Of a stretch of DNA of 45,792 bases, positions 1 to 45,792 are shown one piece after another. The stretch is from Clostridiaceae bacterium. Its GTDB lineage: Bacteria > Bacillota > Clostridia > Acetivibrionales > Acetivibrionaceae. The position numbers and the translations under genes are program-made. The DNA lies in assembly GCA_012519925.1 (NCBI GenBank), contig JAAYPF010000009.1, forward strand, positions 1 to 45,792, given 5' to 3'. How positions within the stretch are numbered: the stretch's first letter is position 1; every line of letters begins with the position of its first letter. Under the pieces are notes generated by a model. The model saw nothing but the letters and a program-made list of their open reading frames with translations. It was not told where the DNA came from and did no database searches.

Positions 1-108
1 AAAACTAAGGAAGGTGTTAGATACCTCCTAGAAAAACCACCTCCATCACAACAACTTGATATTTTCAAAGCCTTTAAGCTCAAAGATCCCTCAGTTTTTT
101 GTTACTAA
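1..108 (+). CDS. C-terminal fragment of an upstream gene, unidentified
   Basis: The frame starting at base 1 stays open for 35 codons and ends in TAA at 106-108. The peptide contains LLEKPPPSQQ and ends KDPSVFCY. No start codon or ribosome binding site lies inside, so this would be the tail of a gene that begins before the window. The basic, Pro/Gln-containing tail is compatible with the end of a transposase, but that is only an impression, and a chance open frame of this length is also possible. Confidence 0.35.
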   Translation, partial: KTKEGVRYLLEKPPPSQQLDIFKAFKLKDPSVFCY

Positions 109-157
109 ATTTGGGGAAACTCAAAATTCATTATATATTTCACTTAAGGTATTTTTT

Positions 158-166
158 TGCTATAAT
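158..166 (+). promoter_or_regulatory. Extended -10 promoter upstream of mutS2
   Basis: TGCTATAAT is a perfect extended -10 element. The -35 region about 17 bases upstream is poor (TTTCAC), as extended -10 promoters tolerate. Transcription would begin near 173 and give mutS2 a leader of about 180 bases. Confidence 0.5.
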
Positions 167-202
167 ATATAAGGTGTTTTAAAAATTCATTAGACAAAAT
201 TT

Positions 203-234
203 AAAGCTCAGACTAAATAAAATCAGCTTTTTTT
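203..234 (+). terminator. Weak terminator-like hairpin in the mutS2 leader
   Basis: AAAGCT (203-208) pairs with AGCTTT (225-230), followed directly by a T run to 234. The loop is 16 bases and the stem short, so it is weak. It lies downstream of the promoter at 158-166. It could therefore attenuate mutS2 or simply end transcription arriving from the upstream gene. Confidence 0.35.
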
Positions 235-351
235 AAAATGCTAATTTACTATTTATTTTTGAAATCAAATAAAACAAAGAAGTGGTTTAATAGATATTGC
301 TTCTATTGTTAAAGATATGACAATAACCATCAAGAAAGGTAACTTTATAGC

Positions 352-2733
352 ATGAATGAAAAGACCATAAGGATTTTGGAATATAACAAAATAATAGATA
401 GGCTAGCTTCACTTACAGCATCAAGTCTTGGCTTGGAATTAGCAAAGCAGCTAATGCCAGATAATGACTTTGAAAAGATTAAAATAAATTTGAAGGAAAC
501 CAGTGATGGGGTAAACTTTATATCTAGGAGGGGTAGTCCGCCATTAGGGGGGATTCATGATATAAGTGACAGTATTAAAAGAGCCGAAATAGGTTCAATG
601 TTAAACCCTGGGGAACTTATACGAGTGGCAGGAGTATTGCGTGCTGTCAGAAACTTAAAAAACTATTCAAGTGGCGATAATATTAAGACAGAGGATGATA
701 ATATTGTAAGTGAATTGATTAGTTGCCTTGAACCAGCTAAAAGGGTCGAGGATAAGATTAATCTTTGCATATTAAGCGAAGAGGAAATTTCTGATAACGC
801 AAGTCCTGCATTAGGAAATATCAGGAGGCAGATACGTCATGCACAGAATTCAATAAAGGACAAACTTAATGATTTAGTTAGGTCAGCTAAATACCAGAAG
901 TACATGCAGGAATCAATAGTTACAATGAGAGGGGATAGATATGTAGTGCCTGTCAAACAGGAATACAGAGCCGAAATTCCCGGACTTATACATGATTCCT
1001 CTGCAAGTGGAGCAACTCTCTTTATTGAACCTATGGCTGTTGTAGAGGCAAATAACACAATACGGGAGCTTAAATTAAAAGAACAGACAGAGATTGAAAG
1101 AATACTTCAGGAGTTGTCTAATGATACGGCTCAAATTGCAGTTGAGCTAAAGACTAATATTACTATTTTAGCAAAGCTTGATTTTATTTTTGCAAAAGCA
1201 AAACTGAGTTTGGACTATAATTGTGTTTGCCCAAAGCTTAATAACGAAGGTAAAACACTTATAAAAAAGGGAAGGCATCCACTGCTTGATGCTAAAACAG
1301 TGGTACCTATTGATTTTTGGATAGGAGAAGATTTTGATACTCTAGTTGTTACAGGACCAAATACAGGGGGAAAGACTGTAACCCTTAAAACCGTGGGATT
1401 ATTTACGCTTATGGCACAAGCAGGACTTCATATTCCTGCAAATGAAGGGACAGAAGTGAGTGTTTTCAACAAGGTTTTTGCTGATATTGGAGATGAGCAA
1501 AGTATCGAACAGAGCTTAAGTACATTTTCATCTCACATGAAAAATATTGTAAATATCCTAGAAAACGTGGACAATAATTCCCTTGTTCTATTTGATGAAC
1601 TAGGAGCTGGCACTGACCCTACCGAAGGTGCTGCATTGGCAATGGCTATTTTAGAGCACCTAAAGCAGAAAGGCTGCACTATTGTTGCTACTACTCACTA
1701 TAGTCAGCTAAAAGTTTATGCCGTAACCACACCTTATGTGGAGAATGCTTGCTGTGAGTTTGATGTTGAAACCTTAAAACCTACTTATAAGCTTTTGATT
1801 GGCGTGCCAGGACGAAGTAATGCCTTTGCTATATCTAAAAGATTAGGGCTTATTGATTCAGTGATCGAGCATGCAAAGAATTATCTGACAAGTGAAGAAA
1901 TCAAATTTGAAGATATGCTTATGTCCATCGAAGAGAATCTTAATCAATCGGAAAGTGAACGAACACAAGCACATATTCTGAAAATTGAGGCGGAAAAAAT
2001 AAAAAATGAAATAGAAGTTCAAAGAAAGAGATTTGAAGACAAAAAGGATATGATATTAAGAGAAGCTAGGGAAGAGGCTAGAAAACTTTTATTAGAGGCA
2101 AAGCATGAATCAGAGAAAATCCTATCTGAGATGAGAAGAATACAAAGGGAAAAGGAAATGGGCACAAATCAAAAAGTAGCTGAAGAGATGAGGCTTAAAT
2201 TAAAGAATAGGATAGATACCATTGAAGATGCTTTGAGTAAGCCTATTATCCCTAAAAATACACTTGTCAAACCGCCTAAAGACCTTAAGCCAGGAGATAG
2301 TGTTTTAATTACTAATCTAAATCAGAAAGGAACAGTTGTATCAACACCAGATAAGAATGGTGAAGCAATAGTTCAGGCTGGTATTATGAAAATAAACGTT
2401 CATATTACCAATTTAAAAATAATTGACGAACAGAAAGAGCAGATAAAGAGAACTGGAGCAGGAGAGATAGCTATATCAAAAGCAAGAAGCATCAGAAATG
2501 AGGTAGATGTAAGGGGATTAAGTTTAGATGATGCTCTAGAAGTTGTTGATAAGTACTTAGATGATGTAGTTATAACGGGGCTTTCGGAGATATGCATAAT
2601 ACACGGTAAAGGCACTGGAGTATTGAGAAGTGGAATTCATCGATATCTAAAAAGTAACAAAAGGGTTAAGTCCTATAGGCTCGGAAAATATGGAGAAGGC
2701 GAAGATGGAGTAACAATTGTAGAAATCAAGTAA
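352..2733 (+). CDS. mutS2: Endonuclease MutS2
   Basis: MutS2 is a MutS-family ATPase with a C-terminal Smr nuclease domain. In Firmicutes it is linked to suppression of recombination and to rescue of collided ribosomes. The 793-residue length is normal for the family. The MutS core carries the Walker A motif GPNTGGKT near residue 335 and the Walker B/ABC-type segment FDELGAGTDPTEG near 413-425. A Lys/Glu-rich coiled coil follows at about 520-640. The Smr domain at the C-terminus has the VDVRG element near 718 (LDLHG in many relatives) and HGKGTGVLR near 751. AAGAAAGG lies 11 bases before the ATG. The gene stands alone, with a 685-base gap before the next gene. Confidence 0.95.
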   Translation: MNEKTIRILEYNKIIDRLASLTASSLGLELAKQLMPDNDFEKIKINLKETSDGVNFISRRGSPPLGGIHDISDSIKRAEIGSMLNPGELIRVAGVLRAVRNLKNYSSGDNIKTEDDNIVSELISCLEPAKRVEDKINLCILSEEEISDNASPALGNIRRQIRHAQNSIKDKLNDLVRSAKYQKYMQESIVTMRGDRYVVPVKQEYRAEIPGLIHDSSASGATLFIEPMAVVEANNTIRELKLKEQTEIERILQELSNDTAQIAVELKTNITILAKLDFIFAKAKLSLDYNCVCPKLNNEGKTLIKKGRHPLLDAKTVVPIDFWIGEDFDTLVVTGPNTGGKTVTLKTVGLFTLMAQAGLHIPANEGTEVSVFNKVFADIGDEQSIEQSLSTFSSHMKNIVNILENVDNNSLVLFDELGAGTDPTEGAALAMAILEHLKQKGCTIVATTHYSQLKVYAVTTPYVENACCEFDVETLKPTYKLLIGVPGRSNAFAISKRLGLIDSVIEHAKNYLTSEEIKFEDMLMSIEENLNQSESERTQAHILKIEAEKIKNEIEVQRKRFEDKKDMILREAREEARKLLLEAKHESEKILSEMRRIQREKEMGTNQKVAEEMRLKLKNRIDTIEDALSKPIIPKNTLVKPPKDLKPGDSVLITNLNQKGTVVSTPDKNGEAIVQAGIMKINVHITNLKIIDEQKEQIKRTGAGEIAISKARSIRNEVDVRGLSLDDALEVVDKYLDDVVITGLSEICIIHGKGTGVLRSGIHRYLKSNKRVKSYRLGKYGEGEDGVTIVEIK

Positions 2734-2802
2734 AAAGCATTTAGTGTTATGACATGCTAAACACTAATTAGCATTGTTTGAAATGTAGAACATACTTTAG
2801 TA

Positions 2803-2830
2803 TTGACTGCAGACAAAAATGCTATATTTT
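2803..2830 (+). promoter_or_regulatory. Possible sigma-A promoter in the mutS2-kinase gap
   Basis: TTGACT (2803-2808) is followed after 16 bases by TATTTT (2825-2830). The -35 is good and the -10 mediocre. It matters because a hairpin (AGTAGTT with AACTACT, 2835-2852) and a terminator follow within 80 bases. Confidence 0.35.
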
Positions 2831-2861
2831 ATAAGTAGTTCGACAAACTACTAATTATATT

Positions 2862-2906
2862 AAGGACGGACTCGTAGACCAGTAGATACGGGTCTTATCC
2901 TTTTTA
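2862..2906 (+). terminator. Rho-independent terminator
   Basis: The outer stem AAGGA/TCCTT encloses a small internal loop and an inner stem GGACTCG/CGGGTCT with two G-U pairs. A TTTTTAT tract begins at the base of the outer stem. It can end transcripts from mutS2 about 170 bases after its stop codon, or a short RNA started at the promoter at 2803. Confidence 0.6.
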
Positions 2907-3180
2907 TCTTTGCCAACAATTTTCTTAAGTGTTCACAGCTCATAGATTTTACTTAATGATTTAATAAAACCGAGAATAGACAATGTTAGTTTGAAATGGT
3001 TTTATACCGATATATATATTGTGAGTTGGCTTTTAAGAAATGGGAGTATGAATTTCAAAAGTTCGGTCGATGTGCTTAAGTTTTAATGATAACGATTATT
3101 TGCTTAAAGCTTCAGTTTCCTTAATGAGTGTTGAGAATATTAAGGATATAGCAATTCTTTAAAAATTTATCCAATAGTAT

Positions 3181-3234
3181 CATGAAGCATTATATATCGA
3201 AATATACATGAAGCATTAGATATGTCGGAATATA
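3181..3234. repeat. Imperfect tandem direct repeat, two units
   Basis: CATGAAGCATTATATATCG (3181 onward) recurs at 3207 as CATGAAGCATTAGATATGTC, and both units end in AATATA. The units are 26 and 28 bases. They lie about 190 bases before the kinase gene, so they could be regulator half-sites or a simple duplication. Confidence 0.7.
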
Positions 3235-3379
3235 ATGGAATTAACACAACAACAGGTTGTTCTAATTAATTTATTGTGCATGGTGATATAAGAGTGGTAG
3301 ATAAACATAATTTATTGTAAATAATATGACGAAAAAACAATAAATATTCAATTATTGTATATATTTTACTATAAAAAGA

Positions 3380-3388
3380 TGCTATACT
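3380..3388 (+). promoter_or_regulatory. Extended -10 promoter of the kinase/GGDEF gene
   Basis: TGCTATACT matches an extended -10. No well-spaced -35 is seen, since TTGTAT at 3355-3360 is 22 bases away. The implied transcription start lies only about 25 bases before the ATG, giving a very short leader. Confidence 0.45.
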
Positions 3389-3418
3389 GTTCACAAGAAC
3401 AAGAGGGATGTGAATAAT

Positions 3419-6400
3419 ATGTTTGAATTACCGGGCTATAATATTGATGAACTTATTTATAGAAGTCAAAAATCTTCTATTTATAGAGGTACTCAAATTT
3501 CAGATAATAAGAAAGTTCTAGTTAAACTTCAAAATAACGAATATCCGACAAAAGAAGAATTAATAAATATAAAAAGAGAAGCTATGATAACTGGAAAAGA
3601 CTATGGCGATAAGGTAATTAAAGTATATGGCACAAAAAATTATAAAAACTCTATTGCTATAATTTTAGAAGACTTTGGAGCAAGACCGTTGTCTGATTTA
3701 TTAAGTTTAAATACGCTCGATTTGAAGAAAAAGTTGTTTATTGCTGTCAATATAGCTGAAGCTTTAGTACAAATTCATAGACAAGGCGTAATTCACAAAG
3801 ACATAAATCCTTACAACATTGTTTGGAACACTGAAACTGATGAGATTAAGGTTGTTGATTTTGGTTTGTCTACAGAATTAATAAGCGAGAAAAGCTTTAA
3901 TACGAATATATTTGAGGGAACTTGTTTATATATATCTCCAGAGCAGACAGGAAAGATAAACAGACCTGTCGATTTTAGGGCGGATTTATATTCTATGGGA
4001 GTAACTTTGTATGAAATATTTACAGGCAAACTTCCCTTTACTGGTGATGAGTTGGGAGTTATTTACAGCCATATTGCGAAAACACCAATTGAACCTAAAA
4101 CCGTTTGTAGTGAAATTCCATCAACAATTTCAGACATAATTATGAAATTATTATCAAAAAATGCTGAAGACAGATATCAAACAGCTATAGGTTTGAAATA
4201 TGATTTGGAATACTGTTTGGAAAATATATATTCGAGAGATAAAATTATTAATTTCAGGATTGCAGAAAAAGATATCTCCAATAGATTTGAAATTCCTCAG
4301 AAACTTTATGGAAGAGAAAAGGACATAAATAATTTAAGAGATATACTTAAAAACACTAAGGAAAGCAGTATTAAAATGTTGGTTGTTTCAGGCTACTCAG
4401 GTATTGGAAAAACCGCTATTATACAAGAAATAAGTCAGGAAGCAATTTACAAAGGCGGTAGATTTATATCAGGCAAATTTGAGCAATTTGGACGTAACAA
4501 TCCTTATAGTGCACTAAAAGAAGCGTTTGGAATGCTTATAAAAAACATAGTGCTAGTAGCAAAAAATTATGATTATTGGAGAAGCAGCTTAGAAAAGGCA
4601 TTAGGGAAAAATGCTGGAATTCTTGTAGAATTCATACCCGAACTTGAACAAATAATTGGTAAACAGCCTGAAGTTCATAAAATGGAACCAGTTGAAGAGA
4701 AAAACAGACTAAACTTAGCCTTGAGTAATTTTATTAAAGTTTTTGCAAATGAAGAAAATCAATTAATAATGTTTTTAGATGACCTCCAATGGAGCGATAT
4801 GTCTTCAATTGACATGTTGGAATACCTCATATCATCGGAGGATATTAACAATCTCATTATTATAGGCTCATACAGGGATAATGAGGTCCTAGATGGTCAT
4901 CCGTTATTATCTATGTTTGATAGAGTGAAAAAGACTTTAGGCAATGAAGATTTTCTATATCAACATAATATTGAAGCCATAGAAGAGACAGCTGTAAACC
5001 AGTTAATTGCTGATACTTTAAGATATAATCCTGAAGATACCGCCTTATTATCAAACTACGTATATCAAAAGACAAAAGGTAATCCTTTTTTTACTTGTCA
5101 ATTACTAAAGACTCTGTACGAGAATGAATTGTTTAAATTTAATGAGGAAAGCTCGATATGGGAATGGCATATAGAAGAAATTAGAAATATTCAATTAAGC
5201 GACAATGTAGTGGATTTTCTAATAGAAAACTTAAAGCTATTACCTTTTGATTCTCTTTATATTCTAAAAGCTGCTTCATGTATAGGGAATTATTTTGAAT
5301 TAAGAATTATATATGAAATATGTAAAGATATAGAAGACATATATAGTGCTTTAAGGATTGCAATGGAAAAAGAATATGTAGTGCCAGTAGATAATAATTA
5401 TAAATTTTTAAATGTAGAAAAAGACGAATATTTGAAATCTGGAATTAAAATAAATTTTAGATTTAATCATAGTAGAATTCAGCAAGCGGCATATTCATTG
5501 GTTTCTGACAAAGAAAAGGAATTAATTCATTATAGGGTCGGAAAAATCCTATTGAATACTTATAATAATAAAAACATGTACGGAAGCAAAATTTTCGAAA
5601 TAACAAATCATTTGAATGTTGGAAGAAACATTATAAATAGTAAAACAGAACGAATGGAACTTCTAGATTTAAATTATTATGCTGGAAAAAGAGCAAAGAA
5701 AAATATGGCGTATAGTATCGCTAAAAATTACTATATCATAGGAAAAAGCCTGTTTACCAAGGATGAATGGCTTGATATCCCAAAAAAATTGTTTGATTTT
5801 TCTTTGGAATATATTGAAGCATGTTATCTGTCCGGAGATATCGAGGAGATAATGGTCTTATGCGATAATACATTGAAGCTAGCATCAAATAATATTGAAA
5901 AGGCTATGGTGTATGAATTAAAAGCTAAGATTCTAGACCACACAGGAGAAAAGCGTGATATAGTAGCAGAGGAGATTAAAAAGGGTCTTAAATTATTCGA
6001 TGCAGATTTACCTTCAGATCCAAGGGATATAGATGTTGAAATTGGTGTAGGTATTGAAAAAATACATAGTTACTTAGCAGATAATTGTATGGATGATTTA
6101 GTTAATCTACCATTACTGAAAGACGAAAATAAAATCATGGTTATGAAATTATTATTCCAATTATCGCCAATAGCCTTTGAATTATATCCGCCCCTAAATA
6201 TATTAATACAGCTAAAAATGTTTGATACGGCAGTAAAATCCGGAATAGTAGAAGTAAACTGTAAGAATTTCTCGGAGTGTGGAATTGTTTTTGGACCTGT
6301 TCTTGGGGACTATGAGCTTTCTTATAAGTTTAATAAGGTGGCTTTTTCTTTGATTGACAAGTACAAATTCGATTCATTAAGAGCAGGAACCTATTTTGTT

Positions 6401-8617
6401 TTCGCAACTTTTATATCTCACTGGAAAAAGCATTATTCCGAGGGTTTGGAGTATTTTGATCTTTCGATTAAATATGGAATGGAAACCGGCGACATTATAC
6501 ATGCTTTTTGGTCGACAATCTACAAATTGGATCATAATTTTTATATAGGGAAAAATCTAGATGAATTTATTCAGGATTTAGAAAAAACTGAGAAGTTGTT
6601 AATGTTTTACAAGGTGATGCTTTTGTTGCCCTTTGTAGGTCTAATGAAGCATGTGGTAAGCCAACTTCAGTCGGCATATAATTATGAAGCAGAAAATTCT
6701 ATTCTTGAGATGCTTGCACAGGGCAATAACATGGCTGCTACTTTTAAATTCGGTGAGTTTAATGTAATGACAAATTATGTACTCGGGAATTATGAGGCGG
6801 CTCTGAAATGGGTTGAATATACTGAAAAATATATTGATGCTAGTAGAGGTCTGTTTAGTTCTGCAAATTATGCCATGGCCAGTTCTTTAAGCCTAATAAA
6901 GAAGATTGAAAAAGAAGCAGGAGCAGATAAAGATGAAATCCTAAAACAAATAAATAAGAAATTGGATAGCTTAAAAATTTGGTGTGAAAGTTGCCCCGAA
7001 AATTTTGAGCATAAGTACTATATCGTTGCAGCAGAATTAGCAAGAATTCAAAACAAGCCTTTAGAAACTATTATTGGCTTATATAGAAAATCTCTTGATT
7101 CAATAGTACCAGGAGAGTTTATAAACATGAAAGCCATAATAAATGAAATTATTGGCGAGTTTTGGATATCTAGGAATGAAGAGATAGTAGGGAAAACTTA
7201 TATAAAAGAAGCTAAATATTTCTATAATCACTGGGGCGTTTATGAGAAAGTAAGAATTTTAGAGACGAAGTATTCGGATTTTTCTACCGAAAGAAAATAT
7301 GCCAGTAAGTTTTCTCGAAGAAAACAATCTATAAAACGAACAAGTACTAATTCAAGCACATTAAGTCTAGATATTAAGTCTATCTTGAAGTCTACTCAGG
7401 CTATATCAAGTGAAATAAGATTTGATAAGTTGCTTAAGCTACTTATGAATGTGGTTATGGAAAATACAGGGGGGCAAAAGGGCTGCGTTATTTTAAGAAA
7501 TATAAATGATGATAAATTATATGTTGAAGTAATTAAAAATGGCGAAAATGAAGATAGCCGAATAACAAACTCCCTTCCATTAAGTGAAAGTAATGATTTT
7601 TGCCCTGACATAGTACAATATGTAAAGAGAACCCATGAAATAGTTGTTTTAGGTAATGCTATGAATAATCATTATTACAAGAATACTGATTACATAAAGA
7701 GAGTGAATGCCAAATCAATTTTATGTGTACCGATTATTCATCAAAACGATCTTAAGGGGATTATCTATCTTGAGAACAATCTAGCTGAAGATGTATTTAG
7801 TTCCCAGAGAATAGAGGCGATAGAAATCTTATCCTCGCATATTGCTATATCTGTTGAAAAGGCACAGGTATATGAAAAATTAGAATATATAGTCAATGAA
7901 AGAACTCAGCAATTGGCAATAGCGAATTCGGAATTAAAAGAACTGTCACTTCGTGATCCACTAACCAAACTATATAACAGGAGATATGTGTATGAATATA
8001 TAAACAAATCCACCGAAAAGTTTATAAAATCGAAAATGGAATTATTTTTTAACAGTCAAAAAAGTGATTTAGACACTAACAACAATGTAATTGGCTTGTA
8101 CCTTATTGATATTGATCACTTCAAAAAAGTAAATGATACATATGGTCATGCTGCCGGAGATCAGGTTCTTATTAAACTAACAGAAGTCCTAAAAAGTCTT
8201 GTTAGATCGGAAGATTTTGTAGTTAGGTGGGGAGGAGAAGAATTTTTAGTCTTCTTAAATAATACCAAGGTAGAATACCTTGAACAGTTTTCCAAAAAAT
8301 TATTAAGTAAAATAAGGGAAACTAGCATAGAGTTACCGAATAAGACTATTATAAATAAGACTTGCTCAATAGGTTGTGCGTATCTGCCCTTCGAAATGTG
8401 TTGTCCGGATATATTAAATTTTGAGCAAACTATAAATATATGTGATTTTGCTTTGTATCAAGCTAAAGAACATGGAAGAGATTGCTCTGTTCATATTAGT
8501 CTGGCAACATCAGATTGTAAAAATATTGATGAATTAAAAAAATACTTAACTACTTTGACAAAGGAATCTGTCATTAATAATAATTTTATTAGTATAAAAT
8601 ATATTTGTGCCAATTGA
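3419..8617 (+). CDS. Ser/Thr kinase - AAA ATPase - TPR-like - GAF - GGDEF sensor protein
   Basis: This is a giant signalling protein of 1,732 residues. Residues 1-265 form a protein kinase domain with the catalytic loop HKDINPYN (Asp128), DFG at 147-149 and SPE in place of APE. The Gly-rich ATP loop is not recognisable. A STAND/AAA-type ATPase follows, with Walker A GYSGIGKT at 325-332 and Walker B FLDD with Asp454-455. A long helical, TPR-like middle extends to about 1300. A GAF sensor domain lies at about 1335-1480. The last domain is a GGDEF diguanylate cyclase from about 1510, with active site GGEEF at 1605-1609 and an intact RxxD inhibitory site (RSED) just before it. No transmembrane segment is obvious, so it is probably cytosolic. 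Related kinase-ATPase-GAF proteins usually end in a histidine kinase, so the cyclase end implies output through cyclic di-GMP. ATG 3419 is preferred over GTG 3410 because AGAGGG ends at 3407. Confidence 0.88.
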   Translation: MFELPGYNIDELIYRSQKSSIYRGTQISDNKKVLVKLQNNEYPTKEELINIKREAMITGKDYGDKVIKVYGTKNYKNSIAIILEDFGARPLSDLLSLNTLDLKKKLFIAVNIAEALVQIHRQGVIHKDINPYNIVWNTETDEIKVVDFGLSTELISEKSFNTNIFEGTCLYISPEQTGKINRPVDFRADLYSMGVTLYEIFTGKLPFTGDELGVIYSHIAKTPIEPKTVCSEIPSTISDIIMKLLSKNAEDRYQTAIGLKYDLEYCLENIYSRDKIINFRIAEKDISNRFEIPQKLYGREKDINNLRDILKNTKESSIKMLVVSGYSGIGKTAIIQEISQEAIYKGGRFISGKFEQFGRNNPYSALKEAFGMLIKNIVLVAKNYDYWRSSLEKALGKNAGILVEFIPELEQIIGKQPEVHKMEPVEEKNRLNLALSNFIKVFANEENQLIMFLDDLQWSDMSSIDMLEYLISSEDINNLIIIGSYRDNEVLDGHPLLSMFDRVKKTLGNEDFLYQHNIEAIEETAVNQLIADTLRYNPEDTALLSNYVYQKTKGNPFFTCQLLKTLYENELFKFNEESSIWEWHIEEIRNIQLSDNVVDFLIENLKLLPFDSLYILKAASCIGNYFELRIIYEICKDIEDIYSALRIAMEKEYVVPVDNNYKFLNVEKDEYLKSGIKINFRFNHSRIQQAAYSLVSDKEKELIHYRVGKILLNTYNNKNMYGSKIFEITNHLNVGRNIINSKTERMELLDLNYYAGKRAKKNMAYSIAKNYYIIGKSLFTKDEWLDIPKKLFDFSLEYIEACYLSGDIEEIMVLCDNTLKLASNNIEKAMVYELKAKILDHTGEKRDIVAEEIKKGLKLFDADLPSDPRDIDVEIGVGIEKIHSYLADNCMDDLVNLPLLKDENKIMVMKLLFQLSPIAFELYPPLNILIQLKMFDTAVKSGIVEVNCKNFSECGIVFGPVLGDYELSYKFNKVAFSLIDKYKFDSLRAGTYFVFATFISHWKKHYSEGLEYFDLSIKYGMETGDIIHAFWSTIYKLDHNFYIGKNLDEFIQDLEKTEKLLMFYKVMLLLPFVGLMKHVVSQLQSAYNYEAENSILEMLAQGNNMAATFKFGEFNVMTNYVLGNYEAALKWVEYTEKYIDASRGLFSSANYAMASSLSLIKKIEKEAGADKDEILKQINKKLDSLKIWCESCPENFEHKYYIVAAELARIQNKPLETIIGLYRKSLDSIVPGEFINMKAIINEIIGEFWISRNEEIVGKTYIKEAKYFYNHWGVYEKVRILETKYSDFSTERKYASKFSRRKQSIKRTSTNSSTLSLDIKSILKSTQAISSEIRFDKLLKLLMNVVMENTGGQKGCVILRNINDDKLYVEVIKNGENEDSRITNSLPLSESNDFCPDIVQYVKRTHEIVVLGNAMNNHYYKNTDYIKRVNAKSILCVPIIHQNDLKGIIYLENNLAEDVFSSQRIEAIEILSSHIAISVEKAQVYEKLEYIVNERTQQLAIANSELKELSLRDPLTKLYNRRYVYEYINKSTEKFIKSKMELFFNSQKSDLDTNNNVIGLYLIDIDHFKKVNDTYGHAAGDQVLIKLTEVLKSLVRSEDFVVRWGGEEFLVFLNNTKVEYLEQFSKKLLSKIRETSIELPNKTIINKTCSIGCAYLPFEMCCPDILNFEQTINICDFALYQAKEHGRDCSVHISLATSDCKNIDELKKYLTTLTKESVINNNFISIKYICAN

Positions 8618-8781
8618 GTATTCTATAAATACGGTTCTAAGGCTAAATAGTCTATATGTGAAATAGGATCGCTAGAATAAGGTTCATTGTCTTTATTGAG
8701 TAATAGTTTTTCTTTATTGGTTTAAAGCTTTTATTTGTTAGTTACTCCATAGCCTATTTTCAGGTTGCAAATAATTTATGC

Positions 8782-8810
8782 TTGCCCTGACGCTTATAAA
8801 ATATTATTAT
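8782..8810 (+). promoter_or_regulatory. Promoter of the YtvI-type gene
   Basis: TTGCCC (8782-8787), a 17-base spacer and TATTAT (8805-8810). The transcription start would fall near 8817, about 26 bases before the ATG. Confidence 0.5.
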
Positions 8811-8842
8811 ATATATAACAAATACAGTTTTTTGGAGAGTAT

Positions 8843-9919
8843 ATGAATAAGGGTCTAAAGTTATTTTTGAGATTACTGCTTGTAATTGGAGGTACGATAT
8901 TAGGAGTTTTACTTTTTTTTAAATCCATTTTGTACATTGCACCTTTTCTAATAGCCTTTGCACTGTCATCTATAATGGAACCTCTAATTAAGTTCCTAAT
9001 GAAAAAGGTAAAGCTTAATAGAAAAGCATCAGCGATAATTTCGCTTTTACTTGTTATGCTAATTATTGGCTTAGTGTTGGCGTTTCTGATATCTAGAGTT
9101 TATCAGGAGGCTCTAAGTCTATCTGTAATAATACCCGAGTATTCTAAAAATATTTATGATAATGTTAAAGAGTATATTAGCAGGGGATCGGAAATTTACT
9201 TAAGACTCCCTGAAGAAGCCACCAAAAGTATTGAGGGAATGGTAGCAAATTTGACTTCAAATGTATCGGAAATAGGAAGCTCTTTTGCAAAAGGATTATT
9301 GAACACTGCGATATCTATTCCACAGGCAATAATTTTTGTTATTATTACTATGTTGTCAACGTTCTTTATGGCCTCGGACAGGGATAAAATTTATGAGTAT
9401 ATCAAATTAAACATTCCTGAAGATTGGGTCAACAATGTAATAACCATAAAAGACGATATGTTTGCAGCACTCTTTGGTTATATAAAAGCCCAGCTAATTC
9501 TTATGAGCATCACTTTTGTTGAACTAAGTATAGGCTTTGCCATTATAGGTGTAAAGCAGAATATACTCTTAGGATTGCTGATAAGTATTATAGATGCACT
9601 TCCCATTCTTGGAACGGGAGGGGTTTTGATTCCATGGGCAATATATAATTTTATTACACGCGATATTAGAATGGGAATTTCACTTATAATACTTTATGGC
9701 GTAGTATTGGTGGTAAGGCAGCTTATAGAACCAAAGGTTTTAGGTCAACAGATAGGATTACATCCTTTAGTGACTCTTCTATCAATGTATTTAGGTTTGA
9801 GAATATTTGGTTATATAGGAATGATAATTGGACCTATAACAATCTTACTCCTAAAAAACATAATTGGTGGATTATTTAAGAAAAAGTCCTTTAAAGAATA
9901 TGTAAAAGAGTGTAAATAA
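8843..9919 (+). CDS. ytvI: YtvI-type sporulation integral membrane protein (AI-2E transporter superfamily)
   Basis: A 358-residue polytopic membrane protein. Hydrophobic segments lie near residues 5-50, 58-85, 150-175 and then as a dense cluster from 205 to the end, the layout of the AI-2E/PerM superfamily. The paired N-terminal helices, the amphipathic middle region (about 90-150) and the length fit the YtvI branch, which is linked to sporulation in Firmicutes. The transported substrate is not known. GGAG at about 8834 lies well placed before the ATG. The gene converges with sigK, and the two share a bidirectional terminator. A general AI-2E exporter of another branch cannot be excluded. Confidence 0.75.
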   Translation: MNKGLKLFLRLLLVIGGTILGVLLFFKSILYIAPFLIAFALSSIMEPLIKFLMKKVKLNRKASAIISLLLVMLIIGLVLAFLISRVYQEALSLSVIIPEYSKNIYDNVKEYISRGSEIYLRLPEEATKSIEGMVANLTSNVSEIGSSFAKGLLNTAISIPQAIIFVIITMLSTFFMASDRDKIYEYIKLNIPEDWVNNVITIKDDMFAALFGYIKAQLILMSITFVELSIGFAIIGVKQNILLGLLISIIDALPILGTGGVLIPWAIYNFITRDIRMGISLIILYGVVLVVRQLIEPKVLGQQIGLHPLVTLLSMYLGLRIFGYIGMIIGPITILLLKNIIGGLFKKKSFKEYVKECK

Positions 9920-9926
9920 GTAAAAT

Positions 9927-9962
9927 AATCAGAAGGCTATTATGGATAGCCTTCTGATTTTA
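9927..9962. terminator. Bidirectional terminator between ytvI and sigK
   Basis: The perfect 14-base stem AATCAGAAGGCTAT/ATAGCCTTCTGATT has the loop TATGG. It is followed by TTTTAATT on the plus strand, with AT-rich sequence on the other side. The stem contains the sigK stop codon (9940-9942), so the converging genes share one compact terminator. Confidence 0.9.
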
Positions 9963-10650
9963 ATTCCTTACCTAGTTTTTTTATTGCTTTCTTTTCAATT
10001 CTTGATACATAGGATCTTGAAATACCTAGCATTTTTGCTATTTCTCGTTGAGTTTTACTTGTACCATTTAAAAGGCCATACCTGAGTTCTAAAACCACTT
10101 TTTCCCTATTCTTAAGTACCAGCTTCATTTTATTGTATAAACGTTTAACCTGCATTTTTAGTTCAACTTCTTCAACAACCGATTCAGCTTCGTTTCCAAT
10201 TACGTCAATAAGAGCTATTTCATTTCCTTCACGGTCAATGCCAATAGGATCCTGAAGAGAGACTTCACTTTGAATTTTTCTGTTGGACCTGATTTGCATC
10301 AAAATTTCATTTTCGATGCATCGGGCAGCATAGGTGGCTAGTCGGGTTCCTTTTTCGTGGTTAAAGGTGGCAATTGCTTTTATGAGCCCTATTGTTCCGA
10401 TGGAGATAAGGTCATCGGAATCACCTACTGTAGAGTTGTACTTTTTTACAATGTGAGCTACAAGCCTTAAATTTCTTTCGATAAGGATATTCCTCGCTTC
10501 TTCGCTACCTTCTTTAAGCATATTAATATAGTGTTTCTCTTCCTCTGGACTTAGTGGCTGTGGGAATGAATTTACACTGGATACATACCCAAAAAGGAAA
10601 AATATGTTTTTTATTGTTTCAAATAGTAGTGTGCAAGCTATTGTAAACAA
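9940..10650 (-). CDS. sigK: RNA polymerase sporulation sigma factor SigK (pro-sigma-K)
   Basis: This is the mother-cell sigma factor for late sporulation. The 236 residues begin with a hydrophobic pro-segment (FETIKNIFFLFGYV, about 10-23), the type that SpoIVFB removes in Bacillus. The region 2 core follows (NLRLVAHIVKKYN, DDLISIGTIGLIKAI, RLATYAARCIENEILMQIR), then the region 4 helix-turn-helix (REIAKMLGISRSYVSRIEKKA). The gene is one uninterrupted frame, with no excisable skin-type element splitting it as in Bacillus subtilis and Clostridioides difficile. The start is TTG, fixed by a perfect GGAGGTG nine bases upstream. The gene converges with ytvI. Confidence 0.93.
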   Translation of the reverse strand: MFTIACTLLFETIKNIFFLFGYVSSVNSFPQPLSPEEEKHYINMLKEGSEEARNILIERNLRLVAHIVKKYNSTVGDSDDLISIGTIGLIKAIATFNHEKGTRLATYAARCIENEILMQIRSNRKIQSEVSLQDPIGIDREGNEIALIDVIGNEAESVVEEVELKMQVKRLYNKMKLVLKNREKVVLELRYGLLNGTSKTQREIAKMLGISRSYVSRIEKKAIKKLGKELKSEGYP

Positions 10651-10684
10651 GGTAAGGCACCTCCGATAAATAGGCTACCTTTTA

Positions 10685-10692
10685 ATTATATG
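10685..10692 (-). promoter_or_regulatory. Possible sigma-E-type -10 element of sigK
   Basis: On the minus strand CATATAAT lies about 35 bases before the sigK TTG start and resembles the mother-cell sigma-E -10 (CATACAAT-like). The matching -35 is unconvincing. Sigma-E control of sigK is established in Bacillus and is inferred here. Confidence 0.3.
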
Positions 10693-10810
10693 AGTTTTGT
10701 TTTTAATAGGTGCAAGTACATATGTAAATTTTTTATATTTAAAAAATTATCAATATGCGATATGAATTTAGAGTTTAATTTTGGTTTAATTTGGATTGTG
10801 TAGATTAATA

Positions 10811-10842
10811 TTGACACTATACCACATTAATTTAAATATAAA
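10811..10842 (+). promoter_or_regulatory. Promoter of the exported His-rich protein gene
   Basis: A perfect -35 TTGACA (10811-10816) is followed by the AT-rich TAAATATAAA. Possible -10 boxes are AAATAT at a 17-base spacing or TATAAA at 20 bases. Confidence 0.5.
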
Positions 10843-10898
10843 ATATTCTAAGATGGTTATATTAAAAAAGAGAATAGATTATTTAAGGAGATGTGAAA

Positions 10899-11468
10899 AT
10901 GAAGATATCGAAAATATTTTTAGCTACTGTTATTTCAGTAAATCTTTTTACTTTAGCGGCGTTTGCTGCTCCAACTCTTTCACAGCCGACAAAACCGGTT
11001 AAAACTGACAAAAGCGATATGGAGAATACGAGGGATAAGGATTTCCACCTTGATCATAAGAAATGTAGAAAGGGGAAATGCTCTGAAGAGTTTAAAGATC
11101 CTATAAAGTCGTTGAAAGTTAGGAAGGAGAAAATTATAAAGCTTGAGAAAGAAGGAAAAATTTCAAAGGAAGAAGCAGACAAAAAAATTAAAAAAATCGA
11201 TTCAAAAATTAAAGGAATTGAGGAGTTTAATAAGCTTACAGTAGAACAAAAGAGAGAAAAGATAATTGAGAAATTTAAAGAAGTTATGGCTTCACAAGTA
11301 AAGGATGGTAAAATATCGCAAGAAAAGGCTAATGAGTTGATTTCCGAATACACAAAAAAGATACAAGAATGGGATGGAAATGGAATGCCTAAATTTTACT
11401 ACAAACAACACAATAAAGGACATAATAAAGAACATAATAAACAACACAATAAAGAATTTAAGCAATAG
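10899..11468 (+). CDS. Exported Lys/Glu-rich protein with His-rich tail (DUF2680-like)
   Basis: A 189-residue protein of unknown function. The N-terminus is a typical signal peptide (MKISKIFLAT, then a hydrophobic core, with likely cleavage near AFA-AP at residues 23-24). The mature part is highly charged. Residues of about 65-150 form helices with two similar segments, LEKEGKISKEEADKKI and VKDGKISQEKANELI, which resemble the DUF2680 repeat. The last 18 residues repeat HNK (KGHNKEHNKQHNKE) and could bind metal ions. ATG 10899 is chosen over the in-frame GTG 10893 because AAGGAG (10885-10890) is 8 bases before the ATG and only 2 before the GTG. It is monocistronic, with its own promoter and terminator. 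Confidence 0.75.
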   Translation: MKISKIFLATVISVNLFTLAAFAAPTLSQPTKPVKTDKSDMENTRDKDFHLDHKKCRKGKCSEEFKDPIKSLKVRKEKIIKLEKEGKISKEEADKKIKKIDSKIKGIEEFNKLTVEQKREKIIEKFKEVMASQVKDGKISQEKANELISEYTKKIQEWDGNGMPKFYYKQHNKGHNKEHNKQHNKEFKQ

Positions 11469-11492
11469 TTCTGTTTCGAAATAACTAAGAAC

Positions 11493-11536
11493 GCCGGGCT
11501 TAATTCTTGTTTGTTACAAGCTTACAACAGCCCGGC
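11493..11536. terminator. Hairpin terminator between convergent genes
   Basis: GCCGGGCT (11493-11500) pairs with AGCCCGGC (11529-11536). The 28-base loop can itself fold partly (TTGTTAC/GCTTACAA region). It lies between the convergent His-rich gene and the PBP gene. The T run is weak (AATTTAATC), but the GC-rich stem is unusually strong for this AT-rich DNA. Confidence 0.65.
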
Positions 11537-11545
11537 AATTTAATC

Positions 11546-13201
11546 TTATAGCCCCTTAATGAGAATATCCCTAGCTATTTCTTCAAATATTGGGGCTGCA
11601 ATTGAACCTCCACTTTTTCCGTTTTCGATAAAAACTGCAACAGAATACCTTGGGTTCAATCTTGGGAAGTATCCAGCAAACCAAGCGTGGACTATTTTTT
11701 CGCCATTTATATACTGTCCAGTTTCAGCACTACCAGTTTTAGCTGCTGCACCACCGTATTCATCAAGGTTTGCTTTTATTCCTGTTCCGCTTATTGTTAC
11801 TTTTTCCATAAGATATTTAATTTTATCACAAATATCCTTTGAAAGAATTCTCTCACCCTTGTCAAACCTTACCACCTTAAGGGTATTATTAGAGGAATCT
11901 ATAATGGAATCCACTATATTTACTCTGTTTTTTATACCTCCATTGGCAATTGTTGCAATCATGTCAGCTACCTGGAGGGGAGTTGCAAGTATATCCCCTT
12001 GTCCAATAGAAATGTTGGCAATATCTCCATAGGAAAAGTGTTTTTTTGTATCAGGAAGGTGGCCTGATGATTCATCAACTCCATGTTCATTAACACCCGT
12101 AAAATTGTCGAAACCGAACTTTCTGGCTGTATTAATGATATTGATATGACCAGTTTTTATACCAAGTTCGATGAAATAGGGGTTACAAGAAGAGGCAAAA
12201 GCTTCTTCAAGGCTAATAAGTCCATGTCCGCCTTTTGCATAGGAGGAGCATTTAAATTCCTTATCACCTAAAGTGATATATCCAGGGCAAAAGTAGTTCA
12301 TATTTGGATCGATCCCATTTTCATAAGAACTAGCCAATACTATAATTTTAAATATTGAACCGAGATTGTAGGAGGCAACAGCTCTATTAAATAGTTCTTT
12401 ATCGGTACTGTCTAAGTATTTTTCAATATTATTAGGATTATAGTCTGGTTTGCTTACCATGGCAACAATATCACCGCTTACTACATCTTCAATAACTACT
12501 GCACCTTTAAGTCCACTTTTTTTTAGGACATTTTCAGCAGTTTTCTGTATATGATAGTTTAAAGTGAGTTTTACATTAAGTTGATTAGAGTCCTTCGGTT
12601 CAATAAATCTATACCCAAGACCAGTAACAAGGTTGTCTTTTGCGTCGGTGACGACTCCAACACTGCTATTGGAATTAAGTTTTAGAGTGTCTTGGAAGTG
12701 CTTCTCAATTCCAGTATTTCCAGTATTGTCTATTTTGTTTATATAACCTGTTACATGTTTAGCAACAGATTGGTCGTCATATCTTTTGAGAGAATAGATA
12801 AAGGAAATTCCTTGAGTTTTTATTTTATCTAAAGAATCTTTTTGAAATTGCGAACAAGGAACGATAATTGGATCTTTTTTAAATTCAATTTCTCGTTTTA
12901 GTTTATTAGCTTCAAGGTTAAGTATTTTTGATATGCTTGCGATTTCGCTAGTTTTTTCCCATAAATAAAGAGGCTTTATAACGCAAAAAATTTCTTTAGT
13001 TCTATTGGTCAAAGGTATCATATTTCTATCAAGTATGTTTCCCCGCGGAACATCAATACTTTTTTCGGATACTCTTTGAGCGTTAGCCGATAATGATAAT
13101 TTTTTACCGGCATATATTTGTAAATAAAAGAGTCTTAAACCAAGTATAGAGATTGATATTGTAAAAAAAACAAGCAGAAAGCATGTTCTTTTAATATGCA
13201 T
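11546..13201 (-). CDS. Class B penicillin-binding protein (D,D-transpeptidase)
   Basis: A 551-residue peptidoglycan cross-linking enzyme. It has one N-terminal membrane anchor (about 7-26) followed by the PBP dimer-type segment with DVPRGNILDRN near 51. The transpeptidase domain carries all three motifs: SIFK with nucleophile Ser282, SCN in ASSCNPYF near 336, and KTGS with Lys488. It is shorter than SpoVD/PBP2x-type enzymes because there is no C-terminal PASTA region, so it resembles the PbpA/PBP2 branch. A strong AGGAGG precedes the ATG by about seven bases. It is co-oriented with typA-mltG-trmR-U32 but separated from them by 376 bases, so it may be expressed on its own. A role in spore wall or elongation cannot be told from sequence. 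Confidence 0.88.
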   Translation of the reverse strand: MHIKRTCFLLVFFTISISILGLRLFYLQIYAGKKLSLSANAQRVSEKSIDVPRGNILDRNMIPLTNRTKEIFCVIKPLYLWEKTSEIASISKILNLEANKLKREIEFKKDPIIVPCSQFQKDSLDKIKTQGISFIYSLKRYDDQSVAKHVTGYINKIDNTGNTGIEKHFQDTLKLNSNSSVGVVTDAKDNLVTGLGYRFIEPKDSNQLNVKLTLNYHIQKTAENVLKKSGLKGAVVIEDVVSGDIVAMVSKPDYNPNNIEKYLDSTDKELFNRAVASYNLGSIFKIIVLASSYENGIDPNMNYFCPGYITLGDKEFKCSSYAKGGHGLISLEEAFASSCNPYFIELGIKTGHINIINTARKFGFDNFTGVNEHGVDESSGHLPDTKKHFSYGDIANISIGQGDILATPLQVADMIATIANGGIKNRVNIVDSIIDSSNNTLKVVRFDKGERILSKDICDKIKYLMEKVTISGTGIKANLDEYGGAAAKTGSAETGQYINGEKIVHAWFAGYFPRLNPRYSVAVFIENGKSGGSIAAPIFEEIARDILIKGL

Positions 13202-13577
13202 AAGTACTTCCTCCTAAATTGCGTTATTAGAGTACAAGAAATTATGGTAAATCATAGAAAGTAATTTAATCATAATTTTATTAAGATGGATACCGTACAA
13301 AACCTATTTATTGTTAAGTGTTGCATATATAAAATTATTCCAATAAAACTGGTTTCTATACGATTTCCTAAGAGGAATTATATAAGAATAAGGGGAAGAC
13401 TTTAAAATACTATGTTAACGTCCTTAGTTGGTCACTAATTATTAATAATTTAAATCAGTGAAATAGGTTACTTTATTCAAGCAATCCCATTACACTGATT
13501 GAAGGATTTTTGATAAGTACTATTTGTGTAGCGAAAAAGATTTTGTAAAAGCTAATGAAGTTAAATAAATCGCTAAA
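13202..13577. other. Intergenic region upstream of the PBP gene
   Basis: No coding sequence is apparent. AATCAGTG (13453-13460) and CACTGATT (13493-13500) form an inverted repeat with a 32-base loop, which could be a weak terminator after the U32 gene. Near the PBP gene only the Shine-Dalgarno AGGAGG is clear, and no confident promoter was recognised on the minus strand. Confidence 0.5.
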
Positions 13578-14798
13578 TTATTTTCTTCTTAGTATTGTAT
13601 AGGGGACAACTGCTTGTTTCATAGGCATATAGACTATCATCTGGGGATGAGGTGCACTATCAATTTCTTCACCATCAATATTTTTCATAGAGTCTATGGT
13701 TTGTACGAAAAAATCTCCTTCGGGATTCACTACCTCAATTTCTTCACCTACAAACATTCGGTTTCTTTGTTCTATTTTTGCAATGCTAGTGCTAGGGTTA
13801 TATTCCAATACAACCCCTATAAAATCATAATCTCTTATATAAGAGCTGGTATGATATATTTGAGTTTCAGAGGAGGGCTTTTCAAAATAAAAGCCTGATG
13901 TAAATTCACGATGGCTTGCTTTAGATACTTCCTCAAGCCATTTAGTATCAAACCTGTAATTTGGACCCATTTCATAATAGGAGTCCAGTGCTTGCCGATA
14001 TGCCTTTACAACAGTTGCAACATAGTAAGCACTTTTCATTCGACCTTCAATTTTAAGACTTGTCACTCCTGCATTTATTATACTAGGTAAGTATTCAATC
14101 ATACAAAGATCACGGGAATTAAAAATAAAAGTACCTCTTTCGTTTTCATACACAGGGAAATATTCTCCCGGTCTTTTTTCCTCTACAAGATGATACTGCC
14201 AGCGACAGGGATGGGCACAAAGACCGCGATTGGAATCCCTGCCAGTCATATAATTGCTCAGTAAGCATCTCCCGGAATAGGAAATGCACATTGCACCATG
14301 AATAAAAATTTCCAACTCAAGGTCTGAGGAAGTTTTTTTACGAATTTCGCTTATTTCATTTATAGAAAGCTCTCTAGCTAAGACAATTCTTTTTACACCT
14401 TGATCATACCAGAATTTTGCACTCATGTAGTTGGTGTTGTTTGCCTGCGTACTTAAGTGTATTTCCATGTTAGGGGAAATCTGCTTGACTAAAGCAAATA
14501 CTCCAGGATCGGATAAAATAATAGCGTCAACACCAAGCTCTGTTATGGTACGAACATAATTTGGAATTCCAGAGAAATCATCATTGTGGGGAATAATGTT
14601 CATAGTAACATATACCTTTTTACCCCTACTGTGAGCAAAATCAAGTGCTTCAATAAGCTGTTCCCTTGTGAAGTTATCGGCATTTGCTCTAAGTCCGAAT
14701 TCTTCTCCTCCGAGATATACTGCATCGGCACCATATATTATTGCCATTTTTAATTTTTCTAGATTACCGGCTGGTGCTAGTAATTCAACTTTTTCCAT
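13578..14798 (-). CDS. Peptidase U32 family protein, probable tRNA uridine-34 hydroxylation protein (TrhP/YrrO-like)
   Basis: A 406-residue U32 family member. The N-terminus ELLAPAGNLEKLKMAI and YGADAVYLGG are hallmark motifs. The signature around residues 168-200 carries four conserved cysteines (171, 178, 194, 198), which in TrhP are thought to hold an iron-sulfur cluster. Despite the family name, the best-studied members (TrhP, YrrN/YrrO) make 5-hydroxyuridine at tRNA position 34, using prephenate-derived chemistry, and RlhA hydroxylates 23S rRNA. The gene starts 15 bases after the stop of the TrmR-like methyltransferase gene, which performs the next step. Bacillus has two adjacent copies here and this genome shows one. 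GGAG precedes the ATG. Confidence 0.88.
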   Translation of the reverse strand: MEKVELLAPAGNLEKLKMAIIYGADAVYLGGEEFGLRANADNFTREQLIEALDFAHSRGKKVYVTMNIIPHNDDFSGIPNYVRTITELGVDAIILSDPGVFALVKQISPNMEIHLSTQANNTNYMSAKFWYDQGVKRIVLARELSINEISEIRKKTSSDLELEIFIHGAMCISYSGRCLLSNYMTGRDSNRGLCAHPCRWQYHLVEEKRPGEYFPVYENERGTFIFNSRDLCMIEYLPSIINAGVTSLKIEGRMKSAYYVATVVKAYRQALDSYYEMGPNYRFDTKWLEEVSKASHREFTSGFYFEKPSSETQIYHTSSYIRDYDFIGVVLEYNPSTSIAKIEQRNRMFVGEEIEVVNPEGDFFVQTIDSMKNIDGEEIDSAPHPQMIVYMPMKQAVVPYTILRRK

Positions 14799-14813
14799 AG
14801 AATTTTCTCCTAA

Positions 14814-15452
14814 CTATTTTTTATAGCTTAAAGCAACTCCATCACCAATTGGTATTATACTCGTTTCTAGGTCTTCGGAGTTACATAATGTATCAAGATA
14901 GAATCTTAAACGTTTTACTATTGTTTTTTTTCTTCTTACCACTAGGTCATCACTTGCAATCATTCCCTTGTATAGAATGTTGTCGGAAATGAGTAAGCCA
15001 GTAGGGGAGAGAAGCCGCAAACACTCTGGTAGAAACTCTGGATACTGTCCTTTTGCAGCATCGAGGAAAACAATATCATACTGTTTATTCAAGCATTTTA
15101 AAACTTCTAAGGCATCTCCAGTAATAATATTTATAACATCCTCAAGCTTGGCCTTTTTTATATTATCTTTAGCACGTTCAACCATCAATTCATATCTTTC
15201 TATAGTATCTATTTTGCCGTCAGTGTCTAAAATTTGTGAAAGCAAAATAGAGGAATAGCCTATGGCAGTTCCAAGTTCAAGGATGCGTTTGGGCTTTTTT
15301 AGTATTCCTAGCACTTGAAGTAGCTTTGCTACTTCGGGGTGTACTATAGGAACATGATTTTCCTTTGCAAATTCTTCAAGCTCTTTGAGTATTCCTTCGC
15401 TTTTTTTTATTGTATTGCGAATGTATTCGTTTATGTATTCGTAGCAAATCAT
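14814..15452 (-). CDS. trmR: O-methyltransferase, probable tRNA 5-hydroxyuridine methyltransferase TrmR
   Basis: A 212-residue SAM-dependent methyltransferase of the class I fold. Motif I is LELGTAIGYSS at 58-68, IDTIERYE follows as motif II, and VFLDAAKGQYPEF carries the metal/substrate Asp typical of the catechol-O-methyltransferase-like family. The orthologue in Bacillus, YrrM/TrmR, methylates 5-hydroxyuridine 34 to 5-methoxyuridine. The assignment rests strongly on the conserved order mltG (yrrL), yrrM, yrrN/yrrO, which is kept here. GAGG lies just before the ATG, and a hairpin with a short T run sits immediately upstream. Confidence 0.85.
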   Translation of the reverse strand: MICYEYINEYIRNTIKKSEGILKELEEFAKENHVPIVHPEVAKLLQVLGILKKPKRILELGTAIGYSSILLSQILDTDGKIDTIERYELMVERAKDNIKKAKLEDVINIITGDALEVLKCLNKQYDIVFLDAAKGQYPEFLPECLRLLSPTGLLISDNILYKGMIASDDLVVRRKKTIVKRLRFYLDTLCNSEDLETSIIPIGDGVALSYKK

Positions 15453-15471
15453 AATCTATCCGTCCTCATAA

Positions 15472-15500
15472 AAATTGTGAGGTTTTGAACCTCACAATTT
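15472..15500 (-). terminator. Hairpin between mltG and trmR (terminator or attenuator)
   Basis: A perfect 13-base stem (AAATTGTGAGGTT with AACCTCACAATTT) has a 3-base loop and is followed on the minus strand by TTATG. It begins 3 bases after the mltG stop and ends only about 10 bases before the trmR Shine-Dalgarno sequence. It may therefore set the mltG to trmR expression ratio rather than fully stop transcription. Confidence 0.75.
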
Positions 15501-15503
15501 AAT

Positions 15504-16646
15504 CTATTCTTCAACTTCAATTTCTTCTTCCTCTTTGTCATCAATGTACTTTTTCTTGGCGGCTTCATGTTCGCTCAAAGTTTTAGAGAACTGATGGCTG
15601 CCATCACCCCTTGCAACAAAATAATAATAACCAGTTCCTTCTTCAGGATACAATGCAGCTTCAATTGATGCAAGTCCTGGATTACATATCGGTCCAGGAG
15701 GTAGTCCTTCATATACATAGGTATTGTATGGATGATCAATTTTTGTGTCGTTTTCAGTAAGATACTCTTTTATCTTTCCCTCTTTATTATAGATAATATA
15801 CTGAATTGTTGCATCGGTCTGTAATTTTTTTAGTGAAGGGTCTTTACTCTTAAGTCTGTTGTGGAAAACACTGGAAATGATGGGTTTCTCTTCAGGTAGA
15901 GTAGCTTCTTTCTCAATTATTGATGCTAAAGTTATTATTTGGTCAACAGTCATATTTAGTTCTTTAGCTCTAGCATAATAATCCAATTTAAACTTTGTAT
16001 CGAAGTTGTCTAAAAACTTAGTTATTATTTCCCGATCAGTTGAGAGGGGATCAAAAAAGTAAGTGTCAGGGAATAAATAGCCTTCTAACTTGTTTTCTCT
16101 GTCAGGAATTTGTTCAACAAATTTGTAGTCAAATTTTTCTGTATTCATTGATTTTATGAAAGCTTCTTTTTCAATTAGTTTATTATCACTAAGTGTGTTT
16201 AACAGCTGATCTAAATAATAGTCTTCACGTATTGTAACATTGATGCTGACAGGATTGCTAGAAAGTACTCTCATTAACTGATCATAGCTTAGTTCTTTAC
16301 TAACAATATGTTTTCCTGACATAAATGTGCCATCATATCCGTTTATTTTAGATTGCAACTTAAATATTGATGGCCATTCAATAATGCCGTTTTCTCTTAA
16401 TATATTAGCGATATCAGAAGTACTTGAGCCACGTGGAATTGTAATTTCAACACCAGTTGTGGGGGCAATACTGACCTCAAGCTCTTCATCGGCTAAACTC
16501 TCTTTTTTTAAGACATAACTGTAGGACGCAATAAAGGTCACAGTAAAGAGAGTGGTAAATACCAATAAATATACTAAAAAGTACTTAAGTTTAGACCTTT
16601 TTTGTCTTGCTTTTCGTTTTTTTGTACTGCTCTTTTTTGACGCCAT
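15504..16646 (-). CDS. mltG: Endolytic murein transglycosylase MltG
   Basis: A 380-residue membrane-anchored lytic transglycosylase that cuts nascent glycan strands and works with the elongation machinery. It has a Lys/Arg-rich cytosolic tail (1-22), one transmembrane helix (about 23-43), a LysM-like segment and then the YceG fold. LEGYLFPDTY lies at 187-196 and ASIIEKEA holds the catalytic Glu (about 245). The C-terminus is Glu-rich. ATG 16646 is preferred over the in-frame GTG 16658: a GGTGAT element lies about six bases before the ATG, while no Shine-Dalgarno precedes the GTG. The MASKKSSTKK start is also typical. It sits between typA and trmR on the same strand. Confidence 0.92.
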   Translation of the reverse strand: MASKKSSTKKRKARQKRSKLKYFLVYLLVFTTLFTVTFIASYSYVLKKESLADEELEVSIAPTTGVEITIPRGSSTSDIANILRENGIIEWPSIFKLQSKINGYDGTFMSGKHIVSKELSYDQLMRVLSSNPVSINVTIREDYYLDQLLNTLSDNKLIEKEAFIKSMNTEKFDYKFVEQIPDRENKLEGYLFPDTYFFDPLSTDREIITKFLDNFDTKFKLDYYARAKELNMTVDQIITLASIIEKEATLPEEKPIISSVFHNRLKSKDPSLKKLQTDATIQYIIYNKEGKIKEYLTENDTKIDHPYNTYVYEGLPPGPICNPGLASIEAALYPEEGTGYYYFVARGDGSHQFSKTLSEHEAAKKKYIDDKEEEEIEVEE

Positions 16647-16753
16647 TAAAATCACCACTTCAATTAAGGAATATACTACTTCCGATTAATAATTTTTAAA
16701 AGAACTAAAAATATGCCTTCTGCATTTTGTGTAGGTCATACAATTTCAGGGTT

Positions 16754-18574
16754 TTACCCTTTGTTACGGATTTTTGCTCTTTGCTCCGAATTGAGAATTC
16801 TTTTTCGCAATCGGATATTTTTTGGAGTAATCTCTACTAGTTCGTCATCTGCTATAAACTCTAAGGCTTGTTCTAAGCTCATAATAATTGGAGGAGTAAG
16901 TCTTAAAGCTTCATCAGATCCCGATGCTCTCATGTTTGTAACATGTTTCTTTTTACATACATTAACAACAATATCTTCCGACCTAGCGTTTTCTCCAACT
17001 ATCATACCCTCATACACATTGGTCCCGGGCGTAATAAAGAGAGAACCTCTTTCTTGTGCATTATATAACCCATAAGTAACAGCCTCGCCGTCCTCCCAAG
17101 CAACCATTGAACCTCTAGTTCTTCCTAATATTTCACCTTTAAAAGGTTCAAAACTATGAAATACATGGTTCATTATACCATTTCCCTTTGTATCCGTCAA
17201 AAATTCCGATCGATAACCTATTAGGCCTCTTGCAGGAATTTTAAATTCAAGACGCATGTAACCTTGCTGCGAGGATTGCATATTTGCCATTTCGGCCTTT
17301 CTGGTGCCGAGTTTTTCCATAACTACACCCATAAAATCCTCAGGCACATCTATAATTAGATATTCGATAGGCTCGTGCACTTCTCCATCAACATCCTTAT
17401 AAATAACCCTAGGTTTTGAAACTTGAAATTCATATCCCTGCCTTCTCATTGTTTCGATTAATATGGAAAGATGGAGTTCGCCCCTACCAGACACTTCAAA
17501 TGAATCTGCAGAATCTGTTTCCTCAACTCTTAAGCTTACATTTGTCTCAAGCTCCCTAAACAATCTGTCCCTTAAGTGCCTTGAAGTAACATAAGTACCT
17601 TCACGACCAGCAAAGGGACTGTTGTTTACACTGAAGGTCATTGACAGAGTAGGCTCGTCAATATCAATAAAAGGTAAAGGTTCTGGTGAAGATGGATCAC
17701 ATACAGTTTCACCTATGGTTATATTACTTATACCTGCTATTGCAATAATATCACCTGCAAAGCAAGTGGGGACTTCGGTTCTTTTTAAGCCTTTAAAGTT
17801 ATATAGCTTACTTATTTTTATATTTTGAAGGCTTCCGTCCTTTCTACAAAGTACAGCTTGCTGCCCGTTATGAATTTCTCCTCTTTCTACTCTTCCTACT
17901 GCAATCCTTCCGACATATTCATCATAGTCGATACTAGAGACAAGAAACTGCAAAGGTTCATCAACGGAACCTAAAGGAGCAGGAACGTTATCTATTATTG
18001 TATCAAAAAGAGGGATAAGGTTATTGCGTTCATCATTTAGATCTAAGAGTGCGAAACCTTCTCGAGAGGAAGCATATACAACGGGGAAATCCAACTGATG
18101 GTCATCGGCTCCAAGTTCGATGAATAAATCCAATACCTCGTCTAATACTTCGTTAGGTCTTGCTTCAGGTCTATCAATTTTGTTTATTACCACAATAGGT
18201 TGTAAGTTTAACTGCAGAGCTTTTTTTAGTACGAATCTTGTTTGAGGCATTGTTCCTTCAAATGAATCTACTAACAGTAAAACTCCATCAACCATTTTCA
18301 ATACACGTTCAACTTCACCGCCGAAGTCTGCATGCCCAGGTGTATCAACAATATTAATTTTTATATCTTTATAAATTACAGCAGTGTTTTTTGAAAGAAT
18401 GGTTATTCCTCTTTCTCTTTCTAAATCACCAGAGTCCATAACCCTTTCTGATACTTGCTCATTTTCCCTAAAGATACCGCTTTGTCTAAGTAGGCCATCA
18501 ACTAGAGTTGTTTTCCCGTGATCAACATGGGCAATAATTGCAACATTTCTAATATTCGTTCTTGAATTACTCAC
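16754..18574 (-). CDS. typA: Translational GTPase TypA/BipA
   Basis: A ribosome-associated GTPase of the EF-G type involved in 50S assembly and stress adaptation. The 606 residues open with the G1 motif AHVDHGKTT (15-23). [19 protein letters not shown] and NKIDRP follow as G2-G4. The EF-G-like domains and the C-terminal domain ([18 protein letters not shown]) are complete. The frame stays open to ATG 18595, but AAGGAG within that stretch lies six bases before GTG 18574. That gives the family-typical short N-terminus [10 protein letters not shown], so GTG 18574 is the likely start. It is transcribed divergently from rpsB. Confidence 0.95.
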
Positions 18575-18631
18575 AAAAATCTCCTTCATATTCATAAATT
18601 ATTAGAATAAGCATAACTATTCTAACTTACT

Positions 18632-18661
18632 ATTCTAATTTATTAATTAACATATTGTCAA
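18632..18661 (-). promoter_or_regulatory. Promoter of typA
   Basis: On the minus strand a perfect TTGACA (18661-18656) is followed after 18 bases by TAGAAT (18637-18632). The motif TATTCTAA occurs twice (18618-18625, 18631-18638) and in inverted orientation at 18602-18609, so the leader can fold into a small hairpin. Confidence 0.65.
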
Positions 18662-18716
18662 TTATATGTTTATAAAAACTACTGTTTTGGTAATTGAATA
18701 AAATTGCAAAAACTTA

Positions 18717-18745
18717 TTGATAAAAATAATAGTATGTGTTATACT
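18717..18745 (+). promoter_or_regulatory. Promoter of rpsB
   Basis: TTGATA (18717-18722), a 17-base spacer and TATACT (18740-18745). This is a strong sigma-A promoter, giving a leader of about 100 bases before the rpsB ATG. Confidence 0.8.
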
Positions 18746-18774
18746 ACTTAACGAAAATACGCACTCAGTATGAT

Positions 18775-18807
18775 TTGTGAAAGGTTGCCGGAGACGGTTT
18801 TTCACAA
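18775..18807 (+). promoter_or_regulatory. Stem-loop in the rpsB leader, candidate S2 autoregulatory site
   Basis: TTGTGAAA (18775-18782) pairs with TTTCACAA (18800-18807). Inside, CCG (18788-18790) and CGG (18795-18797) close a GAGA loop of the GNRA type, with an asymmetric internal loop (5 versus 2 bases). It is in the transcribed leader and has no T run, so it is not a terminator. Control of rpsB by S2 is known in other bacteria. Its use here is inference. Confidence 0.45.
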
Positions 18808-18852
18808 GGATGATTGCTGAGGAGGTATAAAACATTCGGAGGTGTATTAGTA

Positions 18853-19608
18853 ATGTCAGTAATTTCAATGAAGCAATTATTAGAAGCAGGTGTTCACTTT
18901 GGACACCAAACAAGAAGATGGAATCCTAAAATGGCGGAGTACATTTTCACAGAAAGAAACGGTATCTATATAATAGATCTACAAAAAACTGTGAAAAAGG
19001 TTGAAGAAGCTTACTATTTCATCAGAGAAGTAGCTATGAGCGGTCAAGGAGTATTGTTTGTTGGAACAAAAAAACAAGCTCAGGATTCAATTAAGGAAGA
19101 AGCTGAAAGATGCGACCAGTATTTCGTAAACGCAAGATGGTTAGGTGGTATGCTAACTAATTTTAAAACCATCAAAACAAGAATTAACAGACTTAAAGAG
19201 TTAGAAAGAATGGAAACAGAAGGTATATTTGATGTTTTACCTAAAAAGGAAGTAATAAAGCTAAGAGGCGAAATGGAAAAACTCGAAAAATACCTTGGTG
19301 GTATAAAAAATATGAAGGGTCTTCCAGGAGCATTATTTATCGTAGATCCTAGAAAAGAAAGAAATGCGATATTGGAAGCTAGAAATTTAGGTATTCCTGT
19401 TGTAGCTATTGTTGATACTAACTGTGATCCTGACGAAGTGGATTATGTAATACCTGGTAATGACGATGCTATCAGAGCAGTTAAGTTAATAGCAGCTAAG
19501 GTTGCTGATGCAATAATAGAAGGAAGACAAGGAGAGCAACTTTCTGTATCTCAAGAATCAGAAGCTCAGGAAGTTGAAGTAGCAGAGGAAGCTTCTGTAG
19601 AGGCGTAA
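18853..19608 (+). CDS. rpsB: 30S ribosomal protein S2
   Basis: A 251-residue small-subunit protein. The N-terminus [27 protein letters not shown] and the central [13 protein letters not shown] and [10 protein letters not shown] are diagnostic. The acidic C-terminal tail ([18 protein letters not shown]) is variable in the family. GGAGGTG lies nine bases before ATG 18853. An upstream in-frame extension to 18814 is rejected because this start has the ideal Shine-Dalgarno and the family N-terminus. It precedes tsf as usual, but a terminator separates them. Confidence 0.97.
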
Positions 19609-19612
19609 TTAT

Positions 19613-19656
19613 AAAACCCTGCCTTCAGTCTTGATAGATATGGAGGTGGGTTTTTT
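19613..19656 (+). terminator. Terminator after rpsB
   Basis: AAAACCC, a short bulge and CCT pair with AGG, a one-base bulge and GGGTT, followed by TTTTTT (19651-19656). It probably reduces read-through into tsf. Confidence 0.7.
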
Positions 19657-19720
19657 AATAAGATAATGCTAATTAATAAGTATTATTTTAAACAAGGTAA
19701 TTTCTAATAGGACTAAATTG

Positions 19721-19749
19721 TTGACGCATCTTATTAATTTGCTGAGAAT
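19721..19749 (+). promoter_or_regulatory. Possible promoter of tsf
   Basis: TTGACG (19721-19726), a 17-base spacer and GAGAAT (19744-19749). The -35 is strong and the -10 weak. Just downstream TCTTAG and CTAAGA form a small hairpin. The 292-base rpsB-tsf gap holds no gene. Confidence 0.4.
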
Positions 19750-19900
19750 TAAATCTTAGTTGTTGCTAAGAAAATGATATAGATTAGATTTATAAAAAGG
19801 GCGATTGGTCAGTTAATTTTTGGGAATCACCTGATTTGTTATAGAAATAGATAAAAAGACTAATATTAATAATAAATAAATATGGTTTGGAGGAATACAT

Positions 19901-20548
19901 ATGATTACTGCAAGTATGGTAAAAGAGCTTCGTGATAGCACTGGGGCTGGTATGATGGATTGCAAAAAGGCTCTTACAGAGGCTAATGGAGATATAACTA
20001 AGGCGACTGAAATACTTAGAGAAAAGGGTATTGCAAAGGCCGTTAAGAAAGCAGGAAGAATTGCTTCAGAAGGTGTTGTTGATTCATATATTCATGGTGA
20101 TGGCAGAATAGGTGTTTTGATAGAAGTTAACACTGAAACTGACTTTGCTGCAAAGAACGAAGATTTTAAGGCTTTTGTTAAAGATTTAGCTATGCAAATT
20201 GCTGCAACAAAACCTGATTATGTTAGAAGAGAAGAAGTACCTGCTGATATAGTTGAAAAGGAAAAAGAAATATTAAAAGCACAAGCACTAAATGAAGGAA
20301 AACCTGAAAAAATAGTTGATAAGATGGTTGAAGGTAGAATTGATAAGTTTTATAAAGAAATATGCTTACTTGAACAACCCTTTATAAAAGATCCTGATAA
20401 AACAGTACAACAATTACTTACTGAGAAGGTTGCAGTAATTGGTGAAAATATAAGTGTTAGGCGATTTGTTCGATTTGAAAAAGGTGAAGGTATTCAGAAG
20501 AAGGAAGAGAACTTTGCTGATGAGGTAATGAAACAAATCGGACAGTAA
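19901..20548 (+). CDS. tsf: Translation elongation factor Ts
   Basis: This is the nucleotide exchange factor for EF-Tu. It has 215 residues, the short form common in Clostridia and relatives, against about 280-290 in Escherichia coli and Bacillus. The N-terminal UBA-like domain ([19 protein letters not shown]) and the TDF motif (80-82, in [10 protein letters not shown]), which contacts EF-Tu, are intact. The shortening comes from a reduced second core subdomain. GGAGG lies about nine bases before the ATG. A very strong terminator follows, so tsf may be its own unit. Confidence 0.97.
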
Positions 20549-20560
20549 TTAGTAAAAAAT

Positions 20561-20600
20561 AAAAAGGAACATATAATTTGTATTATATGTTCCTTTTTTG
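20561..20600 (+). terminator. Strong rho-independent terminator after tsf
   Basis: A perfect 17-base stem (AAAAAGGAACATATAAT with its complement at 20582-20598), loop TTGT, ending in TTTTTT. Confidence 0.92.
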
Positions 20601-20661
20601 AGAGATTAGAAAAAATGATAGAAGTTTCTTGGAAGCACCTTAATCGAAAGGAGAAGTTGTA

Positions 20662-21369
20662 ATGTCGGAAATAAAGTATAAAAGAATTTTGATAAAAATA
20701 AGTGGAGAGGCGCTTGCGGGGGAACAAAAGCAGGGACTCAATACCGAAACCATTAATAGTATATCGGATAAGCTTAAGGAACTACATGATTTAGGCGTTG
20801 AGATAGCTATAGTTGTAGGGGGAGGAAATTTCTGGAGAGGAAGAAGCGGTAAAGGTATGGATCGTACTACAGCTGATCACATGGGCATGCTTGCTACGGT
20901 TATAAATGCTTTAGGGCTTCAAGATTCTTTAGAATTCAGGGGTATTCCTACACGGGTACAGACTGCTATAGAAATGAGACAAATTGCTGAGCCTTATATA
21001 AGAAGAAAGGCAGTCAGACACTTAGAAAAAGGAAGGATTGTAATATTTGCATGCGGAACCGGAAACCCATATTTTACAACGGATACAACAGCTGCACTGA
21101 GAGCTGCTGAAATAGATGCTGAAGTAATTTTACTTGCAAAAAAAGTTGATGGGGTATATGATAGTGATCCTAATACAAATCCTAAGGCAGTTAAATTTGA
21201 TAAGCTTTCCTATTTAGATGTACTAAATAAAGAACTTGGTGTTATGGATTCGACCGCTGCATCTCTTTGTAAGGATAATAGCATACCGATTATTGTTTTC
21301 GGTTTAGATAATCCTGATAATATTATTAGGGTCGTTAAGGGAGAAAATATAGGGACATCAATTAGGTAA
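20662..21369 (+). CDS. pyrH: Uridylate kinase (UMP kinase)
   Basis: Phosphorylates UMP to UDP in pyrimidine nucleotide synthesis. It is a 235-residue hexameric-type enzyme of the amino acid kinase family. Visible family segments are KISGEAL (near 13-19), [11 protein letters not shown], the [10 protein letters not shown] helix, [17 protein letters not shown] and [21 protein letters not shown] precedes the ATG. It follows the tsf terminator by about 60 bases and leads into frr (60-base gap), so pyrH and frr probably share a transcript. Confidence 0.97.
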
Positions 21370-21429
21370 TATTGTATAACTTGTTTTTTAATGTCTTAAT
21401 ATAAATTACATTAATAAAGGAGGAATATT

Positions 21430-21987
21430 ATGTCAAGGGAAGAGTATAAAGTTATTGAGGACAAAATGAAAAAAACCATTAAAGTTTTGAAGGATGAATT
21501 GACAGGTATAAGGGCTGGAAGAGCGAATCCTGCTATTTTGGATAAGTTGACAGTGGATTATTACGGTACGCCTACACCCATTAACCAGATCGCAAGTATA
21601 TCTGTGCCAGAGGCAAGGGTAATCATGATACAGCCATGGGAATCAAAAATGATAAAGGATATAGAAAAAGAGATACAAAAGTCCGATATAGGAATAAATC
21701 CGAACAGTGATGGAACAGTTATTAGATTAATATTTCCAATGCTCACAGAAGAAAGAAGAAAAGAGCTTACAAAGCTTGTTAAGAAATATGGTGAAGATTC
21801 AAAAGTTGCAATAAGAGCAATAAGAAGAGACGGGATTGAGCAAATGAAGGCTCTTAAGAAGGATGGAGAATTGACAGAAGATGATCTCAAAATGGCAGAA
21901 AAAGACATTCAAAATATGACCGACAAATATGTTGCTGAAATTGATAAAGTTGTTGAGCAAAAAGAAGCTGAAATTCTTGAGGTTTAA
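21430..21987 (+). CDS. frr: Ribosome recycling factor
   Basis: Splits post-termination ribosomes together with EF-G. The length of 185 residues is standard. Diagnostic segments are [24 protein letters not shown] near 20-45, [14 protein letters not shown] and the C-terminal three-helix bundle residues. AAAGGAGG lies well placed before the ATG. The next small gene begins one base after the frr stop, so the two are translationally coupled. Confidence 0.97.
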
Positions 21988-21988
21988 G

Positions 21989-22189
21989 ATGAAGGTAACG
22001 GATATAATAGGGTTTAAATTAGGAGACGCTAAGAGTGCTTTATCAAGTTGTGGTATTAAAAATTATTATATAACTGTTACATCTTCACCAAGACTAAAAT
22101 GCGATGATTATGATGACGATTATAGAGTTGTAGCTATAAGGAAAGATAGAGTTAAGGAGTTTGAAATGATTATTTGTAAGCCCCTCTAG
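21989..22189 (+). CDS. Small PASTA-like protein of unknown function
   Basis: A 66-residue protein. The N-terminal half, VTDIIGFKLGDAKSALSSCG, follows the PASTA pattern (V-x-D-x-IG, then an Ala-rich helix, then G). A beta-rich second half, RVVAIRKD ... FEMIICKP, follows. It has no signal peptide or membrane segment, so unlike normal PASTA domains it would be cytosolic and free-standing. GAGG (21979-21982) lies inside the end of frr, seven bases before the ATG, and there is one base between the genes, indicating coupled translation. The stop codon lies in the loop of a terminator. The domain call is a pattern judgement, with no search run. Confidence 0.7.
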   Translation: MKVTDIIGFKLGDAKSALSSCGIKNYYITVTSSPRLKCDDYDDDYRVVAIRKDRVKEFEMIICKPL

Positions 22190-22206
22190 CAAAGAGGGGT
22201 TTTAAT
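22181..22206 (+). terminator. Terminator after the PASTA-like gene
   Basis: CCCCTC (22181-22186) pairs with GAGGGG (22194-22199), followed by TTTTAATT. The left arm lies inside the coding sequence and the stop codon in the loop. Confidence 0.8.
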
Positions 22207-22212
22207 TACGCG

Positions 22213-22269
22213 TCTTTCAAAGGAAGTGAAAGAAGCAAAAACGAAGGGACTCGATGTCCCGTAGTTTTT
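22213..22269 (+). ncRNA. Two adjacent hairpins, candidate structured RNA or second terminator
   Basis: TCTTTCA/TGAAAGA (22213-22219, 22227-22233) is followed three bases later by AAAAAC-gaa-GGGAC, loop TCGAT, GTCCC-gta-GTTTTT (22237-22269). The second has a symmetrical 3x3 internal loop and ends in a T run, so it can terminate. It follows the gene terminator by only about seven bases. No known RNA family was recognised. Confidence 0.4.
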
Positions 22270-22381
22270 ATTCGTATATGTTGCGAAAATTTATATATTA
22301 TAATAATATAATAAGGAATTGATAAATACCTTTATAATTGAGATTCTTATATTGCAAAATAATGTTCTTTGTGGGCGTATT

Positions 22382-22410
22382 TTGAACTTTTATATAAAAT
22401 GATGTAGTAT
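22382..22410 (+). promoter_or_regulatory. Promoter of the uppS operon
   Basis: TTGAAC (22382-22387), a 17-base spacer and TAGTAT (22405-22410), about 52 bases from the expected transcription start to the uppS ATG. Confidence 0.6.
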
Positions 22411-22468
22411 TAAAATTAATTTCTATAGGGAATTTTATGATTTGACCTAAGAGTACCTGGAGGTTAGA

Positions 22469-23233
22469 ATGTATTTCTTAAGCAAGCTTTTTAAGAAAAA
22501 TAAAATAGAAAAAGAAAGATATGAAATTGATTATAACAATTTACCGGTTCACATAGCTATAATAATGGATGGAAATGGGCGATGGGCAAAGAAAAGAGGA
22601 CTACCTAGATCTGTAGGGCATAGGGAAGGTTCAAATAATCTAGATAGCATTGCCCATTTTTGTGGTGAAATAGGAATAAAATACTTGACAGTGTATGCTT
22701 TTTCTACCGAGAACTGGAGAAGACCTAAAAGTGAGGTAGACACTTTAATGGATCTTCTGCTGAACTATTTAAAAAATGCTGAGAGCCATATTGGTGGTAG
22801 AAGTGTTAGAATAAAAACTATTGGTGACAAAAGTGCATTAAGTAAGGAAATTCAAGAACAGATAGAACGAGTTACAAAGCTGACGGAAAACAATACGGGG
22901 TTAACACTAAACATAGCTATAAATTATGGTGGGAAAGACGAAATTGTTCATGCCGTAAAGGAGTTGGCAAGGGAAGTCGCAGAAGGTAAAATAAAGCATG
23001 ATAGTATCGACGAAAGCATGATTTCGAAAAGGTTATATACTAAGGATATACCAGACCCAGATCTTTTGATACGTCCAGGGGGAGAAAAGAGAATAAGTAA
23101 TTTTCTTATATGGCAGTTAGCTTATACGGAGTTTTGGTATACTGAGACCTTATGGCCAGATTTTAAAAAAGAGCACATTATAGATGCAATAAAAGATTAT
23201 CAGATTAGAAACCGTAGGTTTGGAGGAGTATAA
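22469..23233 (+). CDS. uppS: Isoprenyl transferase (undecaprenyl diphosphate synthase)
   Basis: A cis-prenyltransferase that builds the C55 lipid carrier used for cell wall synthesis. It has 254 residues. The catalytic motif MDGNGRWAKKRG includes Asp34. YAFSTENWRRP and RPGGEKRISNFLIWQLAYTEF complete the five family regions. Many relatives read RTSGE where this one reads RPGGE. GGAGG precedes the ATG. It heads the run uppS-cdsA-dxr-rseP-ispG, which supplies isoprenoid precursors, the C55 carrier and phospholipid headgroup donor. Confidence 0.96.
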   Translation: MYFLSKLFKKNKIEKERYEIDYNNLPVHIAIIMDGNGRWAKKRGLPRSVGHREGSNNLDSIAHFCGEIGIKYLTVYAFSTENWRRPKSEVDTLMDLLLNYLKNAESHIGGRSVRIKTIGDKSALSKEIQEQIERVTKLTENNTGLTLNIAINYGGKDEIVHAVKELAREVAEGKIKHDSIDESMISKRLYTKDIPDPDLLIRPGGEKRISNFLIWQLAYTEFWYTETLWPDFKKEHIIDAIKDYQIRNRRFGGV

Positions 23234-23234
23234 A

Positions 23235-24077
23235 TTGAAAATTAGAGTTGCAACCGGTATAGCGGGAGCTATATTACTATTTTTAGTTGTATGGTCTGGT
23301 AAATTTGTTCTTGGTCTTTTTGTTTTTTTACTGTCCATTTTAGGATTAAATGAGTTTTATTCTGCGGTATCAAATGCAGGATATAAACCTGTGAGATTTG
23401 TTGGACATATAGCTTCGTTATACATGTTTTTGATTTGCTCAAGAGATACCTTGAAAAGTTTTGGAATCGAGGTTGGATTTTTGTTTTCTTATAGGTCGGG
23501 ATTTCTTGCTGTTTTTGCAGTAATGCTGGTTTTGTTTTGTTACACAATATTCTATAATAATAAATACAATATATTCGACATATCCATAACTGTTTTCGGT
23601 ATATTATATATTGTTTTTTTGTTTTCATTCATAATATTGAGCAGAAATATGAATAATGGTTTTTACTATGTTTGGCTTATTTTTATAGGGGCATTTGCAA
23701 CCGATACTTTTGCATATTTCACGGGATATTTACTAGGAAGGCACAAACACTTGCCAGAAATAAGTCCTAAAAAGACAGTAGAGGGTTCTATTGGTGGGGT
23801 CATAGGTTGTGCTTTTACTATGGCATGTTATGCACTATATTTGAAGCATATTAATCTAGACAGCATAATGTCAATGCACCACTTCATATTTTTGGGGTTG
23901 ATGTGCGGTATAATATCTCAGATTGGAGATTGGGCTGCTTCGGCAATTAAGAGGCATGTTAAGATCAAAGATTATGGAAATATTATGCCTGGGCACGGAG
24001 GAGTTTTAGATAGGTTTGATAGTATATTGTTTACAGCACCGGTAGTATATTTTTATATATCGGGCTTACTATTATAA
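23235..24077 (+). CDS. cdsA: Phosphatidate cytidylyltransferase
   Basis: Makes CDP-diacylglycerol, the branch-point of phospholipid synthesis, in the membrane. It has 280 residues and about eight hydrophobic segments. The family signature near the C-terminus, IKDYGNIMPGHGGVLDRFDS, begins near residue 244, with PGHGG at 252. The start is TTG 23235: GGAGGAG (23222-23228) lies seven bases upstream, overlapping the end of uppS. The TTG at 23220 is rejected because it precedes that Shine-Dalgarno. Only one base separates it from the uppS stop. Confidence 0.95.
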   Translation: MKIRVATGIAGAILLFLVVWSGKFVLGLFVFLLSILGLNEFYSAVSNAGYKPVRFVGHIASLYMFLICSRDTLKSFGIEVGFLFSYRSGFLAVFAVMLVLFCYTIFYNNKYNIFDISITVFGILYIVFLFSFIILSRNMNNGFYYVWLIFIGAFATDTFAYFTGYLLGRHKHLPEISPKKTVEGSIGGVIGCAFTMACYALYLKHINLDSIMSMHHFIFLGLMCGIISQIGDWAASAIKRHVKIKDYGNIMPGHGGVLDRFDSILFTAPVVYFYISGLLL

Positions 24078-24142
24078 GTTAATGAGATGACCATTCCTAG
24101 TTTAAAAACGTATTAAGGGTTGATGGTTAAGGAGAGAATCAA

Positions 24143-25288
24143 ATGATAAAAACAATTTCGATTTTAGGATCAACAGGTTCAATAGGTGTTCAAACACTTG
24201 ATGTCGCAAGAAACCTTGGTATAAGAGTTGCAGGAATTGCTGCCAATTCAAGTATAGATAAATTGGAAAAACAGGCAAAAGAATTTTTGCCGGAGGTCAT
24301 TGCCGTTGGAGATGAAAAATTGGCAATGGAATTAGCACAAAGATTGAAAGGCTTTGATGTTGAAGTTATTGCTGGAATAGAAGGGTTTAAAAGTGTAGCG
24401 TCTATTGAGTCAGTTGATACGGTGGTAACTTCTATTGTAGGGATTGCAGGCTTGATACCTACTATGGAGGCTATTAAGCATAAAAAGAATATAGCTCTTG
24501 CAAATAAGGAGACTCTAGTAACAGCAGGGGAAATTGTTATGAGAGAAGCTCAAAAGTCAGGGGTAAAAATTCTCCCTGTAGACAGTGAACATTCTGCTAT
24601 ATTTCAAAGTTTAATGGGTAATAATATAGAAGATGTATCAAAAATAGTATTGACTGCATCAGGAGGACCGTTTAGGGGGAAAAATAGAGAGGAACTTGAA
24701 AAGGTTACTTTAGCACAGGCTTTAAAACATCCAAATTGGAGTATGGGTAGTAAGATAACTATAGATTCGGCCACTCTTATGAATAAAGGTTTAGAGGTGA
24801 TTGAAGCTAAATGGCTTTTTGGCATAGATACTAATAGAATAAAAGTCATTGTGCATCCTCAAAGTATAATACATTCCATGGTTGAATATGTTGATGGTTC
24901 TGTTATTGCACAGCTTGGATCACCAGATATGAGACTTCCAATACAATTTGCTCTAACATACCCCGATAGAAAGTTCAATGACTTTTCGAAGCTAGATCTT
25001 TTAAAATGTAGTAATCTGACCTTTGAAGAGCCTGATATGACGAACTTTCCATGTTTAGATTTAGCTTTTGAAGCATTGAGAATAGGATCTACAATGCCAG
25101 CGGCAATGAACGCAGCCAATGAAGAGGCAGTTGCTTTGTTTTTAAAAGAAAAAATAAAGTTTCTTGATATACCTAGTGTAATTGAAAGCGTTATGGTCAA
25201 GCATGATATAATCAAAAAACCAAACATTCAAGACATACTAGATGTAGATTTGTGGGCAAGAAAATTAATTTGTGACATGCATATTTAG
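24143..25288 (+). CDS. dxr: 1-deoxy-D-xylulose 5-phosphate reductoisomerase
   Basis: Second step of the MEP isoprenoid pathway, NADPH-dependent. It has 381 residues. The NADPH loop GSTGSIG is at 9-15, ANKETLV and PVDSEHSA follow, and LTASGGPFRG and the ATLMNKGLEVIEA active-site segment are present. AAGGAGAG lies about seven bases before the ATG. Sixty-five bases separate it from cdsA, with no visible terminator. It works in the same pathway as ispG two genes downstream. Confidence 0.97.
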   Translation: MIKTISILGSTGSIGVQTLDVARNLGIRVAGIAANSSIDKLEKQAKEFLPEVIAVGDEKLAMELAQRLKGFDVEVIAGIEGFKSVASIESVDTVVTSIVGIAGLIPTMEAIKHKKNIALANKETLVTAGEIVMREAQKSGVKILPVDSEHSAIFQSLMGNNIEDVSKIVLTASGGPFRGKNREELEKVTLAQALKHPNWSMGSKITIDSATLMNKGLEVIEAKWLFGIDTNRIKVIVHPQSIIHSMVEYVDGSVIAQLGSPDMRLPIQFALTYPDRKFNDFSKLDLLKCSNLTFEEPDMTNFPCLDLAFEALRIGSTMPAAMNAANEEAVALFLKEKIKFLDIPSVIESVMVKHDIIKKPNIQDILDVDLWARKLICDMHI

Positions 25289-25485
25289 AAATTTGTAGTA
25301 TAATTTTTATAGTTACAATAGTAAAATTTAAGTAAGGCGATAAGACCATTCCAAAGAAACTATACGATTTATAAACAAAACTCTATAAATCCTATTCTTT
25401 AGTTATGGGAATCCTCTGTTTTTAAAGATTACTGATGTTTTTATGATTAATTTTGCTTAGAGTTGAGCAAATTAGGAGGTTTGTG

Positions 25486-26775
25486 ATGAATATATTAATG
25501 ATAATTTTAGCGTTTAACTTTATTCTTATTATTCATGAACTAGGACATTTTACTGTGGCAAAGCTTTCAAAGATAAAGGTAGACGAATTTTCGCTGTTTA
25601 TAGGACCCAAACTGCTTAGTTTTACAAAAGGTGAAACAACATACTCGTTAAGGCTTTTTCCGATTTTAGCTTATGTAAAAATGGAAGGTGAAGACGAAGA
25701 ATCGGATAGTGAGAATGCCTTTAGTAAGAAGCCTGTATGGGTTAGGGCAGCAGTTATTGCAGCAGGTCCACTCGCAAATATTATTTCTGCAATAATTATA
25801 ATTACTGTCTTTTTTTCCATTAACGGTTATAGGACTATGAATATAAGTAAGATAGCAGAAGATTCAGCGGCTTTTGAAGCTGGCTTACAAGTTGGTGACG
25901 AAATAATTGAGTATGACAATAAAAGACTATATCAACCAATGGATTTTGATCAGTTTTTGTATATTTCCAAAGGAAAGCCTACAAATATCAAGGTCAAAAG
26001 AGATAACAAAATTATTGAACTGGATTTTGAGCCTCTTAAAATTTCTGCTACTAAGAGATATATGCTTGAGTTTGTGTTAAGCACTGAAAATGTGAATGTA
26101 GTGGAAGCTATTACAAAAGGAGGGGCTGCTGAAAAAGCAGGTATAAAAAAGGGTGATAGAGTAGTAGCACTAAATAATACAATGGTTAGCAATATTGAAG
26201 ATATAAGGAGTGTTTTGCAGGCAAATGGGAATAGACCCATTGATGTAACTGTTGAAAGGGATGGGAAAAAAATTGATTTAAATGCAACTCCTGTAGAAAA
26301 AGCAGATATGGAACAATATGATGTGGGATTTGCTTTTGGATATTCAAAAGGAGATGTTTTTACGTCACTAAAGCAAGGGGTCGTATTTGCTTATAGTAAT
26401 GTTAGAATTGTTGGATATACTCTGTCATGGCTGATAACCGGAAAGGCTTCCTTTACAGAGATGGTTGGTCCCGTTGGTATAGTAAGTACTATGAATGATG
26501 CGGTTAAGACTACTGTAAGTACAATGGATGCCATATTGACAATACTTAGTTTAACAGCATATATAAGTGTTGCTGTTGGAGCTACAAATTTAATACCTTT
26601 TCCCGCTCTTGATGGAAGCAAGCTTGTTCTGCTTGCTGTAGAAGCGGTGAGGAGAAAGCCAATACCAATTGAAAAAGAAGCGATTATCACCACTATAGGT
26701 TTCTTTATATTGATTGGACTATCAATAGTAATAACATTTAAAGATGTTGCGAGTATTTTTGGATTTCAGTTTTAA
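25486..26775 (+). CDS. rseP: RIP metalloprotease RseP/RasP (site-2 protease)
   Basis: An intramembrane zinc protease that cleaves anti-sigma factors and signal-peptide remnants. It has 429 residues. The HELGH zinc motif lies at 17-21 in the first helix, with the second metal site [10 protein letters not shown] near the C-terminus. Two PDZ-like modules can be read, one around [16 protein letters not shown] and one around [16 protein letters not shown]. That is the tandem arrangement of the Escherichia coli enzyme; many Gram-positive members have one. ATG 25486 is chosen because AGGAGG (25474-25479) lies six bases upstream; the 33-base open extension upstream has no Shine-Dalgarno. Confidence 0.94.
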
Positions 26776-26831
26776 AGAAAATAATATATTTATTGCAAAA
26801 CATATGGATAAAAGTCTGGAAGGTATTTGAT

Positions 26832-27896
26832 ATGAGTAAAAACTATATTGAAAGAAAAACGACAAAAAAAATATATATTGGAGATACATTTATTGGGGGG
26901 GATTCTCCAATTTCTGTTCAATCAATGACTAATTGCGATACAAGAGATACTGTAGCAACTATAGCTCAGATAAAAAGGTTAGAAGAGGCAGGTTGTAACA
27001 TAGTAAGAGTTGCTGTGCCAGATATTCAGGCTGCAGAGGCAATTAAATACATAAAGAAATCCATAAGCATTCCCTTAGTAGCTGACATTCACTTTGATTA
27101 CCGTCTTGCCATAGAGAGTATGAAAAACGGAGCAGATAAAATAAGGCTCAATCCAGGAAACATTGGAGATCGGGATAGAGTTAGAGCAGTGGTAGAGGTG
27201 GCTAAGGAGCGAAAAATTCCTATAAGGATAGGCGTAAATTCCGGGTCTCTTGAGAAAGAAGTGATGGCTAAATTTGGCGGGGTAACACCGGAAGCTATGG
27301 TGGAAAGTGCATTAGGACATTCGCGAATACTTGAAGAATTAGGTTTTTATGATATCGTGTTTTCTTTGAAGGCATCAAGTGTATCTATGACAATTGCAGC
27401 GTATCGCAAGATGGCAGAAAAAACCGAATACCCTCTTCACATTGGTGTAACTGAGGCAGGAACTGTCTATAAGGGAACTGTTAAGTCTGCTGTAGGCATA
27501 GGAAGCCTTCTAGCTGAAGGCATTGGCGATACTATAAGAGTATCCTTGACAGGAGATCCTGTTGAAGAGATAAGAGCAGGCAATGAGATTTTAAAGGCAT
27601 TAGATATTAGGAAGGGCGGTATAGAGTTTGTGTCTTGTCCGACCTGTGGCAGGTGTCAGATAGACTTAATTGGCATTGCAGAAAAAATAGAAGAGAAGCT
27701 TTCAAATATTGATAAGGATATAAAGGTTGCAGTTATGGGGTGTGCAGTTAATGGGCCCGGGGAAGCAAGAGAAGCTGATATTGGGATTGCAGGAGGTAAG
27801 GGCGAAGTGCTGCTCTTTAAAAAAGGTGAGATTATAAGAAAAATTCCTCAACAGAAAGCTGTAGAAGAATTTTTAGAAGAGATAAATAAATTATAA
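26832..27896 (+). CDS. ispG: 4-hydroxy-3-methylbut-2-enyl diphosphate synthase (flavodoxin-dependent)
   Basis: Penultimate MEP pathway enzyme with a [4Fe-4S] cluster. It has 354 residues, the short bacterial form without the plant insertion. TIM-barrel segments include [12 protein letters not shown] and [11 protein letters not shown]. The cluster ligands are read as Cys269 and Cys272 in SCPTCGRC and Cys304 in [15 protein letters not shown] 26832 is chosen because GGAAGG lies about eight bases before it; upstream in-frame codons to 26793 lack a Shine-Dalgarno. It follows rseP by 56 bases and appears to close this operon, since the next gene has its own promoter. Confidence 0.96.
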
Positions 27897-28002
27897 AGAA
27901 TGAAACCGCATGTTTAGCAGTGTAAATAGGGCTTTAGATACATTATTCAAAGTTAGGTAATGATGTTATAATAATTATTTTTTAATAAAAGTTAATAAAA
28001 TA

Positions 28003-28031
28003 TTGATAATTACAAATAATAATGTTATAAT
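28003..28031 (+). promoter_or_regulatory. Strong promoter of the rimP-nusA-infB operon
   Basis: TTGATA (28003-28008), exactly 17 bases and a perfect TATAAT (28026-28031). Transcription would begin near 28038. Confidence 0.85.
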
Positions 28032-28042
28032 TACTTTTGGAT

Positions 28043-28099
28043 TAATGCGTATAGGAGCTTAGTTGGTAAAGAGTGGGTTGTACCCACTCTTTCGTATTA
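28043..28099 (+). promoter_or_regulatory. Structured leader RNA of the rimP operon
   Basis: Starting about five bases after the expected transcription start, TAATGCG (28043-28049) pairs with CGTATTA (28093-28099; one G-U pair). Stacked directly inside on the 3' side is AAAGAGTGGGT (28068-28078) paired with ACCCACTCTTT (28082-28092), loop TGT. An 18-base 5' bulge contains AGGAG. There is no T run, so it is a leader fold rather than a terminator. Its function is unknown; autoregulation of the nusA operon is one idea. Confidence 0.5.
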
Positions 28100-28186
28100 T
28101 GGATGTGTAAGATGAACTAATGATATAAAATTACTTATGTTAATTGTTATCTGAATAGTTCCTTTAGCTTGATAATGGAGGATGTT

Positions 28187-28648
28187 ATGGTCAAAAAGAA
28201 GATTGAAAAGATTGTTGCAGAATTTGCAGAGCCTATAGCAAATAAGCACTTATTTGAACTTGTTGATGTTGAATTCATTAGGGAGGGGACTAATTGGTAT
28301 CTCCGAATTTATATTGATAAACCAGGTGGCATAACAATAGATGATTGTAAGATTGTAAGTGAGGAAATAAGTGATATACTAGATGAAAAAGATCCTATTG
28401 ATCAAAGCTATTTTTTAGAAGTTTCCTCGCCGGGGTTAGATAGACCTCTTAAAAAGGATTCGGATTTCGAGAAGTTTAAGGGGGAGCTTGTGGAGGTTAA
28501 GGTTTATAAACCTATAGATGGTAGGAAGATTTTTGAGGGAGAGTTAATTGGACTCATAGACAATAAAATTACAATTAAAATAGATGACGAAAAGGTTGAG
28601 TTTGAAAAAGACCAGGTGGCGGTGGTCAGAAGAGTTATTAAGTTCTAG
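28187..28648 (+). CDS. rimP: Ribosome maturation factor RimP
   Basis: A 30S assembly factor of 153 residues with the two-domain YlxS fold. LVDVEFIREGTNWYLRIYIDKPGGITIDDC and LEVSSPGLDRPLK are the family's marker segments, and the C-terminal SH3-like domain is complete. ATG 28187 is chosen: GGAGG (28177-28181) is five bases upstream, and an in-frame TTG at 28169 lies before the Shine-Dalgarno. First gene of rimP-nusA-ylxR-ylxQ-infB-rbfA, the canonical order. Confidence 0.95.
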   Translation: MVKKKIEKIVAEFAEPIANKHLFELVDVEFIREGTNWYLRIYIDKPGGITIDDCKIVSEEISDILDEKDPIDQSYFLEVSSPGLDRPLKKDSDFEKFKGELVEVKVYKPIDGRKIFEGELIGLIDNKITIKIDDEKVEFEKDQVAVVRRVIKF

Positions 28649-28707
28649 TAGAAATAGGGCGTAATAAGGTATTAATACCGAAAACAGAATAGGAGGTTTA
28701 TTAAATA

Positions 28708-29829
28708 ATGAGTTCAGATTTGATTCATGCGTTAGAACAATTAGAGAAGGAAAAGGGAATAGAAAAGGATATTATAATTGAGGCGATTGAGGCTGCTCTT
28801 ATTTCTGCATACAAGAGAAATTTTGGTTCTTCGCAAAACGTCCGTGTATCTATAGATCGTCAAACAGGTGATTTTAAGGTATATGCTTTAAAACGAGTTA
28901 CAAGTAATCCGCAAAATGATTTTATGGACATATCTATTGAAAATGCTAGAAAGATAAATGCTGATCTAGATGAAGAGGATATGGCTGAGGTGGAGGTTAC
29001 ACCTAAGAAATTTGGAAGAATAGCTGCACAGACGGCAAAGCAGGTCGTTGTACAGAGACTTAGAGAGGCTGAAAGGGGAATTATATTCGATGAATTCTCT
29101 AATAAGGAGGCTGAAATAGTTACAGGTATTGTCCAAAGAACCGAGAAAAAGAATGTAATAATAGATCTAGGAAAGACTGAGGCTATGTTGGCATCTACAG
29201 AACAAATATCTGGAGAAGAATATAATTTTAACGACAGGATAAAAGTATATGTAATTGAGGTAAAAAGGACTACAAAAGGTCCGCAGATTATGGTTTCAAG
29301 GACACATCCGGGATTAGTAAAAAGACTTTTTGAATTGGAAGTTCCAGAAATTCATGAGGGTGTTGTTGAGATAAAAAGTATTTCGAGAGAACCGGGATCA
29401 AGGACAAAAATTGCTGTATACTCTAAAGATGACAATGTGGATCCAGTTGGAGCATGCGTAGGGCAAAAAGGTACAAGAGTTCAGGCTATTGTTGATGAAC
29501 TTAGGGGTGAAAAGATAGATATAATTAAATGGAGCAATAATCCTGGCGAATATATCTCAAGCAGCTTGAGTCCTGCTAAAGTCGTTCGTGTTGATGTTAA
29601 TGAAGAGGAAAAAAGTGCAAAAGTTACTGTGCCAGATTTTCAGTTGTCACTAGCGATAGGTAAGGAAGGTCAAAATGCAAGATTGGCAGCAAAATTGACG
29701 GGCTGGAAAATTGATATTAAGAGCGAGTCGCAGCTTAGAGCAACTATTGAGCAGCAGCTTCTTAACTTCGATGGAGGCTTCCAATCGGCATTTGCCGAAG
29801 ATGAACCCGATGAAGACAATTTTGAGTAG
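28708..29829 (+). CDS. nusA: Transcription termination/antitermination factor NusA
   Basis: Binds RNA polymerase and RNA and modulates pausing, termination and rRNA antitermination. It has 373 residues, the Gram-positive length without the C-terminal acidic repeats of Escherichia coli. The N-terminal polymerase-binding domain (1-125) is followed by S1 (about 130-200, VTGIVQRTEKKNVIIDLG) and two KH domains. GACVGQKGTRVQAIVDEL carries the first GxxG loop and LAIGKEGQNARLAAKLTGW the second. AGGAGG precedes the ATG. Two blocks of short tandem repeats separate it from ylxR. Confidence 0.97.
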   Translation: MSSDLIHALEQLEKEKGIEKDIIIEAIEAALISAYKRNFGSSQNVRVSIDRQTGDFKVYALKRVTSNPQNDFMDISIENARKINADLDEEDMAEVEVTPKKFGRIAAQTAKQVVVQRLREAERGIIFDEFSNKEAEIVTGIVQRTEKKNVIIDLGKTEAMLASTEQISGEEYNFNDRIKVYVIEVKRTTKGPQIMVSRTHPGLVKRLFELEVPEIHEGVVEIKSISREPGSRTKIAVYSKDDNVDPVGACVGQKGTRVQAIVDELRGEKIDIIKWSNNPGEYISSSLSPAKVVRVDVNEEEKSAKVTVPDFQLSLAIGKEGQNARLAAKLTGWKIDIKSESQLRATIEQQLLNFDGGFQSAFAEDEPDEDNFE

Positions 29830-29858
29830 AAGTATAAAAATAGTGATTGCAAAGTTTT

Positions 29859-29904
29859 ATTAATAATCACCTTAATTCTCAATTAATAATCACCTTAATT
29901 CTCA
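29859..29904. repeat. Tandem duplication, 23 bases x 2, between nusA and ylxR
   Basis: The 23-base unit ATTAATAATCACCTTAATTC (plus TCA) occurs twice, exact and head-to-tail, at 29859-29881 and 29882-29904. It lies inside an otherwise tight translation operon. Confidence 0.95.
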
Positions 29905-29926
29905 AAAGGTAAGAAATATATAGTGT

Positions 29927-29974
29927 AAATATTGTTAAAGAAAAATATTGTTAAAGAAAAATATTGTTAAAGAA
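29927..29974. repeat. Tandem repeat, 16 bases x 3, between nusA and ylxR
   Basis: AAATATTGTTAAAGAA occurs three times without mismatch at 29927, 29943 and 29959. A single copy would leave the gap 32 bases shorter, so replication slippage is the simplest source. Copy number may vary between strains. Confidence 0.95.
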
Positions 29975-30029
29975 AGATGTAGATGTTCCTTATTAATATT
30001 TAAACTTGCAACTGGGGATGTGATTGATA

Positions 30030-30305
30030 TTGAAGCAAAAGAAGGTTCCAATGCGTATGTGCCTTGGATGTCAGGAGATGAAACCTAAGAAGGAACTTAT
30101 TCGGGTAGTTAAAAACAAGGAGAATGAGATATCCGTGGATTTTACTGGAAAGAAAGCTGGTAGAGGGGCATATATTTGTAGGACTAATGAGTGTTTTCAA
30201 AAAGCTAAAAAAGCTAAACGTTTTGAGAAAGCATTTGAGACCTCAATAAGTTCAGAAGTATACTGTGTTCTCGAAAAGGAATTGGAGGAAGGGAATGACG
30301 GATAA
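30030..30305 (+). CDS. ylxR: YlxR family RNA-binding protein (RnpM)
   Basis: A small nucleic-acid-binding protein of 91 residues. KVPMRMCLGCQEMKPKKELIRVV and GKKAGRGAYICRTNECFQKAKK are the conserved YlxR core. The Bacillus orthologue is reported to bind and modulate the RNase P RNA (name RnpM). TTG 30030 is preferred because the GTGAT part of an extended Shine-Dalgarno lies about five bases upstream, and it gives the family start MKQKKVP; TTG 30024 is the alternative. The end overlaps ylxQ by 11 bases. Confidence 0.9.
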   Translation: MKQKKVPMRMCLGCQEMKPKKELIRVVKNKENEISVDFTGKKAGRGAYICRTNECFQKAKKAKRFEKAFETSISSEVYCVLEKELEEGNDG

Positions 30306-30639
30306 AATATATTCTTTCTTGGGGCTGGCAACAAAGGCAAGAAAGCTTATATCAGGTGATGAGACCTGTGAAAGAGCACTAAAGGGTTCATCAGTGAGCT
30401 TGGTTATTGTTGCTGAGGATGCTTCTCACAATACAAAAAAGAAATTTACAGATGCCTGTGATTATAAAAATATAGATATAAGGATATTCGGACAAAAAGA
30501 TATGCTGGGGAAGTTTACCGGTAAAAACATAAGGTCGGTGGTAGCGATATTGGATAAAAGTTTTTCAAAAAGGTTGAAAGAAATGATTGATTTAAGTGTC
30601 AATAATGGATGCGGGGGTGAAAATATTGACAAAAATTAG
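30295..30639 (+). CDS. ylxQ: L7Ae-family K-turn RNA-binding protein YlxQ
   Basis: A 114-residue member of the ribosomal L7Ae/L30e/S12e/Gadd45 family, of uncertain target (kink-turn RNA binding shown for relatives). [23 protein letters not shown] and [15 protein letters not shown] are the marker segments. ATG 30295 is preceded by GGAGGAAGGG within the end of ylxR. The gene overlaps infB by 14 bases, so ylxR, ylxQ and infB are translationally linked. Confidence 0.92.
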
Positions 30640-33600
30640 AGTATACGAACTTGCTAAAGAAATGAATACAACCAGTAAAAGGCTTATTGAAAAGTTAGCT
30701 GAAATAAATATTGTTGTTAAAAATCATATGAGTTTACTGGAAGAACCTGAACTTGAAGCACTTTATGATCATATTGGTGTTATAAAGCATAAAGAAGAAA
30801 GTGATGAAAAGAAGCAAATACAAATGCAAATGATTAACGCCAATGAGAGAGTTAAAGAAGCAAGAAAAGAAGCAAAAAATGCACCAAGAATTATTAGAAC
30901 AACTGAAATAATAGTGGACTCGGATGACGAGGTGAGGAGTACAAAATCGGATAGAAGAAGTAACAATCCGGCAAAGAAAGTTGAAAAACATGATTATTCA
31001 AAAAAGAAGAGAAATGATTATGTTAAGGTTTCAACTTCAAATTCAGGGTTGAGACCTGGGTTTGTCAGGGATCCCAAACCTGAATTACTGAGACCTCTAG
31101 AAGTAGAAAAAAAGCAGGAGGTTACGAAAATAGTAAATTCACATAAAAAAAATGATACTCAAAAAGAAGTATCAATCGAACTTAATAAAGAAGCTACTGA
31201 TAAAGGTCAGCAACATAAAACATCAACTTCTAGCACTGAGGAAGTAAAGGTATCAGTTGTAAATACAGAGGATAAATCTAGTTCTAAATTAGACTCACAG
31301 ACAAAAGGTTCTGAAGCAAAAAGTAGTGAACAAGCTCAAAAGAAGGATGTTAACTTGCAGAATAAAGATGAAGCAAAAATTGAAACCAAACCTGAGCTGA
31401 AACCGACTGAAAATGCAGTTCAGAATAACAGGTCAAATAATAGGGATAATAGAAATAATAATATTCAAACGCCTAAAAACAACGGCAGGTATAACAATAA
31501 CCATAAGTATGATAATCAGCAGAGGAATGTTGACAATCGCAATACAACAGATGCCAAAACGGGAAATAACCGACCTGCATATGGTGATAGGCCGTCATAT
31601 AATCAAAACAATAGGTCAAACAATAAAAACAGGCAGGGACAAGGTGGAAAGAACTTTAATAATGATAAAGGCAAGGATTTTTCACCGAATAGACAAGGAA
31701 GCTCACATAATAAGCCCAATTATGCAGCTAGTAAGCCTTTAGACATTCCAAAGGTTGATCCTGCTGCTAAGAAAGAAGAAGTAACTTCACAAAGAAGTGA
31801 AATCAGAAGAGAGTTTTCCAATAAGGATATGGCGAAAGATTCAAAGAGGGAACTTAAAAAAGAGATACCAAAGACAAGCATAGCAAAGGGCACTAATGTA
31901 AAATCTAATAAAAACACCAAACCTATAAAGAATGTATTTACTGGTAAAAAAGAGGTATCTAAGATATTATCCGATGACTTTATTCTTCAAGAGTTTTATG
32001 CAGACGATGTAAAGAAAGCAAAGAGACCGAAAAAGGAAGTTAAAAAGGAGGAGAAGTACATTCCACCGAGAGCAGTACTAACTTCAATAAAGATACCTGA
32101 AACATTAACTGTTAAGGAACTCGCTGAATCACTTAAAAAGGCAGCAGCAGAAGTTATAAAGAAGATGATGAGTTTAGGAATACTAGCTACAGTAAATCAG
32201 GAAATTGATTTTGACACGGCTGCTATCATTGCTGATGAGTTTGGTGTTAAGGCGGAAAAAGAAGTAGTCGTAAATGAAGAAGATATTTTGTTTGATGACG
32301 AAGAGGAAGAAGACTTAACTCAACTTGTACCAAGACCACCAGTAGTTGTTGTCATGGGTCATGTTGACCATGGTAAGACCTCACTGCTTGATGCTATAAA
32401 GTCATCCCATGTAAGTGAAAATGAAGCAGGTGGCATAACACAGCACATAGGAGCTTATATGGTCAAGCTTAACAACAGGAATATTACATTCTTAGATACA
32501 CCGGGTCATGAAGCTTTCACTGCTATGAGAGCAAGGGGAGCACAGGTTACAGACATTGCCATTTTAGTTGTAGCCGCTGATGATGGTGTAATGCCTCAGA
32601 CTATTGAAGCAATAAATCATGCAAAGGCTGCGAATGTAACAATAATTGTAGCTATAAATAAGATAGACAAACCAGGTGCAAATCCCGATAGAGTTAAGCA
32701 GGAACTTACAGAGCATGGTCTTGTTTCCGAAGAATGGGGTGGAGACACTATTTGTGTTGAAGTTTCTGCTAAAAAGAGAACGAATATTGACTCTCTATTA
32801 GAGATGGTTCTATTAGCAGCTGATATGCTTGAGCTTAAGGCTAATCCTAACAGACAGGCTAAAGGAACTGTAATTGATGCGAAGCTTGACAAGGATAAAG
32901 GACCTACAGCTACAATACTTGTCCAGAGAGGTACTTTAAATATTGGAGATTCAATTGTAACGGGAACTATAGTTGGTAGAATAAGAGCTATGGTTGATGA
33001 TAAGGGACATAAGATCAAAAAAGCAGGACCTTCTACTCCAGTTGAAATTTTGGGTCTACCTGAAGTTCCAGAAGCAGGTGAAATATTCTATGCTATAACC
33101 GAGGAAAAAATAGCTAAACAGTTGGTTGAGAAGAGAAAACTCAAACAAAGGGAGCAAAGCTTGAAATCCTCAGCAAGAGTATCACTTGACGACTTGTTTA
33201 ACCAGATTAAAGAGGGTAAGGTAAAAGAACTCAATATAATTGTTAAGGCGGATGTTCAAGGTTCTGTTGAAGCTGTCAAACAATCCTTAGAGAAACTCAG
33301 TGATGAGGAAGTAAGGGTTAGGATAATTCACGGCGGAGTTGGAGCTGTTACCGAGTCTGATGTTACTTTGGCTCAGGTTTCAAATGCTATAATTATCGGG
33401 TTTAATGTAAGACCTGCTACAAATGTTGCAGAAATAGCAAAAGATGCCGGCGTTGACTTAAGACTTTATAGAATAATATATAATGCGATAGAAGACATTC
33501 AGGCTGCTATGAAAGGTATGCTTGAACCGACCTTCAAAGAAGTCGTAACAGGTCATATCGAAGTAAGACAGATATTTAAAGTATCAGGTATAGGTACTAT

Positions 33601-33829
33601 CGGTGGTGGATATGTTATTGACGGGAAAGTCGCAAGAAATTCAGAAATTAGGTTGGTTAGAGATGGAATTGTTGTCCATGAGGGCAAACTTGCTTCATTA
33701 AAACGATTTAAAGATGATGTTAAGGAAGTGGCACAGGGATTTGAATGCGGTTTTTCCATTGAGAAGTTCAATGACATTAAAGAAACGGATGTTGTTGAAG
33801 CCTTTGTAATGGAAGAAGTTAAGAGATAG
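30626..33829 (+). CDS. infB: Translation initiation factor IF-2
   Basis: Brings initiator tRNA to the 30S subunit and promotes subunit joining. It has 1,067 residues, long for the family. The N-terminal IF2N helix bundle ([14 protein letters not shown]) is followed by a charged, disordered linker to about residue 480, whose 266-360 part is Asn/Arg/Gln-rich with runs of Asn. A second IF2N segment ([17 protein letters not shown]) precedes the G domain: GHVDHGKT at 578-585, [21 protein letters not shown]. Domains II-IV ([25 protein letters not shown]) are complete. TTG 30626 is preferred: GGGGGTGA lies five bases upstream and it yields the conserved MTKIRVYEL start; GTG 30617 is part of that Shine-Dalgarno. 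Confidence 0.96.
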
Positions 33830-33858
33830 CCCTAACGTAACATAATAGGAGTGGTTTT

Positions 33859-34206
33859 ATGGATAGAACAGTAAGGATCTCTGAAGAAATGAAGAGAGAA
33901 ATAAGTACAATAATACAGAGTGAGCTTAAAGATCCTAGGCTTTCTTGCATGATAAGTGTAACTAGCGTAAATGTTACAAAGGACTTACGTTATGCGAAAG
34001 TTTATGTGAGCATAATGGGAAATGATGAGGAAAAAAAGAATGCGCTTGACGGATTAAAAAGTGCTGCTGGATTTATTAGGCGTGAAGTTGGGCAAAGGAT
34101 TCAGCTCAGATATACTCCAGAAGTTCAGTTTGAGTTAGATAATTCAATTGAGCATGGGGCTTATATATCAAAGCTTATTAACGATACTGTCAAGCAAGAT
34201 GATTAG
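33859..34206 (+). CDS. rbfA: Ribosome-binding factor A
   Basis: A KH-fold 30S maturation factor of 115 residues. RISEEMKREISTIIQSELKDPRL and VTKDLRYAKVYVSIMG are diagnostic, and ISKLINDTVKQ closes the protein. AGGAGTGG precedes the ATG. It follows infB by 29 bases and is ended by a long hairpin. Confidence 0.96.
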   Translation: MDRTVRISEEMKREISTIIQSELKDPRLSCMISVTSVNVTKDLRYAKVYVSIMGNDEEKKNALDGLKSAAGFIRREVGQRIQLRYTPEVQFELDNSIEHGAYISKLINDTVKQDD

Positions 34207-34235
34207 TGATGTTGAGTTTTTTACATTGTATTTAA

Positions 34236-34274
34236 TATTGTAAGGTTGGGGGACGTATCCTCAACCTTACAATA
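34236..34274 (+). terminator. Hairpin terminator after rbfA
   Basis: A 13-base stem TATTGTAAGGTTG/CAACCTTACAATA; the loop can extend pairing with GGA/TCC around CGTA. A T-rich stretch (GTTTTTAT) follows only after about ten bases, so termination may be partial and nrnA may still be reached. Confidence 0.65.
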
Positions 34275-34446
34275 ATATGCACTGTTTTTATAATATGTTG
34301 TCGTTTTTTGAAAACATTTGCTTGGTATTGAAAAATAGTTTTTTATTACTGGAAGATAAAACTTCCGTGATTTGCTTTAAACAAAAATCTATGAATTGCT
34401 CAAATAGAATATTTTTGTAAACCATTTTTAGTTGAGAGGTATGAAT

Positions 34447-35403
34447 ATGATAGAAAAGAAAATAATTCAAGCCATAGAAGGTGCGGAGCGTATTGCCCTT
34501 TTGCCTCATGTTTTCGCTGATGGAGATGCATTAGGCTCAAGTATTGCTTTAGCGTTGGCTCTAAGTAAGAAAGGAAAGTATGCTAGAGTATATACAGAAG
34601 AAGAAATCCCATATACCTATGATTTTTTGCCGGGAAAAGAATATGTTGAAGCTTTTATAGATCAGGCTGAAGAATTTGATCTGGTACTAGCACTTGATAC
34701 CGGTGATCTTGCAAGACTTGGAAAGCGGATTAAGATATTTGAAAGTAATAGTTTTACTATAAACATTGATCATCACACTACAAATACCGAATTTGCTTCT
34801 ATAAACCTTGTGAAAACTAGTGCGGCGGCTACTGGGGAAATAATATACCAATTGACTAAAAGGATGGGAATAAGTCTTGACGAAAGAATAGCAACATGTC
34901 TTTATGTAGCAATAGCTACAGATACAGGAGGATTTCGATATAGCAATACTACATCATTAACTCATCAAATTACTGCCGATCTTATCAATAATGGCGTAGA
35001 TGTATCGAGAATTTCGCAGTTGGTTTTTGAAACAGTACCGTATAAAAAGGTTAGGCTTATGGGCTTGGCTATAGATAATATTGAAATTACAGAGGGTGGG
35101 AAGTTGGCTTTTATCACTGTAACTAATGAAATGCTAAAAAGAGCTAATGCCTCCGAGGAAGATTGTGATGGTTTGGTGAATGTCGCAAGGAATATAGAAG
35201 GCGTTGAAGTAGCTGCTTTGATAAGGCAGAGGAGTGAGGATGAATTTAAAATCAATTTTCGCTCTCAAAACTATGTGGATGTATCCGTTATTGCACATAG
35301 GTACTCTGGAGGAGGTCATAAGAAAGCCGCTGGATGTTCTATGAGGGGAAGTGTAGCACAAATAAAAGAAATAATTAAAAAAGATATAAGGGAAGTTTTG
35401 TAA
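34447..35403 (+). CDS. nrnA: Bifunctional oligoribonuclease/PAP phosphatase NrnA (DHH family)
   Basis: Degrades short RNA oligonucleotides and dephosphorylates 3'-phosphoadenosine 5'-phosphate. It has 318 residues. The DHH domain has FADGDALGSS near 29, ALDTGDLARLG, and DHH at 108-110. The DHHA1 domain carries GGGHKKAAG at 288-296. ATG 34447 is chosen because AGAGG lies seven bases upstream; ATG 34441 abuts the Shine-Dalgarno. Two bases separate its stop from the truB ATG. NrnA enzymes also degrade pGpG in some bacteria, a possible link to the cyclic di-GMP protein encoded at 3419-8617. Confidence 0.93.
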   Translation: MIEKKIIQAIEGAERIALLPHVFADGDALGSSIALALALSKKGKYARVYTEEEIPYTYDFLPGKEYVEAFIDQAEEFDLVLALDTGDLARLGKRIKIFESNSFTINIDHHTTNTEFASINLVKTSAAATGEIIYQLTKRMGISLDERIATCLYVAIATDTGGFRYSNTTSLTHQITADLINNGVDVSRISQLVFETVPYKKVRLMGLAIDNIEITEGGKLAFITVTNEMLKRANASEEDCDGLVNVARNIEGVEVAALIRQRSEDEFKINFRSQNYVDVSVIAHRYSGGGHKKAAGCSMRGSVAQIKEIIKKDIREVL

Positions 35404-35405
35404 AG

Positions 35406-36290
35406 ATGGATGGGATACTTAACATACTAAAACCAACAGGTATGACTTCATTTGATGTGGTTGCATATTTGAGAGGTCTATTAAAGGAAAAAAAGATAGG
35501 ACACACTGGGACACTAGATCCAGGTGCAGTTGGAGTCTTGCCAGTGTGTATCGGAAAGGCTACAAAGACTATTGAGTATTTGACAGACAAGGATAAGATA
35601 TACCGTGCAGAACTGACACTTGGAATTTCCACAGATACACAAGATAGTTATGGTACTGTTTTGAAGGTCAGTGAAGTCGAGTTTACACGAGAACAGATAT
35701 ATAGTGCAATAATGAGTTTTGTTGGAAGCTACGACCAGATACCACCTATGTACTCGGCTGTTAAGATTGAAGGAAAGAAGCTCTACGAACTTGCAAGGGA
35801 TGGCATTACCATCGAGAGAAAACCTAGAAAGGTTACTATATATTCAATAGATATTATAGAAATAAAGGGTAATAAGGCTATATTTGATGTGGTATGTTCT
35901 AAGGGCACTTATATAAGAACTTTATGTTCTGATATTGGAGATAAGCTTGGTTGTGGAGGTCATATGTCGTTTCTAGTTAGGACGAGGTCTGGACGTTTTG
36001 AACTGTCAGATTCACTTACTCTTGAAGAAATCTTGGAATTTTCAAAGGACAACTCTATAAGTTCTAAACTCTCTACAATTGAAGATGTTTTCGATGATTT
36101 TGATAGGATAGATTTAAACAGTTCTGAAACAAAGAAATTGATAAATGGTGCTTATGCTGAAATAAAGAGGAAAAGCCTTAGGGAAGGTATCATGTTTAAG
36201 ACATATGACGTAAATGGTCACTTTATTGGCATAAGTGAGGTTTTATTAATAAAGGGAAGACTGCTTCTAAAAATGAAAAAGCGGTTCTGA
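35406..36290 (+). CDS. truB: tRNA pseudouridine(55) synthase TruB
   Basis: Makes pseudouridine 55 in the tRNA T-loop. It has 294 residues. The catalytic Asp38 lies in GHTGTLDPGA, with LNILKPTGMTSFD at the N-terminus and KIEGKKLYELARDG and SKGTYIRTLCSDIG in the core, then a C-terminal PUA-like region. The start is two bases after nrnA, and GGGAAG at the end of nrnA serves as Shine-Dalgarno. Confidence 0.96.
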   Translation: MDGILNILKPTGMTSFDVVAYLRGLLKEKKIGHTGTLDPGAVGVLPVCIGKATKTIEYLTDKDKIYRAELTLGISTDTQDSYGTVLKVSEVEFTREQIYSAIMSFVGSYDQIPPMYSAVKIEGKKLYELARDGITIERKPRKVTIYSIDIIEIKGNKAIFDVVCSKGTYIRTLCSDIGDKLGCGGHMSFLVRTRSGRFELSDSLTLEEILEFSKDNSISSKLSTIEDVFDDFDRIDLNSSETKKLINGAYAEIKRKSLREGIMFKTYDVNGHFIGISEVLLIKGRLLLKMKKRF

Positions 36291-36375
36291 TAAGATTATA
36301 ATAACGAATAATAAAAATAATTTGTGCTTTTTATATAAACAGAAGTTTCTATAAGATGCAATAAAGGAATAGGGT

Positions 36376-37314
36376 ATGAAAGTAATATATGGCAAATATC
36401 AAAAAATTGAATTGACAAAACCCACTGGTATTGGATTAGGTAATTTTGACGGCTTGCATATTGCACACATGGAATTGATAAATACATTAATTGGTGAATC
36501 AAAGGAAAAGGAGCTAGAATCGGTTTTATATAGTTTTAACAAGCATCCTGAGAATATTATTAGAAAAAAGCTGTTCACACCTCTAATTACTTCTATGAAT
36601 AAGAAAAGTAAGCTGCTTGAGCTTACTCAGCTTGATTATGCGTATTTTGAGGAGTTTGACGAGCCCTTTTCAAGAATGAGCCCTGAGTCCTTTGTAAAAG
36701 ATATACTTGTGGATAAATTTGATATGAAATTAGCAGTTACAGGATATGATTACAGGTTTGGTTATAAGGGGCAGGGGGATGTTGCCTATTTAAAAGAGCT
36801 CGGACAAAAGTATAAATACAAGGTAATAACCATTCCTCCAATAAAAGTAGGCGATGCTATAGTAAGTAGTACATCTATTAGAACCCATGTCAAAAAAGGA
36901 GATATGGACAGTGCCTTTAAACTGTTAGGTAGGCATTATTCAATCACCGGTATTGTTGAAAAAGGCAAAAGGATTGGAAACACAATAGGTTTTCCGACTG
37001 CTAATATATATCCCGAGAATTACCTTTTGATGCCAACGGATGGCGTATATATTACACGTACATATTTGAAGGACAATATATATAATAGTATAACGAATAT
37101 CGGAAATAACCCTACTTTTGATGGACAGAAAAAATCTATCGAGACTTATATTTTTGATTATAGTGAAGATATCTATGGAAAGGATATTGAAGTTTTTTTT
37201 CTTAAAAAAATTAGGGCTGAAAAAAAATTTAGTAGCAAAGAAGAGTTGGTTGATCAAATAAAAAAGGATATTGAAACCGCTAGGCAATACTTTGAATTTT
37301 CTGTAACAAATTAA
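36376..37314 (+). CDS. ribF: Bifunctional riboflavin kinase/FAD synthetase
   Basis: Converts riboflavin to FMN and FAD. It has 312 residues. The N-terminal adenylyltransferase domain has GNFDGLHIAH (22-31) and VTGYDYRFGYKGQGD, with SSTSIRTHVKKGD at its end. The C-terminal flavokinase domain begins near 185, with GKRIGNTIGFPTANI at about 197-211 and DGVYITR. The initial ATG has a weak purine-rich leader (AAAGGAATAGGGT). It follows truB by 85 bases and ends the large housekeeping run. Confidence 0.96.
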   Translation: MKVIYGKYQKIELTKPTGIGLGNFDGLHIAHMELINTLIGESKEKELESVLYSFNKHPENIIRKKLFTPLITSMNKKSKLLELTQLDYAYFEEFDEPFSRMSPESFVKDILVDKFDMKLAVTGYDYRFGYKGQGDVAYLKELGQKYKYKVITIPPIKVGDAIVSSTSIRTHVKKGDMDSAFKLLGRHYSITGIVEKGKRIGNTIGFPTANIYPENYLLMPTDGVYITRTYLKDNIYNSITNIGNNPTFDGQKKSIETYIFDYSEDIYGKDIEVFFLKKIRAEKKFSSKEELVDQIKKDIETARQYFEFSVTN

Positions 37315-37421
37315 TATTTGAGCTTGAGAATATTATGAAATAAACCTATTTAGGTGATTAAAGAAACTATGATGAATATAGTTTTTACACATTCAAATCT
37401 TTATGGGAAATAAATGAAAAA

Positions 37422-37449
37422 AGTACTATCGCTTTAATACGATAGTACT
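37422..37449 (-). terminator. Terminator of the 56-residue minus-strand gene
   Basis: The perfect 10-base stem AGTACTATCG/CGATAGTACT has an 8-base loop. On the minus strand it is followed at once by TTTTTTCATTT and lies 5 bases after the small gene's stop. It may also stop ribF transcripts arriving on the plus strand, though the T run is on the other side. Confidence 0.85.
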
Positions 37450-37454
37450 CTTAA

Positions 37455-37625
37455 TCAACATCTACTTTTTTTCCACATATATCCTAAGAATAGACCGTTT
37501 ACAAAACTGAAGGCTAAAATTCCTGCAGCTGCAATTCCACTTAAGTTTAATACTTTTTCTTCATCCTCGCTATTAGCTTTAACATGGCTTCTTGGATGTT
37601 TTCTATAATATCTGTTTTGAATCAT
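37455..37625 (-). CDS. Small single-pass membrane protein, 56 residues, unknown function
   Basis: The protein starts MIQNRYYRKHPRSHVKANSE and ends GYMWKKSRC. The first 25 residues are basic then acidic. Residues of about 27-50 form a Gly/Ala-rich hydrophobic helix, followed by a KK basic stop and a C-terminal Cys. GGAGGG lies six bases before the ATG and a strong terminator follows directly, so this short frame has the signals of a real gene. It runs opposite to its neighbours ribF and the serine hydrolase. I do not recognise a family. A regulatory or spore-associated membrane peptide is possible but unsupported. Confidence 0.78.
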   Translation of the reverse strand: MIQNRYYRKHPRSHVKANSEDEEKVLNLSGIAAAGILAFSFVNGLFLGYMWKKSRC

Positions 37626-38103
37626 TTACATCCCTCCAATATTAGTATTTTCAAATACTTTTTTTTTATGTTCACACGCAGGTTTTATTTTTTGCTATGC
37701 ATTTTTTTACTAGATTGATACTAAAAAAAGTTTATTGCGAATAATATAAAACTATGGTAGCATGAAAATATGTTAAAACGCTATAAAACAAAGTTAAAAG
37801 TGTTTTTTGGGGATCAGTTTGACGGTAGAGATATTAGGAAGAAATTTATATGGCTGTTCTATGTTTTTACATAGTTAAAACGAAAAGTCTACTGAGATTA
37901 AGCAGACTAATCTTTCAAATGTCGATCGGCATGCATATTTGTAATAAACTCTTTAAGCTTTGTTACTCACAGAAAAAATATATAATATTTTAGTTAAAAA
38001 CTTGTCGCAGAGGGTTTTTTGAATGGACAATCGGCTATTTATATTTTTTAGAATAATCAAAATTAAGTAATGTAGTTAAAACTGATGCAAGGAGAAGTGT
38101 AAA
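37626..38103. other. Intergenic region upstream of the serine hydrolase gene
   Basis: No gene is visible. An inverted repeat AGTATTT-tc-AAATACT (37644-37659) lies just upstream of the small minus-strand gene and could be its operator. Two small hairpins follow: CTATGT/ACATAG (37859-37874) and AGTCT-a-CT/AG-c-AGACT (37886-37908). The rest is AT-rich and unstructured until the promoter at about 38018. Confidence 0.5.
38018..38046 (+). promoter_or_regulatory. Possible promoter of the serine hydrolase gene
   Basis: TTGAAT, a 17-base spacer and TATTTT, about 50 bases before the ATG. A fair but not strong match. Confidence 0.4.
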
Positions 38104-39267
38104 ATGGCAAGGTTTAAGAATTTATCTGAGTTGTTAAAGAAATATGTTGAAAATGGTTTGGCTGGATGCGGATGTGCTGTTGCAAAAGATGGGGAGGTTT
38201 TATATCAGGGGTATTTCGGTTTTGCTGATTTGGAGGAACAAAGAAAGATAACAGAAGATACTGTATACCGATTGTTTTCAATGACAAAAGTAGTGATATG
38301 CACAGCAGCTATGATTTTGTTTGAAAGAGGAGAATTTCTTTTAAATGAGCCGATTTACGAATATATTCCAGAATACAAGGATACACAGGTATTTGTATTA
38401 GATACTACCGGAAATATTAATGTGAAAAAGGCTAAGAATGATATGCTAATCAAGCATGCGTTTAATATGTCTGTTGGAATACCATACCCTGATATGGATT
38501 CACCTACAGCAAGGGAAATGATACGAGTAAGAAATGAATTAGAGAAAAAACACGGTAAATATGATATTTTGACCGAAGTAAAAGCAATGGGGTCAGTTCC
38601 TGTTGCATTTGAGCCAGGTACCCGATGGCTATATGGATATGGACATGATATTATTGCCGGTTTAATACAGATTATTTCAGGAAAGACTGTGGGGAAATTT
38701 TTGCAAGATGAAATATTTGAACCTTTGGGTATGAAGAATACAGGTTATCGTTACTTTGACGATATTGAGAAGAGGATGGTTTCTCATTACAAAAGAGATA
38801 GTGATGGTTCACTGTCAAAAATTTCTGGTCCTCTAGATCAATTTCATGAACCGGATGCAATTTATGAAGCTGGAGGTGCAGGACTTTTTTCTACCGTTAA
38901 TGATTATCTCAAATTTTCGCAAATGCTGGCAAATGGAGGGGTTTTTAATGGAGAAAGAATTATTGGAAGAAAGACTATAGATCTTATGAGGGCTAATCAC
39001 TTAAGTGCTGAACAGTTGAAGGACTATAGAAACTCGTACTTAGATGGGTATGGATATGGCTTAGGAGTAAGAACACTAATGGATACAGCACAAGCTCATT
39101 TTAATGGTTCCATTGGCGAATTTGGATGGACTGGTATGTTGGGAACTTATGTAAGTATAGATCCGAAAGAACGATCTTCTATTGTATATATGCATCAAAT
39201 GTACCCTAATATGGAAGAGTATTATCACCACCGTGTAAGAGGGGTTGTAAATGGTTGTTTAGATTAA
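38104..39267 (+). CDS. Serine hydrolase of the beta-lactamase/esterase (class C, EstB-like) family
   Basis: A 387-residue protein with the penicillin-recognising fold. The SxxK motif is SMTK with Ser59 and Lys62. The Tyr motif is read as YGY at 177-179 (usually YxN), and a third motif resembling HFNGSIGEFGWTG replaces KTG. FSTVNDYLKFSQMLANGG is a typical family segment. There is no signal peptide, so unlike secreted beta-lactamases it is probably a cytosolic esterase or amidohydrolase. Its place before a hemicellulose-degrading block suggests, without proof, deacylation of imported sugars. AAGGAGAAG lies about seven bases before the ATG. Confidence 0.82.
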   Translation: MARFKNLSELLKKYVENGLAGCGCAVAKDGEVLYQGYFGFADLEEQRKITEDTVYRLFSMTKVVICTAAMILFERGEFLLNEPIYEYIPEYKDTQVFVLDTTGNINVKKAKNDMLIKHAFNMSVGIPYPDMDSPTAREMIRVRNELEKKHGKYDILTEVKAMGSVPVAFEPGTRWLYGYGHDIIAGLIQIISGKTVGKFLQDEIFEPLGMKNTGYRYFDDIEKRMVSHYKRDSDGSLSKISGPLDQFHEPDAIYEAGGAGLFSTVNDYLKFSQMLANGGVFNGERIIGRKTIDLMRANHLSAEQLKDYRNSYLDGYGYGLGVRTLMDTAQAHFNGSIGEFGWTGMLGTYVSIDPKERSSIVYMHQMYPNMEEYYHHRVRGVVNGCLD

Positions 39268-39368
39268 GAGCCTTTTATGAAGCGTTGGTTGGAGAAATTG
39301 TTTTAAGCCTATTGTGAAAAATTCCAAAAGGTACTATTGACTTTTAGAATAATATAAATTCTATGATT

Positions 39369-39408
39369 AACACTCTCGTTGTACGTGGTTATCGGGAGTG
39401 TTTATCTT
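39369..39408 (+). terminator. Hairpin after the serine hydrolase gene
   Basis: AACACTC-t-CG pairs with CG-g-GAGTGTT (39369-39402), with a 14-base loop, followed by TATCTT. The T content after the stem is modest. Confidence 0.6.
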
Positions 39409-39450
39409 AGACAGAGTTAAATAACTATAGTAATATAGAATGCTGGAATT

Positions 39451-39483
39451 AATATTGTACATTTTACAATATTATGCTAGTAT
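39451..39483 (+). promoter_or_regulatory. Promoter with overlapping inverted repeat upstream of the DUF3237-GH51 genes
   Basis: TTGTAC (39455-39460), 17 bases and TAGTAT (39478-39483) form a good promoter. AATATTGTA (39451-39459) and TACAATATT (39465-39473) form a perfect 9-base inverted repeat with a 5-base centre covering the -35 box. This is a classic repressor position. The ATTGTAC/TACAAT half-sites recall AraR-type operators (ATTTGTACGTACAAAT in Bacillus), but the spacing differs. Confidence 0.6.
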
Positions 39484-39559
39484 TTATGTAATTGGCTCAC
39501 TATAATGGTCTATTAATGAAATTCTATTTTAACAAATAGAAAAGGAGGGGAACAAGCAT

Positions 39560-39979
39560 TTGAGTTTTGAAGATTTATTCACTGTATACATAGAAATCAA
39601 AGAAGAAATTTCATTAAAAAACTTTTATGGAGACAGTGTTGTGATGATTCAGTTTACAGGTAGTGCAACGGGTAAGTATTTTACTGGGCAAGTGCTTCCT
39701 GGAGCGATTGATACTCAGATTATACAAAAGCATGGGGATAGACATATTATATCCGCAAGGTATATGCTTGAAGGGAAAGATTATACGGGAGAAAGCTGTA
39801 AAATATATATTGAAAATAACGGTTATGCAATAAAAGAACCGAGTAATGTGTTGTTCAGAACATATCCTAAAATTATCACAGACAGTAAGACCTTGGATTT
39901 TTTAAATAAGGATCTATTGGCAGGGGAAGTGTTTTTTAAGGATAATGAACTGGAAGCAAAGTTTTATAGAGCAGTATAG
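39560..39979 (+). CDS. DUF3237 family protein
   Basis: A 139-residue protein matching the DUF3237 pattern as I remember it: a small beta-barrel with IQFTGSATGKYFTGQVLPGAIDTQ, RHIISARYMLEGKDYTGESCKIYIENNG and a C-terminal beta pair. No enzyme activity is established for the family. There is no signal peptide. The TTG start is supported by AAGGAGGGG nine bases upstream, and no ATG occurs early in the frame. It lies 36 bases before the GH51 gene and shares its promoter, suggesting a role in arabinose-containing glycan use. Confidence 0.8.
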   Translation: MSFEDLFTVYIEIKEEISLKNFYGDSVVMIQFTGSATGKYFTGQVLPGAIDTQIIQKHGDRHIISARYMLEGKDYTGESCKIYIENNGYAIKEPSNVLFRTYPKIITDSKTLDFLNKDLLAGEVFFKDNELEAKFYRAV

Positions 39980-40015
39980 AAAAATGTTTATTAGTTAAAG
40001 AAAAGGGGAAAACTA

Positions 40016-41494
40016 ATGGCTAGAATGATATTGAATGCAGATATTAAGAAAGGGAAAATCAACAAAAACATATACGGACATTTCTCGGAACATCTTGGAA
40101 GATGTATATACGAAGGGATATGGGTTGGAGAAGAGTCTGAGATTCCAAACATAAAAGGATACCGTAAAGATGTTATGGAAGCATTGAAAAAGCTGGAGAT
40201 TCCTGTACTAAGATGGCCGGGAGGGTGCTTTGCCGATGAGTATCACTGGATGGATGGAATAGGTCCAAGAGAGAAAAGACCTTATATGATTAATACCCAT
40301 TGGGGTGGCGTGGTAGAGAATAATCATTTTGGAACTCATGAATTCTTAGAATTTTGTGAAATGATCGGTGCTGAGCCCTATATCTGCGGAAATGTGGGAA
40401 GCGGTACTGTTCATGAAATGCAGCAATGGGTAGAGTATATGACCTTTGACGGCAAATCGCCCATGGCTGATTTGAGAAGGCAAAATGGAAAAGAAGAACC
40501 TTGGAAGCTAAAATATTTCGGGGTAGGAAATGAAAACTGGGGCTGCGGTGGAAACATGAGACCTGAATATTACGCAGACCTTTACAGAAGATATTCAACA
40601 TACGTGCGTAACTATGGAGACAATACAATTTATAAAGTTGCATGTGGAGCTAATACTGCTGACTATCACTGGACAGAAGTTTTGATGAGAGAAGCTGGAC
40701 ATTTGATGGATGCAATAAGCTTGCATTACTATACCGTACCACATGACTTTTTTACTGGGAAGGGTTCGGCCACTGAATTCGATGAGGAAGAATGGTTTAA
40801 AACGTTCCAAAAGGCACTGTATATGGAAGAATTACTTACTAAGCATATTACTATCATGGATAAATATGATCCGGAAAAGAAGGTTGACTTGTTAGTTGAT
40901 GAATGGGGAGCATGGTATGATGTGGAACCTGGCACAAATCCAGGCTTTTTGTACCAGCAGAATACTTTGAGGGATGCTTTGATAGCAGGTGCTACCCTGA
41001 ATATTTTCAATAATTATTGTGAAAGAGTACAAATGGCAAATATAGCTCAGACGGTAAATGTGCTTCAGGCCATGATTTTGACTGAGGGAGATAAAATGAT
41101 TTTAACACCTACATACCATATCTTTGATATGTATAAGGTACATAAAGATGCACAACTTTTATCCCTTGAAGTTGAAAATATTGAGTATTCCTGTAAGTGT
41201 GAAAAAATACCACAGCTAAGTGTATCAGCATCAAAGGATAAGGAAGGCAAAATACATGTTTCAATTTGTAACCTCAATCCGCTACAAGATATTGAAGTTG
41301 ATATTGATATAAGAGGAACAACAGTACAGAGTATAGGTGGAAAAGTTCTGACAGCTCAGGCAATGAATGCGATGAACACCTTTGAAGATGATAATCAAGT
41401 GAAAATTGATGCGTTAAAAGATGCAACAATAGAAAATAATTATGCGAAATGTAAAATTCCATCAAAATCCGTTGTTGTTTTGGAGATAAAGTAA
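40016..41494 (+). CDS. GH51 alpha-L-arabinofuranosidase
   Basis: Removes terminal L-arabinofuranose from arabinoxylan- or arabinan-derived oligosaccharides, by a retaining mechanism. It has 492 residues, standard for intracellular bacterial GH51. The (beta/alpha)8 barrel carries [20 protein letters not shown] near the start, [14 protein letters not shown], the acid/base Glu173 in [11 protein letters not shown], and the nucleophile Glu296 in [13 protein letters not shown]-terminal beta-sandwich follows from about 400. No signal peptide, so it is cytosolic. AAAGGGGAAAA precedes the ATG. It shares a transcript with the DUF3237 gene. The symbol abfA is used for relatives but not assigned here. 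Confidence 0.95.
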
Positions 41495-41509
41495 TCTTCG
41501 ATTGTTTCT

Positions 41510-41550
41510 GAATTAAGCAATTGTAAAAACATATTGCAATTGCTTAATTC
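41510..41550. terminator. Long inverted repeat after the GH51 gene
   Basis: GAATTAAGCAATTG (41510-41523) and CAATTGCTTAATTC (41537-41550) are perfectly complementary, with a 13-base loop. The stem is followed by AAAAAA, not a T run, so it is a poor intrinsic terminator. It may instead protect the mRNA 3' end or block exonucleases. Confidence 0.5.
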
Positions 41551-41710
41551 AAAAAATTCTGTTTTATATATTGTGTAGTAAAAGATGTTTAAAGGATTGG
41601 AAAGTTAAGACATTACAATAATGTACTACGTTCATTAAAGCATGGTTAAGCTATTCTTGAACGATTATACAGAAAAATATGCCATTATGTTTATTTAGGT
41701 GGTTTTTTTT

Positions 41711-41992
41711 ATGAAAGGGCAAAAATGTAAAAGCTGTTCGGAAAATGTGAAGATAAAGGCACAGATTTCTCAAGATCAAATCAATGATGCAATTGATAAA
41801 CTTGCAAGAAGTAAACGTATCAAGTTTGTTAGAGATGATGTTTATGAGTTTAGATTATTGCAATGTAGTAAATGTGAATATCTTGAGCATGGCTCCACCT
41901 GCATGCAGTGTGGATGCTTTGTTCAAATTCGAGCAAAGCTCGAGGATGCACGATGCCCGCTTTCAAAAAATAACAGATGGGCTCATCAATAA
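41711..41992 (+). CDS. Small Cys-rich, zinc-ribbon-like protein (DUF6171-like)
   Basis: A 93-residue protein with clustered cysteines: CKSC near the N-terminus, CSKC in the middle, CMQCGC and a final CPL. The pattern fits two zinc-binding sites. The layout (CxxC, a helical stretch, then a C-terminal CxxC and CxxCGC with RAKLEDARCP) is what I recall for DUF6171, whose function is unknown. ATG 41711 is preferred to GTG 41699 because AGGTGG lies eight bases before the ATG. It sits between two glycosidase genes, which is the only functional hint. Confidence 0.75.
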   Translation: MKGQKCKSCSENVKIKAQISQDQINDAIDKLARSKRIKFVRDDVYEFRLLQCSKCEYLEHGSTCMQCGCFVQIRAKLEDARCPLSKNNRWAHQ

Positions 41993-42095
41993 TAATTTCT
42001 TTATTTAAGTTTTTCAGTATAATAGGATAATATTTTAGATTCAACCAATCAGTTTTACTTATAGAATCACCATATTAAAAAACAGGAGGTTTGAG

Positions 42096-43604
42096 ATGGT
42101 AAAGAAGATTGAAGTACCTGTATCGGGTAAGCCTTTCAAAAACTATGCAAATTATTGTGTCGGAACCGGCAGGATGGGTCTGGCATTGCAAAAAGAGTAT
42201 ATCGATCATTTGAAAATGGTTCAGGAAACTATACGTTTTAAATATATCCGCGGTCATGGATTGTTTTGTGATGATGTAGGTATATATCGTGAGTGTGAAA
42301 TGGATGGAAAGACTAGTGTGTTTTACAATTTTACCTATCTAGACCGAATAATAGACACCTATTTGGAGAATGGAATACGCCCATTCATTGAACTTGGTTT
42401 CATGCCTGAAAAACTTAAAACTGGTGAACAAACTGTGTTTTATTGGAAAGGCAACGTTACACCACCCGTATCTTATGAAAAATGGTCTGAGCTTATAATA
42501 AACACTTTAAACCACTTGATTGATAGGTATGGCAGGGATGAGGTGATTACCTGGCCGATTGAGGTGTGGAATGAACCTAATATTCCTTTCTGGGCAGGTA
42601 CCATGGAGGAGTATTTCAAGCTTTATGAATATTCAGCTGCAGCTGTAAAAAGTGTTGATGCCCGTATACAGATTGGTGGACCTGCAATTTGCGGTGTTGA
42701 CACTGAACGCTGGTTGAGGGGATTTTTTGAATATTGCGTAAAGAATAATACACCTTTGGACTTTATAACTCGTCATTGTTATACGGCGAATGACCCGACT
42801 ACTCGTGGGCATTATATATATCATACCATGCGTGAACCTACACGAATGATTGAAGAACTTAAAGAAACGCGCGAGATTATGGCTGACTATCCACGAATTG
42901 CAAATATGCCCTTGCATATAACGGAGTTTAACACTTCTTATGTGCCTATATGTCCTATACATGATACGGATTATAATGCGGCCTTCATTGCACGTATACT
43001 TAGTGAAGCAGGAGAATATGCAGATTCTTATTCCTATTGGACCTTCAGTGATGTTTTTGAGGAGATGGATGTTCCAAAGTCGGTATTTCACGGAGGATTT
43101 GGTTTGATTGCCCTTAATTCCATAAAAAAACCGACCTATTATACTTTTGAGTTTTTCTCAAACGCCGGCAAGGAGTTGCTTTATAGGGATGATAATCTGA
43201 TTGTGACTAAAAATGACAACAAGTATGTAATTATTGGCTGGAACTGTCATGACATGCGTGATCATAAACCGTCTCCCGATATAGATTATCTAATAACATT
43301 GCCATCTATAGGTAAACAGGCTTTGCTATTAAGAAAGGATGTAGGAGGAGCACATGCGAACCCTATGAAGACTTGGAGCAACCTTGGCAAGCCACGCAGT
43401 TTGAACAAGGAACAGTTGAGAATACTGAAGGCCTCTGCTGAACCGCTCCAAACCGATGAAAAATTGCTTGAACAAAATGGAGCGTATGAAGTAAAAGTGA
43501 CAATCCCTTGCAACCACCTTTGCATGTTGGAAATCACTCCTGTCATGGACATGACAGACACTTATCTAGGGTATGATCCCGATGAATTTTATGGCATTGA
43601 GTAG
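42096..43604 (+). CDS. GH39 beta-xylosidase
   Basis: Releases xylose from xylo-oligosaccharides, retaining mechanism. It has 502 residues, matching the Thermoanaerobacterium and Geobacillus XynB size. The acid/base Glu160 lies in EVWNEPNIPFWAGT and the nucleophile Glu277 in LHITEFNTSY, the same positions as in Thermoanaerobacterium XynB. FKYIRGHGLFCDDVGIY and FITRHCYT complete the active site. There is no signal peptide, so it is cytosolic. AGGAGG lies about seven bases before the ATG. The symbol xynB is used for homologues but not assigned here. Confidence 0.94.
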   Translation: MVKKIEVPVSGKPFKNYANYCVGTGRMGLALQKEYIDHLKMVQETIRFKYIRGHGLFCDDVGIYRECEMDGKTSVFYNFTYLDRIIDTYLENGIRPFIELGFMPEKLKTGEQTVFYWKGNVTPPVSYEKWSELIINTLNHLIDRYGRDEVITWPIEVWNEPNIPFWAGTMEEYFKLYEYSAAAVKSVDARIQIGGPAICGVDTERWLRGFFEYCVKNNTPLDFITRHCYTANDPTTRGHYIYHTMREPTRMIEELKETREIMADYPRIANMPLHITEFNTSYVPICPIHDTDYNAAFIARILSEAGEYADSYSYWTFSDVFEEMDVPKSVFHGGFGLIALNSIKKPTYYTFEFFSNAGKELLYRDDNLIVTKNDNKYVIIGWNCHDMRDHKPSPDIDYLITLPSIGKQALLLRKDVGGAHANPMKTWSNLGKPRSLNKEQLRILKASAEPLQTDEKLLEQNGAYEVKVTIPCNHLCMLEITPVMDMTDTYLGYDPDEFYGIE

Positions 43605-43712
43605 TTTTTATAAGAATAGTATTAATTATATATGTTGCGAAAAAGGTTTTACTTTATAAAACTATTTACAAAGGGCTTTTGCTAAAACAGGGCCACCAAA
43701 GGAGGACAGAAA

Positions 43713-45134
43713 ATGATAATGAAAAAGCAAGGTTTTAATCCATATCTTCCATCATGGGAATATATTCCCGATGGTGAACCGTATGTTTTTAACAACAGAG
43801 TGTATGTTTATGGATCTCATGATCGTTTTAACGGACATGCCTATTGTTTAAACGATTATGTATGTTGGTCGGCACCAATTGATGACTTGACTGACTGGAA
43901 ATATGAAGGTGTTATTTACAAAAAAACAGATGACCCCCTTAATCATGACGGTAGTATGTGCCTTTATGCACCAGACGTTACAGTTGGACCTGATGGGAAA
44001 TATTATTTGTATTATGTCCTTGATAAGGTTTCAATTGTATCGGTAGCAGTTTGTGATAATCCAGCAGGTAAGTTTGAATTCTATGGGTATGTTCATTATG
44101 CTGATGGAATACGCCTAGGAGAAAGGAAGGATGACCAACCTCAATTTGATCCAGGTGTATTGACAGAAGGAGAGAAAACATATCTGTATACCGGTTTTTG
44201 TCCAGTTGGCGATAAGTCGAGAAAAGGTTCCATGGTAACAGTGCTTGGTTCGGATATGCTTACTATTGTGGAACAACCTGTAATTGTAGCACCTAGTGAA
44301 CCTTATAGTAAAGGAAGCGGATTTGAAGGACATGAATTTTTTGAGGCTCCTTCTATAAGAAAGAAAGGGGATACTTATTACTTTATATATTCCTCTGTTG
44401 TTTACCATGAATTGTGTTATGCTACCAGCAAATATCCAACAAAGGATTTTAAATATCAGGGAGTTATTGTGAGTAATAATGATCTTCATATTGATTCTTA
44501 CAAACAGGCGGATAAACCTATGTACTACGGTGGCAACAATCATGGTAGCATAGTAGAAATCAACGGAAAATGGTATATCTTTTATCATAGACACACCAAT
44601 GGGACAAATTTCAGTCGACAAGGTTGTATTGAGCAGATTGAATATAAAGAGGATGGAACTATTCCGCAGGTAGAAATGACCTCCTGTGGTTCTAATGGCG
44701 GTCCACTAGAAGGGCGTGGAGAATACCCGGCATATATAGCATGTAACTTATTCTGCAAATATGAGGAAAAGTATACAGGAGCTCCTGGAGAATGGATGGA
44801 TTGTCGATTTCCTAAGATAACTCAAGATGGAAAAGATGGTGATGAAGAGATCGGTTACATAGCTAATTTGAGAGACGGTGCTGCAGCTGGATTTAAATAC
44901 TTCGATTGCAAAGGAGTCAAAAGGGTAAAAATTAAGGTACGTGGATATTGCCGTGGAAATTTTGCGGTGAAGACATCATGGGACGGTGTAGAACTTGGGA
45001 AGATACCTGTTGATTTTACCAACGTGTGGAAGGAGTATTCTGCCGATATTGCCATACCTGATGGTATACAGGCATTATATTTTGTGTATACAGGAGAGGG
45101 TGGTGCAAGCTTAGCATCATTTTCACTGGAATAA
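43713..45134 (+). CDS. GH43 family glycoside hydrolase with C-terminal carbohydrate-binding-like domain
   Basis: A 473-residue inverting glycosidase of the five-bladed beta-propeller type, likely a beta-xylosidase or arabinofuranosidase. The catalytic triad is read as Asp in YIPDGEPYVF near 19, Asp in YAPDVT near 89 and Glu in FFEAPSI near 210. The propeller ends near 320. A beta-sandwich resembling CBM6 follows (about 345-473, with AGFKYFDCKGVKRVKIKVRG and WDGVELGKIPV). No signal peptide is present. GGAGG lies about eight bases before the ATG. It follows GH39 by 108 bases with no clear terminator, so they may be cotranscribed. Substrate specificity within GH43 cannot be set from sequence reading. 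Confidence 0.92.
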   Translation: MIMKKQGFNPYLPSWEYIPDGEPYVFNNRVYVYGSHDRFNGHAYCLNDYVCWSAPIDDLTDWKYEGVIYKKTDDPLNHDGSMCLYAPDVTVGPDGKYYLYYVLDKVSIVSVAVCDNPAGKFEFYGYVHYADGIRLGERKDDQPQFDPGVLTEGEKTYLYTGFCPVGDKSRKGSMVTVLGSDMLTIVEQPVIVAPSEPYSKGSGFEGHEFFEAPSIRKKGDTYYFIYSSVVYHELCYATSKYPTKDFKYQGVIVSNNDLHIDSYKQADKPMYYGGNNHGSIVEINGKWYIFYHRHTNGTNFSRQGCIEQIEYKEDGTIPQVEMTSCGSNGGPLEGRGEYPAYIACNLFCKYEEKYTGAPGEWMDCRFPKITQDGKDGDEEIGYIANLRDGAAAGFKYFDCKGVKRVKIKVRGYCRGNFAVKTSWDGVELGKIPVDFTNVWKEYSADIAIPDGIQALYFVYTGEGGASLASFSLE

Positions 45135-45214
45135 ACTAAATATTAAAATGCAGCAGGTTTGCTAAAGTAAGACACAATTCAGTTGGCGTTTCTTAATATC
45201 TTTTTAAAAGCGTA

Positions 45215-45243
45215 TTGTTTTTGTTTGAAATTTATGTTATTAT
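45215..45243 (+). promoter_or_regulatory. Promoter of the GH11 xylanase gene
   Basis: TTGTTT (45215-45220), a 17-base spacer and TATTAT (45238-45243), with TG one base before the -10 (extended -10). The predicted transcription start is near 45250, inside the left arm of the dyad that follows. Confidence 0.55.
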
Positions 45244-45244
45244 A

Positions 45245-45281
45245 CAAGTAACCGATTTAGTAAACCGGTTACTTGTTTTTT
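45245..45281 (+). terminator. Dyad with T run: terminator after GH43 and/or xylanase operator
   Basis: CAAGTAACCG (45245-45254) pairs with CGGTTACTTG (45266-45275), with an 11-base loop, followed by TTTTTT. This fits a rho-independent terminator for the GH43 transcript. Because it overlaps the start site of the promoter just before it, and because CCGGTT resembles the core of LacI-family operators, it may also be a repressor-binding site. Confidence 0.75.
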
Positions 45282-45566
45282 GTTATGTTTATATTTATGC
45301 TTATATTTCGATATATACTTCTATTCGCAGTAATATATATACTATCACTTACAGTTGCATCTGTATATCTACTATCACTATCTGTTATCTACTATCCATT
45401 ATCTATGCACTTATTATTTTTTTGCATGAATACTCTAATACATTTAGAGTTCATTATAATAATAATATTAATTTTGGAAGGAAGGGGATTTGTGGATGAA
45501 ATAAAGATGCAAAAGATAGGAAAATTGGAAATTATAAAATTGTGAAAAAGGAAAGGGGAGCGAAAA

Positions 45567-45792
45567 ATGAAAAAAGGATTGAAAGTTATTTTTTCAACTT
45601 TCATGTGTTTTACCTTATTGTTTAGTATGTTTCCGAAGGATGTTAATGCAGGACCAACGCTTACGTACAATGCAACAGGTAACATTGATGGTTATGACTA
45701 TGAATATTGGAAAGATCATGGAAATGGAACAATGACTCTTAACGGAGGAGGTACATTCAGTTGTTCTTGGAATAATATTGGTAATATATTAT
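45567..45792 (+). CDS. GH11 endo-1,4-beta-xylanase, N-terminal part (runs off the window)
   Basis: Seventy-five codons are present and the gene continues past the window. The protein starts with a signal peptide (MKKGLKVIF, hydrophobic core, likely cleavage after DVNA at residue 28). The mature start reads [20 protein letters not shown] and SCSWNNIGN, the GH11 jelly-roll N-terminus, closely like clostridial cellulosomal XynA. Secretion indicates attack on polymeric xylan outside the cell. AGGGGAG lies about seven bases before the ATG. Whether a dockerin or carbohydrate-binding module follows cannot be seen. Confidence 0.93.

Follow-up and report, generated by a model that had tools for sequence, protein, structure and literature searches.

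The 45,792-nt stretch of DNA analysed here (the window) encodes on its minus strand a small membrane protein of 56 aa, here named S, and sequence comparison gives good support to the view that S represents an unnamed, lineage-specific small-protein family new to Pfam and NCBIfam. On balance, S appears to be a single-pass membrane protein made in the forespore under the control of sigmaF or sigmaG. The gene had been pointed out in an earlier note on this DNA; its linkage to yfmF-yfmH and yhcN and its sporulation-type promoter go beyond that note.

The coding sequence starts with ATG and, at 171 nt, exceeds the usual minimum length in gene finders. The frame alone is no evidence of a gene, because the same 7 kb is overlapped by 41 ORFs with lengths of 40 aa or more, and it is the conservation seen among relatives that lifts it above chance. 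The GGAGGG motif proposed in the earlier note is present at normal distance from the ATG, and GGAGGGAT is retained as ribosome-binding site by most relatives of the same family. Downstream of S, the terminator stem has the 10 perfect pairs that had been claimed (37449-37440 with 37431-37422, around a loop of 8; 14 pairs with its extension), while the T run consists of five T after the stem and reaches the claimed six only when the last stem base is counted. The structure folds with -19.3 kcal/mol (z -7.4; equally stable shuffles 0 of 200) and is one of two terminator-like sites found, against 0.3 expected. S is opposed to its neighbours, as had been noted, being convergent with ribF, which rbfA, an NrnA-like gene and truB precede in the window, and pointing away from the esterase-like gene at 38104. 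The coordinates of all features are given in the table.

Table. Features in and around the S gene (window coordinates)
Feature	Coordinates	Strand	Basis
S coding sequence (56 aa), stop codon included	37455..37625	-	ORF list, homologue alignment, codon-position comparison
Ribosome-binding site GGAGGG	37632..37637	-	read from sequence, relatives compared
-10-like box AATACTA of the proposed forespore-type promoter	37643..37649	-	upstream comparison; coordinates from sequence
-35-like box ACATA, 17 nt upstream of the -10-like box	37667..37671	-	upstream comparison; coordinates from sequence
Inverted repeat AGTATTT-GA-AAATACT	37644..37659	-	sequence and comparison with relatives
Intrinsic terminator (stem, loop, T run)	37417..37452	-	terminator scan, folding
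ribF, convergent neighbour of S	36376..37314	+	family typing
Hemicellulase island (esterase-like, DUF3237, arabinofuranosidase, GH39 and GH43 genes)	38104..45134	+	family typing, comparison with G001

A search with the single sequence gave S matches in 39 of 60 relatives, and a 20-row profile search within the window's order found homologues in 46 of 58 genomes, and in 37 of the 42 of good quality. The carriers hold S in single copy; two more matches in the window's own genome (E 0.19 and 0.99) lie inside long frames. The 45 listed loci correspond to 44 genomes, as L057 and L065 are one contig; two more genomes, G010 and G012, were included by the coordinates of their loci. At one locus (L097, genome G046) the N-terminal part of the S frame is disrupted and the helix part is open, which may reflect a sequencing error or decay; this locus was kept in the counts.

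The earlier note had proposed a peptide search in cellulolytic Clostridia. The window peptide alone gave no match in a nucleotide-seeded search of named genomes, and a closer alignment of six sequences found seven named loci, in Herbivorax sp. ANBcel31, Acetivibrio alkalicellulosi, A. mesophilus, A. straminisolvens and three MAG records. Outside the order, four more genomes of one family in the same class matched at E <=4e-6 (33-row profile), and a profile that included their sequences found S in five of seven genomes of a second order. The 398 genomes sampled from the phylum and the 391 sampled from the class, the latter with members of both S-carrying orders, gave no other match that was accepted. 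One phylum match inside a 334-aa frame was taken as chance, as were the class matches at E > 5e-5, nearly all of which were in longer frames, broken by stops or confined to part of the profile.

The nucleotide differences between the window and the related genome G001 fall 9, 7 and 20 times on the three codon positions. An excess at the third position was clear in nine of the eleven close pairs compared, weak in one (14, 10, 16) and absent in one (13, 7, 12). With these comparisons and the distribution over the order, the view of the earlier note that S is a real small protein has held; the outcome it had set against this view, no homologue anywhere, was not what the searches returned.

The same note had called the protein undescribed. 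Neither Pfam (E <= 10) nor NCBIfam has a fitting family for S, and it is on this absence that the label rests. Matches of single members to these collections (best E 0.003) were scattered over unrelated families and were discarded, and S gave no family match to the small acid-soluble spore proteins (SASP; PF00269). Profile matches in the PDB were limited to photosystem I subunit III (E 0.15 and 1.2) and were taken as chance. The literature searched yielded no description of an S protein, a nameless sequence not being searchable by words.

The N-terminus of family members is basic (RKxPRxxxK); an acidic linker leads from it to a single C-terminal helix that contains a conserved GxxxG and is followed by basic residues. 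Four residues (M1, R8, A33 and G44) never vary in the 33-row alignment, and K16, G35, F41 and G48 hardly do. The single membrane helix described in the earlier note was recovered by hydropathy and by structure prediction. The best 19-residue hydropathy is 1.81 for S of the window and ranges from 1.57 to 2.41 over the 44 members measured, all of which have one hydrophobic helix. The AlphaFold model (8 rows) consists of one helix at residues 19-55 with a mean pLDDT of 74.7, and is confident in the membrane part only (about 91-94 at residues 31-50). The spacing of G44 and G48 suggests helix packing.

In 43 of the 46 carriers S lies divergently adjacent to a tandem pair of M16 peptidase genes, followed by lgt where the locus extends that far. 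The pair was typed by NCBIfam as YfmF and YfmH equivalogs (NF047422 and NF047421), corresponding to YmfF and YmfH of B. subtilis, and in the five loci examined the distal M16 protein has HFLEH and the proximal one no HxxEH. Unlike these conserved neighbours, S is no peptidase, and the pair is also found in genomes that have no S: twelve genomes of the order are S-less, and the nine of these that were examined at yfmF all keep this gene, with no S match at the locus. On its other side S has no constant neighbour: the genes found there include ribF, an ABC permease and a GGDEF protein (named by eye except for ribF).

Of the three exceptions, one (G044) has S at one contig end and the yfmF-yfmH pair ending another contig. 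In the other two, the window genome and G001, the hemicellulase island lies between S and the pair. The gene at 38104 that opens it in the window has a beta-lactamase/esterase fold. S of G001 is about 28 kb away from yfmF-yfmH, and four of the genes nearest to it match genes at window 38104-45134 in the same order with 72 to 86% identity. In G002, a member of the same genus, no island separates S from the pair, a pattern that resembles the insertion of an island between two divergently oriented genes.

At all five loci of the second order, the divergent neighbour of S is a gene for a Spore_YhcN_YlaJ lipoprotein (PF09580), with yfmF-yfmH next and, where reached, lgt. Two of these lipoprotein genes were typed by Pfam and all five by tblastn. 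The lipoproteins form a sporulation family by name; S itself is not a lipoprotein, nor is it similar to them. At these loci (L231-L234 and L253) a sporulation gene thus adjoins genes tied to EF-P modification.

Upstream of S, relatives share an element of two boxes, ATA-N17/18-AATA[AC]TA. A first count of the box was made on 27 hand-picked loci of the 44. In these, AATA[AC]TA lies 24 to 82 nt before the start codon, ATA is found 17/18 nt upstream of it in 25 and a G precedes the -10 in 22. The repeat with all 44 loci, using a slightly wider pattern, found the box in 40 and the full element in 32, compared with 28 and 8, respectively, of 236 control upstreams of other genes. When each genus is represented by a single locus, the full element occurs in 15 of the 17 genera that have the box (21 genera in total), whereas 500 rounds of flank shuffling gave a mean of 2.9 such genera and a maximum of 7. 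In the second order, the two-box promoter fits three of the five S loci.

Two other interpretations of this region were rejected. The conserved TTGAAAATAATAA stretch had been considered as an RNA or translation element, which was dropped because it lies anywhere from about 24 to 82 nt away from the start codon but keeps a spacing of 17/18 nt to ATA. The inverted repeat described in the earlier note is present (37659-37653 with 37650-37644); a role as conserved operator was not retained, since the AGTATTT/AAATACT repeat was not seen in relatives and the conserved -10-like box takes in its right arm.

In model organisms spoIIR is a target of sigmaF. Sites of the type GTATA-N15-GACAATACTT were found upstream of spoIIR in 27 of 30 loci, and 20 of them, left after near-duplicates had been dropped, were used to build a matrix. 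S upstreams scored higher with this matrix than shuffles (p 9e-8) and controls (p 6e-9; Mann-Whitney, p values that are optimistic as the rows are related), and the best match fell on the conserved S box in 18 of 27. The scores of S are modest, and the S site of the window is not outstanding within the window. Scans with textbook consensus sequences hardly separated S upstreams from shuffles, and a matrix made from S scored only a little above shuffles on the upstreams of gpr and SASP genes (27 of 30 SASP loci, truncated or misframed ones dropped). The two highest matches of the spoIIR matrix in the window are possibly due to chance: one (26537, plus strand, score 20.1) falls within an RseP-like gene that has an ispG-like gene downstream, the other (14065, minus strand, score 18.0) within a U32-peptidase-like gene, all named by eye.

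Saujet et al. (PMC3789822) describe the sigmaF and sigmaG promoters of C. difficile as alike, with the sigmaF ones keeping a G upstream of the -10, and another article proposes that the two regulons overlap (PMC7438776). With moderate confidence, the S promoter is assigned to the forespore type, which takes in sigmaF and sigmaG alike, because the two boxes are conserved, the element resembles that of spoIIR and the upstream G is present in most of the hand-picked loci, despite the modest scores and the weak match to the textbook consensus.

From this promoter we infer the sigma factor and hence the compartment. The YhcN/YlaJ lipoprotein gene found as divergent neighbour throughout the second order favours a forespore protein; the case is weakened in that yfmF, the gene closest to S in most genomes, does not belong to the sporulation genes. 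During sporulation, the two-box promoter would be read by RNA polymerase carrying sigmaF (or sigmaG, which overlaps with it), and a short mRNA would be translated from the strong GGAGGGAT site and end at its own terminator. The C-terminal helix would insert in the forespore membrane, later the inner membrane of the spore, where the glycines of GxxxG may pack it with itself or with another membrane protein. The basic N-terminus and acidic linker may serve as a flexible docking tail, and S would modulate, rather than catalyse, a process at the forespore membrane. S would thereby resemble the small spore membrane proteins of the sigmaF and sigmaG regulons, which are likewise short and single-helix; it shares with them a predicted forespore-type promoter and, among the genomes examined, a restriction to spore formers. 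Unlike known proteins of this kind, S has no sequence family match.

All 58 genomes of the order match the sigG model, 55 of them over the cut-off, and SASP genes are present in 56 of 58. The presence or absence of sporulation genes was dropped as a test of S, as it offers no contrast when every genome of the order holds sigG-family genes. The 12 S-less genomes all match the sigG model (at least 9 over the cut-off) and are spore formers by gene content. S therefore seems to have been dispensable for sporulation over evolution, since these genomes keep their sporulation genes.

Sporulation influences how cellulose-degrading clostridia are put to industrial use, and among the components of the spore the small membrane proteins of the forespore are poorly catalogued. 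S adds to the known proteins an unnamed small family across an order that includes Acetivibrio and Herbivorax, cellulose degraders among them, and its linkage to yfmF-yfmH and to yhcN-type genes offers concrete candidate partners.

That a different sigma factor drives S during vegetative growth or in stationary cells, without a tie to the spore, is unlikely. AT-rich promoters are easily misread and the standard consensus scans were not decisive, but the spacing of the two boxes is conserved across genera, the promoter resembles those of spoIIR, and the YhcN/YlaJ neighbour in the second order also argues against it.

The conserved adjacency suggests, weakly, a link with the protease pair, in which S would be a small membrane partner, regulator or substrate of YfmF/YfmH and its peptide would be cleaved or sensed by a heteromeric protease. 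S keeps this neighbour although the gene on its other side varies, it is near the pair at every second-order locus, and according to PMC8960859, B. subtilis YmfF/YmfH and relatives cut lanthipeptide precursors. A functional adjacency is nevertheless quite unlikely: yfmF persists where S is absent, yhcN intervenes at the second-order loci, S is retained in the window genome and G001 with the island in between, and S and the pair have different promoters as far as these could be read. Conserved gene order alone could account for the linkage and is the simpler view, because the pair persists without S and the nearest divergent gene in the second order is yhcN-like.

Promoters of sigmaE have ATA as -35 and a -10 that contains CATA. 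That S is made by sigmaE in the mother cell and acts in the outer forespore membrane or the mother-cell membrane is improbable, since the -10 of S in the window's order (GGCAATAATA or GAAAATAATA) lacks CATA and the spacing and upstream G fit sigmaF better, even though ATA is reported as -35 of sigmaE in C. difficile (PMC3789822).

A forespore-made S might also be the substrate or membrane anchor of the YfmF/YfmH pair, its processing or sensing coupling forespore development to translation or membrane state. Such a combination is decidedly improbable; if true, cleavage or sensing of S would tie sporulation to proteases that have a link with EF-P modification. A type I toxin-like hydrophobic peptide, which the short length, one hydrophobic helix and basic C-terminus might suggest, is extremely improbable for a single-copy gene at a fixed locus conserved over many families, and tblastn of plasmids gave no match to S; nor did an Rfam scan of the window give any match at gathering score, antitoxin RNAs included.

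Two further genes of the window were recognized by eye. One (9940-10650, minus strand) resembles a sporulation sigma factor of the sigmaK/sigmaE kind. The other (3410-8617, plus strand) encodes a protein of 1735 aa that resembles a serine/threonine kinase at its start, an ATPase in its middle and a GGDEF domain at its end.
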